Shown piece after piece: positions 1 through 42,191 of a stretch of DNA of 42,191 nt. The notes below the pieces were generated by a model. The model saw nothing but the letters and a program-made list of their open reading frames with translations, was not told the DNA's origin and made no database searches. The stretch comes from Acidobacteriota bacterium (GTDB lineage Bacteria > Acidobacteriota > Terriglobia > Versatilivoradales > Versatilivoraceae): assembly GCA_028875575.1 (NCBI GenBank), contig JAPPDF010000040.1, positions 1-42,191 of the forward strand. Direction: 5' to 3'. A program made the position numbers and the translations under genes. Every line of letters starts with the position of its first letter. Position 1 is the stretch's first letter.

Positions 1-498
1 CTTGAGGGGGAGTCGGTGAGACAAGGGCTCCGCCCGCAGTCGAACCGGTGGGGGGGACGGAATCGGCGAGATCGCCAGATAGACGATCCAGCCCGCGGTC
101 GAGCCGGTGGGGGCCAGTCTACGAGGTTTGTAAGAGACCCCGGTTTCTCCCTCGTATGATCCGTCCGGCAGGGCGGGAACGGCATGGGCTCGGCCGTAGC
201 ACAGTCCTGGTGACGTTGCCGGTCGAGCCGCGTGGAGGAAATGAACGAGGCTGCGGGAAGACTTGTGCGGGCGGGACGCCCGCGCACCCGAGTGGGCTTC
301 ATCCCCTGACATTGTCGCAGAAAAGGAGGTCCATCGGTATTCGTCTCCGTTCGTGGTTTCTCTTCAAAAATGATCGGCAGTTTCTTCCTCCAATGATCTG
401 TCCGGCAGGGCAGGGGCGGCACTTATTTGAGGGACTGTGCCGAGACCGACAAGATGCTTGGCGTGTCGATCGAATAGCTCTTCACTCTCCACTCTTAT
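1..498. other. Non-coding, repeat-rich left edge
   Basis: I see no convincing gene here. Open frames across the region have no family resemblance and read through repeats. It contains a degenerate direct repeat (about 33-57 and 91-114, both built around CCGGTGGGGG), two copies of a segment ending in CCGGCAGGGC (about 144-184 and 379-420), and a GC-rich palindromic motif (GGCGGGACGCCCGCGC, 270-285) that recurs at 12397-12412. The region reads as intergenic repeat debris downstream of the leftmost gene. Confidence 0.6.
323..417. repeat. Dispersed intergenic repeat B, copy 1
   Basis: About 95 bp aligning without large gaps to 20601-20690 at roughly three-quarters identity by eye. Shared blocks include TCCATCGGTATTCGT, TTCGTGGTT and ATCGGC-GTTTC-CCTCCAA. 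The last 40 bp also resemble 144-184. A weaker relative of the TTCGTGTCCGTTCCTGGTT block lies near 12309-12334. It has no coding potential and its function is unknown. Confidence 0.55.
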
Positions 499-2214
499 TC
501 AGTATTCAATCGGTTGTTCTTCGAAGTGTCGATGGCGTCGGTACTGGATGCGGCAGTCGACCCGCACCAGGGCCAGGCGGCCGGCGATGTCGGGGTCTCG
601 CCTGAGGAGCTTGACCCTCAACCGATTTCGGCCACTCCTGGGGTAGCGGTCGGGGTCGAGATGGAAGTCGTAGGCATAGCCGTAGGGTGTGATGGAATGG
701 GCGCTGGACTGCTGGTCCACCAGCCGGTAGGTCATGTCGACCTTCTCCAGAATGGAATCCGGCAGCTCCTGCTCATTGAGATGGACCTCCACCCTGTCGT
801 AGTTGGGGAGGATCTCCCGAAAGCGGACTCGCAGCACCACGGACTTGACGCGCCCCAATCGGCGCCAGTGCTGCAGGTCGTCGGCCACCCGGAACGACAC
901 CTGGTGGGATTCTCCGGGTTCCAGCTCCTTGGGGAGCTGGATGTCTCTACCGGGCAACCAGCCGGCCGTGGCCTCATCCCGGATGTCTGAGCGCACCAGG
1001 TAGTGCTTGTCGGCCTGGGCCAGAAGCTCGGGGTGCCCCAGCAGGCGCAGCGCTTCATAATCCCGCGTGGTCCAGGGCCAACCGTTGGGAGCCCAGACGT
1101 GGTCGGCGATGGCAAAGCCGTCGGCGCCCTGGCCGTAGGCGTTGGCGGCGGCGGCCCAGATCATGGCCGGGGTGGCGCTGGGCGCGAATTGCCGATAAAG
1201 GTTGGTGTGGAAGGCGTAGTAGATTCGACATGGGGTGCCGCGGGTCAGGGCTATCACCGAGGCCAGGTCGACATCCTGGTCCACCCCTTCTTCCTCAGTG
1301 AAGCTGCTCTCGCAGAAGAGCCCGTCCACCAGTTTCTCCGAGACCCACAAGCCGACCTCGTACCCCACCAGTTTCCAGGCATCGGGATGAGCCGGAATGC
1401 GCAGGTAGATCGGCTTGGGACGTTTCTGCAGGTCCCGGGCCCGGTCGGCCACTTGGCGCAGGTCCCGCAGCCATTGGGTGAGCAGCGGGGCCAGCCGGTC
1501 CACCTCGCTGAACCGGCAATAGGGTAGGGCCGAGGTCAGGTTCAACTCGACGCCGTCGGTCTCGTAATCGGAGAGCATCTCCGACAGGAGACGGAAGCGT
1601 TCCTCCCTTACCTCGGCGTGGAGAAAGCTGAACCGGGACTTGAGCAGGCCGGCAGCCCTGGGGTCGGGGTCCTCCCCCACCTGAAACCGGGGATTGTCCA
1701 GGGTGAAGGCCGACCAGCGTCCCAGGTTTCGGTGGGTTTGCCGGTTGCCGCTGTGAAGGCTGATCCAGGTGCTGGGGATCATGCGGATGCCGTGATGATG
1801 GCAGCGGTCGCAAAGGAGCTTCAGAGGATCGTGACCGTCTGCGATCAACTGACGCAGGACCCGTGCCGTTCTGCCCCAGACATAGTGGTCCCACCGCTCG
1901 ACCGTATCTCCCCACAGGTCGGCCACTTGACTGGGATAGAGAACCGTCCCATGGGCTCCGGCCGCGAACAGCACCAGGGCGTCCACTCCGCTTCCTGCCA
2001 GTTGATCGACGATGGTGCCGTAATCTTGCGGAGTGATCGGTGGCTCGAAGCTGTCCAGTCCTCCGACGTGGCGCCCGTCGTTGAAGAGGAAGACCCGAGG
2101 TGGGGTGTTCGGGTCCCGACGCTCCGGTGGGGTGCCTGAACCGGAGGTCGCCTGGGCAGCCGGACCTGCGGGGATACCGGCCGCCCGCTTTCGCAAAAAC
2201 TTTCTGCGGTTCAT
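499..2214 (-). CDS. Tat-exported TIM-barrel-like protein (glycoside-hydrolase-like), paralog of 37495-39105
   Basis: This is a 571-aa protein. I place the start at the ATG whose product opens MNRRKFLRKRAAG, a twin-arginine export motif. Upstream in-frame residues look non-coding, and there is no good ribosome site. Alternating strand/helix segments with a DGVELN motif near the middle resemble barrel-type glycosidases and related exported sugar-active proteins. The last 150 residues look like a beta-sandwich (RVRFREILPNYDRVEVHLNE). The second barrel protein in this window (37495-39105) shares the Tat motif, the HxEVR...DGVEL core and a similar C-terminal sandwich, so the two are probably paralogs. 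The catalytic residues and substrate are unknown. It is separated by repeats from the DUF1501 gene upstream and may not be co-transcribed with it. Confidence 0.75.
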   Translation of the reverse strand: MNRRKFLRKRAAGIPAGPAAQATSGSGTPPERRDPNTPPRVFLFNDGRHVGGLDSFEPPITPQDYGTIVDQLAGSGVDALVLFAAGAHGTVLYPSQVADLWGDTVERWDHYVWGRTARVLRQLIADGHDPLKLLCDRCHHHGIRMIPSTWISLHSGNRQTHRNLGRWSAFTLDNPRFQVGEDPDPRAAGLLKSRFSFLHAEVREERFRLLSEMLSDYETDGVELNLTSALPYCRFSEVDRLAPLLTQWLRDLRQVADRARDLQKRPKPIYLRIPAHPDAWKLVGYEVGLWVSEKLVDGLFCESSFTEEEGVDQDVDLASVIALTRGTPCRIYYAFHTNLYRQFAPSATPAMIWAAAANAYGQGADGFAIADHVWAPNGWPWTTRDYEALRLLGHPELLAQADKHYLVRSDIRDEATAGWLPGRDIQLPKELEPGESHQVSFRVADDLQHWRRLGRVKSVVLRVRFREILPNYDRVEVHLNEQELPDSILEKVDMTYRLVDQQSSAHSITPYGYAYDFHLDPDRYPRSGRNRLRVKLLRRDPDIAGRLALVRVDCRIQYRRHRHFEEQPIEY

Positions 2215-2434
2215 TCGGGGGGAGTAGGGGACGTTGTGCAATGGGTTGACGCCCACGTCTCGACTGGAATCACCGCACTGCTGCCCAGGGAAATATTCCA
2301 AAAAACAAGCACGTTCCCCCTTGCAGCATTGCGAGTTCGGGGAGAGCTGCGAAGCTGCGGTTGACGTGGGTTACCCGGCAAGACGCCACCTACGAGCCAT
2401 CCTTATAGAGCTGCGAAGCTGCGGCTTAGGGTAG

Positions 2435-2492
2435 CCCCGGGTGTCAACCCGGGGTCGTATGGGTTCTGCGCCAACCCAGCCGCGAATGCGGC
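2435..2492. repeat. Array of three short hairpins
   Basis: Three stem-loops sit almost end to end: CCCCGGGT-GTCA-ACCCGGGG (2435-2454, perfect 8-bp arms), GGGTT-N7-AACCC (2461-2477) and GCCGC-GAAT-GCGGC (2479-2492). A T-run is missing, so an intrinsic terminator is unlikely. The pattern looks like a structured intergenic repeat unit (REP-like). Whether it is transcribed cannot be seen. Confidence 0.6.
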
Positions 2493-2543
2493 GCATAGAA
2501 AGCACCCGTCCCCGAACGCAATGCCTCCGCAAAAAAGTAGGAG

Positions 2544-2617
2544 ACGCCTCGTTACCCCCCACCGGCTCAACTGCGGGCTGATGCGGTGGGGGGGTGGAGG
2601 CCTGGCCACCGAGGCGT
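2544..2617. repeat. Nested inverted repeat
   Basis: The inner arms are perfect, CCCCCCACCG (2555-2564) and CGGTGGGGGG (2584-2593), with a 19-nt loop. The outer arms ACGCCTCG (2544-2551) and CGAGGCGT (2610-2617) are also perfect. It lies about 75 bp beyond the stop of the DUF1501 gene, which points toward it. It could end that transcript as a strong hairpin or be a mobile repeat remnant; no U-tract follows. Confidence 0.55.
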
Positions 2618-2692
2618 GCCCCATTCTTTTTGCTCTAAGTGTTCTCCGTGTCCATGGTGGATTGAGAGGCGGCACTGCTGAGAAATGCAGGA

Positions 2693-4174
2693 CTAAGCCA
2701 GGATCTTGTGGGCCACCACACCCGCCACGTCGGTCAGGCGGAAGTTCCGGCCCCCGTAGGTGTAGGTCAGTTTTTCGTGGTCGATTCCCAGCAGGTGGAG
2801 CATGGTGGCGTGAAAGTCGTGAATGTGCATGCGGTCTTCAACGGCGTGGTAGCCGAACTCGTCGGTGGCCCCGTAGGCAAAGCCACCCTTGACTCCGCCG
2901 CCGGCCATCCAGATGGAGTAGCCGTAGGGGTTGTGGTCGCGGCCGTCGCCGTTCTGGGATACGGGGGTGCGGCCGAACTCGCCGGCCCAGATGACCAGTG
3001 TATCCTCCAGCAGTCCCCGCCCTTTCAGGTCTTTCAGCAAGCCCGCGATGGGCCGGTCGACCTGCCGGGCATTATCGGTATGCTTGGCATAGAGCTCGCC
3101 GTGCTGATCCCAGCCGACCCCGCCGGGCATATAGGTGTGAGTGCACTGGATGTAGCGGACGCCCCGTTCGGCCATGCGTCTGGCCAGCAGGCATTGCCAG
3201 CCGAAGTCGGCGGTGAGGGGGTCGTCGAGGCCGTAGAGCTTCCGGGTGGGTTCGGATTCCTTTTCCACTTCAAACACTTCCGGGGCCGCGGCCTGCATCC
3301 GAAAGGCCAGCTCGAAGGCCTGGATGCGGGCTTCCAGCTCTGGGTCGTGCCGGCGCAGCTGGCGGTGCCGGAGATTTATGTTCTGCAGCATGTCAAGCTC
3401 GTAGCGGGCCAGCTCGGGCGAATAGCGCTCGTTCAGGAGGTAGCGGATGGGTTCCTTCTTCACATCCTTGACATAGAGCCCCCCATGCCCGACGGCCGTT
3501 CCCTGATAGGCCCCCGGCAGGAAGGCCGAGCCCCAGTTCTTGGCGCCGCCGTGTGAGAGTGCCGGCTTGATCATGATGAATCCCGGCAGGTTCCGGTTCT
3601 CCGTTCCCAGTCCGTAGACGACCCAGGACCCCATGCTGGGCCGCACGAAGGTGCTGGTGCCGGTGAAGGTCTGGAGCATGGCCGCGCCGTGGTCAACGCC
3701 CTCCCCAACCATGGACCGGATCACGCAGAGGTCGTCGGCACAGTCGCGGACGTTGGGAAAGAGATCGCTGATGGGAAGCCCGCTCTGGCCCCCGGGCCGA
3801 AACTTCCAGGGAGACTGCATCAGCGGCCCCGCGGGGTTCTCGTCGTCAAAGGCCAGAGGCCGCTCGATGGGAAGCGGTTTGCCGTGGTCACGGGTCAGGC
3901 GCTCCTTTGGGTCCAGAATGTCGATGCCCGAAGGACCTCCGTGCATGAAGAGGAAGATGACCCGCTTGGCTCTGGGCTTGAAATGGGGCGGCCGCTTGTC
4001 CAGTGGGTTTCCGGGGGGCGAGGCCAACAGGCCCGACTCCTCGGCAAGCAATCCGGCCAGACCCAGAAATCCGAATCCGCCGGCCGAAGCCCGCAGCATG
4101 GCGCGCCTGGACACGGGCACCTGAAGTTTTCGGTAGAGGGAACGGAGATCATTCATATTCGGATCCGGCAGCAT
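2693..4174 (-). CDS. DUF1501 family Tat-exported protein
   Basis: DUF1501 proteins share the alkaline-phosphatase/sulfatase-like fold and nearly always sit beside a PSD1/PSCyt protein; their reaction is not established. The product has a twin-arginine signal (SRRAMLRASAGGFGFLGLAG), then the family blocks FLFMHGGPSGIDILDPK, GVDHGAAMLQTFTG, a WDQHGELY segment and the C-terminal VIWAGEFGRTPVSQNGDGRDHNPYG, which holds likely metal-binding His/Asp residues. Length (493 aa) is normal. Start choice: the ATG at 4174 has GAGG nine bases upstream. An upstream TTG at 4198 overlaps the preceding gene's TGA, and an ATG at 4156 is also possible. It is translationally close-coupled to the PSD1 gene and surely co-transcribed with it. 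Confidence 0.92.
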   Translation of the reverse strand: MLPDPNMNDLRSLYRKLQVPVSRRAMLRASAGGFGFLGLAGLLAEESGLLASPPGNPLDKRPPHFKPRAKRVIFLFMHGGPSGIDILDPKERLTRDHGKPLPIERPLAFDDENPAGPLMQSPWKFRPGGQSGLPISDLFPNVRDCADDLCVIRSMVGEGVDHGAAMLQTFTGTSTFVRPSMGSWVVYGLGTENRNLPGFIMIKPALSHGGAKNWGSAFLPGAYQGTAVGHGGLYVKDVKKEPIRYLLNERYSPELARYELDMLQNINLRHRQLRRHDPELEARIQAFELAFRMQAAAPEVFEVEKESEPTRKLYGLDDPLTADFGWQCLLARRMAERGVRYIQCTHTYMPGGVGWDQHGELYAKHTDNARQVDRPIAGLLKDLKGRGLLEDTLVIWAGEFGRTPVSQNGDGRDHNPYGYSIWMAGGGVKGGFAYGATDEFGYHAVEDRMHIHDFHATMLHLLGIDHEKLTYTYGGRNFRLTDVAGVVAHKILA

Positions 4175-4194
4175 TCGGCTCAGCCTCAGGGCGC

Positions 4195-7035
4195 TCAATC
4201 CACGTACATGAAGGCATTGGAGGACAACAGGGCTCTGCAGTAACTCTGCCAGCCCTGGAGCCGGCTGTCGTCCCCCGGCGACCGCTCCTGAAATCCCCGG
4301 ATGTAATCCAGAGCCTGGTCCAGTTCCTCACTCCGGGGGTGTCGATTCAGGGTCTTGAGATGGGCAAGATTCAGCCGCTCCCGGTCACTGGAGTCCGGGT
4401 CCTTCAGTAGAAGCTCGGCCAGCCCGCGGGAGCGCATCTCCACGAATTGGCTGTTGAGCATGAAAAGGGCCTGGGGAGCCACGTTGGTCTGGAGGCGCTC
4501 TCCCGAGGAAGTGGTGGCGTCGCCGAAATCGAACAGGGCGAGCAGCGGGGGCAGATTGGCGCGTCGCAACGGCAGATAGACCGTGCGGAGGCGCTGGGTC
4601 TCCGGATCCATGCTCAACCGCTCGCTGCTGTTCTCCGGCTGGTACCCTGTTCCGCTCTGCAATGTGCCCCCCATCTTCAGGTCGATGGAGTCGTCCAGGG
4701 CCAGCATGCCGTCGCGAATTTCCTCCACCTTCAGTCGCCGCCTGGGGAAATAGGACAGCCAGAGGTTCCTGGGATCGGTTCGAGCCGTCAGCTCCGAGCG
4801 AGCACTCGCCATCTGATAGGCGCGTGACCTCATGATCGATCGGTGAAGGTGTTTCAGGGACCAGCCATTCTCAATAAACTTCCGCGCCAGATAATCCAGC
4901 AGTCGCGGATGGGTGGGTGCTTCCCCCTTGGCTCCGAAGTTGTCGGGCGTCCGCACCAGGCCCTGGCCGAAATGCCAGTGCCAGACCCGGTTGACCATCA
5001 CGCGAGCCGTGAGCGGATGCTCCGGCTGTATGAGCCAGCGGGCGAGTTGCAGGCGACCGCTGCCCTGGCTGACTTCCATGGGAGGGCACCGCGTGTCGAA
5101 CACCCTGGGAGAAACCTTGGGAGCATCCTCGCCCGGATTGGCGGGGTCACCCCGGACGAAAACTTTCTGCTCGACCACCTCTCCGTCTTCCACGGCGTTG
5201 GCCATGTCCGGTTCCGGAGGCGCGGCCTTCTCCAACTGCTCGATCTCCTTCTGGAGCCGTACGATGGCTTCCCTGCGCTCCTCGGAGAAGAGTTGGGTGT
5301 CGCCGGGCTCGAGGATAAAGGGCGTCTGGTAGCTATCGTCCCTCGGATTGCCCTTCAGATAGACTTCGTGGAAGAAGCGGTCCCTGCCCGGAATGAACTT
5401 GGGTCGGTCCTCCTTGGCTTCATCCGGCCCGGCCTTCTCGACCCGTTGCCGCCAGGCTTCCAGTTCCCCGTTCCACTCGTGTAGTTGCTCGCGGAACTTG
5501 TCCTGATAGTCCTTGGCGACCGAGGCGCGCTGGTCCTCCCCGGACCGGCGCCAGGCCAGCAGGTGGGGGCGGAACCCCTGGCCGGGCTTGAGATAGCCGG
5601 CCCAGCGTTCCAGGATCGACTCTTTCAGTTCCAGCTTGCGGGACAGCTCCGCCGGATTGGCTCCCTGGGAGTAGACCTGATGGGCGGCCAGCATGTAGTC
5701 GGCCAGCCGCAGGCTTTCCGCCCCAACGAACCGTTCCTTTTCCTTTTCCACCAGCTTCCCCTGGGCCTGCTTGCGGTCGTCGATTTTCTTCTTGTGATCG
5801 AGATAGGTCTGGTGCTCTTCGGGCAGGACCAGGGGCTTCATGAGCATTTCGGAGACGTGGGCGGTCGGATCGACGAAGCTGCGGGTGCTGGCAAAGACGG
5901 AGATCAGGGAATAGTAGTCCCGGGTCAGGATGGGGTCGAACTTGTGGTCGTGGCAGCGGGCGCAGGTGATGCTCAATCCCAGAACGCTCTTGGAGACCAC
6001 GTCAAGCTGCTCGTCGTAGACGTCGTAGACCATCCGGATCTTGTCCTGCTGGGCAACGGCCTTGGGGCCCAGGGCCAGGAAACCGGTGGCGATGATCCTG
6101 CGCCGGTCGGTAGCCAGGTTGCCCGTCCTGGGAATCAGGTCTCCGGCGATCTGTTCCAGGATGAATTCGTCGTAGGGAAGGTCCCGGTTGAAGACATCGA
6201 TCACGTAGTCCCGGTAACGCCAGGCATGGGGGTACTTGTGGTCCTCGTCGTTGCCTGTGGAGTCGGCGTAGCGGGCCACGTCCAGCCAGTGCCTGCCCCA
6301 GTGCTCTCCGTATCGGGGTGAGTCGAGCAGCCGCCCGATGACCTTGTCGAAGGCGTCGGGGGAAGTGTCGTTCAGGAAACGCTCGATCTCCTGGACGGAA
6401 GGTGGCAGACCGGTAAGGTCGAAAGTGGCTCGCCTCAGCAGGGTCAGCTTGTCCGCCGGAGTAGCCGGTTCCAGCCCCTGCTCCTCCAGCTTGGCCAGAA
6501 TGAAGCGGTCGATGGGCGTCCTTGGCCAGTCCTGGCGGGTTATCGACGGAGGCCCGGGATCGGCCACCGGCTCCAGGGACCAGAGTCCCTTTGGGCTCGC
6601 CGGGGCAGTTCCAGCTTCCTCGCCCGTCCCGGCCGACGGTTCGGGCCAGGGTGCTCCCAACCCGATCCAGGTCTCCAGGGCGGCAATTTCGGCTGGGTCC
6701 AGCTTGCCCGCCGGGGGCATCTTGACGGCGTCCTGGTAGCGGACGGCTTGGAGGAGGCGGCCATGCGAGGGAGTTTCAGCCGAGATCAGAGGGCTCCCCG
6801 CCACCCCTTGGCGGAATCCCTCGGCGGTTGAGAGATCCAGTCCGGCGGTTGCCAGCTCGGAGTTGTGGCATGCCGTACAGTGCCGGACAAACAGAGGCCG
6901 GATCTTTCTCTCGAAAAGTTCCTCCGCTTCCGACCCCTGGCTCCAGGCCGGGGCGGAAAGACCGCAGAGCGCCAGAACCGGCGGGAGCAGAAGCGTTGCC
7001 ACCTGGGAGGGGTGAAACTGTCTCGATCGATGCAT
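4195..7035 (-). CDS. PSD1 and planctomycete cytochrome c domain protein (DUF1549/DUF1553)
   Basis: This 946-aa exported protein has a hydrophobic signal region at residues about 12-30. A PSCyt1 haem-binding domain follows with CTACH at residues 53-57 in the usual FVRHCTACHN context. Next come DUF1549/PSCyt2 (WGRHWLDVARYADSTGND...RDYVIDVFN), a second CxxCH (CARCHDHKFDPI, near residue 358), a charged coiled-coil-like middle, and C-terminal DUF1553 (VNRVWHWHFGQGLVRTPDNFG). Families of this architecture are abundant in Planctomycetota, Verrucomicrobiota and some Acidobacteriota and are thought to serve in polysaccharide or other polymer catabolism; the reaction is unproven. It is the first gene of a two-gene operon with DUF1501. 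There is no clear Shine-Dalgarno before the ATG. A divergent gene starts at 7176. Confidence 0.93.
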   Translation of the reverse strand: MHRSRQFHPSQVATLLLPPVLALCGLSAPAWSQGSEAEELFERKIRPLFVRHCTACHNSELATAGLDLSTAEGFRQGVAGSPLISAETPSHGRLLQAVRYQDAVKMPPAGKLDPAEIAALETWIGLGAPWPEPSAGTGEEAGTAPASPKGLWSLEPVADPGPPSITRQDWPRTPIDRFILAKLEEQGLEPATPADKLTLLRRATFDLTGLPPSVQEIERFLNDTSPDAFDKVIGRLLDSPRYGEHWGRHWLDVARYADSTGNDEDHKYPHAWRYRDYVIDVFNRDLPYDEFILEQIAGDLIPRTGNLATDRRRIIATGFLALGPKAVAQQDKIRMVYDVYDEQLDVVSKSVLGLSITCARCHDHKFDPILTRDYYSLISVFASTRSFVDPTAHVSEMLMKPLVLPEEHQTYLDHKKKIDDRKQAQGKLVEKEKERFVGAESLRLADYMLAAHQVYSQGANPAELSRKLELKESILERWAGYLKPGQGFRPHLLAWRRSGEDQRASVAKDYQDKFREQLHEWNGELEAWRQRVEKAGPDEAKEDRPKFIPGRDRFFHEVYLKGNPRDDSYQTPFILEPGDTQLFSEERREAIVRLQKEIEQLEKAAPPEPDMANAVEDGEVVEQKVFVRGDPANPGEDAPKVSPRVFDTRCPPMEVSQGSGRLQLARWLIQPEHPLTARVMVNRVWHWHFGQGLVRTPDNFGAKGEAPTHPRLLDYLARKFIENGWSLKHLHRSIMRSRAYQMASARSELTARTDPRNLWLSYFPRRRLKVEEIRDGMLALDDSIDLKMGGTLQSGTGYQPENSSERLSMDPETQRLRTVYLPLRRANLPPLLALFDFGDATTSSGERLQTNVAPQALFMLNSQFVEMRSRGLAELLLKDPDSSDRERLNLAHLKTLNRHPRSEELDQALDYIRGFQERSPGDDSRLQGWQSYCRALLSSNAFMYVD

Positions 7036-7175
7036 GCGGACTATCGGCTTCGGAAGTGCGCTTCTTTCGGGTGCTCCCCGAAGTATACCGCGATGTGGGC
7101 CATGAAGAAAGAGATCGGGGCATTCCGGCGGTTGTTGTATGCTCCTGGCTCGGACTCGAGGACTGGAGGCAGCTC

Positions 7176-8654
7176 ATGACCTACAAGCCGTTCGAGTTGG
7201 GAAGCCGGAAGCACGTCTTTGTGGATTGGAAACTGATCGAGCCGGGTTACGGCCTGTCGTTCGGCGGCCAGCGGCCCGAAAGCTGGGAGATGCCCTTCGG
7301 GGTGCGCCTGAGGGCCCATCCCCCTCGTCTGGACCGGGTTCCCCTGGTGACGGCCGACAAGCCCTGGGAGGCCGGCAACGCCCGAACCGGCCTGGGAGTT
7401 TATAGCACGCTGCTGGAGGATGAGGGGCGCTGGAGGCTCTATTACGACAGCGGGGATCTGAGCGGCGAGCTGGAGGTGGACGAGGACGTGGGAACCCAGC
7501 GGGTGATGGCTTATGCCGAGTCCAGCGACGGAATCCGTTGGGTCAAGCCGGAACTGGGGATGGTGACCTATCGGGGGTCGCGCCGCAACAACCTGGTCTT
7601 CGGGCTGGATGCCTCGCCGGGCCGGGACGCCCATGGGGCAACCTTCTTCAAGGACCCTTCAGCGCCAGCGTCCCAGCGCTACAAGATGGTCCATCTGGGT
7701 TCGCACCAAGGGCGCTTCTGTGTCTACGGAGCGGTTTCCTCCGACGGGTTGCGCTGGAGCATGATCCAGGAGCCCCTGATCCGGAACTACCTCAGCGACA
7801 CCCAGAGCGTGGTTGACTTCGATCCGGAAAGGGGTGTCTATGTCGGTTACTTCAGAGGCTGGACAGCCCACGAGCATGGCACCTCCCACGCCCGCCGCAT
7901 CATCAGCTACGCGGAGACGGACCGTTTCGAGCACTGGCCGACTCCCCGGCCGCTGGTCGAGATCGACATGCACGACGACCCCGACACCGACATCTACACC
8001 AACTCCTACGCCCGCTGGCCCGGAGCCGATGCCCACCTGATGTTTCCGGCTTTTTACCGCCACTCGGGCGATTTCTCCGAAGTGCACCTGATGACCAGCC
8101 GGGACGGCCTGAATTGGCAAAGACCCCTGCGGCAGTCGATCATTCCGGCGGGCGAGCCCGGTTCCGAAGCCGAGGGAGGCGCCTATGCCGGATGTGGCCT
8201 GGTCAGCCTGACCCCGGGGGAGTGGTCGCTACCCTATTCACCCCGCCGAGGCTCCCACAACCAGCTCTTCTTCGACAACTCCCGTCCCGAGACCGGCGTG
8301 TTGACCGCGAACTGGCGCCAGGACGGGTTCGTCTCGCTGGAGGCGGAGACACTGGGCGGATGCTCCACCCTGATTCTGGCTCTGAGCGGGTCGCGGCTGG
8401 TGCTCAATGCCTGGACCCGATTTGGAGGCGAGATACGGGTGGAATTGGCCGACGCCTCCCGGGACAACCGCAGGACCCATGCTCCCGCCCTTCCGGGCCG
8501 ATCGTTTGAAGACTGCGATCCAATCTCCGGAGACTACCTTGACCACACTGTCACCTGGGGAGGAGAGTCGGACCTCTCCGCCTGGACGGGACGGCCGGTC
8601 CGGTTGCGCTTTCGCATGCGCCGGGCCAGGCTCTATTCCCTTCGCTCCGTCTGA
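7176..8654 (+). CDS. Beta-propeller glycosidase-like protein (GH43/GH32-like fold)
   Basis: This 492-aa protein starts at an ATG with GGAGG six bases upstream; longer in-frame extensions overlap the divergent PSD1 gene and lack a ribosome site. The N-terminal two thirds carry repeated sheet motifs of five-bladed propeller glycosidases ([81 protein letters not shown]). The C-terminal 150 residues look like a beta-sandwich ([13 protein letters not shown]). Such proteins are usually annotated as hypothetical or GH32/43-superfamily in Acidobacteriota and Planctomycetota. No signal peptide is evident. It ends 8 bp before the PQQ dehydrogenase start, so the two form an operon. The substrate is unknown; the pairing suggests release of a sugar or polyol that is then oxidised, which is inference. 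Confidence 0.82.
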
Positions 8655-8662
8655 CATGGGCC

Positions 8663-10813
8663 ATGGCCATTAGCGCACTACTCGCCTGTCTTGTGGCGGT
8701 TGCGGCTTCGGTCGCCTGGGTCCCTCTCGCCTGGTCGGAGCCCTCTGGCCGCGGTCTGCCGAAGAGGGGCTACGACCGGTGGAGCGCCTACGGAGGCGGC
8801 AACCGGCAGATCCGCTACTCCCGCCTCGCTCAGATCACCCGCAACAACCTGCACCGGTTGCGGGTCGCCTGGACCTACGATACGGGGGATGCCTTTCCCG
8901 GCTCGGAGATGCAATGCAACCCCCTGGTGGTGGGCGAGCGGCTGTATGCCGCCAGCCCCCGGGGGCGGGTCTTCGCGCTACACGCGGCCACCGGCAGGGA
9001 GATCTGGTCCTTCCGGCCATCCCTCCCAGGCGGGCCTCCCCGCGACAGGGTCCGCATTCGGGGATTGATGTATTGGAGCGGGCACGGCCAGGAGCGGGTC
9101 TACTTCTCCTTCTGGCACCGGTTCTATGCCCTGGACGCGGCCACCGGCAAGCCTTGCCTCGACTTCGGAAATCGGGGAACCATCGACCTGAGGCGCCACC
9201 TGCGGCGGCCGTCCGATTCACTCACCGTCTCGCTGACCACGCCCGGGGTGGTCTACCGGGATCTGCTCATCCTCGGCAGCACGGTGAGTGAGAGCCTGCC
9301 GAGCGCCCCCGGCGACATTCGCGCCTATGACGCCCGCAGCGGCAGGCTCCGCTGGAGTTTCCGAACCGTTCCCGGTCCGGGTGAAGCGGGCCACCGGACC
9401 TGGCCCGGAGAAGCCTGGAAAACCGCCGGCGGAGCCAACAGCTGGGCCGGCATGAGCCTGGACGAGCAGCGCGGACTGGTCTACGTTCCCACCGGCTCGG
9501 CGGCTTTCGACTTTTTCGGCGGGAACCGTCCAGGCCACAACCTCTTTGCCAACTCGTTGCTCTGCCTGAAGGCAGGGTCCGGCGAGCGGGTCTGGCACTT
9601 TCAGGTGGTCAGGCACGACGTGTGGGACCGGGACCTGCCGGCCCCGCCCAGCCTGGTGACCGTGTTCAGGGAGGGCAGGCCGGTTGACGCCGTGGCCCAG
9701 ATCACCAAGTCCGGACACGTCTTCACCTTTGACCGGGAGACCGGCCGCCCCCTGTTCCCCCTCAGGGAAGTCGAGGTTCCGGTCGCGGGTGTCCCGGGCG
9801 AGCGATTGGCCGCCACGCAGGTCCTTCCCGCCAAGCCGCCTCCGTTCGCCCGCCAGCGTCTGACGGAAGACCTGTTGACCGATCGCACTCCGGAAGCGCA
9901 CCGGGAGGTGTTGAAGCGCTTCCGGAGGCTGCGCAGCGGGCCCCAGTTCACGCCTCCCAGCCTTGAGGGGACCGTTCTCTTTCCGGGTTTCGACGGAGGG
10001 GGCCAGTGGGGCGGGGCGGCTTTCGATCCGGAATCGGGACGGTTGTACGTGAATTCCAGCGAGATGGCCTGGATCCTGCGGCTGGTGGAGAGGGAGACAC
10101 CCGCCGGTCCCTTCACCGCCCGGCAGCTCTACCGCTGGAATTGCAGCGGCTGCCACCGGCAGGACCGCAGCGGCTCCCCCCCGGAGTTCCCCCCATTGGT
10201 GGGCCTGGAAGAGCGCCGTTCCGAGGAGACGGTGCGCCGGACCCTGCGCCAAGGCGGGGGCCGCATGCCGGGCTTTGCCCACCTGGGGGACGAGGTGCTG
10301 GAGGCCATCCTGGGGTTTGTGCTCTATGGGAGGGACACATCCGTTCCAGCGGCCCGGGCCGGCAAGCCTCTCTACCATCTGCCCTACGGTCATGACGGCT
10401 ACAACCGCTTCCTGGATCCGGAGGGCTATCCGGCAGTAAAACCGCCCTGGGGAACCCTGAACGCCATCGATCTCGACAAGGGAGAGATCGTCTGGCAGGT
10501 TCCCTTGGGTGAATTTCCGGAACTGGCGGCGAAAGGGATGGCGAGGACCGGATCGGAAAACTACGGCGGTCCCATCGTGACGGCGGGTGGACTGGTGTTT
10601 ATCGGCGCCAGCAACTTCGATCGCAAGTTCCGGGCCTTCGACAAGACCGACGGACGCCTCTTGTGGGAAGCGCTGCTGCCGGCCTCTGGAAACGCAACCC
10701 CGGCCACCTATGAAGTGGCCGGGCGCCAGTTCGTGGTGATCGCGGCCGGGGGCGGCAAGAGCGGCGCCCCATCGGGCGGAAGCTACGTCGCTTTCGCCTT
10801 GCCTGTGGACTAG
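8663..10813 (+). CDS. PQQ-dependent dehydrogenase with inserted cytochrome c domain
   Basis: A periplasmic quinoprotein of the glucose/alcohol dehydrogenase class, 716 aa, with a signal peptide ([19 protein letters not shown]). The beta-propeller is shown by [19 protein letters not shown], the [15 protein letters not shown] start of blade one, [20 protein letters not shown] and [20 protein letters not shown], typical of PQQ glucose-dehydrogenase-like enzymes. A c-type haem module is embedded at about residues 485-560: CSGCH at 494-498 with a later RMPGF methionine as probable sixth ligand. The propeller then resumes ([20 protein letters not shown]) to the end. The fused haem would pass electrons from PQQ straight to the respiratory chain. 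The substrate is unknown. Its stop codon shares CTAG with the converging gene. Confidence 0.93.
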
Positions 10814-11106
10814 CCAGGCTCTCTGCGGCTCCGCGGGGCGGCAACCCGGCCGGAGTTCCGCACGCCGCCCTGGCCGGACCGAGGTGGACGCTCTATGCCC
10901 ACCGGCCAGTGAAGTCCCTCTGGCCAGTGGTCGGAAAACCACCGCAGGGCCCGTTCGTAGCTGCCGACGGTAAAGTCCCGCCCCGCCCGGATTCTGGCTA
11001 TGCGTCCACCGTGGTTGAAGACAAGGCTCGAGACGCGCGACTGGCTGAGGTTCACCTTTCGGCAATAGCACTCGAACAAGGTCAGGAGAACCTCTCGGTG
11101 ATTCAT
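10810..11106 (-). CDS. Small HTH-like regulatory protein, divergent from S24 repressor
   Basis: This 98-aa protein opens [17 protein letters not shown] and has a helix-turn-helix-like core ([45 protein letters not shown], given here in part from residue 19). The pattern resembles small proteins found near repressors in proteobacterial and phage genomes. I know of no experimental function. It is divergent from the S24-type repressor with 76 bp between the start codons. A candidate promoter places the transcript start on or next to the ATG, and no ribosome site is visible, so the mRNA may be leaderless. Its TAG stop overlaps the TAG of the PQQ dehydrogenase in the palindrome CTAG. The C-terminal 25 residues are rich in R and P and poorly constrained. 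Confidence 0.6.
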
Positions 11107-11141
11107 TCCGCTACTATACGGTTATAAAACCGTAATTCAAG
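11092..11141 (-). promoter_or_regulatory. Leftward promoter with operator in its spacer
   Basis: On the minus strand, TTGAAT (about 11140-11135), a 16-bp spacer and TATAGT (11118-11113) resemble a sigma-70 promoter. The 18-bp perfect palindrome TACGGTTATAAAACCGTA (11117-11134; 7-bp arms, 4-bp ATAA centre) occupies the spacer and touches the -10 element. A protein bound there would block the promoter. The predicted transcript start falls at about 11106, the A of the ATG. Confidence 0.55.
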
Positions 11142-11147
11142 TACTTT

Positions 11148-11183
11148 AGTTTTGGTAGTATATTTTGTGGTATTATTACCCCA
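11148..11183 (+). promoter_or_regulatory. Rightward extended -10 promoter overlapped by a second palindrome
   Basis: TGG-TATTAT (11168-11176) is an extended -10 element seven bases from the ATG at 11183. It sits inside an imperfect 18-bp palindrome, TGTGGTATTATTACCCCA (11166-11183), with the same 7-4-7 layout and an A/T-only centre like the site at 11117-11134. The half sites are related (T-x-x-GGT-x). An alternative promoter is TTCAAG-N17-TATATT (11136-11164). Autoregulation by the S24 repressor is the natural reading; it is inferred. Confidence 0.5.
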
Positions 11184-11902
11184 TGACTTTCAGGCAACAT
11201 CTCCTCGACCTGATCGATCGTTGCGGCGTCTCCGACCGCCACCTCTCCATCCTGGCCACCGGCAGCTCCGATACTGTCCGCAACATCCGCCGCGGTTCCT
11301 CCCCCCGCCTGGATTCCCTGGAAGCCATCTGCCGCGTCCTCGGCCTTCGGCTTCAAACGGCCCCGCTGGATGACCCCGTCGAGTTACCCGATGGAGCGCC
11401 TGCTGTCGAGAAACGTCCCGACTGGGCCCGGCGGCTTCGTGAAGACATCCGAAGCGACCTTTCCCTTCTCCTCGGCCAAGCCAAGGAAGAGGAGGTTCCG
11501 GCCGGTGACCACCACGTAACCATCAAGCAGTTGGCAGCCGCCGCGGGCAGCAAGGAGGAGTCCAAGGAGAGCGTCGCTGGCTATATCACCTTCACTCGAA
11601 GCTGGCTGGATCGCCACGGACTCTACCCTCACCAGTGCACCATCGTCGGTGTCAGGGGAGAGTCGATGGCGCCCACCCTTCCGGACGGCTCCGCGATTCT
11701 GGTCGACCGCAACCGCGCGCAGCTCCAGGAGGGGCGAATCTTTGTTCTCCAGACCGATGACGGCATGATGGTCAAGCGTTTGGACAGGGACCCGGGAGGC
11801 AGTTGGCGGTTGATCAGCGACAACCCCGATTGGGCTCCAATCCCCTGGCCTGTCGGCGCCAAGGTCTTCGGCGAGGTCAGGTGGGTGGGGAAACAGGTGT
11901 GA
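11183..11902 (+). CDS. S24-family transcriptional repressor (LexA/phage repressor C-like)
   Basis: A 239-aa repressor. Residues 1-60 form an XRE-like HTH (LIDRCGVSDRHLSILATGSS...LDSLEAICRVLGLRLQ). Residues about 134-239 form the S24 peptidase-fold domain: WLDRHGLYPHQCTIVGVRG, the nucleophile Ser161 in GESMAPTL and the general base Lys198 in MMVKRL. The 37-residue Ser-Lys spacing equals that of LexA (S119/K156). Ala-Gly pairs at 121/122 and 132/133 flank the position where a LexA-like cleavage site would be expected, so autocleavage is possible but not shown. I chose the ATG at 11183; a TTG 18 bases upstream lies inside the promoter. No phage genes are nearby, which suggests a domesticated regulator or a prophage remnant. 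Confidence 0.9.
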   Translation: MTFRQHLLDLIDRCGVSDRHLSILATGSSDTVRNIRRGSSPRLDSLEAICRVLGLRLQTAPLDDPVELPDGAPAVEKRPDWARRLREDIRSDLSLLLGQAKEEEVPAGDHHVTIKQLAAAAGSKEESKESVAGYITFTRSWLDRHGLYPHQCTIVGVRGESMAPTLPDGSAILVDRNRAQLQEGRIFVLQTDDGMMVKRLDRDPGGSWRLISDNPDWAPIPWPVGAKVFGEVRWVGKQV

Positions 11903-12521
11903 GGGGCACAAGTAAGTAGAATCACGGGAATGCGTCCGTGCCGGGGGCGCAGGCATCCAGCCCTTACGTGTTCCCTGCCGGTGCTTCCGCCCCCCTCCAA
12001 CGCCTCTTGACCCGGGTGCAATCCGGGAACCTCCTTTAAACCACAGACCAGTAAAAGCAGTGGCACCTTGCGAGGGCATCGGTCAATCCTCCTTCCCCGG
12101 TTCCCTCCTCGAAATCGGTTGCCTCACCCCTCGAATTACATCTCCTGTCTTTTTCAATAACCGGTGCGACCCGGTGAAAAACGCTGTCTAACCACAATAC
12201 GCACAAAAGGCACAACTTGTATTTTTGTGCCTTTTGTGGCCGCTTCCGGTAAACATCCCGCTGCCGACTCTTGTAAAAGGCTCACCGCATCAATCCGTTG
12301 ATTGGTGTTTATTCGTGTCCGTTCCTGGTTCGCCGTTCCCTGTCGTGGATTACATTCTCGATTGGTTTCAGGTAAGTCCCTGAATTGCATCAACCTGGCG
12401 GGACGCCCGCGCTCCCGGGGAATTCTCCCTCCAGGCCGGCGGTTGGGGACGCGGAGTTTGTGGTAACATGCCAGCAACCGGCCGCCAAGGCGGCCTATAT
12501 TCATAGTCGGGGCGGGGAACA
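11903..12521. other. Non-coding spacer with repeats
   Basis: No gene is supported in these 619 bp. The first 240 bp show no recognisable feature. The rest carries repeat A copy 1 (12144-12284), a short relative of repeat B (near 12309-12334) and a GC palindromic motif (12397-12412) also present at 270-285. The thiolase start follows directly. Confidence 0.6.
12144..12284 (+). repeat. Dispersed hairpin repeat A, copy 1
   Basis: About 140 bp. The core is a perfect 14-bp inverted repeat, CACAAAAGGCACAA (12202-12215) and TTGTGCCTTTTGTG (12225-12238), around a 9-nt loop. The left flank holds GGTGCGACCCGGTGAAAAA; the right flank holds TTCCGGTAAAC, CCCGCTGCCGA and TTGTAAAAGGC. The same flanks and core recur at 37291-37412 (direct) and 17257-17526 (inverted, loop expanded). 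There is no coding capacity. Confidence 0.8.
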
Positions 12522-13784
12522 ATGAGAAAGAAGAGAAAACTGAGCCGTGGGGTGGCCTTGGTCGGCGCGGGGATGTCCCAGTTCGGCATGTTCAGGGACC
12601 GGGACTCCAAGGACCTTTTTCTGGAGGCCTTCCAGGCAATGATAGCCTCGGTGGACAAGGGACTGGACCCCGCCGATATCGACGCTTTCTACCTGGGCAA
12701 CTACAGCAACGACTTTTTCGTGCGGCAATCCCACTGGGGCGCCATTCTCTCCGACACGCTGGGTCTGGTCCCTCGGCCGGCGACCCGTACCGAGGGTGCC
12801 TGCGCTTCCAGTGCGCTGGCCTTTCGGGAAGGCGTTTTCGCCATCGCCTCGGGGTTCTACGATGCGGTTCTGGTCGGGGGTGTGGAGGACATGTCCAAAG
12901 GCGCCACTGAAGTGGTGGCCGAAGGATTGGGCATGGCGGCCATTCCTTACGAACGGGAGGTCGGGTTCACCTTTCCCGGAGTCTTCGGCACCATTGCAAC
13001 CGCCTATTTCGATAAGTTCGGGGCCTCCCGAGAGCATCTCATGAACGTCACCATCAAGAGTCATGACAATGCGGCTCGGAACCCCAAGGCACAGCTCAGC
13101 GCCACGTTGGAAGAGGTCATGGTCGCCAAGAAAAGGAGGGCCGAGAGCAAGGGGCGCCCGGTTCCGGATTGGCCGGACCCCAAGGCTTTTCTGCGAGACC
13201 CCAGGGCCAATCCGGTGGTAGCCTGGCCGATTCACCTGTTTGACTGCTGCCCCATCAGCGACGGAGCCTGCTGTCTCCTGTTGGTGGGTGAAGAGTTGGC
13301 TCGGAGCTTTACCGACGATCCGCTTTACGTTGCCGGAATCGGGCAGGCCAGCGGGCGTGGTCTGCACGCCTCCGAGGATCTGACCACCTTCGAAGCAACC
13401 CGGTATGCGGCCCGGGAAGCCTTTGACATGGCCGGCATCGCGGCGGAGGAAGTCCAGTTTGCCGAGGTACACGACTGTTTCTCCATTGCAGAACTGCTGC
13501 ATATCGAGGATCTGGGTTTCTTTCCGGCCGGTCAGGCATACAAGGCGGTAGAAGATGGTCAGACCCGTTTGGACGGGTCCAAGCCCATCAATACCTCGGG
13601 CGGACTCAAATGCAAGGGCCATCCCGTCGGGGCTACCGGGGCTGCCCAGATATTCGAAGTATGGACCCAGCTCCGGGGACAAGCCGGGGAGAGACAGGTG
13701 CCCGGCCATCCGCGCCTGGGCGCGGCCCAGAATCTGGGAGGGACCGGAGGCACTTCGACCGTCACCGTTCTCGAAAGGAGATAG
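12522..13784 (+). CDS. Thiolase-family acyl-CoA acetyltransferase (SCP2-type thiolase)
   Basis: A 420-aa thiolase-fold protein. Cys94 in TEGACASSALA is the acyl-accepting nucleophile. HDCFSIAELLHIEDLGF and GHPVGATG (about residues 366-373) supply the histidine region and oxyanion loop; the C-terminal catalytic cysteine of classical thiolases is not evident in GGTGGTSTVTV, as is usual for the SCP2/archaeal-type branch. Members of this branch act with a DUF35 zinc-ribbon/OB protein, and that partner is encoded immediately downstream, 4 bp after the stop. Likely reactions are thiolytic cleavage or formation of a 3-oxoacyl-CoA. The biological substrate cannot be read from sequence. The ATG start follows a GGGG-rich stretch without a strong ribosome site. 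Confidence 0.92.
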   Translation: MRKKRKLSRGVALVGAGMSQFGMFRDRDSKDLFLEAFQAMIASVDKGLDPADIDAFYLGNYSNDFFVRQSHWGAILSDTLGLVPRPATRTEGACASSALAFREGVFAIASGFYDAVLVGGVEDMSKGATEVVAEGLGMAAIPYEREVGFTFPGVFGTIATAYFDKFGASREHLMNVTIKSHDNAARNPKAQLSATLEEVMVAKKRRAESKGRPVPDWPDPKAFLRDPRANPVVAWPIHLFDCCPISDGACCLLLVGEELARSFTDDPLYVAGIGQASGRGLHASEDLTTFEATRYAAREAFDMAGIAAEEVQFAEVHDCFSIAELLHIEDLGFFPAGQAYKAVEDGQTRLDGSKPINTSGGLKCKGHPVGATGAAQIFEVWTQLRGQAGERQVPGHPRLGAAQNLGGTGGTSTVTVLERR

Positions 13785-13788
13785 CACC

Positions 13789-14214
13789 CTGGAACCGAGG
13801 CCCTTCACCGATCACTCCTTTCAGGCATACCTCCGGGAAGGAAAACTGATGGGATCGAGATGCCTGGCCTGCCAGGCAGTCTTTGTTCCTCCTCGAGCGC
13901 TCTGTCCCCAATGCGACCAGTCGAACATGGAGTGGGAGCTGATGGAAGGACGGGGTAAGCTGGTGGCTTTCACCTGCATTGCCATCGGTACACCGGCCAT
14001 GCTGAAGCTGGGCTATGGTCGAGAGAACCCCTATTGCACCGGCGTGGTCGAACTCGAGGAAAAAGCCCGGGTGGTGGCCCGAATTGAGGGGGTGGATACC
14101 CGCAATCCCGGGACGATCTCCGTCGGGATGCCGCTCCAGGTCGATTTCCTGCAGGAGGATAGCGGTTCGGGGTCGCGGACGGTCCTTGCCTTCAAGCCCC
14201 TACATGCGGGTTAG
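13789..14214 (+). CDS. DUF35 OB-fold/zinc-ribbon acyl-CoA-binding protein, thiolase partner
   Basis: A 141-aa protein with the DUF35 architecture. An N-terminal helix (PFTDHSFQAYLREGKLMGSR) precedes a rubredoxin-like zinc ribbon with CLAC and CPQC pairs, then an OB fold (GRGKLVAFTCIAIG...ENPYCTGVVELEEKARVVARI). DUF35 proteins bind acyl-CoA and channel it to the adjacent thiolase. The start is unusual: the first ATG in frame (13849) would remove most of the conserved N-terminal helix. A CTG at 13789 has AAAGGAG eight bases upstream, the best ribosome site in the area, and follows the thiolase stop at once. I therefore prefer the CTG start, with 13849 (AAGGA six bases upstream) as the alternative. 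Confidence 0.85.
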   Translation: MEPRPFTDHSFQAYLREGKLMGSRCLACQAVFVPPRALCPQCDQSNMEWELMEGRGKLVAFTCIAIGTPAMLKLGYGRENPYCTGVVELEEKARVVARIEGVDTRNPGTISVGMPLQVDFLQEDSGSGSRTVLAFKPLHAG

Positions 14215-14236
14215 CCTTATTTCTGGGGCAGGACAC

Positions 14237-14265
14237 TAGACAGCATTGGACTTAGCCGATAGACT
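14237..14265 (+). promoter_or_regulatory. Candidate sigma-70 promoter for the HU gene
   Basis: TAGACA (14237-14242), a 17-bp spacer and TAGACT (14260-14265) match the consensus at 5/6 and 4/6 positions. It lies 34 bp upstream of the GTG start at 14299, giving a short leader that includes the GAGG ribosome site. It is plausible by spacing only. Confidence 0.4.
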
Positions 14266-14298
14266 CTGTCGGCATCTCTTCGAGGAAAGGGTTTAGCG

Positions 14299-14565
14299 GT
14301 GATCAAACTAGACATCATCAACCATGTCGTCGAGCGGACCGGAATCCCCAGAAGCAAGGCCGAAGCTGCCGTTGACGCCGTGTTCAATGCGATGAAAGGC
14401 GCGCTTCAACGCAATGATCGGATAGAGCTGCGGGGATTCGGCGTCTTCAACATCAAGCCCCGCAAGACCGGGATCGGCCGCAACCCCAGGACCGGGGAAG
14501 AAGTTTCCATTCCGCCCGGCAAGGCCGTTCGTTTCAAGCCCGGCAAGGATCTGCAATCCATCTAG
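14299..14565 (+). CDS. HU/IHF-family DNA-binding protein
   Basis: An 88-aa histone-like DNA-bending protein of normal family length. Visible signatures are the N-terminal helical pair (IINHVVERTGIPRSKAEAAVDAVFNAMKGAL), the GFGVFNIKPRKTGIGRNPRTG signature forming the start of the DNA-binding arm, and the closing VRFKPGKDL. It starts at GTG with GAGG and AAAGGG upstream. It forms its own transcription unit after the DUF35 gene, with a candidate promoter upstream and a hairpin downstream. It could be HU or an IHF-like paralog. Confidence 0.95.
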   Translation: MIKLDIINHVVERTGIPRSKAEAAVDAVFNAMKGALQRNDRIELRGFGVFNIKPRKTGIGRNPRTGEEVSIPPGKAVRFKPGKDLQSI

Positions 14566-14574
14566 CACCGCCGT

Positions 14575-14602
14575 GCCATCCGGATGGAAGCCACCGGATG
14601 GC
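14575..14602 (+). terminator. Hairpin after the HU gene
   Basis: Perfect 9-bp arms GCCATCCGG (14575-14583) and CCGGATGGC (14594-14602) with a 10-nt loop lie 9 bp after the stop codon. There is no U-tract, so termination would be weak or factor-assisted. Confidence 0.35.
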
Positions 14603-14750
14603 TGCCCCGTCCAAATCTCCGGAAACAAATGAGTCCCTGTAGGCCGTTGCGCTGCCTGGCTGGCGGCTGCCCTCGCTTTCCGTCCAAATCCCAAGAGATT
14701 CCTCCTCAAACCGCTATCCGGCCTGCCGGCAGCGATCCTGCCGAGGAAAG

Positions 14751-17207
14751 CTACATCAGGTCAATCGGGTCGATGTCGATGTGGATCCTGCGGAGATCCA
14801 GTCCACTGGTCTGGGCCTGATGGAGGGTCTTCCGGAGAAGAGCCTGCAGCCGGGATCGACTCCTGGACTTGATCAGGAGTTGAAATCGGTGTTCCGATCG
14901 GATTCTGGGCAGCGGAGACTGGGTGGGTCCCAGAATGCGAGTCTGCGGGCCGCGGGCCCCTTGCAGCAGCTCGGCGAAACGGTTGATGGTCTCGGTCGCC
15001 GCTGCCAGGTTCTTGTCGCGGACCAGAATCAGCGCCAAGGCGGTGAAGGGTGGGTAGTGCATGAACCTGCGGAACTGAATCTCCTTCTCGTAGAACCCCT
15101 CGTAGTCGTGGGAAGTCACGAAACGGAAACAATAGTGCTCCGGGCAGTAACTCTGAATCAGGACCTCTCCCGGCAACTCCCCCCTTCCGGCTCTCCCGGA
15201 AACCTGGCTCAAGAGCTGGAAGGTCCGTTCGGCGGCCCGAAAATCGGGAAAAGACAGGGAGTGGTCCGCCGAAACCACCCCTACCAGGGTGACGAAGGGA
15301 AAGTCGTGGCCCTTGGAGATCATCTGCGTTCCGGTAAGGATATCGGTCTTGCGCTGCCGGAACCGGCTCAGGATTTGACGGTGAGCATCCTTCCTGCGGG
15401 CCGCGTCCCGATCGAGCCGGTCCACACGGGCCTCAGGGAAGGCCTCCTTTAGCAATCCCTCCACCTTTTCCGTCCCCTCTCCCATGAAGTAGAGGTGCTT
15501 GCTGTGACAGGCAGGGCACTTTTGAGGGACCCGTTGCCGGTAGCCGCAGTAGTGACAGACCAGGGCCTTGCGAATCTTGTGGTAGGTCATCGCGATGCTG
15601 CAAAAGCGGCACTGAATGTTCTCTCCGCAGCTACGGCAAAGCACGTGTGCGGCGTATCCGCGGCGGTTGAGCAGAACGAGGATCTGTTCCTGCCTCTCCA
15701 GACGGTCCCCGATGGCCGCGCTGAGCTCTGCCGAGAGCGGAGTTATACGGGAGGTGGTCTCGAAGTCCGCCCGCATGTCGACCAGGCGGGTCTCGGGGAG
15801 TGGCCGGGAGTGAATGCGAGCCGCCATTCGAAGGTAGCCATATTTCCCTTCCCGGGAGTGGTGGAAGGTCTCGATCGACGGCGTGGCAGAGCCGAGCACC
15901 ACCACCGCCCCGGCCTGCTTCCCCCGGACGATGGCCGTGTCGCGCCCGTGGTAGCGGGGACTCTCCTGTTGCTTGTAGGAGGGATCGTGTTCCTCGTCCA
16001 CCACCACCAGTCCGGGGTTTTCCAGGGGAGCGAACACCGCCGAGCGGGTGCCGATCACCACCCGGGCATGCCCGCGCTTGATTCGCCACCACTCGTCGTG
16101 GCGTTCTCCATCGGACAATCCACTGTGCAGGATGGCCACCGTGTTGCCCAGGCGGGCGCGAAATTCCTCAGCCACCGCGGGGGTGAGCGCGATCTCCGGC
16201 ATCAGCGCCAGGGCGGTCTTTCCTGACCTCAAGGTGTGCTCGATCAGGCCGAGATAGACTTCCGTCTTGCCGCTACCGGTCACGCCATGCAGGAGAACGG
16301 CCGAGAAACGCCCGGCGTTCAGCTTCGGAATCAGCGCCTCCAGGGCCTTGCGCTGCTGTTGGGACGGCACCCGGGGTTGATAGCGGCCGGCAGGGTCCGT
16401 CCCACCCAGTGGATCCCGCGCCACCTCGTCCCGGCTCAGTCGGACCAGTTGCCGTTGCTCCAGACGCTCCAGGGCCGGTCGGGAGACGGAAAAGAGCTTG
16501 CGAAGACCGGCCAGGCTCACGGCGCCTCCGGCGCTCCGCAGGTGGGAGATCAAGGCCCTTTGGTTGTCGGTCAGCCTTGCCTCGGGCAAGGCTTCTTTCC
16601 AGTCGGGGTGGAGCGAGAGGAACCAACGCTTCTTGGCCGCGACAACCGTACCCCGAGGTGCCTGCTCGATCCGAATCCAGCTTGCAGCCGCCAGTGCTTC
16701 GAGTTCGGCTGCAGTGACCCTGTGCTTCGCCAGCCTTTCGAGAGCCCGGCGGTCCAGCCCGGAGTGCCGAGCCAGCAACTCCAGGATTTGCCGTTTCCTT
16801 TGGCTGATCTCTGCGCTATTCTTCGTCTGCTTCAGGAGGCGCTCCCCCGAAGCAGTCAGGCTGAAGCGCTGCTCCATCCTGGGATTGATTCCGGGCGGCA
16901 GGCAGGCCTTCAGGACCTCTCCCAGCGAAGCGAAGTAGTAGTCGGCCACCCAGCGGCTGAGTTCGAAGAGACCGGGTGAGATCAAGCTGGAATCGTCCAG
17001 CACTTCCAGGACGGGTTTCAGTTCGACCGTTTGGGGGAAATCGGAGGGGAGGCGGGGATGGGCCTTCAGCACATAGCCCGTAACCTTTCGGTTCCCGAGG
17101 GGCACCAGCACCCGCTGGCCCGGCTGCATGGGCTTGGAGGGGGCCTCCGGGAGACGATAGTAGAAGTGTCGTGTGATCGGGAGCGGCAGGCTCACTTCCA
17201 GGTACAT
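14751..17207 (-). CDS. priA: Primosomal protein N' (PriA helicase)
   Basis: PriA is the 3'-5' DNA helicase that restarts stalled replication forks. This 818-aa copy is complete: the 3'BD-like N-terminus (ITRHFYYRLPE...GQRVLVPLGNRKVTGYVL), Walker A GVTGSGKTEVYL, Walker B with DEEHDPSYKQQ, the zinc-binding insertion with paired cysteines (CRSC, CRFC, CHYC, CPAC), helicase motif GTQMISKGHDF, and QVSGRAGRGELPGEVLIQ. The C-terminal domain is present. The ATG start gives the expected family N-terminus. It is slightly longer than the E. coli enzyme because of a charged region before the helicase core. It is monocistronic as far as can be seen. Confidence 0.97.
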   Translation of the reverse strand: MYLEVSLPLPITRHFYYRLPEAPSKPMQPGQRVLVPLGNRKVTGYVLKAHPRLPSDFPQTVELKPVLEVLDDSSLISPGLFELSRWVADYYFASLGEVLKACLPPGINPRMEQRFSLTASGERLLKQTKNSAEISQRKRQILELLARHSGLDRRALERLAKHRVTAAELEALAAASWIRIEQAPRGTVVAAKKRWFLSLHPDWKEALPEARLTDNQRALISHLRSAGGAVSLAGLRKLFSVSRPALERLEQRQLVRLSRDEVARDPLGGTDPAGRYQPRVPSQQQRKALEALIPKLNAGRFSAVLLHGVTGSGKTEVYLGLIEHTLRSGKTALALMPEIALTPAVAEEFRARLGNTVAILHSGLSDGERHDEWWRIKRGHARVVIGTRSAVFAPLENPGLVVVDEEHDPSYKQQESPRYHGRDTAIVRGKQAGAVVVLGSATPSIETFHHSREGKYGYLRMAARIHSRPLPETRLVDMRADFETTSRITPLSAELSAAIGDRLERQEQILVLLNRRGYAAHVLCRSCGENIQCRFCSIAMTYHKIRKALVCHYCGYRQRVPQKCPACHSKHLYFMGEGTEKVEGLLKEAFPEARVDRLDRDAARRKDAHRQILSRFRQRKTDILTGTQMISKGHDFPFVTLVGVVSADHSLSFPDFRAAERTFQLLSQVSGRAGRGELPGEVLIQSYCPEHYCFRFVTSHDYEGFYEKEIQFRRFMHYPPFTALALILVRDKNLAAATETINRFAELLQGARGPQTRILGPTQSPLPRIRSEHRFQLLIKSRSRSRLQALLRKTLHQAQTSGLDLRRIHIDIDPIDLM

Positions 17208-17682
17208 GGGTCTTTACTTAACCGATTTCCACAGGGTTTGAAAGGGGTAATGAGAGAGGCGTTTACAGAATTCGGCAGCGGGACCCTTACCGGGAATGGC
17301 CACAAGAGGCACAAAGAGAGCAGAACACTGAAAGGCTGTAGGGAGTTGACTCCCGCACATGTCGCACGAGCTCCAGGTAATCTGCGTACATTCGGTCAAC
17401 GCGAGTCCATGGGGATCAACTTCGGATCGTCAAGACTCGAAATCAGGAAGTTCGTTTTGTGACTTTTGTGCTTTTCGTGGTGAACCCGCTTTTTTCACCA
17501 GGTCGCACCCGATATTGAAAAAGGCATGACATGACGTTTGTTGGCAAAATATCCTGCTCCACCGCCAATTTTGCAAAAACTCGAGGGATCAAGGGACCAA
17601 TGTGGGAAATGAGACCAAGGGGCTGTATGGCAACGGTCCTCGCCAGTGGAGATCGGGTATCCAATGAAGAGAAGGGAATTTC
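17208..17682. other. Divergent spacer between priA and the M16 peptidase
   Basis: These 475 bp have no gene. Repeat A copy 2, inverted, fills 17257-17526. The promoters for both flanking genes must lie here or in the repeat, but I cannot pick a convincing one. A 19-codon open frame beginning MKRREFLE at 17664 overlaps the peptidase start out of frame and is not supported as a gene. Confidence 0.5.
17257..17526 (-). repeat. Dispersed hairpin repeat A, copy 2 (inverted, expanded loop)
   Basis: In reverse complement this copy matches copies 1 and 3 on both flanks: GGTGCGACCTGGTGAAAAA on one side, GGCCATTCCCGGTAAG and CCCGCTGCCGAATTCTG on the other. Its hairpin arms (17301-17316 and 17455-17470) are separated by 138 nt (17317-17454) instead of 9. 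The extra segment has no recognised coding or mobile-element feature. Confidence 0.7.
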
Positions 17683-20376
17683 TTGAAAGCCATGCGGCAA
17701 GCCCCCGTCATCGATTTTGAGAAGTACCGCCTGGCCAACGGCCTGCAGGTCATTCTGCATTCCGACGCCAAGCTTCCCGTGGCCCACGTCAACCTGTGGT
17801 ACCACGTCGGCTCCAAGAATGAGCAGCCGGGTCGCACCGGCTTGGCCCACTTGTTCGAGCACATGATGTTCCAGGGGTCCCGGAATGCCGACGGGGAATA
17901 TCTCACCTACCTGGAACGGGCTGGAGCCAATATGCGCGAGGGTGGGGTCAACGGCACCACCAGCTTCGACCGCACCAACTACTTCGAAACGGTGCCCAGT
18001 GAGGCTCTGGAATACGTGTTGTGGCTGGAGTCGGACCGGATGGGCTATTTGGCCGATGCCCTCACTCAGGAAAAACTGGACAACCAGCGTGGCGTGGTCA
18101 AGAACGAGCGCCGTCAGAGCTACGAGAACGTTCCCTACGGACGCGCGCTGCAGTTGATCTTCGAAAACCTGTTTCCCCAAGGGCATCCCTATTCCTGGAT
18201 CGTGATCGGATCGCAGGAGGACCTGGACGCGACTTCCCTGCAGGAAACCAAGGATTTCTTCCATAAGCACTACGCTCCCAACAACTGCAGCCTGGTGGTT
18301 GCCGGCGATTTCGACCGGGTTCAGGCCCGGGAATGGGTGGAAAAGTATTTCGGCCCGCTGCCCCCCGGCCCCCCCCTGGAGCGCCCCCGATTGTGGGTCC
18401 CTCGGATGGAGGGTGAACGCCGTGTCACTGTCTCCGACCGAGTGCCTCTGGAGCGCCTCTACCTGGTCTGGCCGGTGCCGGCCTATTTCCACGCCGGAGA
18501 CGCGGAGCTCGACCTGGCCTCACGCATGCTCTCACGGGGCAAGAACTCGCGGCTCTACCGGCGGCTGGTCTATCAGGAGCAGGTGGCCTCGGACGTATCC
18601 GCCTTCAACTATTCCCTGGAAATCAGCGGGCTTTTCGGGGTGGTGGCCACCGCTCGCCCCGGTCGGACCCTGGGCCGCCTGGACGATCTCATCCGGGAGG
18701 AGATCGCTGCCTTTGCCAAGGAAGGACCCGACCCTGAAGAGTTGAAACGGGAAAAAGCCAAGCAGGAATTCGAGTTCGTGAGCGGCCTGGAGCGTATCGG
18801 GGGTTTTGGGGGGAAGGCCGATCTCTTGAACCAGTACAACACCTTCCTGGGAGAACCCGGTTACTTCCAGGAAGACTACCTGCGCTACCAGCAGTTGGGT
18901 GCGGAAGAGGTGCGGAGTGCTGCGGAGACCTGGCTGAATACCTCTCGCAGAGTGGCCCTCAGCTTCGTACCCGAGTCGTCGGCCCGTCCCCGGAGGTCCG
19001 AGCCGGACCGGGAGCAGCAGCCCGGCATCGGAAGCCCCAAGTCCTTTCGACCGCCTGCCCTGGCTGTAGAGACCCTCGCCTCGGGCCTGACGGTGGTGGT
19101 GGCCGAGCGGCATGATCTTCCCAAGGTGGCCGTCAGCCTGTTGTTGAAGTCGGGGTCTTGTTCGGATCCCCTCTCCAGGCCGGGGGTCGCCTGGATGACC
19201 ACCGCCATGCTGGACGAAGGCACCCGCTCGAGGACGACTCTGGAGATCCAGGCGGAGTTGGACCGGCTGGGCGCTTCCTTCGGTTCCGGCGCCGAGTCCG
19301 AGAACTGTCATCTGGCCCTGGAAGTGCTCAAGGAGCACCTGGAGCCGGCAGTTCGCCTTGTGTCCGATCTGGTTCTGAATTCGAACTTCCCGGCAGAGGA
19401 GCTGGAGCGGCAGCGGAAGTTGCGGCTGGACCGCATTCTTCAGGAGCGGAACAGTCCCTCGGCCACGGCTGCCAGGGTCTTCCGATCCCTGTTGTTCGGG
19501 GAAGCTCATCCATTCGGGCTTCCAACCGGAGGCGACGAGGCTTCGATGCGCGCCCTGACCCGCCAGGAGCTGGTCGATTTTCACCGAACGCACTGGCGGC
19601 CGGGCAACGCCGTCCTGCTTTTTGCGGGAGACATCACATTGGCCGAGGCCACCCGGTTGACCGGGGATTGCCTGGCCGGCTGGGAAGCGGGTGAAGCGCC
19701 CAAGATCATCCTGCCTGAAGCCACTCCTCCCGAGGGGATCCGAGTGGTCCTGGTGGACCGCCAGGATGCCCCCCAGTCCCAGATCCGCCTGGGGTCGATC
19801 GGTCCCGCACGCAAGGTTGCCGACTACCATGCCATCGAGCTGATGAACGCCGTGCTGGGAGGCAGCTTCAGCAGCCGCCTGAATCTCAACCTGCGGGAGG
19901 ACAAGGGGTACACCTACGGGGCCTCCACCCGGTTCGCCTACGCCCGACAGGGGGGATTCTGGGTCGGAGGCACGGCCGTGCAGACTCCTGTAACCACCGA
20001 GACGCTGGTGGAGATGCACCGGGAAATCGAGTCCATCGGGGGCGCCAGGCCCATCACCCCGGCCGAGTTGTCGACAGCCAAGCAGAACCTGGTGCGTGGT
20101 TTTGCTCAGCGGTTCGAGACGTTGGGGCGAGTGGCGGATCAAATGGCCGACCTCTTTGCCTATGATCTTCCCCTGGAGACGCTGGCCGGCTACCCCGCGT
20201 CCGTCGATTCGGTGACGCTGGAACAGGTTCGGGCCGCGGCGCGAGGCTATCTGGACGAGACCCGGTTGCTGGTGGTTGTGGTTGGAGACCTGAATGAGCT
20301 GGAGGATCCGGTGCGCCGGCTCGATCTTGGGCCGGTGGAAATCGTTGATCCCGCCGGCAAACCGGTGTCGCGATAG
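17683..20376 (+). CDS. Two-domain M16 (pitrilysin/insulinase-type) metallopeptidase
   Basis: An 897-aa protein with two M16 halves. The first has the inverted zinc motif HLFEH (H56, E59, H60) and the downstream glutamate in NERRQSYENVPYG, so it should be catalytic. The second half (from about residue 465, PPALAVETLASGLTVVVAERH) has lost the HxxEH site (AWMTTAML) but keeps the GYTYGASTRF segment whose Arg/Tyr pair helps bind substrate. This active/inactive pairing is standard for bacterial M16 clamshell proteases. I find no signal peptide, so a cytoplasmic location is predicted unless the start is mis-set. The TTG at 17683 has AAGGGA five bases upstream; the ATG at 17692 is the alternative. 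It is followed by 468 bp of repeats, so it is probably monocistronic. Confidence 0.92.
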   Translation: MKAMRQAPVIDFEKYRLANGLQVILHSDAKLPVAHVNLWYHVGSKNEQPGRTGLAHLFEHMMFQGSRNADGEYLTYLERAGANMREGGVNGTTSFDRTNYFETVPSEALEYVLWLESDRMGYLADALTQEKLDNQRGVVKNERRQSYENVPYGRALQLIFENLFPQGHPYSWIVIGSQEDLDATSLQETKDFFHKHYAPNNCSLVVAGDFDRVQAREWVEKYFGPLPPGPPLERPRLWVPRMEGERRVTVSDRVPLERLYLVWPVPAYFHAGDAELDLASRMLSRGKNSRLYRRLVYQEQVASDVSAFNYSLEISGLFGVVATARPGRTLGRLDDLIREEIAAFAKEGPDPEELKREKAKQEFEFVSGLERIGGFGGKADLLNQYNTFLGEPGYFQEDYLRYQQLGAEEVRSAAETWLNTSRRVALSFVPESSARPRRSEPDREQQPGIGSPKSFRPPALAVETLASGLTVVVAERHDLPKVAVSLLLKSGSCSDPLSRPGVAWMTTAMLDEGTRSRTTLEIQAELDRLGASFGSGAESENCHLALEVLKEHLEPAVRLVSDLVLNSNFPAEELERQRKLRLDRILQERNSPSATAARVFRSLLFGEAHPFGLPTGGDEASMRALTRQELVDFHRTHWRPGNAVLLFAGDITLAEATRLTGDCLAGWEAGEAPKIILPEATPPEGIRVVLVDRQDAPQSQIRLGSIGPARKVADYHAIELMNAVLGGSFSSRLNLNLREDKGYTYGASTRFAYARQGGFWVGGTAVQTPVTTETLVEMHREIESIGGARPITPAELSTAKQNLVRGFAQRFETLGRVADQMADLFAYDLPLETLAGYPASVDSVTLEQVRAAARGYLDETRLLVVVVGDLNELEDPVRRLDLGPVEIVDPAGKPVSR

Positions 20377-20844
20377 CCGCCTCCCGGCGACGCCTGAAAC
20401 AACTGAGGCGCTGTCCACAAAGGCCGACAAACAGAAATCCACGAAGGCAAACAGGGTCATCCACGAATGAACGCCAATAAAGGGATCGATGGGTTGTTCA
20501 TTGGGGGGCGTCAACCGAAATCGAGGAGGTTATCTGCCAAGGACACGAAGTGATACCGAAGCAACAAAATTGCAGAAGCATTTTGGTGCCGCCTGCCGTT
20601 GAAGGAAGTCCATCGGTATTCGTGTTCATTCGTGGTTCGCTTCTGTTAAGTAATCGGCCGTTTCACCCTCCAAGGGTCCGCGCGGTAGCGCGGGCCGCGG
20701 CCCCCCGGGCGAGCTTGACAGGTATCGGTTCGATGCAATAGATTGTGCCGCGAGAATCCGGCGGCACCGTCGCATTCATCCCTGTGCCCAACCGCCCTGA
20801 TTGAAACCGATCTTGCCCAGTTTTCAACGTTAAGGAGAACACAG
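20377..20844. other. Repeat-filled spacer before the acyl-kinase operon
   Basis: These 468 bp carry no gene. A degenerate inverted relative of repeat B (TCCACGAATGAACGCCAATAA, about 20460-20480) is followed by a direct copy at 20601-20690. The segment before the operon contains AAGGAG at 20832-20837, which is the ribosome site of the first gene. No clear promoter was recognised. Confidence 0.5.
20601..20690. repeat. Dispersed intergenic repeat B, copy 2
   Basis: Aligns along its whole length with 323-417. Shared blocks are GTCCATCGGTATTCGT, ATTCGTGGTT, AATCGGC-GTTTC and CCTCCAA. The 3' end runs into a GC palindrome-like stretch (GCGCGGGCCGCGG). Confidence 0.55.
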
Positions 20845-22080
20845 ATGAGTCAACCTTGGAAAACCGACAGCTGGTTTGCCAGCCCCTGGAACTACGCGCC
20901 GGAAGCCACTCAGGGCATGAATTTTCCGGAGCAGATCCGCATTCACGACGTCACCCTGCGCGACGGGGAGCAACAGACGGGGATCGTGTTTCGCCGTCAG
21001 GAGAAGGTGGCGATCGCCAAGAAGCTGGCCGCGGCCGGTGTCCACCGCATCGAGGCGGGCATGCCGGCGGTTTCGGCTGAAGACGAGGCGGCCATCAAGG
21101 ACATTGTGAGCCTGGACCTGGGTCCGGAGATCTTCTCCTTTGCGCGCTGCATGCCGGCCGACGTCAAGATGGCCAAGGATTGCGGCGTCGACGGCATCAT
21201 TACCGAGATTCCCTCCAGCGACCACATCATCAAGCACGCCTACGGCAAGAGCATGGACTGGGCCATCAAGGCATCCATCGACACCACCCTGGCGGCCAAG
21301 GAGGCGGGCCTGTACACGGTCTTCTTCACCATCGACAGCACCCGGTCCGACCTGAACAGGTATATCGACCTCATGGAGCAGGTCTCCACCGAGGGACACA
21401 TGGACTCGATGACCCTGGCGGACTCCTTCGGCGTTTGCACACCCCAAGGCATCGCCATGGTGGTGAGCAAGCTGCGGTCCCGCTTCGCCCAACCCATCGA
21501 GATCCACTGCCACGAAGACTTCGGTCTGGGGGTGGCCAACACCATCTCGGCCCTGGCCAACGGAGCCTCGGTGGCCCACGTCACCGTTACGGCCACCGGA
21601 GAGCGCGCCGGCAACGTTCCCCTGGAAGACACCATCATGGCCCTGAAGGTCCTCTACGGCGTGGATACCGGCGTCAAGACCGAGGGCTTCTACGAGCTGT
21701 CCAAGCTGGTACAGGAGTTGAGCGGGTTCAGCGTGCCCCCCAACCGGCCCATCGTCGGCGACTCTCTCTACCATATCGAGTCGGGCATCGTGGCCATGTT
21801 CCACGGCCGCTGCAAGCAGGCGGAGCCTCTGGAATACATTCCGTTCCTTCCGGAAGTGGTCGGCCGACCGGCGGTAGATATCGCGCTGGGCAAGGGGAGC
21901 GGCCTGGCCAATATCGAGGAGCACCTGGAGCGCAGGGGACTGCAGGCCACGCCGGAGCAGACCAACGAGATCCTGGCTCAGGTCAAGCAGACTTCCATCG
22001 ACAGCAAGCGTCTCCTGTCCGACAGCGAGTTCGACCGGATTGTGAAGTCGGTCCTGGAAGGGACGCCGGCCTCGGTCTGA
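20845..22080 (+). CDS. DRE-TIM metallolyase, homocitrate/isopropylmalate synthase-like, divergent
   Basis: A 411-aa HMGL-like TIM-barrel enzyme. The DRE motif is HDVTLRDGEQQ (D35, R39, E42); metal ligands are H221 and H223 (IEIHCHEDFGLG) and N257 in GERAGNVPLED. The GERAGN motif is that of Claisen-condensing synthases rather than HMG-CoA lyases. It lacks the LeuA C-terminal regulatory domain, so it resembles homocitrate synthase/NifV in size. Two oddities: HCHED replaces the usual HxHND, and the second-domain motif normally reading SGIHQ is SGIVAMFH, so the conserved catalytic histidine is missing. It starts at ATG 20845 with AAGGAG seven bases upstream. It is the first gene of an operon with phosphate acyltransferase and acyl kinase genes. 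The substrate is unknown; canonical leucine or lysine biosynthesis is not supported by context. Confidence 0.88.
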   Translation: MSQPWKTDSWFASPWNYAPEATQGMNFPEQIRIHDVTLRDGEQQTGIVFRRQEKVAIAKKLAAAGVHRIEAGMPAVSAEDEAAIKDIVSLDLGPEIFSFARCMPADVKMAKDCGVDGIITEIPSSDHIIKHAYGKSMDWAIKASIDTTLAAKEAGLYTVFFTIDSTRSDLNRYIDLMEQVSTEGHMDSMTLADSFGVCTPQGIAMVVSKLRSRFAQPIEIHCHEDFGLGVANTISALANGASVAHVTVTATGERAGNVPLEDTIMALKVLYGVDTGVKTEGFYELSKLVQELSGFSVPPNRPIVGDSLYHIESGIVAMFHGRCKQAEPLEYIPFLPEVVGRPAVDIALGKGSGLANIEEHLERRGLQATPEQTNEILAQVKQTSIDSKRLLSDSEFDRIVKSVLEGTPASV

Positions 22081-22183
22081 TACCGCCTCCCTACGGCAGG
22101 TAGCGGACAGGGTGACGTCAGGCGGGAGCCGGAGCACCACCCTCGGTTTTCCGCCGAAGTTTGGACAAAGGAGGCTTCTTTCC

Positions 22184-23104
22184 ATGTTCAAGAGCCTGGA
22201 TGAACTGGTAGCTGCGGCCATCAGCGAGGGGCCCGCCGTCATCGCGGTGGCCTGCGGCCAGGATCCGGACGTGCTGCAAGCGCTCAAGCAGGCCCAGTCC
22301 ATGGGTTTGGCCCAGGGCATCCTGGTGGGTGACCGCTCCAGGATGGAACCCATGGTCGAGAAGGTCGGACTGGAGCCGGCTCCCGACCAGATGATCCACG
22401 AGCCCGACCAGGCCCTGGCGGCACGGAAAGCCATCGGCCTGATTCGGGAAGGCCGGGCCAGCCTGCTCATGAAGGGAAAGATCAACACCTCGACCCTGGT
22501 CCGGGCGGTGCTCGACAGGGAGAACGGCCTTCGCACCGGGCGGCTGCTGAGCCAGGTGATCGTCTTCCAGGTGCCCGGAATCCAGCGGCTGATGGTCATG
22601 ACCGACGCCGCCATCAATATCGCTCCCAACCTGGCTCAGAAAGCCGAGATCTGCCGCAACGCCATAGAAGTGGCTCACGCGATCGGTGTGCCCAAACCCA
22701 ACCTGGCCGTCCTTTGCGCGCTGGAGTTCGTCAATCCCGAGATGCCGGCGACGCTGGACGCGGCCGGCTTGACCCTGATGAATCGGCGCGGGCAAGTCTC
22801 GGGAGCCTACATCGAAGGACCCATTGCCCTGGATTCTCCCCTGAGCCGGTTTGCCGCCGAGCGCAAGGGCATCGACAGCCCCCTGGTGGAGGCCACCGAT
22901 ATTTTTGTGGCCCCCGATATCGAGGCGGCCAATATCCTCTACCGTGCCATTCTCTACTTCGCCCAGGGAGAATCGGGCGGCATCGTCCTGGGAGCCCGGG
23001 TTCCGCTCATTCTGCTGTCCCGGGCGGAGACTCCCGAAACCAAGATCCGATCCATCGCGCTGGCCGTTCTGGTCGGGAAGGCCGCGGGCGGCTCCGCGGG
23101 CTGA
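22184..23104 (+). CDS. Phosphate acetyl/butyryltransferase family enzyme
   Basis: A 306-aa member of the PTA/PTB family, which interconverts acyl-CoA plus phosphate with acyl phosphate plus CoA. Characteristic segments are LLMKGKINTSTLVRAVLDRENGLR, MVMTDAAINIAPNL, LCALEFVNPEMPATLDAA and the C-terminal VAPDIEAANILYRAILYFAQGESGGIVLGARVPLILLSRA. The length fits Ptb rather than the long Pta. The ATG at 22184 is preceded by a full AAAGGAGG nine bases upstream. It lies between the DRE-TIM enzyme and the acyl kinase, 30 bp from the latter, all on one strand. In established pathways Ptb plus kinase conserves ATP from an acyl-CoA or, in reverse, activates an acid. Chain-length preference cannot be told. 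Confidence 0.92.
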   Translation: MFKSLDELVAAAISEGPAVIAVACGQDPDVLQALKQAQSMGLAQGILVGDRSRMEPMVEKVGLEPAPDQMIHEPDQALAARKAIGLIREGRASLLMKGKINTSTLVRAVLDRENGLRTGRLLSQVIVFQVPGIQRLMVMTDAAINIAPNLAQKAEICRNAIEVAHAIGVPKPNLAVLCALEFVNPEMPATLDAAGLTLMNRRGQVSGAYIEGPIALDSPLSRFAAERKGIDSPLVEATDIFVAPDIEAANILYRAILYFAQGESGGIVLGARVPLILLSRAETPETKIRSIALAVLVGKAAGGSAG

Positions 23105-23134
23105 GTCGGATGGGAAACGGCGTTTGAAACCGTC

Positions 23135-24340
23135 ATGAAGATTCTGGTCGTCAACGTCGGATCCACTTCCTTGAAGTTCCGGCTGTTCCAGATGGAAGAC
23201 GAATCGGTGGTTGCGGTGGGCAAGGTGGAGCGCGTGGGCAGCCCCAGTTCGCCGCTGAGCTACCAGTTGGGCGACGGTCCCGCGCAGGAAAGGGATATCC
23301 GGGCTCCCGACCATCGGGCGGCCATCGAGCAGGTGCTCGATATCCTGACCGATCCGGCGTCGGAGGTTCTGGCGAGCCTGGAGGAGCTGGATGCCATTGG
23401 TTTCAAGCCGGTTCACGCCAAGGGCATTGCCGATTCGGTGGTGGTGACCGACGAGGTCATCCAGGCCATGGAGGACTACATCTTCCTGGCTCCGGCCCAC
23501 AATCCTCCTTACATCGAGGCCTTCCGCATCTTCCAGCAGCTTCTGCCCGAAAAGACTCTGGTGGGGGTGTTCGAAGCCGCCTTTCACAAGACCATTCCCG
23601 ATTACGCCAGAACCTATGGGATCCCCTATGAGTGGGCCGAGAAACACGCCATTCAGCGCTACGGGTTTCATGGAGCCTCTCATCGCTACATCTCCTGGCG
23701 CGCCCCCGAAATGGCCGGGCGCTCCGGCCGGGACCTGAAAATCATCTCCTGCCACATGGGCGGGAGCGCCAGCATCTGCGCCATCAGGGACGGTCGGTCC
23801 ATTGAAACCAGCATGGGGTTTTCCCCCCAGGCGGGCCTGTCCCACGCCACACGCAACGGCGATCTGGATCCCTTTGTTCCGCTCTATCTCATGCAGGAGG
23901 AAGGCCTGAGCGTGGACCAGGTGCGGGAAGGCCTATCCCAGCGGGGAGGGCTCAAGGGAATCTCGGGTCTGAGCGGGGACGTGCGGGACCTGGAAGAAGC
24001 GGCAGCGGCAGGGAACCCCCGAGCCAAGCTGGCCCTGGAGGTGCTGGTACACGAAACCAGGAAGTATATCGGAGCCTATTCGGCGGTCCTGGAGGGCCTG
24101 GATATTCTGGCCTTTACCGGAGGAATCGGCGAAAACGGCATCCGGATCCGACAGTCCGTTTGCCAGGGTCTGGAGTATCTGGGCATTCGGATCGACCCCG
24201 ACAGGAACCAGGTGCGTGGCAGGGACACGGTGATTTCCGCCGAGGGGTCCGAGGTTTCGGTCCTGGTCATCCTGGCCAATGAAGAGCTGGTGATCGCCCG
24301 CGAGACGGCGCGGCTGGTGGCCGAGTCGGGCCGGGGGTAG
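23135..24340 (+). CDS. Acetate-kinase-family acyl kinase with altered active site
   Basis: A 401-aa ASKHA-fold kinase aligning along its length with acetate kinase: NVGSTSLKF (N7, K14), LAPAHNP (H122), YGFHGASH (H179), ATRNGDLDP (R240), FTGGIGEN and NEELVIARE (E383). By family numbering from the Methanosarcina thermophila enzyme, two essential positions differ: R91 is Lys91 (AIGFKPVHAKG in place of GHRVVHGG) and D148 is Glu147 (VFEAAFH in place of VFDTAFH). The substrate-pocket Leu122 is Ala121, while V93, F179 and P232 are kept. A smaller pocket residue suggests a larger acyl phosphate than acetate; this is inference. It is the last gene of the three-gene operon and may be a propionate, butyrate or other acyl kinase. 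Confidence 0.9.
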   Translation: MKILVVNVGSTSLKFRLFQMEDESVVAVGKVERVGSPSSPLSYQLGDGPAQERDIRAPDHRAAIEQVLDILTDPASEVLASLEELDAIGFKPVHAKGIADSVVVTDEVIQAMEDYIFLAPAHNPPYIEAFRIFQQLLPEKTLVGVFEAAFHKTIPDYARTYGIPYEWAEKHAIQRYGFHGASHRYISWRAPEMAGRSGRDLKIISCHMGGSASICAIRDGRSIETSMGFSPQAGLSHATRNGDLDPFVPLYLMQEEGLSVDQVREGLSQRGGLKGISGLSGDVRDLEEAAAAGNPRAKLALEVLVHETRKYIGAYSAVLEGLDILAFTGGIGENGIRIRQSVCQGLEYLGIRIDPDRNQVRGRDTVISAEGSEVSVLVILANEELVIARETARLVAESGRG

Positions 24341-24367
24341 CGGATTTCCCGAAGCTGCCGGTCAGGA

Positions 24368-25414
24368 TCAACCCATGTCCTGTACCGAAATCGATACACC
24401 CGATCGGGCGCTGCGGGTCACCGCTTCCGTAAACTGCATGTACTTGAGGCCATCCTCGAAGCTGGTGTGAGAGATTTTTTCCTCGCCCCGGATGGCATTG
24501 ATGAACTCCTCCTCCACCCGCCAGCTTCCTTCCAGTTCAGCCGGGATGGCGATCGGCGCGAGATCGCTGTCCCCCCGCTTTCCACCTGACAGTTGATCGG
24601 CATCCAGATCGTAGCAAAGAGTGCCTTCGCTGCCGAACAGCCAGGTCCTGGAAATCGAGGCGGCCAGCCCGGTCACCGCGCTGAACTGCATTCGTGCCTG
24701 GGCCCCGCAGGCCATCTTCGCCAGGATGTCCACGTGGTCGGGGATGGTGATAGTCTGCAGTGCTCCCCCCGCAGTAGAGCGCTGGGTGACGTTGACCTGG
24801 GTCATGGCCATGACCTCGACGGCTTCGCCCACCCAGCGCATCAGGGCCTCGTACCAGATCCCCATGGCCAGAATGTTCATACCGCTCAGGTTGCGATCGT
24901 GGCGCCAGTGCAGTGGGCCGGATCGGTCCAGGAAGCTGTTGGCGTTGTTGGTGACGTCCACCGCCAGGATTTCGCCCAGGTAGCCTTCGGCCACCAGCTT
25001 CCGGATCATGCCGTCCACCGTCAAGGTGATGGGGGAGGGAACGATCTGGGTCACCAGGTGTGGGTTGGCCTGGGATTCCTCCAGCATCAGCCGGGCCTGG
25101 CCGGCGTCCATGGCCATGCGGGCCTCGGTCATCACGTGCTTGCCGGCCTCCAGGGCCGCCAGGGTGATGGGGCAGTGGAGATAGGGCCAGGTGCCGATCA
25201 CGACCGCGTCGATCTCGTCCGAGGCGACCAGCTCCCGCCAATTGTCGTGAATGGTGGGGATGCCGAACTCCTCGGCCACCCGTTGGCTGGAGGCCTGGCT
25301 ACGGTTGCAGACGGAAACGATCTCGACGCCCTCCTGGGCCTGCAGTCCTGGAATGTGACGCACGCGGGTATTGTCGCCCGCGCCTACGATGCCGATGCGA
25401 ATGGCCGATGCCAT
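24368..25414 (-). CDS. Gfo/Idh/MocA-family oxidoreductase lacking the EKP lysine
   Basis: A 348-aa cytoplasmic NAD(P)-dependent-type oxidoreductase. The Rossmann start is IRIGIVGAGDNTRVRH, followed by the family's VIGTWPYLHCPITLAALEAGKHVMTE. The normal E-K-P motif, whose lysine is catalytic, reads E97-A98-R99 (TEARMAMDAGQA). The C-terminal beta-sheet domain is complete (LHWRHDRNLSGMNILAMGIWYEALMRW, TWLFGSEGTLCYDLD). An 'EAR(M)A' subgroup is known to me only as an unannotated family branch. GGAGG lies eight bases before the ATG. It converges on the acyl kinase operon with 27 bp between stops and is not part of it. It could act on a sugar or be a non-redox member. Confidence 0.9.
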   Translation of the reverse strand: MASAIRIGIVGAGDNTRVRHIPGLQAQEGVEIVSVCNRSQASSQRVAEEFGIPTIHDNWRELVASDEIDAVVIGTWPYLHCPITLAALEAGKHVMTEARMAMDAGQARLMLEESQANPHLVTQIVPSPITLTVDGMIRKLVAEGYLGEILAVDVTNNANSFLDRSGPLHWRHDRNLSGMNILAMGIWYEALMRWVGEAVEVMAMTQVNVTQRSTAGGALQTITIPDHVDILAKMACGAQARMQFSAVTGLAASISRTWLFGSEGTLCYDLDADQLSGGKRGDSDLAPIAIPAELEGSWRVEEEFINAIRGEEKISHTSFEDGLKYMQFTEAVTRSARSGVSISVQDMG

Positions 25415-25480
25415 GGATCTAACCTCCAGTTCGAATTTCAGGGATTGTTCCGTTTGTCATGAAAGGGGTGGTTCTACGAG

Positions 25481-26107
25481 TCACGGGTTGCCGCTTTCCT
25501 GGTGGGATCCGCGTTCCGAAAGAGGGTCAGGGAGCGCGGCGCCCACCCGCTCCGGCCCGGCGGGTGCGGTCAGCTTCCAGGGGCCGTCTTCCGCCATGGA
25601 CGCTTCCAGGCTCAGCAGCCTGCGCTTCCGCTGCAGTCCCCAGCGATAGCCTCCCAGCCCACCGTCGCTGCGAACAACCCGGTGACAGGGGATGAGCAGG
25701 GCCACCGGATTGGCGGCGCAGGCGCTGGCCACTGCCCGGACACCGCCTGGATTGCCCAAGGCCTTCGCCAGGCTTGCATAGGTCAGGGTCTGGCCGAGCG
25801 GAATCTCCCGGAGCCGGCGCCAGACGGTTCGCTGAAAAGCCGTTCCCCCCGGTTCGAGCGGGAAAGACAGGTCGACCGGTTCTCCCCCGAGAAATCGGTT
25901 GACGGGTTCGAACCACCGTTCCGGTCTCTCCAGGCCGGGACCGAGGGTGTGCCGCCCAAACCGCCTCTCCAGGGCCTCGAGAAGCTCCTGATCTCGGTCT
26001 CCCCACATCAGGCTGCACAGCTCCTGCGAAGTGGCCGCAATCAACAGTCGTCCCAAGGGCGAGTCGCCAATGTGGCAGTCGATCCGCGGGTTGTTTTCGA
26101 CGCTCAT
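25481..26107 (-). CDS. ogt: Methylated-DNA--[protein]-cysteine S-methyltransferase
   Basis: This repair protein removes alkyl groups from O6-alkylguanine onto its own cysteine. The acceptor is Cys141 in PCHRVV. Upstream are FQRTVWRRLREIPLGQTLTYASLAKALGNPGGVRAVASACAANP, which holds the winged helix and arginine finger R124 (positions about 91-134). The N-terminal ribonuclease-like domain is present, so length (208 aa) is slightly over the family norm. The extra is a 30-residue unstructured tail. It lies 66 bp upstream of the Gfo/Idh gene on the same strand and may share its transcript. Confidence 0.95.
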   Translation of the reverse strand: MSVENNPRIDCHIGDSPLGRLLIAATSQELCSLMWGDRDQELLEALERRFGRHTLGPGLERPERWFEPVNRFLGGEPVDLSFPLEPGGTAFQRTVWRRLREIPLGQTLTYASLAKALGNPGGVRAVASACAANPVALLIPCHRVVRSDGGLGGYRWGLQRKRRLLSLEASMAEDGPWKLTAPAGPERVGAALPDPLSERGSHQESGNP

Positions 26108-26743
26108 GGCCTCACATCCGGGGTAGCCGGAGTAAGGGCTGCCGCCGGTTTCACCCCGGCCTCATTGTACTGTAGCGGGTTCCGATTCCCAACGGTAAAG
26201 CCGGGACCACTCACGGGCGTGCCGCGCATGCGAGGCGCGTTAGGGGTTGGCGCTATTCGGAATTGTGGATCTGGAGGGGAAGGCGTTTACGGTTCTCCAC
26301 CTGCAAGGGCGCGGGGCAAGTGGAGTCGCGCAAACCGCGTCAGCATCCGGAACCGCTGATCTCCCGGAGTGCGGACCTGTTGCTCGATTTCACCGGGTTA
26401 GAAACGGAGCACTTCATAGCTGGACAAGACCGGGTTCAACGCTCTCGAGACCTCGGCCGTCCGGGTCAGGACTCGATGGGGTCTGGCAGAAAGGCCAAGA
26501 CGAGTCAAAATCAGGAATGCCAGCCAGGAGGAAACGTTCTTGTGGGTTGTTTTCGTTGCCTCGACACACCTAGGCATGGGCCATCGACATTGTGGATATA
26601 CGGGAAAATATGTGCCTATCTTAGCCACTTCAATCTCATTAAGTCAACAGTATTGAAATTGTGTGTGAACCTATCACGATAGTTTCAATCTGTTGAGAAG
26701 CCAGGTTAGAACGGCAAGTGCGACCTGGCGCGAGGATAATGCC
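26108..26743. other. Non-coding spacer, AT-richer at its right end
   Basis: No supported gene in 636 bp. Two overlapping plus-strand open frames (26247-26573 and 26263-26682) have no family resemblance and unremarkable composition. The stretch 26580-26710 is much less GC-rich than the rest and contains an inverted repeat, listed separately. A promoter for ogt should lie near 26110-26180, but I cannot define it. Confidence 0.5.
26644..26696. repeat. Inverted repeat in AT-rich spacer
   Basis: TCAACAGTATTGAAA (26644-26658) and TTTCAATCTGTTGA (26683-26696) are reverse complements apart from one inserted base, with a 24-nt loop. It lies about 48 bp past the stop of the metallo-beta-lactamase-fold gene. 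There is no U-tract. It may be a weak transcript-end hairpin or a protein site. Confidence 0.4.
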
Positions 26744-27463
26744 TCAATACCAGTCCCTTAGCCTGACTTCGATGTCGGGATGGGTCTCCAGTGCCCGGGT
26801 GAATGCGTTCAGGTCGGAGCCGCGGTAGTGGTAGGGATAGACGATTTCGGGCTTGAAGGCTGCGACGCACTCGGCCGCTTCCTCGGGCGGCATGGTGTAG
26901 GGCAGGTTCATGGTGACGAAGGCGATGTCGATGTCGGCTAGAGCCTTCATCTCCGGAATGCAGGCGGTGTCGCCCGAGATGTAGACCCGCTTGCCGCCCA
27001 GGGCCAACACGTAGCCGTTGCCTCTACCCTTGTCGTGATAGAGCTTGCCGGGGCTGGGGCCCCGCGTGTGGTTGTACATGGCCACGGCTTCGATCTCCAG
27101 GCCGGCCACCACCTTTTTCTGGCCGTTATGCAGCACCACCGCCTCGGTCACGCTCTGGGCCACCGCCTGCGGAGCTACGACCTGGGTGCCGCTCTTTTTC
27201 AGCTTCTTCACCTGAGCCGGATCCAGGTGGTCACCATGAATGTCGGTGATGAGGATCAGGTCGGCCTTGGGCAGTCCCGTATAGTCTCCCCGGCCCCAGG
27301 GATCGATGTGGATGACCTTGCCCTTGAACTCCAGCATCAGGCTGCCGTGAGTCACCGGGGTGATCTTGAGCACTCCCTCGCTTGTCTGGACCGAGTCGGT
27401 GGAGCCAGCCAGCAGGTTGGCCGCGGGAGATAGCAGGACAATCGTCAATGCAAAGTTTTTCAT
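26744..27463 (-). CDS. Exported metallo-beta-lactamase-fold hydrolase (UlaG-like)
   Basis: A 239-aa protein with a signal peptide (MKNFALTIVLLSPAANLLAG) and the MBL fold: VTHGSLMLEFKGKVIHIDPWG at the first strand pair, the metal loop ITDIHGDHLD (D74, H76, D78, H79), a middle histidine in MYNHTRG, GDTACIP and the terminal YPYHYRGSD. In the usual HxHxDH motif the first His is Asp74, giving DxHxDH, so one zinc site is altered. Members resemble UlaG/RomA-type hydrolases. The substrate is unknown. GGAG lies about eight bases upstream of the ATG. It is 67 bp downstream of the YjbQ-family gene on the same strand and may be co-transcribed with it. Confidence 0.9.
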   Translation of the reverse strand: MKNFALTIVLLSPAANLLAGSTDSVQTSEGVLKITPVTHGSLMLEFKGKVIHIDPWGRGDYTGLPKADLILITDIHGDHLDPAQVKKLKKSGTQVVAPQAVAQSVTEAVVLHNGQKKVVAGLEIEAVAMYNHTRGPSPGKLYHDKGRGNGYVLALGGKRVYISGDTACIPEMKALADIDIAFVTMNLPYTMPPEEAAECVAAFKPEIVYPYHYRGSDLNAFTRALETHPDIEVRLRDWY

Positions 27464-27530
27464 GGCTGTTTCTCCGCAATGAGACTCAATGTGGTTCCGT
27501 GGACTCGATCTCGAGGGCTCGGGATGAGTC

Positions 27531-27950
27531 TTACTCGCCCAGGATCTTTACCAGGACTCTCTTTTTTCTTCTGCCGTCGAACTCGCCGTAAAAGATCTGT
27601 TCCCAGGTGCCGAAGTCCAGCCTCCCGTTGGTAATGGCTACCACCACTTCCCGGCCCATGATCTGGCGCTTGAGATGAGCGTCCGCGTTGTCTTCGCCGG
27701 TTTCGTTGTGTCGATACTGTCGTACCGGCTCATGGGGCGCCGTCTTTTCCAGCCAGGCTTCGTAGTCGTGATGGAGTCCCGGTTCGTCGTCGTTGATGAA
27801 CACCGAAGCGGTGATGTGCATGGCGTTGACCAACACCAGGCCCTCGCGAATCCCGCTCTCCCGCAGGCAGGATTCAACCTGACGGGTAATATTGACGAAT
27901 GCGCGGCGGGAGGGAATTTCAAACCACAGTTCTTTTCGGTAGCTTTTCAT
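27531..27950 (-). CDS. YjbQ/UPF0047 family protein
   Basis: A 139-aa member of the YjbQ family, whose E. coli member has weak thiamine-phosphate synthase activity and whose true role is unsettled. Full-length family blocks are visible: [39 protein letters not shown] near the start and [40 protein letters not shown] at the end (only part of each is diagnostic). The conserved His and Glu residues that could bind a metal or phosphate are present (H45, H59, H60, H91). It lies 30 bp after pdxH on the same strand, which suggests an operon with a B6/B1-type cofactor theme. Confidence 0.93.
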
Positions 27951-27980
27951 GGTCTTTTGACCCCTGCCGGCAGCCTTGGC

Positions 27981-28619
27981 TCAGGGCTCAAGTCTTTCCA
28001 CGACCCACTGGGATTCCGCCTGGCGGCGGTAGCGCAGCCGGTCGTTCAGGCGGTCGGGGCGGCCCTGCCAGAACTCAATTTGGTCAGGGGAGAGACAGTA
28101 TCCTCCCCAGAACGGTGGGAGGGGAATGTCGCCGTCGCCGAATCGGGCTTGAAAGCCTTGCATTCGCTCTTCCAGCACCCGGCGGTCTTCGATCACCTGG
28201 CTCTGGTGAGAAGCCCAGGCGCTGAGCCTGCTGCCGGCCGGCCGGCTCTCGAAGTAGCGCGCCGATGCCTCCCGCGAGATTCGCTCGACACTTCCGGAGA
28301 CGCGCACCTGTCGGGCCAGCTCCACCCAGGCCAACACCAGGGCGGCTCGAGGGTTATCGGCCAGATCCCGGGCCTTGGGGCTCCCGTAGTTGGTGAAGAA
28401 GATGAATCCGCGCTCCTCCACTCCCTTCAGCAGCACCATGCGGGCCGAAGGCTTCCCCTGACGACTGGCCGTTGCCAGACAGGCCGCGCCCGGCTCGAAG
28501 ACCCCGGCGTCGGTGGCATCCTGAGACCACTGCTCGAACTGCAGGATCGGATCGGCGTTCAGGTCCGTTTCGCTCAGGCCTGCCCGGCTGTAGCGTTCTC
28601 GAATCTCGTCGATGGACAT
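27981..28619 (-). CDS. pdxH: Pyridoxamine 5'-phosphate oxidase
   Basis: This FMN enzyme makes pyridoxal 5'-phosphate from pyridoxine or pyridoxamine phosphate. The 212-aa product matches the family in length and sequence: ERYSRAGLSETDLNADPILQFEQW, ATASRQGKPSARMVLLKGV, FIFFTNYGSPKARDLADNPRAAL, VSGSVERI, FESRPAGSRLSAWASHQSQVI and the C-terminal FWQGRPDRLNDRLRYRR. I set the start at the ATG giving MSIDEIRERYS; upstream in-frame sequence resembles no protein. It is the first gene of a probable pdxH-yjbQ-MBL run. It is divergent from the PLP-dependent threonine aldolase, a sensible pairing because that enzyme uses the cofactor. Confidence 0.96.
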   Translation of the reverse strand: MSIDEIRERYSRAGLSETDLNADPILQFEQWSQDATDAGVFEPGAACLATASRQGKPSARMVLLKGVEERGFIFFTNYGSPKARDLADNPRAALVLAWVELARQVRVSGSVERISREASARYFESRPAGSRLSAWASHQSQVIEDRRVLEERMQGFQARFGDGDIPLPPFWGGYCLSPDQIEFWQGRPDRLNDRLRYRRQAESQWVVERLEP

Positions 28620-28850
28620 CCGCTTCCGAGAGGGAGTTTGCCCGACCGAAGTTCCTGAATCGCAACTGATTGGGATCTTCAGAAGGGCTCGAATTATAGC
28701 AGATTGAAGCCGCTGGGCGGGCCAGTCGCTTGTACCCGGACGTGCTCCTCCGGAAGCGCCGGTGCAAGGGGGCCGAAGGAGCAAATTCGGTGCCCGCCGG
28801 TCGAGGAATCATGGATAATAGGCGGATCTTAACGACAGGGGAGAACCACC

Positions 28851-29879
28851 ATGCCGCCAATCAAGATCGACCTCTACAGCGACACCGTCACCCGGCCGAC
28901 AGCCCCCATGCGGAAGTTCATGTCCGAGGCCGAGGTCGGAGATGAGCAAAAGTTTGAAGATCCGACCGTCAATTTGCTGCAGGAGAGGGTAGCCGAACTG
29001 CTGGGCAAGGAGGCTGGACTCTATCTGCCTTCGGGCACCATGTGCAACCAGATTGCCTTCAGAATTCACTGCCGCCCGGGAGACGAGGTGCTGCTGCATC
29101 GCACGGCCCATCCCCTGATCTCGGAAGCGGGAGGACTGGCGGCCCTCTCCAGCGCCATCCCGACCGGCCTGGAGGCTCGAAGGGGGGTCTTCAGCGCCGA
29201 GCAGGTCAGGGCGGCCATCCGGCCGCTCAACCGCTATGCCCCGTGCACGCGGGTGGTTTCCATCGAGCAGACCTCCAATTCCGGGGGAGGCACTCCCTGG
29301 CCGGTCCAGGCCATTGAAGAGGTAGCCACGGTCGCCCGCGAACATGGCCTGATCCTTCACATGGACGGGGCTCGGCTGTTCAACGCCGTGGTGGCTACCG
29401 GGACGCCGGCCCGGGACTTTGCCGCCCCTTTCGATACTGTCTGGGTGGATTTCAGCAAGGGACTGGGAGCGCCGGTGGGTGCCGTGCTGGCGGGGCGCCG
29501 GGAACTGATCGAGGAGGCCTGGGTGTGGAAGCAGCGCCTGGGCGGGGCCATGCGGCAGGCCGGAATCATTGCCGCCGGGGCGCTCTATGCGCTGGAGCAC
29601 CACATCGAGCGCCTGGCCGAAGACCACGCCAACGCCAAGGTCCTGGCCGAGGGTCTGGCGGACATTCCGGGGGTTACCCTGGACCCAGCCGAGGTCGAAA
29701 CCAACCTGGTGTTCTTCGAAGTGTCCGAGCCGGCGTCGGTCGTGCTGGGCCGACTGCTGGAGCAGGGCGTGCGAGTGAGCCAGCCGGGTCCGCATCGCCT
29801 GCGTGCCGTCACCCACCTGGATATCTCCCGCCAAGACGTGGAAGAGGCCCTTCAAGTCGCCCGGCGGTGTCTCGCCTAG
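28851..29879 (+). CDS. ltaE: Low-specificity L-threonine aldolase (PLP-dependent)
   Basis: A 342-aa fold-type I PLP enzyme that cleaves threonine or allo-threonine to glycine and acetaldehyde. Signatures: [26 protein letters not shown] at the N-terminus, [31 protein letters not shown] (Asp contacting the PLP nitrogen) and [11 protein letters not shown] with the Schiff-base lysine. GGGGAG lies just upstream of the ATG. The downstream TonB-dependent receptor begins 23 bp after the stop, so transcription may continue into it, though the functions look unrelated. Length is normal; stereo-preference cannot be inferred. Confidence 0.95.
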
Positions 29880-29902
29880 ATCGAGCGGATGGCAGAGGTT
29901 CC

Positions 29903-32900
29903 ATGTCCAAGAAAGGTTTGATCGTCGCCGGCATGGTGGTCTGCCTGGCCGCTATGCCCGTACTCCTGGTTGGGCAGCAGCAGGTCGGGGGCCTCCGGGT
30001 CGTCCTGATCGACCCGAGCGGCGGCCTCATTCCCGGAGCCGAAGTCGAATTCAGGGGTTCGGCGCTGATTCGACCGGTCTTCGGCCTCTCCGACGATCAG
30101 GGACTGATTGTCAATAACAGTCTGCCACCGGGGACCTACACCCTGACCGCCCGCTGTCCGGGATTCCAGACCGCGGTGAAGGAAGAGGTGGTGGTCCGGG
30201 TCGGGCGGAGTTACTCGGTCGAGATGGCCCTGGAGGTCGGCCGCGTCGAAAGCACCATCGTGGTGGAGGGGGGCGGGGCGGCAATTGATACCTTCAAGAG
30301 CGAGGCAGCCTCGATCTACACGGGTGAAGGGCTGACCAACGCCGCCGGTGGGCGGGATTTCACCGACTACGCCCGCTTCGCCCCCAGCGTCAATTTCGAA
30401 GCGCTGTCGGGAAGCGTGACCTATAGAGGACAGAGGGTCCACGGAATCTCGGTTGACGGTTCCTCTGGCGCCGAGAACGTCTTTTACGTGGACGGTGTCG
30501 ATACCACCAGCATGTACAACGGGCTGAACAACCAGAAGCTGCGTGTCGAAACCGTGGAGGAGTTCCAGTTGAAGACCGCCGGATACGAAGCGGAATTCGG
30601 CGGCGCCATGGGGGGCGTGCTCAGTGCTCGAACCCGGAGCGGTTCCAATGAATTTCACGGCAGCCTGCTGTGGTACGGCAGCGGAAGCGCGCTGACGGGC
30701 AGGCCGAGGAAGCGCCTGAGGCTCGATCCTACTCAGTCGGTCGACGTGGCCGAATATGTCTTGGATCCGGAAGACGGCGACCTGACTCACGAATTCGGCT
30801 TCACTCTGGGCGGTCCTCTTTGGCGAGACCGGGTCTGGTTCTTCGGAGGACTCCTGTCGGAACTCCGGAATCGGAGGCGCTCGGTCGCGTTTACCTCCGG
30901 AGAAGCCGGGCGATTTCAGCGCAAGGACCGGTTGCGCAGCATTCCGGTCAAGATCGATTTCCAGCCTGCCGAGAAAGTCCGGTTGATGGCATCGGCGGTG
31001 GCGGACCGGTTGGACTGGAAGGGAGGACTGCCCCATCTCGACGGGACTTCGAACCCGGCGTTCCAATGGGCGGAAGAGGGCTTTGAATACCCGGGCTACA
31101 CCCTCACGGGAGCCGCCATGATCGCCTTGAGCCCATTCCTGGCGGTGGACGCCCGGTGGGGACTGAATGCCATCCAGACCGAACAACTGCTCGGTCCGGC
31201 GCAGGTGCGTCACAGGTTCCCCGAGTCGCCCGGACTGATCGGATACTCACCCGATGACGCCTTGTACCGACCCCGTGGTTTTTCCACCATCGGACATGGT
31301 GCAAGCTTCAACACGTCTCAGGATTTTCAGAAAAAGAGCACCGTTTCCCTGAGCGGCAGCTATGTGACCCGCGGGGCCGGCCAACACAACCTGAGATTTG
31401 GCTGGCAGTTCAACGGGCTGGCGCACGATATCAACGATGCCTACCAGTTCGACTATATCCTCCACTACTACACCCGACCCTACAACATGGTGAACGGGAC
31501 GGTTCGTACCAGCACCTGCACCGGCCCCAACGGCGATGTCTACGATCCTTGCGGTTACTACGAACTGCGGACGCCGTTCGGCGTGGTGGCCAACGCCGGC
31601 ACCCACCGGCATGCTCTCTTCGTTCAGGACGCCTGGACGGTAGGCGGCGCGCTAACGTTGAATCTCGGGCTGCGCCTCGAGCGCGAGGAGATTCCGTCCT
31701 TTAGCGATCTTCCGGAATTTTCCAGTGCGGTGTTCCGGTGGAACTTCCCTGACAAGGTCGCGCCTCGGGCCGGTCTGGCCTATGACGTGCTGGGCAACGC
31801 CAAGCTGAAGTTGTTCGGCAGTTGGGGATGGTTTTACGACGCCATGAAGCTTGAAATGGCCCAGGGATCGTTCGGTGGGTTCAAGTGGTTGAGCCACTAC
31901 TACCTGATGGACGACAGTGCGCTCGATTGGACCCGCATCGGCGGGCTGTCGGGTCAGGGAAATTATCCGGGAACCTATGTCGAGACGAGAAACTGGCGTA
32001 TTCCCTCGTTCGAGGATCTGGACCCCGATCTCAAGCCCATGCGAATGACGGGGACCGTAGCCGGATTCGAGTACGAAGCCGCCCCGGACCATGTGATTTC
32101 GGTCCGTTACTCCCGCAAGAACCTTGACCAGGCGATCGAGGATGTTGGCCGCCAGACCCCGGCCGGCGAAGCCTACTACATCACCAACCCGGGTCGTGGC
32201 CTCTCGGTCGAGAGGTTTGTCGAAGTCGGCCTTCCGCCCACGCCCAGACCGAAAAGGACCTACAACGCCATTGAATTCCGCTTGCGAAGGGCGTTGGGCC
32301 ACAACTGGCTTGCAGATGTTGCCTACGTGAACTCCAGGCTTCACGGTCTCTATTCGGGCCTGGGCAGCTCGGACGAGAACGGACGCCTCAGTCCCAACGT
32401 CAATCGCGATTTCGATCTCTGGTTTCTCAACTACGACTCCAGGGGCAACCTGATCGATGGACCGCTGGGCACCGACAGAACCCATCAGCTCAAGGTCCAT
32501 TGGACCTATGTCATGCCGTGGGACATGGAAGTCGGAGGATTCTTCTCAGCCATGAGCGGAGCGCCGATCAGTCGGACAGTCGATCTGGAACACGTGGACG
32601 TCATGGTGAACAACCGGGGCAGCGACGGCAGAAATCCAGCCTGGACTCAGACGGACCTCTCCCTGGTCCAGCGTTTCCATCCTTTTTCAGACGAGACGCG
32701 ATCGCTCGAAATCAATCTCAACGTCATCAACCTCTTCAATCAAGGGACGCCCTTGAGGACCTTTCGGAGCCTCTTCCGCCAGTCCCTTCCCCTGTGGCAA
32801 CCGGGCGACCCCGTCTCGCAAGTCCTGGACGGCTACGACTACCAGGCGATCGCGGCCTCTCAGGGCGCGACCCGGGACCCGCGCTTCCTGCAGCATGACC

Positions 32901-32950
32901 GATTCCTGGATCCGATCTCGGCGCGCTTCGGGATCCGTTTCGTCTTTTGA
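29903..32950 (+). CDS. TonB-dependent receptor with carboxypeptidase-regulatory N-terminal domain (Oar-like)
   Basis: A 1015-aa outer-membrane beta-barrel receptor. In order: signal peptide (KKGLIVAGMVVCLAAMPVLLVG), a CarboxypepD_reg domain at about residues 28-110 (LIDPSGGLIPGAEVEFRG...PPGTYTLTARCPGF), a plug (NVFYVDGVDTTSMYNGLNNQKL, EFQLKTAGYEAEFGGAMGGVL), then a barrel of many aromatic strands ending in RFGIRFVF with C-terminal Phe as expected for BAM insertion. This architecture is expanded in Acidobacteriota and is used to import complex organic ligands. The start ATG has AGAGG four bases upstream; longer in-frame extensions overlap ltaE and are not coding. The ligand is unknown. No dedicated TonB/ExbBD lies nearby. 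Confidence 0.95.
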   Translation: MSKKGLIVAGMVVCLAAMPVLLVGQQQVGGLRVVLIDPSGGLIPGAEVEFRGSALIRPVFGLSDDQGLIVNNSLPPGTYTLTARCPGFQTAVKEEVVVRVGRSYSVEMALEVGRVESTIVVEGGGAAIDTFKSEAASIYTGEGLTNAAGGRDFTDYARFAPSVNFEALSGSVTYRGQRVHGISVDGSSGAENVFYVDGVDTTSMYNGLNNQKLRVETVEEFQLKTAGYEAEFGGAMGGVLSARTRSGSNEFHGSLLWYGSGSALTGRPRKRLRLDPTQSVDVAEYVLDPEDGDLTHEFGFTLGGPLWRDRVWFFGGLLSELRNRRRSVAFTSGEAGRFQRKDRLRSIPVKIDFQPAEKVRLMASAVADRLDWKGGLPHLDGTSNPAFQWAEEGFEYPGYTLTGAAMIALSPFLAVDARWGLNAIQTEQLLGPAQVRHRFPESPGLIGYSPDDALYRPRGFSTIGHGASFNTSQDFQKKSTVSLSGSYVTRGAGQHNLRFGWQFNGLAHDINDAYQFDYILHYYTRPYNMVNGTVRTSTCTGPNGDVYDPCGYYELRTPFGVVANAGTHRHALFVQDAWTVGGALTLNLGLRLEREEIPSFSDLPEFSSAVFRWNFPDKVAPRAGLAYDVLGNAKLKLFGSWGWFYDAMKLEMAQGSFGGFKWLSHYYLMDDSALDWTRIGGLSGQGNYPGTYVETRNWRIPSFEDLDPDLKPMRMTGTVAGFEYEAAPDHVISVRYSRKNLDQAIEDVGRQTPAGEAYYITNPGRGLSVERFVEVGLPPTPRPKRTYNAIEFRLRRALGHNWLADVAYVNSRLHGLYSGLGSSDENGRLSPNVNRDFDLWFLNYDSRGNLIDGPLGTDRTHQLKVHWTYVMPWDMEVGGFFSAMSGAPISRTVDLEHVDVMVNNRGSDGRNPAWTQTDLSLVQRFHPFSDETRSLEINLNVINLFNQGTPLRTFRSLFRQSLPLWQPGDPVSQVLDGYDYQAIAASQGATRDPRFLQHDRFLDPISARFGIRFVF

Positions 32951-33031
32951 GGAACTGTCTCGGGGAGAAATGAGGAACAAGGTGGAACTGATGCCCTACC
33001 ACATCGTAGCGGTCAATTTCGAGGGGATTGG

Positions 33032-34168
33032 TCAGGCTGAGGGGGTTGCCTTCCCACCGTCAATCGGACCGGGGGCCGCGACCTGTGTCATCAGGTCCTC
33101 GTTCCATTCGCCTTGCACATTGACGTGGGCCAGTGCACCCAGTTCTACCGCCTCGATCAAGTTGTGGTTCAGGTACGCATAGATGCCCGGCTGGCGGAAA
33201 GTGTAGATGGCCGCACCGGCCGAGCCTCCGCGGATGAACCAGGTTTCCAGCCCATGGGCCGGGGGATCGGAGAAGGCACCCTGTTCCCACACGAAGTCTC
33301 CATGTCCGCCGATCAGGTGCGGTCTGGAGTCCCGGTTGGCCTGGGAGTGGATGAAAAGGACGGTCTCGCCCACGCGCGCCTTCATGGCGCCGTCGCCGGT
33401 CAGTGCGCCGACGCGTCCGTTGAACACGACGTGGGATGGCGTGAGCGTACGCATGGTCTGGAGGGTATCGGCCATGGCCTCGATGGGGCCCTCGAAGGCC
33501 ATGAACTTTCCGTCTGCATCTCGCGGTACGTAAAAGTCCTGCTCGCCGATGTAGTAAGCCTTGTCGTAGCGGATGGGCTTGCCGTTGCCGTCCTTGAGGC
33601 CGGTCCTGGGAAGCACCATGATGGCCCCGTTCATTCCCGAGACCACGTGGTATGGAATCATGGAGCCGCCCGGTGCGCAGTGATAAATGAACGTGCCCGG
33701 CTTGATTGCCTTCCATCGCAATACAACCTGCTCGCCGGGCTGAACGTGTGTCAGGGCGCCGCCGCCGAGAGCCCCGGTGGATGCGTGGAAGTCGATGTTG
33801 TGCGAGAGTTGGCTCTCGGCCGGATTCTTCAGGGTGAGCTCGATGTAGTCTCCCTCGTGACAGACGATCAGGGGCGCCGGAATCGAACCGTTGAAGGTGA
33901 GCGCGTGAATCGCGGTGCCGTCGGCGTCGATGACGCGCTTGGCCTCGTTAACCACAAGCTCGACCTCGACGATCCTGGGGCCTCCCGACGCGACCTGTGT
34001 GTGTTCCGGAACATAAGGTGGATCGACCAACTTCTGCCAGACTCGCGGTAGCCCGCGCGTGTCTGTCGGGACCTCGGTGGAGGCCGTCACCGCCCCCCGG
34101 GTCATGGCCGACATGGCGGCCAATGGGCCACTTGCCTGCAGGAAACGTCTTCTGCTCATTGAAGACAT
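33032..34168 (-). CDS. nirK: Copper-containing nitrite reductase (NirK), Tat-exported
   Basis: NirK reduces nitrite to nitric oxide in the periplasm. The 378-aa product has a twin-arginine signal ([16 protein letters not shown]) and two cupredoxin domains. All ligands are seen: type-1 copper H123, C164, H174, M179; type-2 copper H128, H163, H335; active-site D126 and H289 ([45 protein letters not shown]). The Cys-to-His loop is one residue longer than in the CAPPGMVPWH type, and Tyr replaces the Trp. GAGGAG sits six bases upstream of the ATG. There is no nitric oxide reductase, NO sensor or pseudoazurin gene in the window, so it is an orphan denitrification step. It converges on the TonB receptor. 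Confidence 0.96.
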
Positions 34169-34195
34169 GAGACACTCCTCTCGGGTCGGCGTCGA

Positions 34196-34221
34196 CCGAT
34201 CAGTCCGTTGGATTTGATCGG
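34196..34221. promoter_or_regulatory. Inverted repeat upstream of nirK
   Basis: Perfect 7-bp arms CCGATCA (34196-34202) and TGATCGG (34215-34221) with a 12-nt spacer lie 28-53 bp before the nirK start. Position and symmetry suit a dimeric regulator, but this is not a canonical FNR/NnrR box (TTGAT-N4-ATCAA). It could also be fortuitous in GC-rich DNA. Confidence 0.4.
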
Positions 34222-34260
34222 GTCCTTCGTCTGTCGGGGGAGAGGCTCAGCCCGCGGGGC

Positions 34261-35379
34261 TCATTCCGATTCGAAGGGGCGATAGTTCCTAAAGAAGCTG
34301 ACCCAGCGCAGGGAGGTCTTGCCGGTGGTTTGGAAATTGGGGAGTCCGCCGCCCTGGTTGGCCGCGGAGGCGCTCAGCCCACCGTCGCCCGTGGCATCGG
34401 TCTTGACGATGACATGCAGTTCGGCGGGCAGCCAGACCAGCTTGTCCACCAGCATCACTTCCTTGTAGCGGAGCACCAGTTCTTCATCGGTGATGGGGGC
34501 TTTCCGGGGCATGTCGGTGGATTTGGACTCCAGCCGGACCAGCAACTGGTTGTCCAGATCCACCCAGAAACGCCCGCGATAGCCAAAGGGCACCATCCCC
34601 TCATCCTTGACTTCTACGGGCCGCAGGGAGTATTCCCGGGGAATCCGAAAGGACACTTTTGCCGTGTTTCGTCCATGCTTTTTCTCCAGGCCCTGGAACT
34701 TGAAAGTCGCCCGGGACTGAGGTGTGAAGATTGCGGTCAATACGGGCCCGAATTCCCCCACGTCGCGGAAAAGAGGATACTGGCTGACCTGTTTGTAATG
34801 GGGTGACTGGTCGAAGTAGCTCACCTCGACCTCATAGATTCCCCTCTGGGTCCAGCCTCTCCGGCCAAATGCCTGGTAGGACCGGGTGCCTTGGTTGCAG
34901 ACAAAATCCGGTAAGGAGTGGACGTATCTCAGCACCCTGTTTCTGACCGACTCCAGGAATCGCGGCCAGTTCTCGACCGTGGGCACGGTCCCAAGCGGCA
35001 GGAGATTCACATTGGGGGGCGGCGGAGGCGATTTCTCCGTGCCTTTGGGTTCAGCGGGGAGGATGCCGGGAGCTGCGGCCGGCTGGACGGTGGTCGTCCG
35101 TTTCCCTCCCAGCTCTTTTAGGACATTTACAATGGCCGCGTCGGCCTCCTGGGCTTCCAACTGCTTCAGAAAGGCGTCGGTGACCGTGAACCCGATCCCT
35201 CGTTCGCGAATCATCCCCACCGCCCGCTCGACGGTGATTCCGAACTTGGAAGCGGTCGCGATGGTGGTGACCTGTTCGGCCGTCAGAGGTGGTTTGGCTT
35301 CGGCGGTCCCGGCCAAGCCCGCCGAGAGCGTGAGAGTGAGCAGAACCAAAAGCCCAATCCTGAGGGGTGGATGAGTCAT
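34261..35379 (-). CDS. Exported hypothetical protein, acidobacterial-type (LPDFVCNQ motif)
   Basis: A 372-aa protein with a signal peptide (RIGLLVLLTLTLSAGLAGTAEA), a helical domain at about residues 32-92 (LTAEQVTTIATASKFGITVERAVGMI) and a proline-rich linker (EKSPPPPPNVN). The C-terminal domain opens with LRYVHSLPDFVCNQGTRSYQ and is rich in beta strands (FKFQGLEKKHGRNTAKVSFRI, GYRGRFWVDLDNQLLVRLES). Proteins with a 'LPDF-C-Q' opening and a similar beta domain are common hypothetical proteins of Acidobacteriota; function is unknown. The lipoprotein-like or outer-membrane-attached look of the beta domain is only an impression. GGGA lies about ten bases before the ATG. It shares a divergent region with comM. 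Confidence 0.82.
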   Translation of the reverse strand: MTHPPLRIGLLVLLTLTLSAGLAGTAEAKPPLTAEQVTTIATASKFGITVERAVGMIRERGIGFTVTDAFLKQLEAQEADAAIVNVLKELGGKRTTTVQPAAAPGILPAEPKGTEKSPPPPPNVNLLPLGTVPTVENWPRFLESVRNRVLRYVHSLPDFVCNQGTRSYQAFGRRGWTQRGIYEVEVSYFDQSPHYKQVSQYPLFRDVGEFGPVLTAIFTPQSRATFKFQGLEKKHGRNTAKVSFRIPREYSLRPVEVKDEGMVPFGYRGRFWVDLDNQLLVRLESKSTDMPRKAPITDEELVLRYKEVMLVDKLVWLPAELHVIVKTDATGDGGLSASAANQGGGLPNFQTTGKTSLRWVSFFRNYRPFESE

Positions 35380-35736
35380 GGTTGTGTCGTTCCCATTACG
35401 AGATTTGGTTCCCAAGTATAGCATTGAACAGGCGGCCCTTCCCCCATTATAGGGCAGCCTCTGGCATCGAGCCAGCGCGCAGCCTGACAACAGGACGACT
35501 ACCCTGTTTCACGGGGCCGTTGCCTGGGCTCGGTTCATCACCTATAATTCCCAAGTTCAGCGGACGGCCGCCGGCTGGGTACCGATCCGTTGACCCTCCC
35601 TCCTTCCGATCTCCCTCACAATTAAGGTCGGGCCGCAGTCTTCCCGCGCACCCAGCGCCATGGTGCCGGATTGCGTATGGCTGCGTCCCCGCGCCGGCGG
35701 GCGGCCCGCTGTCGCCGGCGATCGCCGGAGGTGAGG
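35380..35736. other. Divergent intergenic region
   Basis: These 357 bp lie between the exported hypothetical protein and comM. On the minus strand there are TATAAT (35451-35446) and TATACT (35420-35415) as possible -10 elements, without good -35 partners. The plus-strand promoter is listed separately. No small gene is recognised. Confidence 0.5.
35520..35548 (+). promoter_or_regulatory. Sigma-70-like promoter upstream of comM
   Basis: TTGCCT (35520-35525), a 17-bp spacer and a perfect TATAAT (35543-35548) form the best-looking promoter in the window. It would leave an untranslated leader of about 180 nt before the comM ATG. An unrecognised small gene or leader structure in that stretch cannot be ruled out. 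Confidence 0.5.
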
Positions 35737-37293
35737 ATGCTGTTTAAAACGCTGAGTGCAGCTGTTTTCGGGATCGATGCCTACGTGGTCGAGGTAGAGG
35801 TGGATGTTTCCCCCGGAAAGGCCAACTTCCTGACAGTAGGGCTGCCGGATGCGGCAGTCAAGGAGAGCAAGGAGCGGATCCGCTCGGCCGTCAAGAACTG
35901 CGGAATGGACTTTCCCTTCAGGAACATTACCGTGAACCTGGCTCCGGCCGGCATCAGGAAGGAGGGCTCGGCGTTCGATCTTCCCATGGCCATGGGCATT
36001 CTGGGAACGGTGGGAACGCTGCAGAGACAGGACCTCGGCGACTGGTTGTTTCTGGGGGAACTCTCCCTGGACGGAGGATTGCGTCCGGTCCGCGGGGCTC
36101 TGCCCATTGCCGTGGCCGCCCGGCAGAAGGGGATTCACCACCTGGTCCTGCCAGCGGAGAACGCCCGGGAAGCCGCGGTGGTCGCCGGCCTGTCGGTCTT
36201 CGGTCTGAAGAATCTGGTAGAAGTGGTGGATCTGGTCAACGGCGCCCGGGAGTTTCAGCCGAACGAGGTGGATCCCCGGCGTCTATTGGCCGCACAGCCC
36301 CGATCCCCGCTGGACTACCGGGACGTCAAGGGGCAGCTCACGGCCAAGCGGGCTCTGGAGGTGGCGACCGCCGGCGGGCACAACCTGATCATGATCGGTC
36401 CTCCCGGATCCGGAAAGACCATGCTGGCCAAGCGCATCCCCACCATCCTTCCGCCGCTTACTTTCGCAGAGGCGATTGAAACCACCAAGATCCACTCCGT
36501 CGGCGGCGTCCTCGCAAACGGCGCCGGGCTGATCAACCGGCGACCCTTTCGGGCTCCTCACCACACCATTTCCGATGCCGGGTTGATTGGCGGGGGAGCG
36601 CTGCCGAAACCGGGGGAGGTCAGCCTGGCCCACCACGGTGTCCTGTTCTTGGATGAGCTTCCCGAGTATGCCCGCAATGTCCTGGAGGTGTTGCGCCAGC
36701 CGCTGGAGGACGGCGAAGTGACTATCGCAAGGGCCGCCCTTTCGCTGACCTTTCCGTCGCGCTTCACCCTGGTGGGAGCCATGAATCCCTGTCCCTGTGG
36801 CTTCTACAACGATCCGGGCCGAGCCTGCTCCTGCACTCCGAGTCTCATCCAGCGCTACGTGGCCCGGATCTCGGGGCCTCTGCTGGACCGGATCGACATT
36901 CACATCGATGTCCCGCCGGTAGCCTACGCCGAGCTGTCGGCGAGGACCAGCGGGGAGCCCTCGCAGGACATTCGGGGACGAGTCACCCGCACCCGGGAAA
37001 TTCAACAGCAGCGCTTCGCCGAAGCCGGGATCTACTCCAACGCCCAGATGACGCCTCGCCTGATTCGTCGTTTCTGTGATATTGGAGTGGAGGCGCAGCG
37101 GCATTTGGAGCGGGCCATGACCCGAATGGGCTTCAGCGCCCGCGCCTACGATCGGATCCTCAAGGTGGCTCGCACCGTTGCCGATCTGGATCAGGCGGAG
37201 GTCATACGGCCCCACCACATCTCGGAGGCCATTCAGTACCGCAATCTGGACCGGAATTACTGGATGGGAACGTCACCGGCGGAGCAGGTTTAG
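35737..37293 (+). CDS. comM: YifB/ComM-family AAA+ Mg-chelatase-like ATPase
   Basis: ComM is a hexameric helicase for branch migration during recombination of incoming DNA. This 518-aa protein has the N-terminal Lon-S5-like domain ([38 protein letters not shown], of which the first half is diagnostic), Walker [15 protein letters not shown], Walker [12 protein letters not shown], the conserved [11 protein letters not shown] loop, the cysteine-rich [17 protein letters not shown] segment and the C-terminal Mg_chelatase_C helical domain ending RNLDRNYWM. The ATG at 35737 has GGAGG five bases upstream; the longer in-frame extension is arginine-rich and unlike the family. No other competence genes are near. 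Repeat A copy 3 overlaps the stop codon and could act as a terminator. Confidence 0.96.
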
Positions 37294-37412
37294 CCGTGTG
37301 AAAAATACTGCTAACCACAAGAAGCACAAAAGGCACAAGTTGTGTTTTTGTGCCCTTTGTGGCCATTCCCGGTAAACGCCCGGCTGCCGAATTTTGCAAA
37401 AGGCACCACAAT
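37291..37412 (+). repeat. Dispersed hairpin repeat A, copy 3
   Basis: Same orientation as copy 1. The arms are CACAAAAGGCACAA (37325-37338) and TTGTGCCCTTTGTG (37348-37361), one mismatch, with a 9-nt loop. The right flank (GGCCATTCCCGGTAAAC, GGCTGCCGAATTTTGC) matches the others. It lies between two converging genes, where a hairpin with T-rich loop could serve as bidirectional terminator. Confidence 0.8.
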
Positions 37413-37494
37413 AGACTTCAAGATAGACAGGATGCCCTACCAATGGCTCAAGTCACTCCCCACTCGCCACTCTCCACTAATCTCTCTCCACTCT

Positions 37495-39105
37495 TCAACC
37501 CGGGTATGTGAGAGCCAGGTGAACCTCCTCCAGCGTCAACCCGGCCGGGCAGTTGGGCTGGACCCGGACGGTCAACTCATTGGTGCCCTGATGGATCCGG
37601 CCGGGGGGCAGTTTCCAATCCATCCAGGCTGTGCCGCCGGAACCTGGCCGTCGAATGCCGTCAGCCGCGGCAAGCCGAACCCCGTTGATCTCAAAGGCGG
37701 CCTGATCCGGCCGAAGCGGCCTCGACCAGCCAATGCGCAATTCCGTCTCCGGGCGCGAGCTGCCGCCGCCACTCTCCTTCAAGTCGTCCCCGACAGGAAT
37801 GGGGATCCGCTTCTCTTGTGAGCCCGAGGCAGTCGAGAACGTCACCGGCAGCGGTGCCCGAGGGCAGATGTGGGCGATGTAGCCGGCTTCCTGGGTGCGG
37901 TCGACGGTGTAGAGCTTGTCCAGGCGGGACAGTACCGCGGCCTCTCCCGTTTCCTCGGCGATCTGCTGCTGGTGGGGGTCGTGGACCTCGGGAGTTCCTC
38001 TGCCGCCGCGAATGCCGGACATCACGAAGAGATTGAACCAGTAGAGGCCGTCGGCCCCCGCCGACCAGAAGCGCTGGGCTGCGGCCCGAGCCGCTCGAAT
38101 ATCCTGGAAAGCCCGGGTGGAGCCGCTCAGGCAGGGATAGACCGGGATGCCCGCCCTATGGCCCAGGTCTATCCAGGTCTCGACCGGAGTGGTGAAGGGG
38201 ACATAGCCGGCGCCGGCAACCAGCAGGTCCACCAGGCCTTCCTGGATCCATGAGGCGGCGTCCACCCCGTTGTTCAGGGAGAGTTCGGGCGTGTCGGCCA
38301 CGCGCATGGCCAGTTGGATGGTCTTGCCCTTCTGCCTCGAAATGTCCCGCAGGCGGCGGCGCACCGTTCGCACGAAGTCGGTCAAGAGCGGGACGTGTTG
38401 TCTCTCCGTTCCCGGTTTGAAGAAGAAGGGGTGGCGGCACCAGTCCAGCTCCACGCCGTCCAGGTCGTAGCGCTGGCAGGCTTCTTCGATCGCTTGCAGG
38501 TACCGTTGGCGCACCTCGGGATGGGCGTAGTCCACCGCACACCAACTGAACCACTCGGAGGAACGGACGCCGAAGGCTTCCCGGGTCGACCTCAGGGGAT
38601 GTTCGCCCTCCTTTCGATTCCAGCGCAGGAAGGGCTGAAAGGAGTCCGAATCGGAAATGCTTGCCAGCAGAAACTGAGGATGTCGACGCTTGAAATGGTT
38701 GAGCCGTCCCGGGATGAACGCGTCGTGGATGTCGTTCATGCGGAAGGAGAAGACGCACTCCATGCCGTGCCGCCGGGCGAAGTCCACGGTGACCCGGATG
38801 GGATCGTTTTCCGGCCCCATGGGATAGGTGGTTTCCCAGTGGCGCCTGGTTACGTATCCGCAGTAGTAGATGCTGTCCACGTGGGTGCCCGGCAGGGTCT
38901 TCATCCGTCGCGCCAGAAATCCCTCGGGGGTGGTGGCCAGGGGGGAGTAGCTGTCGTCGCCGTCATTGTTGTAGATCAGCCGGGGCCGCTTGCCGCTGCC
39001 GCCGGAGCCCTGGGCCGGGGCGGCGCGGGACGGGTTGAGGCCCTGGGCGCCTGCCAGGCTCAGGGAGGTGGCCGAGGTTCTGAGAAATTCTCTTCTGGTT
39101 TGCAC
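37495..39105 (-). CDS. Tat-exported TIM-barrel-like protein (GH10-like), paralog of 499-2214
   Basis: A 536-aa protein starting at GTG with GAGGAGG five bases upstream. The product opens MQTRREFLRTSATSLSLAGA, a twin-arginine signal. The barrel region contains DSIYYCGYVTRRHWETTYPMG, GMECVFSFRMNDIHDAFI, ERYLQAIEEACQRYDLDGVELDW-type segments (actual text RQRYLQAIEEACQRYDLDGV then ELDW) and LFVMSGIRGG. A short beta-sandwich closes the protein (FEINGVRLAA...NELTVRVQPN). The DGVEL(D/N) strand end is where many glycosidases keep an acid, but function is unproven. It is the last gene of a minus-strand operon with an SSS transporter and Gfo/Idh oxidoreductase. Confidence 0.82.
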   Translation of the reverse strand: MQTRREFLRTSATSLSLAGAQGLNPSRAAPAQGSGGSGKRPRLIYNNDGDDSYSPLATTPEGFLARRMKTLPGTHVDSIYYCGYVTRRHWETTYPMGPENDPIRVTVDFARRHGMECVFSFRMNDIHDAFIPGRLNHFKRRHPQFLLASISDSDSFQPFLRWNRKEGEHPLRSTREAFGVRSSEWFSWCAVDYAHPEVRQRYLQAIEEACQRYDLDGVELDWCRHPFFFKPGTERQHVPLLTDFVRTVRRRLRDISRQKGKTIQLAMRVADTPELSLNNGVDAASWIQEGLVDLLVAGAGYVPFTTPVETWIDLGHRAGIPVYPCLSGSTRAFQDIRAARAAAQRFWSAGADGLYWFNLFVMSGIRGGRGTPEVHDPHQQQIAEETGEAAVLSRLDKLYTVDRTQEAGYIAHICPRAPLPVTFSTASGSQEKRIPIPVGDDLKESGGGSSRPETELRIGWSRPLRPDQAAFEINGVRLAAADGIRRPGSGGTAWMDWKLPPGRIHQGTNELTVRVQPNCPAGLTLEEVHLALTYPG

Positions 39106-39149
39106 CGGGTCCTCCTCAAGGCCGCTTCGGGGCGGAGTTTTCTGGTTCG

Positions 39150-40676
39150 TCAAGGTTCCTGCAATCCGGGCACTTCCGCAGCCGTCTTGCGGCGCCACAG
39201 GGTGTATTCCCGGTCGGCTGGCGGGAGGCGCCTTAGCTTGGCATAAATCAGGCTGAAAGGGTAGGAGACTGCCAGGCAGATGACCATCGCGAGGGCCCCG
39301 TAAAATATCCAGTGGGTGTCCGAATAGTTCTGGATGTAAACCTGCGAGGGAATGCTGACCAGGCAGGTGGCGATCAGCCAACCGCCGAAATTTCCCCTGC
39401 GGGTCAGAATTCCCATGAGGAACAGGGCGGTGACGGGCGAGGCCACGTAGCCGCCAACCATGCTGATCGCCTTGAGGATTCCCTCGATCTGTGAGACCAG
39501 CAGGCCGGAAGCGGTGGCCAGCAGCCCCAGACCGACCGTCAGTCCGCGGGCGATCTGGAGACTGCGGCGGGAATCCAGGGCGCGCTTTCTCAATGGCTGG
39601 ATGAAGTCCACCAGGATCAGGGTGCTCATGGAGTGAATGCCGGAGTCGACGGTGGACATGGCGGCGGCAAAGACGGCGGCGATGATCAGGCCTGAAATGC
39701 CTGCCGGCAGGGCATGGATGATGTAAAACGGGAGGATCTTGTCGCCGCCGATCCCTTCGGCCAGACGTTCCGGAAACAGGGAGAAGTAAGCGAAGAGTCC
39801 CAACCCGATAAAAAAGAGAAGCGCCAGAAGAATGATTTCCAAGACGTGATCCAGAATCTGCGCCTTGACCATTCCTCCAAACGTCTTGATCGAGAGCAAC
39901 CGCTGGACAGGCACCTGGCTGGTGCCGTACTGGCCGAAGGCGATGATGAAATAGCAGATCACCACCGTCAGGCCGTTTATTTCCGAGAAGCTGAAGGTCA
40001 GATCCAGCAGCGGCAGCTTGTCGTTGGCGGAAGCCATTTCCATGATCCGGTCCATCCCCCCGGGCACGCGCTCCACCAGGGAAAGGGTGATCAGGACGGC
40101 CCCGAAGGTCAGAACCAGAAATTGCACCACGTCGGTCCAGATCACTGCAGCCATCCCGCCCAGGGTGGTGTAGGCGGTGGCCACCAGGCCCATGACAATG
40201 ATCGCGCTCCAGAGGTCGAGGCCGGTGACCGTGGAAAGCGCCAGGGCCGGCGCATAGAGGGCAATGCCCATCCAGCCCAGCAGTTGCAGAATCGAGAAGA
40301 AGGAAGCGGCGTAGCGGGATCGGCTCCCGAAGCGCAGGCCCACGTATTCGTAGATGCTGGTGACCCGGAGCCTGCGGTAGATGGGGAAAAACAGCAGAAT
40401 GACCAGCGGCGCGGCCAGCAGGGTAGCCGGCAGCCCCACAACCAGAGCGGCATTCTCCTCGTAGGCCACCTGCGGTGCGCCCAGGTAGGTGATGGCACTC
40501 AGAACGCTGGCGACCACGCTGAGGCCGACCGCCAGCCAGGGCATGCGCCGGTTGGCCAGGAAGTAGGTCCCGGTGTCTTTCTGCTTGCCGGATAGACCCA
40601 GGGCCAGACCGACCACCACCGCGAAGTAACCCAACAGGACCAAGGTGTTTAGAGTTCCGAAGGATGGTGCTTCCAG
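39150..40676 (-). CDS. Sodium:solute symporter (SSS family)
   Basis: An inner-membrane sodium-coupled transporter. Hydrophobic segments cover almost the full length (about 13 predicted by eye). Family motifs include LANRRMPWLAVGLSVVASVLSA, the ITYLGAPQVAYEENAA start of helix two, SIYEYVGLRFG, YTTLGGMAAVIWTDVVQF and AAVFAAAMSTVDSGIHSMST (Na+ site region). The start is uncertain: TTG at 40643 gives 497 aa, but in-frame upstream codons encode a typical first-helix lead (EAPSFGTLNTLVLLGYF) and begin at a CTG (40676) with GAGGGG eight bases upstream. I list the longer form. The substrate could be a sugar, sialic acid or other organic anion; the adjacent exported barrel protein and Gfo/Idh oxidoreductase suggest a sugar or sugar acid. 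Confidence 0.92.
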   Translation of the reverse strand: MEAPSFGTLNTLVLLGYFAVVVGLALGLSGKQKDTGTYFLANRRMPWLAVGLSVVASVLSAITYLGAPQVAYEENAALVVGLPATLLAAPLVILLFFPIYRRLRVTSIYEYVGLRFGSRSRYAASFFSILQLLGWMGIALYAPALALSTVTGLDLWSAIIVMGLVATAYTTLGGMAAVIWTDVVQFLVLTFGAVLITLSLVERVPGGMDRIMEMASANDKLPLLDLTFSFSEINGLTVVICYFIIAFGQYGTSQVPVQRLLSIKTFGGMVKAQILDHVLEIILLALLFFIGLGLFAYFSLFPERLAEGIGGDKILPFYIIHALPAGISGLIIAAVFAAAMSTVDSGIHSMSTLILVDFIQPLRKRALDSRRSLQIARGLTVGLGLLATASGLLVSQIEGILKAISMVGGYVASPVTALFLMGILTRRGNFGGWLIATCLVSIPSQVYIQNYSDTHWIFYGALAMVICLAVSYPFSLIYAKLRRLPPADREYTLWRRKTAAEVPGLQEP

Positions 40677-40755
40677 AACCTCACCCCCTCAGGGTTGCGG
40701 TAGGGTGGTGCTGCTGCCGAGCAGGCCGAAGCCGACGGTTCATTCTGGGGCAGCT

Positions 40756-41991
40756 TCAGCTTGACTTCCCGGCGGCTTCTTCGGCCGACTGGGGGCGATT
40801 GGTAACGTCTCCGCCCAGCCAGCGGTAGGGTCTGGGGTAGAGGGCCAGGGATCGGTCTTCCAGGGGCAGTTTGACCGGGCGATTGCCCCGCTGGGCCGAC
40901 AGCTTGCAGGCGATGGCGATCTCGAGGGCCTGCCGCAGGTCGTGGCCCGAGATGAACAGCTCCCGTCCCTTGTCCACGGCATCCAGGAAGGAGCGAATGG
41001 CCGTGACCAGGTAGTCGTCCCCGTACCAGGGGGCTTGTTCCGTTCCGGGAATGGTCCCCTTGGTCTGTTTGACGTAGTCCAGCCAGAGGTTGGGAGCATA
41101 TTGGGGGTCCACCTCCTGGCGGGCGCCCTTGCTATCGGTCCCCTTATAGACCTGGGGCTCGTTCCAGTTCCAGCGGACCAGGGCGTCGTCGGTCCAGGCC
41201 TCCACGCCGCTGTAGGGAGTCTTTTGGCCGAATACCGTAGCCTCCAGTCCGGAATCCAGGTAGAAGAGGCCGTTGATGATCAGCCCGGCGTCGTCTTTCT
41301 CCGGAGCCAGCGCTTCCAGGGGGCTGCCCCAGGCAATCAACTCCTGTACTTCCGCTCCGGCAAAAAGCCTCAGGACCGAGAGATGCTGGCAGCCTCCGCC
41401 CGAGATCTCGCCACCGAAACTGTGGATCGCAGCTCCCTGAAGAGTGCCCCATCTGCCTCCGTTCAACTGGCGGCCGGCCTCCTGGACGTTCCACTTGGCC
41501 CGCTGCAGGTTGCCGCCGGCAAAAACCACCCCCCGCTGCTTGCAGGCGTCCACCATGGCGTCGGCGTCCGACAACCGGGCCGCGATGGGTTTGTCGGTGG
41601 AAACCCCTTTGACCCCAGCCTCGGCGCAGGCGATGACCGCATCCTTCATGAACTTGGTGGGAGTGATGACGGCGGCGACGTCAGGCACCACCTCCTTCAG
41701 CATGGCGGGCGCATCCTTGTAGAGCGCCTTGACTCCGAAACGCTCGCCGACCACCTTTCGCCGCTCCGGGTTCCACTCGGCGATGGCCACCAGCTCGGCG
41801 TCGGGCATGGCGCGGTAGACTTCCGCATAGTACTGGCCCATTCGCCCGCAACCGATAATGGCCACCCGGTGTTTCTCCTTGCGGCCGGCGGCTTGGCTGG
41901 GGCCTGTCAGCCCTTGGGAGGCCGTGCATCGCAGTCCGGTGGCCGCCAGCGTCAGCGCGGCCGATTGCAGCAAGAAGTGTCTTCTTTCCAT
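40756..41991 (-). CDS. Tat-exported Gfo/Idh/MocA-family oxidoreductase
   Basis: A 411-aa protein opening MERRHFLLQSAALTLAATGL, a twin-arginine signal; export by Tat would carry a bound nicotinamide cofactor with it. The Rossmann domain follows (HRVAIIGCGRMGQYYAEVYR), then STDKPIAARLSDADAMVDAC in which the catalytic lysine is kept (DKP). A C-terminal beta domain ends in a PYRWLGGDVTN segment. The ATG at 41991 has GAGGGGAG upstream. It is the first gene of the operon with the symporter (80 bp downstream). Exported members of this family are common in Planctomycetota and Acidobacteriota, and some are glycosidases with an NAD-dependent mechanism. The substrate is unknown. Confidence 0.92.
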   Translation of the reverse strand: MERRHFLLQSAALTLAATGLRCTASQGLTGPSQAAGRKEKHRVAIIGCGRMGQYYAEVYRAMPDAELVAIAEWNPERRKVVGERFGVKALYKDAPAMLKEVVPDVAAVITPTKFMKDAVIACAEAGVKGVSTDKPIAARLSDADAMVDACKQRGVVFAGGNLQRAKWNVQEAGRQLNGGRWGTLQGAAIHSFGGEISGGGCQHLSVLRLFAGAEVQELIAWGSPLEALAPEKDDAGLIINGLFYLDSGLEATVFGQKTPYSGVEAWTDDALVRWNWNEPQVYKGTDSKGARQEVDPQYAPNLWLDYVKQTKGTIPGTEQAPWYGDDYLVTAIRSFLDAVDKGRELFISGHDLRQALEIAIACKLSAQRGNRPVKLPLEDRSLALYPRPYRWLGGDVTNRPQSAEEAAGKSS

Positions 41992-42191
41992 GGGTTTTCT
42001 CCCCTCGGGTTGTTGCCGGCAGGTCGGTACTGCAGTCCGCATTTCTCACCAGGCCGCTGGTGGCATGACGAAAGGTAGTTTATCTTTCAGTTCCTTGATT
42101 GGCTCCATGGTAAGGGCTTGCAGGTAACAGACGGCGCTGGGCATGCCCTGGCTTGTCCTTTTCCCTTCAGCGCGCACATGCTCCCTCGACC

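Follow-up and report, generated by a model that had tools for sequence, protein, structure and literature searches.

Family GH156 was founded on EnvSia156, an inverting exosialidase of known structure (PDB 6rzd, 6s00, and 6s04) (PMC6254351, PMC6811678). As described for this enzyme, Asp14 serves as the general base and His134 as the acid, the carboxylate is held by Arg129, Arg202, and Asn346, and Arg246 is a conserved, buried arginine (PMC6811678). His134 is paired with Asp132 (PMC11574756). The glycerol-chain and +1 hydrophobic contacts of EnvSia156 are described as in part less conserved (PMC6811678), and they do not strictly define the family. Activity has been reported for two GH156 proteins, EnvSia156/ORF12p and OIO94155, and homologs of EnvSia156 were already noted in Planctomycetes, Lentisphaerae, and Acidobacteria (PMC6254351); GH156 is also described in Planctomycetota (PMC11929135).

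The window analyzed here, a stretch of 42,191 nucleotides from the Acidobacteriota contig JAPPDF010000040.1, encodes two proteins, P0001 and P0002 (table). An earlier note had described these as paralogs that begin with a twin-arginine motif, have DGVEL(D/N) at the core, and end in a beta domain while sitting in different operons, and each of these points was confirmed in the reading frames and models. The two proteins are homologous (BLASTP E=6e-8; 23% identity, with 48 identities over 210 aligned positions). Their core motifs read YDLDGVELDW (P0001) and YETDGVELNL (P0002), and C-terminal β-strands are found within residues 430–533 and 436–558 of the respective models. By Pfam and NCBIfam assignments, the gene orders are Gfo/Idh > SSF > P0001 and PSD1 > DUF1501 > P0002. 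A plus-strand reading of both genes was ruled out by stops in frame 1. P0001 starts with GTG at 39105, behind GAGGAGG, and in three orthologs (L038, L040, and L041) the equivalent residue is encoded by ATG. The N-terminal motif is TRREFL in P0001 and NRRKFL in P0002, with the hydrophobic stretch of the latter being weak; the RRxF motif occurs in both proteins and in 29 of 42 paralogs, and a looser pattern in 37 of the 42. Both proteins are probably exported. The twin-arginine motif is what would suggest that they fold before export, as had also been proposed.

Features of the window, with positions in the 42,191-nucleotide stretch
Feature	Position	Strand	Basis
P0002 (571 aa, twin-arginine start): GH156-fold paralog, most of the active-site set replaced, DGRH motif	499..2214	minus	
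D46-G-R48-H49 codons of P0002 (base Asp and the clade's own Arg-His)	2068..2079	minus	computed from gene start
DUF1501 protein, directly upstream of P0002	2693..4198	minus	
PSCyt1-PSCyt2-PSD1 protein, sharing 4 bases with the start of the DUF1501 gene	4195..7035	minus	
PQQ-type dehydrogenase	8663..10813	plus	
Copper-containing nitrite reductase	33032..34168	minus	
409-aa frame	34261..35490	minus	
ComM-like Mg-chelatase-family ATPase	35671..37293	plus	
P0001 (536 aa, twin-arginine start): probable GH156-type exo-glycosidase, complete GH156 active-site set	37495..39105	minus	
Asn358 codon (Asn346 of EnvSia156, carboxylate clamp)	38032..38034	minus	
Arg268 codon (Arg246 of EnvSia156, conserved, buried)	38302..38304	minus	
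Arg224 codon (Arg202 of EnvSia156, carboxylate clamp)	38434..38436	minus	
R122-M-N124-D125-I-H127 codons (Arg129, Asn131, Asp132, and His134 of EnvSia156)	38725..38742	minus	
Asp48 codon (general base Asp14 of EnvSia156)	38962..38964	minus	computed from gene start
GAGGAGG, likely ribosome-binding site of P0001	39111..39117	minus	read from sequence
P0005: sodium:solute symporter (SSF), SiaT relative lacking SiaT's Arg135 and Gln82	39150..40643	minus	
P0004: Gfo/Idh/MocA oxidoreductase, twin-arginine start (ERRHFL)	40756..42042	minus	

P0001 and P0002 belong to the sequence family of EnvSia156 and share its full-length fold. Among solved structures, EnvSia156 was the sole match below 1e-3 for either protein (E=1.6e-27 for P0001 and 6.9e-6 for P0002). 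Profiles built from each group gave stronger matches: that of the P0001 group (16 sequences) aligned with EnvSia156 at E=4.1e-68 (profile positions 45–499 of 516 on chain residues 11–491), and that of the P0002 group (15 sequences) at E=5.8e-34 (chain residues 99–407). AlphaFold2 models were obtained with pLDDT of 78.8 (P0001) and 74.2 (P0002). Rather than differing in fold, both models have EnvSia156 as their best match by Foldseek (E=1.4e-33 and 6e-31, respectively) and by VIA-align. The latter gave Z of 33.2 for P0001 (427 residues aligned, 2.6 Å, model residues 40–534), which has the barrel and C-terminal beta domain of EnvSia156. For P0002, Z was 34.7 (468 residues aligned, 2.8 Å); the alignment behind this model holds P0001-type relatives and lacks the closest relatives of P0002, so that this fold evidence is not independent of the former, whereas the P0002 profile search is. 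The next fold family among the matches listed was Clostridioides difficile Cwp19 (PDB 5oq2 and 5oq3), which resembles both models in the barrel only; its Z scores are lower (26.6 for P0001 and 27.9 for P0002), about 300 residues are aligned, and the C-terminal domain is left uncovered.

Other family assignments were considered and rejected. Pfam matches of P0001 to Glyco_hydro_18, GHL10, and GHL6 were below the gathering cut-offs (19.1 against 29.6, 23 against 27.9, and 11.8 against 35 bits, respectively), as was that of P0002 to GHL6 (19.3 against 35 bits). NCBIfam had no match for P0001 and a single sub-threshold one, to a formate-region Tat model, for P0002; PHROGs had no match for either.

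In a 117-row alignment, from which one 249-aa fragment had been dropped beforehand, P0001 matches all seven key positions of EnvSia156 as well as Asp132. Within the R122–H127 stretch, the alignment identifies R122 as the carboxylate arginine, N124 as the asparagine, D125 as the aspartate partner, and H127 as the acid histidine. The full signature, D-R-N-H-R-R-N, is present in 60 of the 117 rows, EnvSia156 included, and none of the 59 full-signature relatives lacks Asp132. P0001 thus has the base aspartate, the acid histidine with its aspartate partner, the carboxylate clamp, and the buried arginine, and is a new member of the known GH156 family. It differs from EnvSia156 in its added twin-arginine start and in lacking most side-chain contacts to Neu5Ac and the +1 site. 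In place of N15, S16, Y135, F203, F278, and W279 of EnvSia156, P0001 has G, D, D, H, G, and Y, each of these changes being common to 35–53 of the 59 canonical relatives, and Y20, C53, and W164 have no aligned partner.

With this homology, fold, and set of residues, P0001 is rather likely to be exported and to act there as an exo-hydrolase that removes a terminal ulosonic sugar with inversion. Arg122, Arg224, and Asn358 would bind the carboxylate of such a terminal alpha-keto-acid sugar, Asp48 would activate a water molecule, and His127, held by Asp125, would protonate the leaving glycan. Release of the sugar would invert its configuration and take place outside the cytoplasm. That the substrate is sialic acid is less certain, because most of the side-chain contacts of EnvSia156 to Neu5Ac are changed; as the aglycone contacts are mostly changed as well, P0001 may naturally act either on sialic acid or on a related sugar such as Kdn or a Kdo-like one. 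Also counting against this explanation of P0001 are its identity of 25.4% to EnvSia156, the position of EnvSia156 in a tree of the family, where its nearest row is L051:2405-4144 (a Planctomycetaceae record) and not P0001, and the Nan searches, in which NanE was not found and NanA matches stayed under the cut-off.

The last of these bears on the operon of P0001, in which gaps of 112 and 44 bp separate the called frames of the Gfo/Idh, SSF, and P0001 genes. The same order occurs in five of six orthologous loci, the sixth (L036) ending at a contig end inside the SSF gene; the P0001 orthologs at these loci are 87–97% identical. Upstream of the three-gene unit lie hydantoinase B and M24 peptidase genes in L039 and a phage-integrase gene in L040, and as these differ, the shared core consists of three genes. 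Such a unit could be dedicated to sialic acid scavenging, with P0001 freeing Neu5Ac, the symporter importing it, and the oxidoreductase handling an oxidized or anhydro form. The constancy of the unit and the full GH156 set of P0001 are consistent with this, as is the relationship of the symporter P0005 to SiaT (PDB 5nv9), its best solved relative (E=7e-65), from which it keeps Ser60 and Thr63. However, Arg135, Gln82, and Thr58 of SiaT are Trp124, Leu71, and Val in P0005, and the substitutions Arg135Glu and Gln82Asp are described as abolishing transport by SiaT (PMC5931594). P0005 is therefore not SiaT by its binding site, and as a proof of sialic acid transport it was ruled out, since Arg135 is not kept. 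In addition, NanE (PF04131) had no match in the genome that contains the window (0 matches, with 8 of 14 control genomes positive), and the 14 matches to NanA in this genome were all under the cut-off (at best 165.3 bits, against 382). Lastly, the oxidoreductase has a twin-arginine start and so would not meet an imported sugar. Taken with these points, a dedicated scavenging unit appears improbable, and we retain the reading of P0001 as an exo-hydrolase of a terminal ulosonic sugar.

P0002 has the scaffold of EnvSia156 but lacks its acid histidine and carboxylate clamp. The signature is D-W-S-S-S-R-D in P0002, as against D-R-N-H-R-R-N, such that only the equivalents of Asp14 and Arg246 are kept. 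Among 21 P0002-type rows, which were picked by signature and in which loss of Arg129 is therefore by choice, D46, H49, H110, R166, and E223 are each present in 21 of 21 and R48 in 20 of 21. Some of these rows are only 27% identical to P0002. Going by its own set of conserved residues on the same scaffold, the P0002 clade appears to be a new variant on the GH156 fold, and P0002 is probably a neofunctionalized enzyme. Because the base aspartate is kept while the clamp and acid histidine are lost and a D-x-R-H motif is the clade's own, the pocket appears rebuilt, and P0002 most likely acts on a different sugar than P0001.

P0002 might instead be a pseudoenzyme, that is, a non-catalytic carbohydrate-binding protein, as might the other members that lack the signature. 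In favor of this, 20 of the 42 members in the genome, P0002 among them, lack most of the signature. We consider this unlikely, as the strict conservation of polar residues across the 21 rows looks catalytic and orthologs of P0002 in three other genomes are 89–91% identical. On the favored reading of P0002 as an enzyme, the earlier suggestion of a cofactor-carrying hydrolase family for different glycans holds in part. Both proteins have a GH barrel with a beta domain and are probably exported, and different substrates are probable because their active sites differ; the cofactor found no support, GH156 catalysis as described using Asp, His, and water (PMC6811678). The likelier cofactor carrier in the P0001 operon would be the Gfo/Idh neighbor.

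The synteny PSD1 > DUF1501 > P0002 is kept in both other genomes looked at (G010 and G008). Across the genome, 50 matches to PSD1 (DUF1553) were found, compared with matches in none of the 14 control genomes. Neighbor counts were compared with 2000 random placements, for which neighboring hits were merged (Gfo/Idh from 21 to 20, SSF from 32 to 30, and BNR_2 from 41 to 32), loci were placed independently, and contigs of unknown length were given one lumped length. Neither PSD1 (7 of 50 within 5 kb, 4.03 expected, 212 placements as high) nor the symporters (3 of 30 within 5 kb, 2.48 expected, 920 placements as high) were enriched, and both were rejected as family-wide partners. Gfo/Idh loci were enriched near family genes, with 7 of 20 at a distance of 5 kb or less (1.54 expected, 0 placements as high). 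These counts are clustered: the seven loci lie on five contigs, three of them around one gene on contig C95, so that independence is not given and the placement test makes the case look stronger than it is.

These counts raise the possibility that the family works with exported Gfo/Idh enzymes, through extracytoplasmic oxidation of a sugar before or after cleavage by the GH156-fold protein. Each of the two paralogs nearest to P0004 (71% and 60%) lies next to a family gene, and the same holds in G010. Moreover, among the 25 families listed first in each of two Pfam tallies, Gfo/Idh was the commonest for 66 neighbors of the other classes (4 members) and, together with short-chain dehydrogenase models, joint commonest for 42 neighbors of P0002-type genes (3 each). 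These tallies share three proteins and come from a heuristic pick of genes that covered 41 family frames and missed L016 and L021; no dominant Pfam partner was present among the first 25 families of either. The enrichment is, however, weaker at 1.5 kb (3 of 20, 0.84 expected, 90 of 2000 placements), and most family genes have no Gfo/Idh neighbor. A general partnership with Gfo/Idh is accordingly doubtful, and we favor for both proteins a reading as exported glycosidases.

Two further classes of genes were examined in the same way. GH33-like BNR_2 genes were found near family genes in 4 of 32 cases at 5 kb (2.56 expected, 500 of 2000) and in 7 of 32 at 7.5 kb (3.27 expected, 75 of 2000). For NanA/DHDPS-family aldolases the values were 3 of 14 at 5 kb (1.07 expected, 184 of 2000) and 4 of 14 at 7.5 kb (1.45 expected, 100 of 2000), a proximity that is suggestive and too weak to use.

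The two paralogs do not by themselves define a family, as the earlier note had it, as this family is already known as GH156 and has some 40 further copies in the same genome. In its 4.49 Mb (101 contigs), there are 46 matches to P0001 and 43 to P0002, where one gene may give several matches, and 42 distinct family genes were read, excluding one fragment at a contig end (C95:57618-58292). Twelve of these 42 have the full signature, four differ at one other position, six have the acid histidine replaced, and 20 have lost more. In the six-member clade, the histidine is replaced by aspartate alone in five and by threonine, with further changes, in one. These six, on contigs C33, C49, C62, C73, and C94 (two), keep Arg129, Arg202, Arg246, and Asn346 and constitute natural variants of the GH156 acid. 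Three long and very divergent members (C81:36971-39175, C90:9229-11073, and C2:11279-13099; frames of 606–734 aa) branch far off, two of them directly adjoining a canonical or near-canonical member.

Copy number is stable in the genus, with 39–49 matches in each of seven genomes, this one included; five other genomes of the taxonomic family have 0, 1, 3, 30, and 40 matches. Of 199 genomes drawn from the phylum, again including this one, four had the family at 1e-10; as at most seven candidates were scored per genome, the match numbers are minimum values and weak members may have gone undetected. Of the other three positives, one had just one weak match, and two, both from one other genus, had at least 7 and at least 11 matches.

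A tree was built from 110 of the 117 rows, leaving out those under 400 aa; it is a quick tree, its branches are long, and there were warnings that long ones had been joined. P0001 belongs to a starred set made up of 43 canonical and two near-canonical rows (45 in total), its nearest row being the ortholog in L036, and P0002 belongs to a set of 26 rows (support 93) that lack the signature. For 30 of 41 rows from the genome, the nearest neighbor is a row from G010, in all cases within 0.25 changes per column; G010 is a genome of the same genus in one contig, of which 30 loci were compared. Most of the expansion therefore predates the divergence of these two genomes. The closest G010 copy of P0002 is 91% identical and lies outside the 30 loci compared.

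The nearest named records are Acidobacteriota MAGs, namely Ca. Versatilivorator vitaminiformans, RHO1_bin_34, SB0661_bin_38, a Terriglobia chromosome, and two others. We take these, from isolate names, to be probably sponge symbionts, and RHO in RHO1_bin_34 to stand perhaps for Rhopaloeides odorabile. The name Ca. Versatilivorator vitaminiformans occurs in no paper found by a word search of the open-licence literature. R. odorabile is a sponge sampled in a study that reports glycoside hydrolases, among them GH33, to be enriched in sponge MAGs, lists Acidobacteriota as one of the lineages, and describes sialic-acid-linked residues in the sponge mesohyl (PMC8163846). That study proposes that GH33-type sialidases of symbionts serve the use of sialic acid in sponges, and GH33-like BNR_2 domains are likewise abundant in the genome studied here (41 matches on many contigs, most above the cut-off). 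Unlike the GH156 fold, the GH33 type is described as a retaining β-propeller (PMC6811678), and Pfam and solved-structure searches found no sequence relation of it to P0001 or P0002. The main text of the sponge study does not contain the word GH156 (PMC8163846). Among titles and abstract openings of the open-licence literature, no paper was found on an expansion of GH156 in sponge symbionts, nor on GH156-fold proteins without the acid histidine and carboxylate clamp. GH156 sialidases of the gut are reportedly the topic of a later paper.

The expansion to about 42 genes would most plausibly serve to trim varied host or environmental glycans. As an overall reading, which we advance only tentatively, the genus, probably sponge-dwelling, may possess a long-standing arsenal of some 42 exported enzymes with the GH156 fold. 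The P0002 clade would be a new glycosidase family within it, in which the base aspartate is kept and the histidine acid and carboxylate clamp are swapped for a pocket of D-x-R-H, H110, R166, and E223. Working in part with exported Gfo/Idh enzymes, the scaffold would thereby serve both acidic and neutral (or oxidized) terminal sugars. GH156 becomes a second candidate sialidase family, beside GH33, for probable sponge symbionts, and the 12 full-signature, six acid-histidine-replaced, and 20 changed-pocket members offer a test series for the change of substrate in an inverting Asp/His sialidase.

Several other genes were noted in the window. The copper-containing nitrite reductase gene matches TIGR02376 with 481.5 bits (cut-off 296.3), and the 409-aa frame beside it has no Pfam match at 1e-5. 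The gene for the ComM-like ATPase converges on P0001. Lastly, the PQQ-type dehydrogenase has a cytochrome domain.
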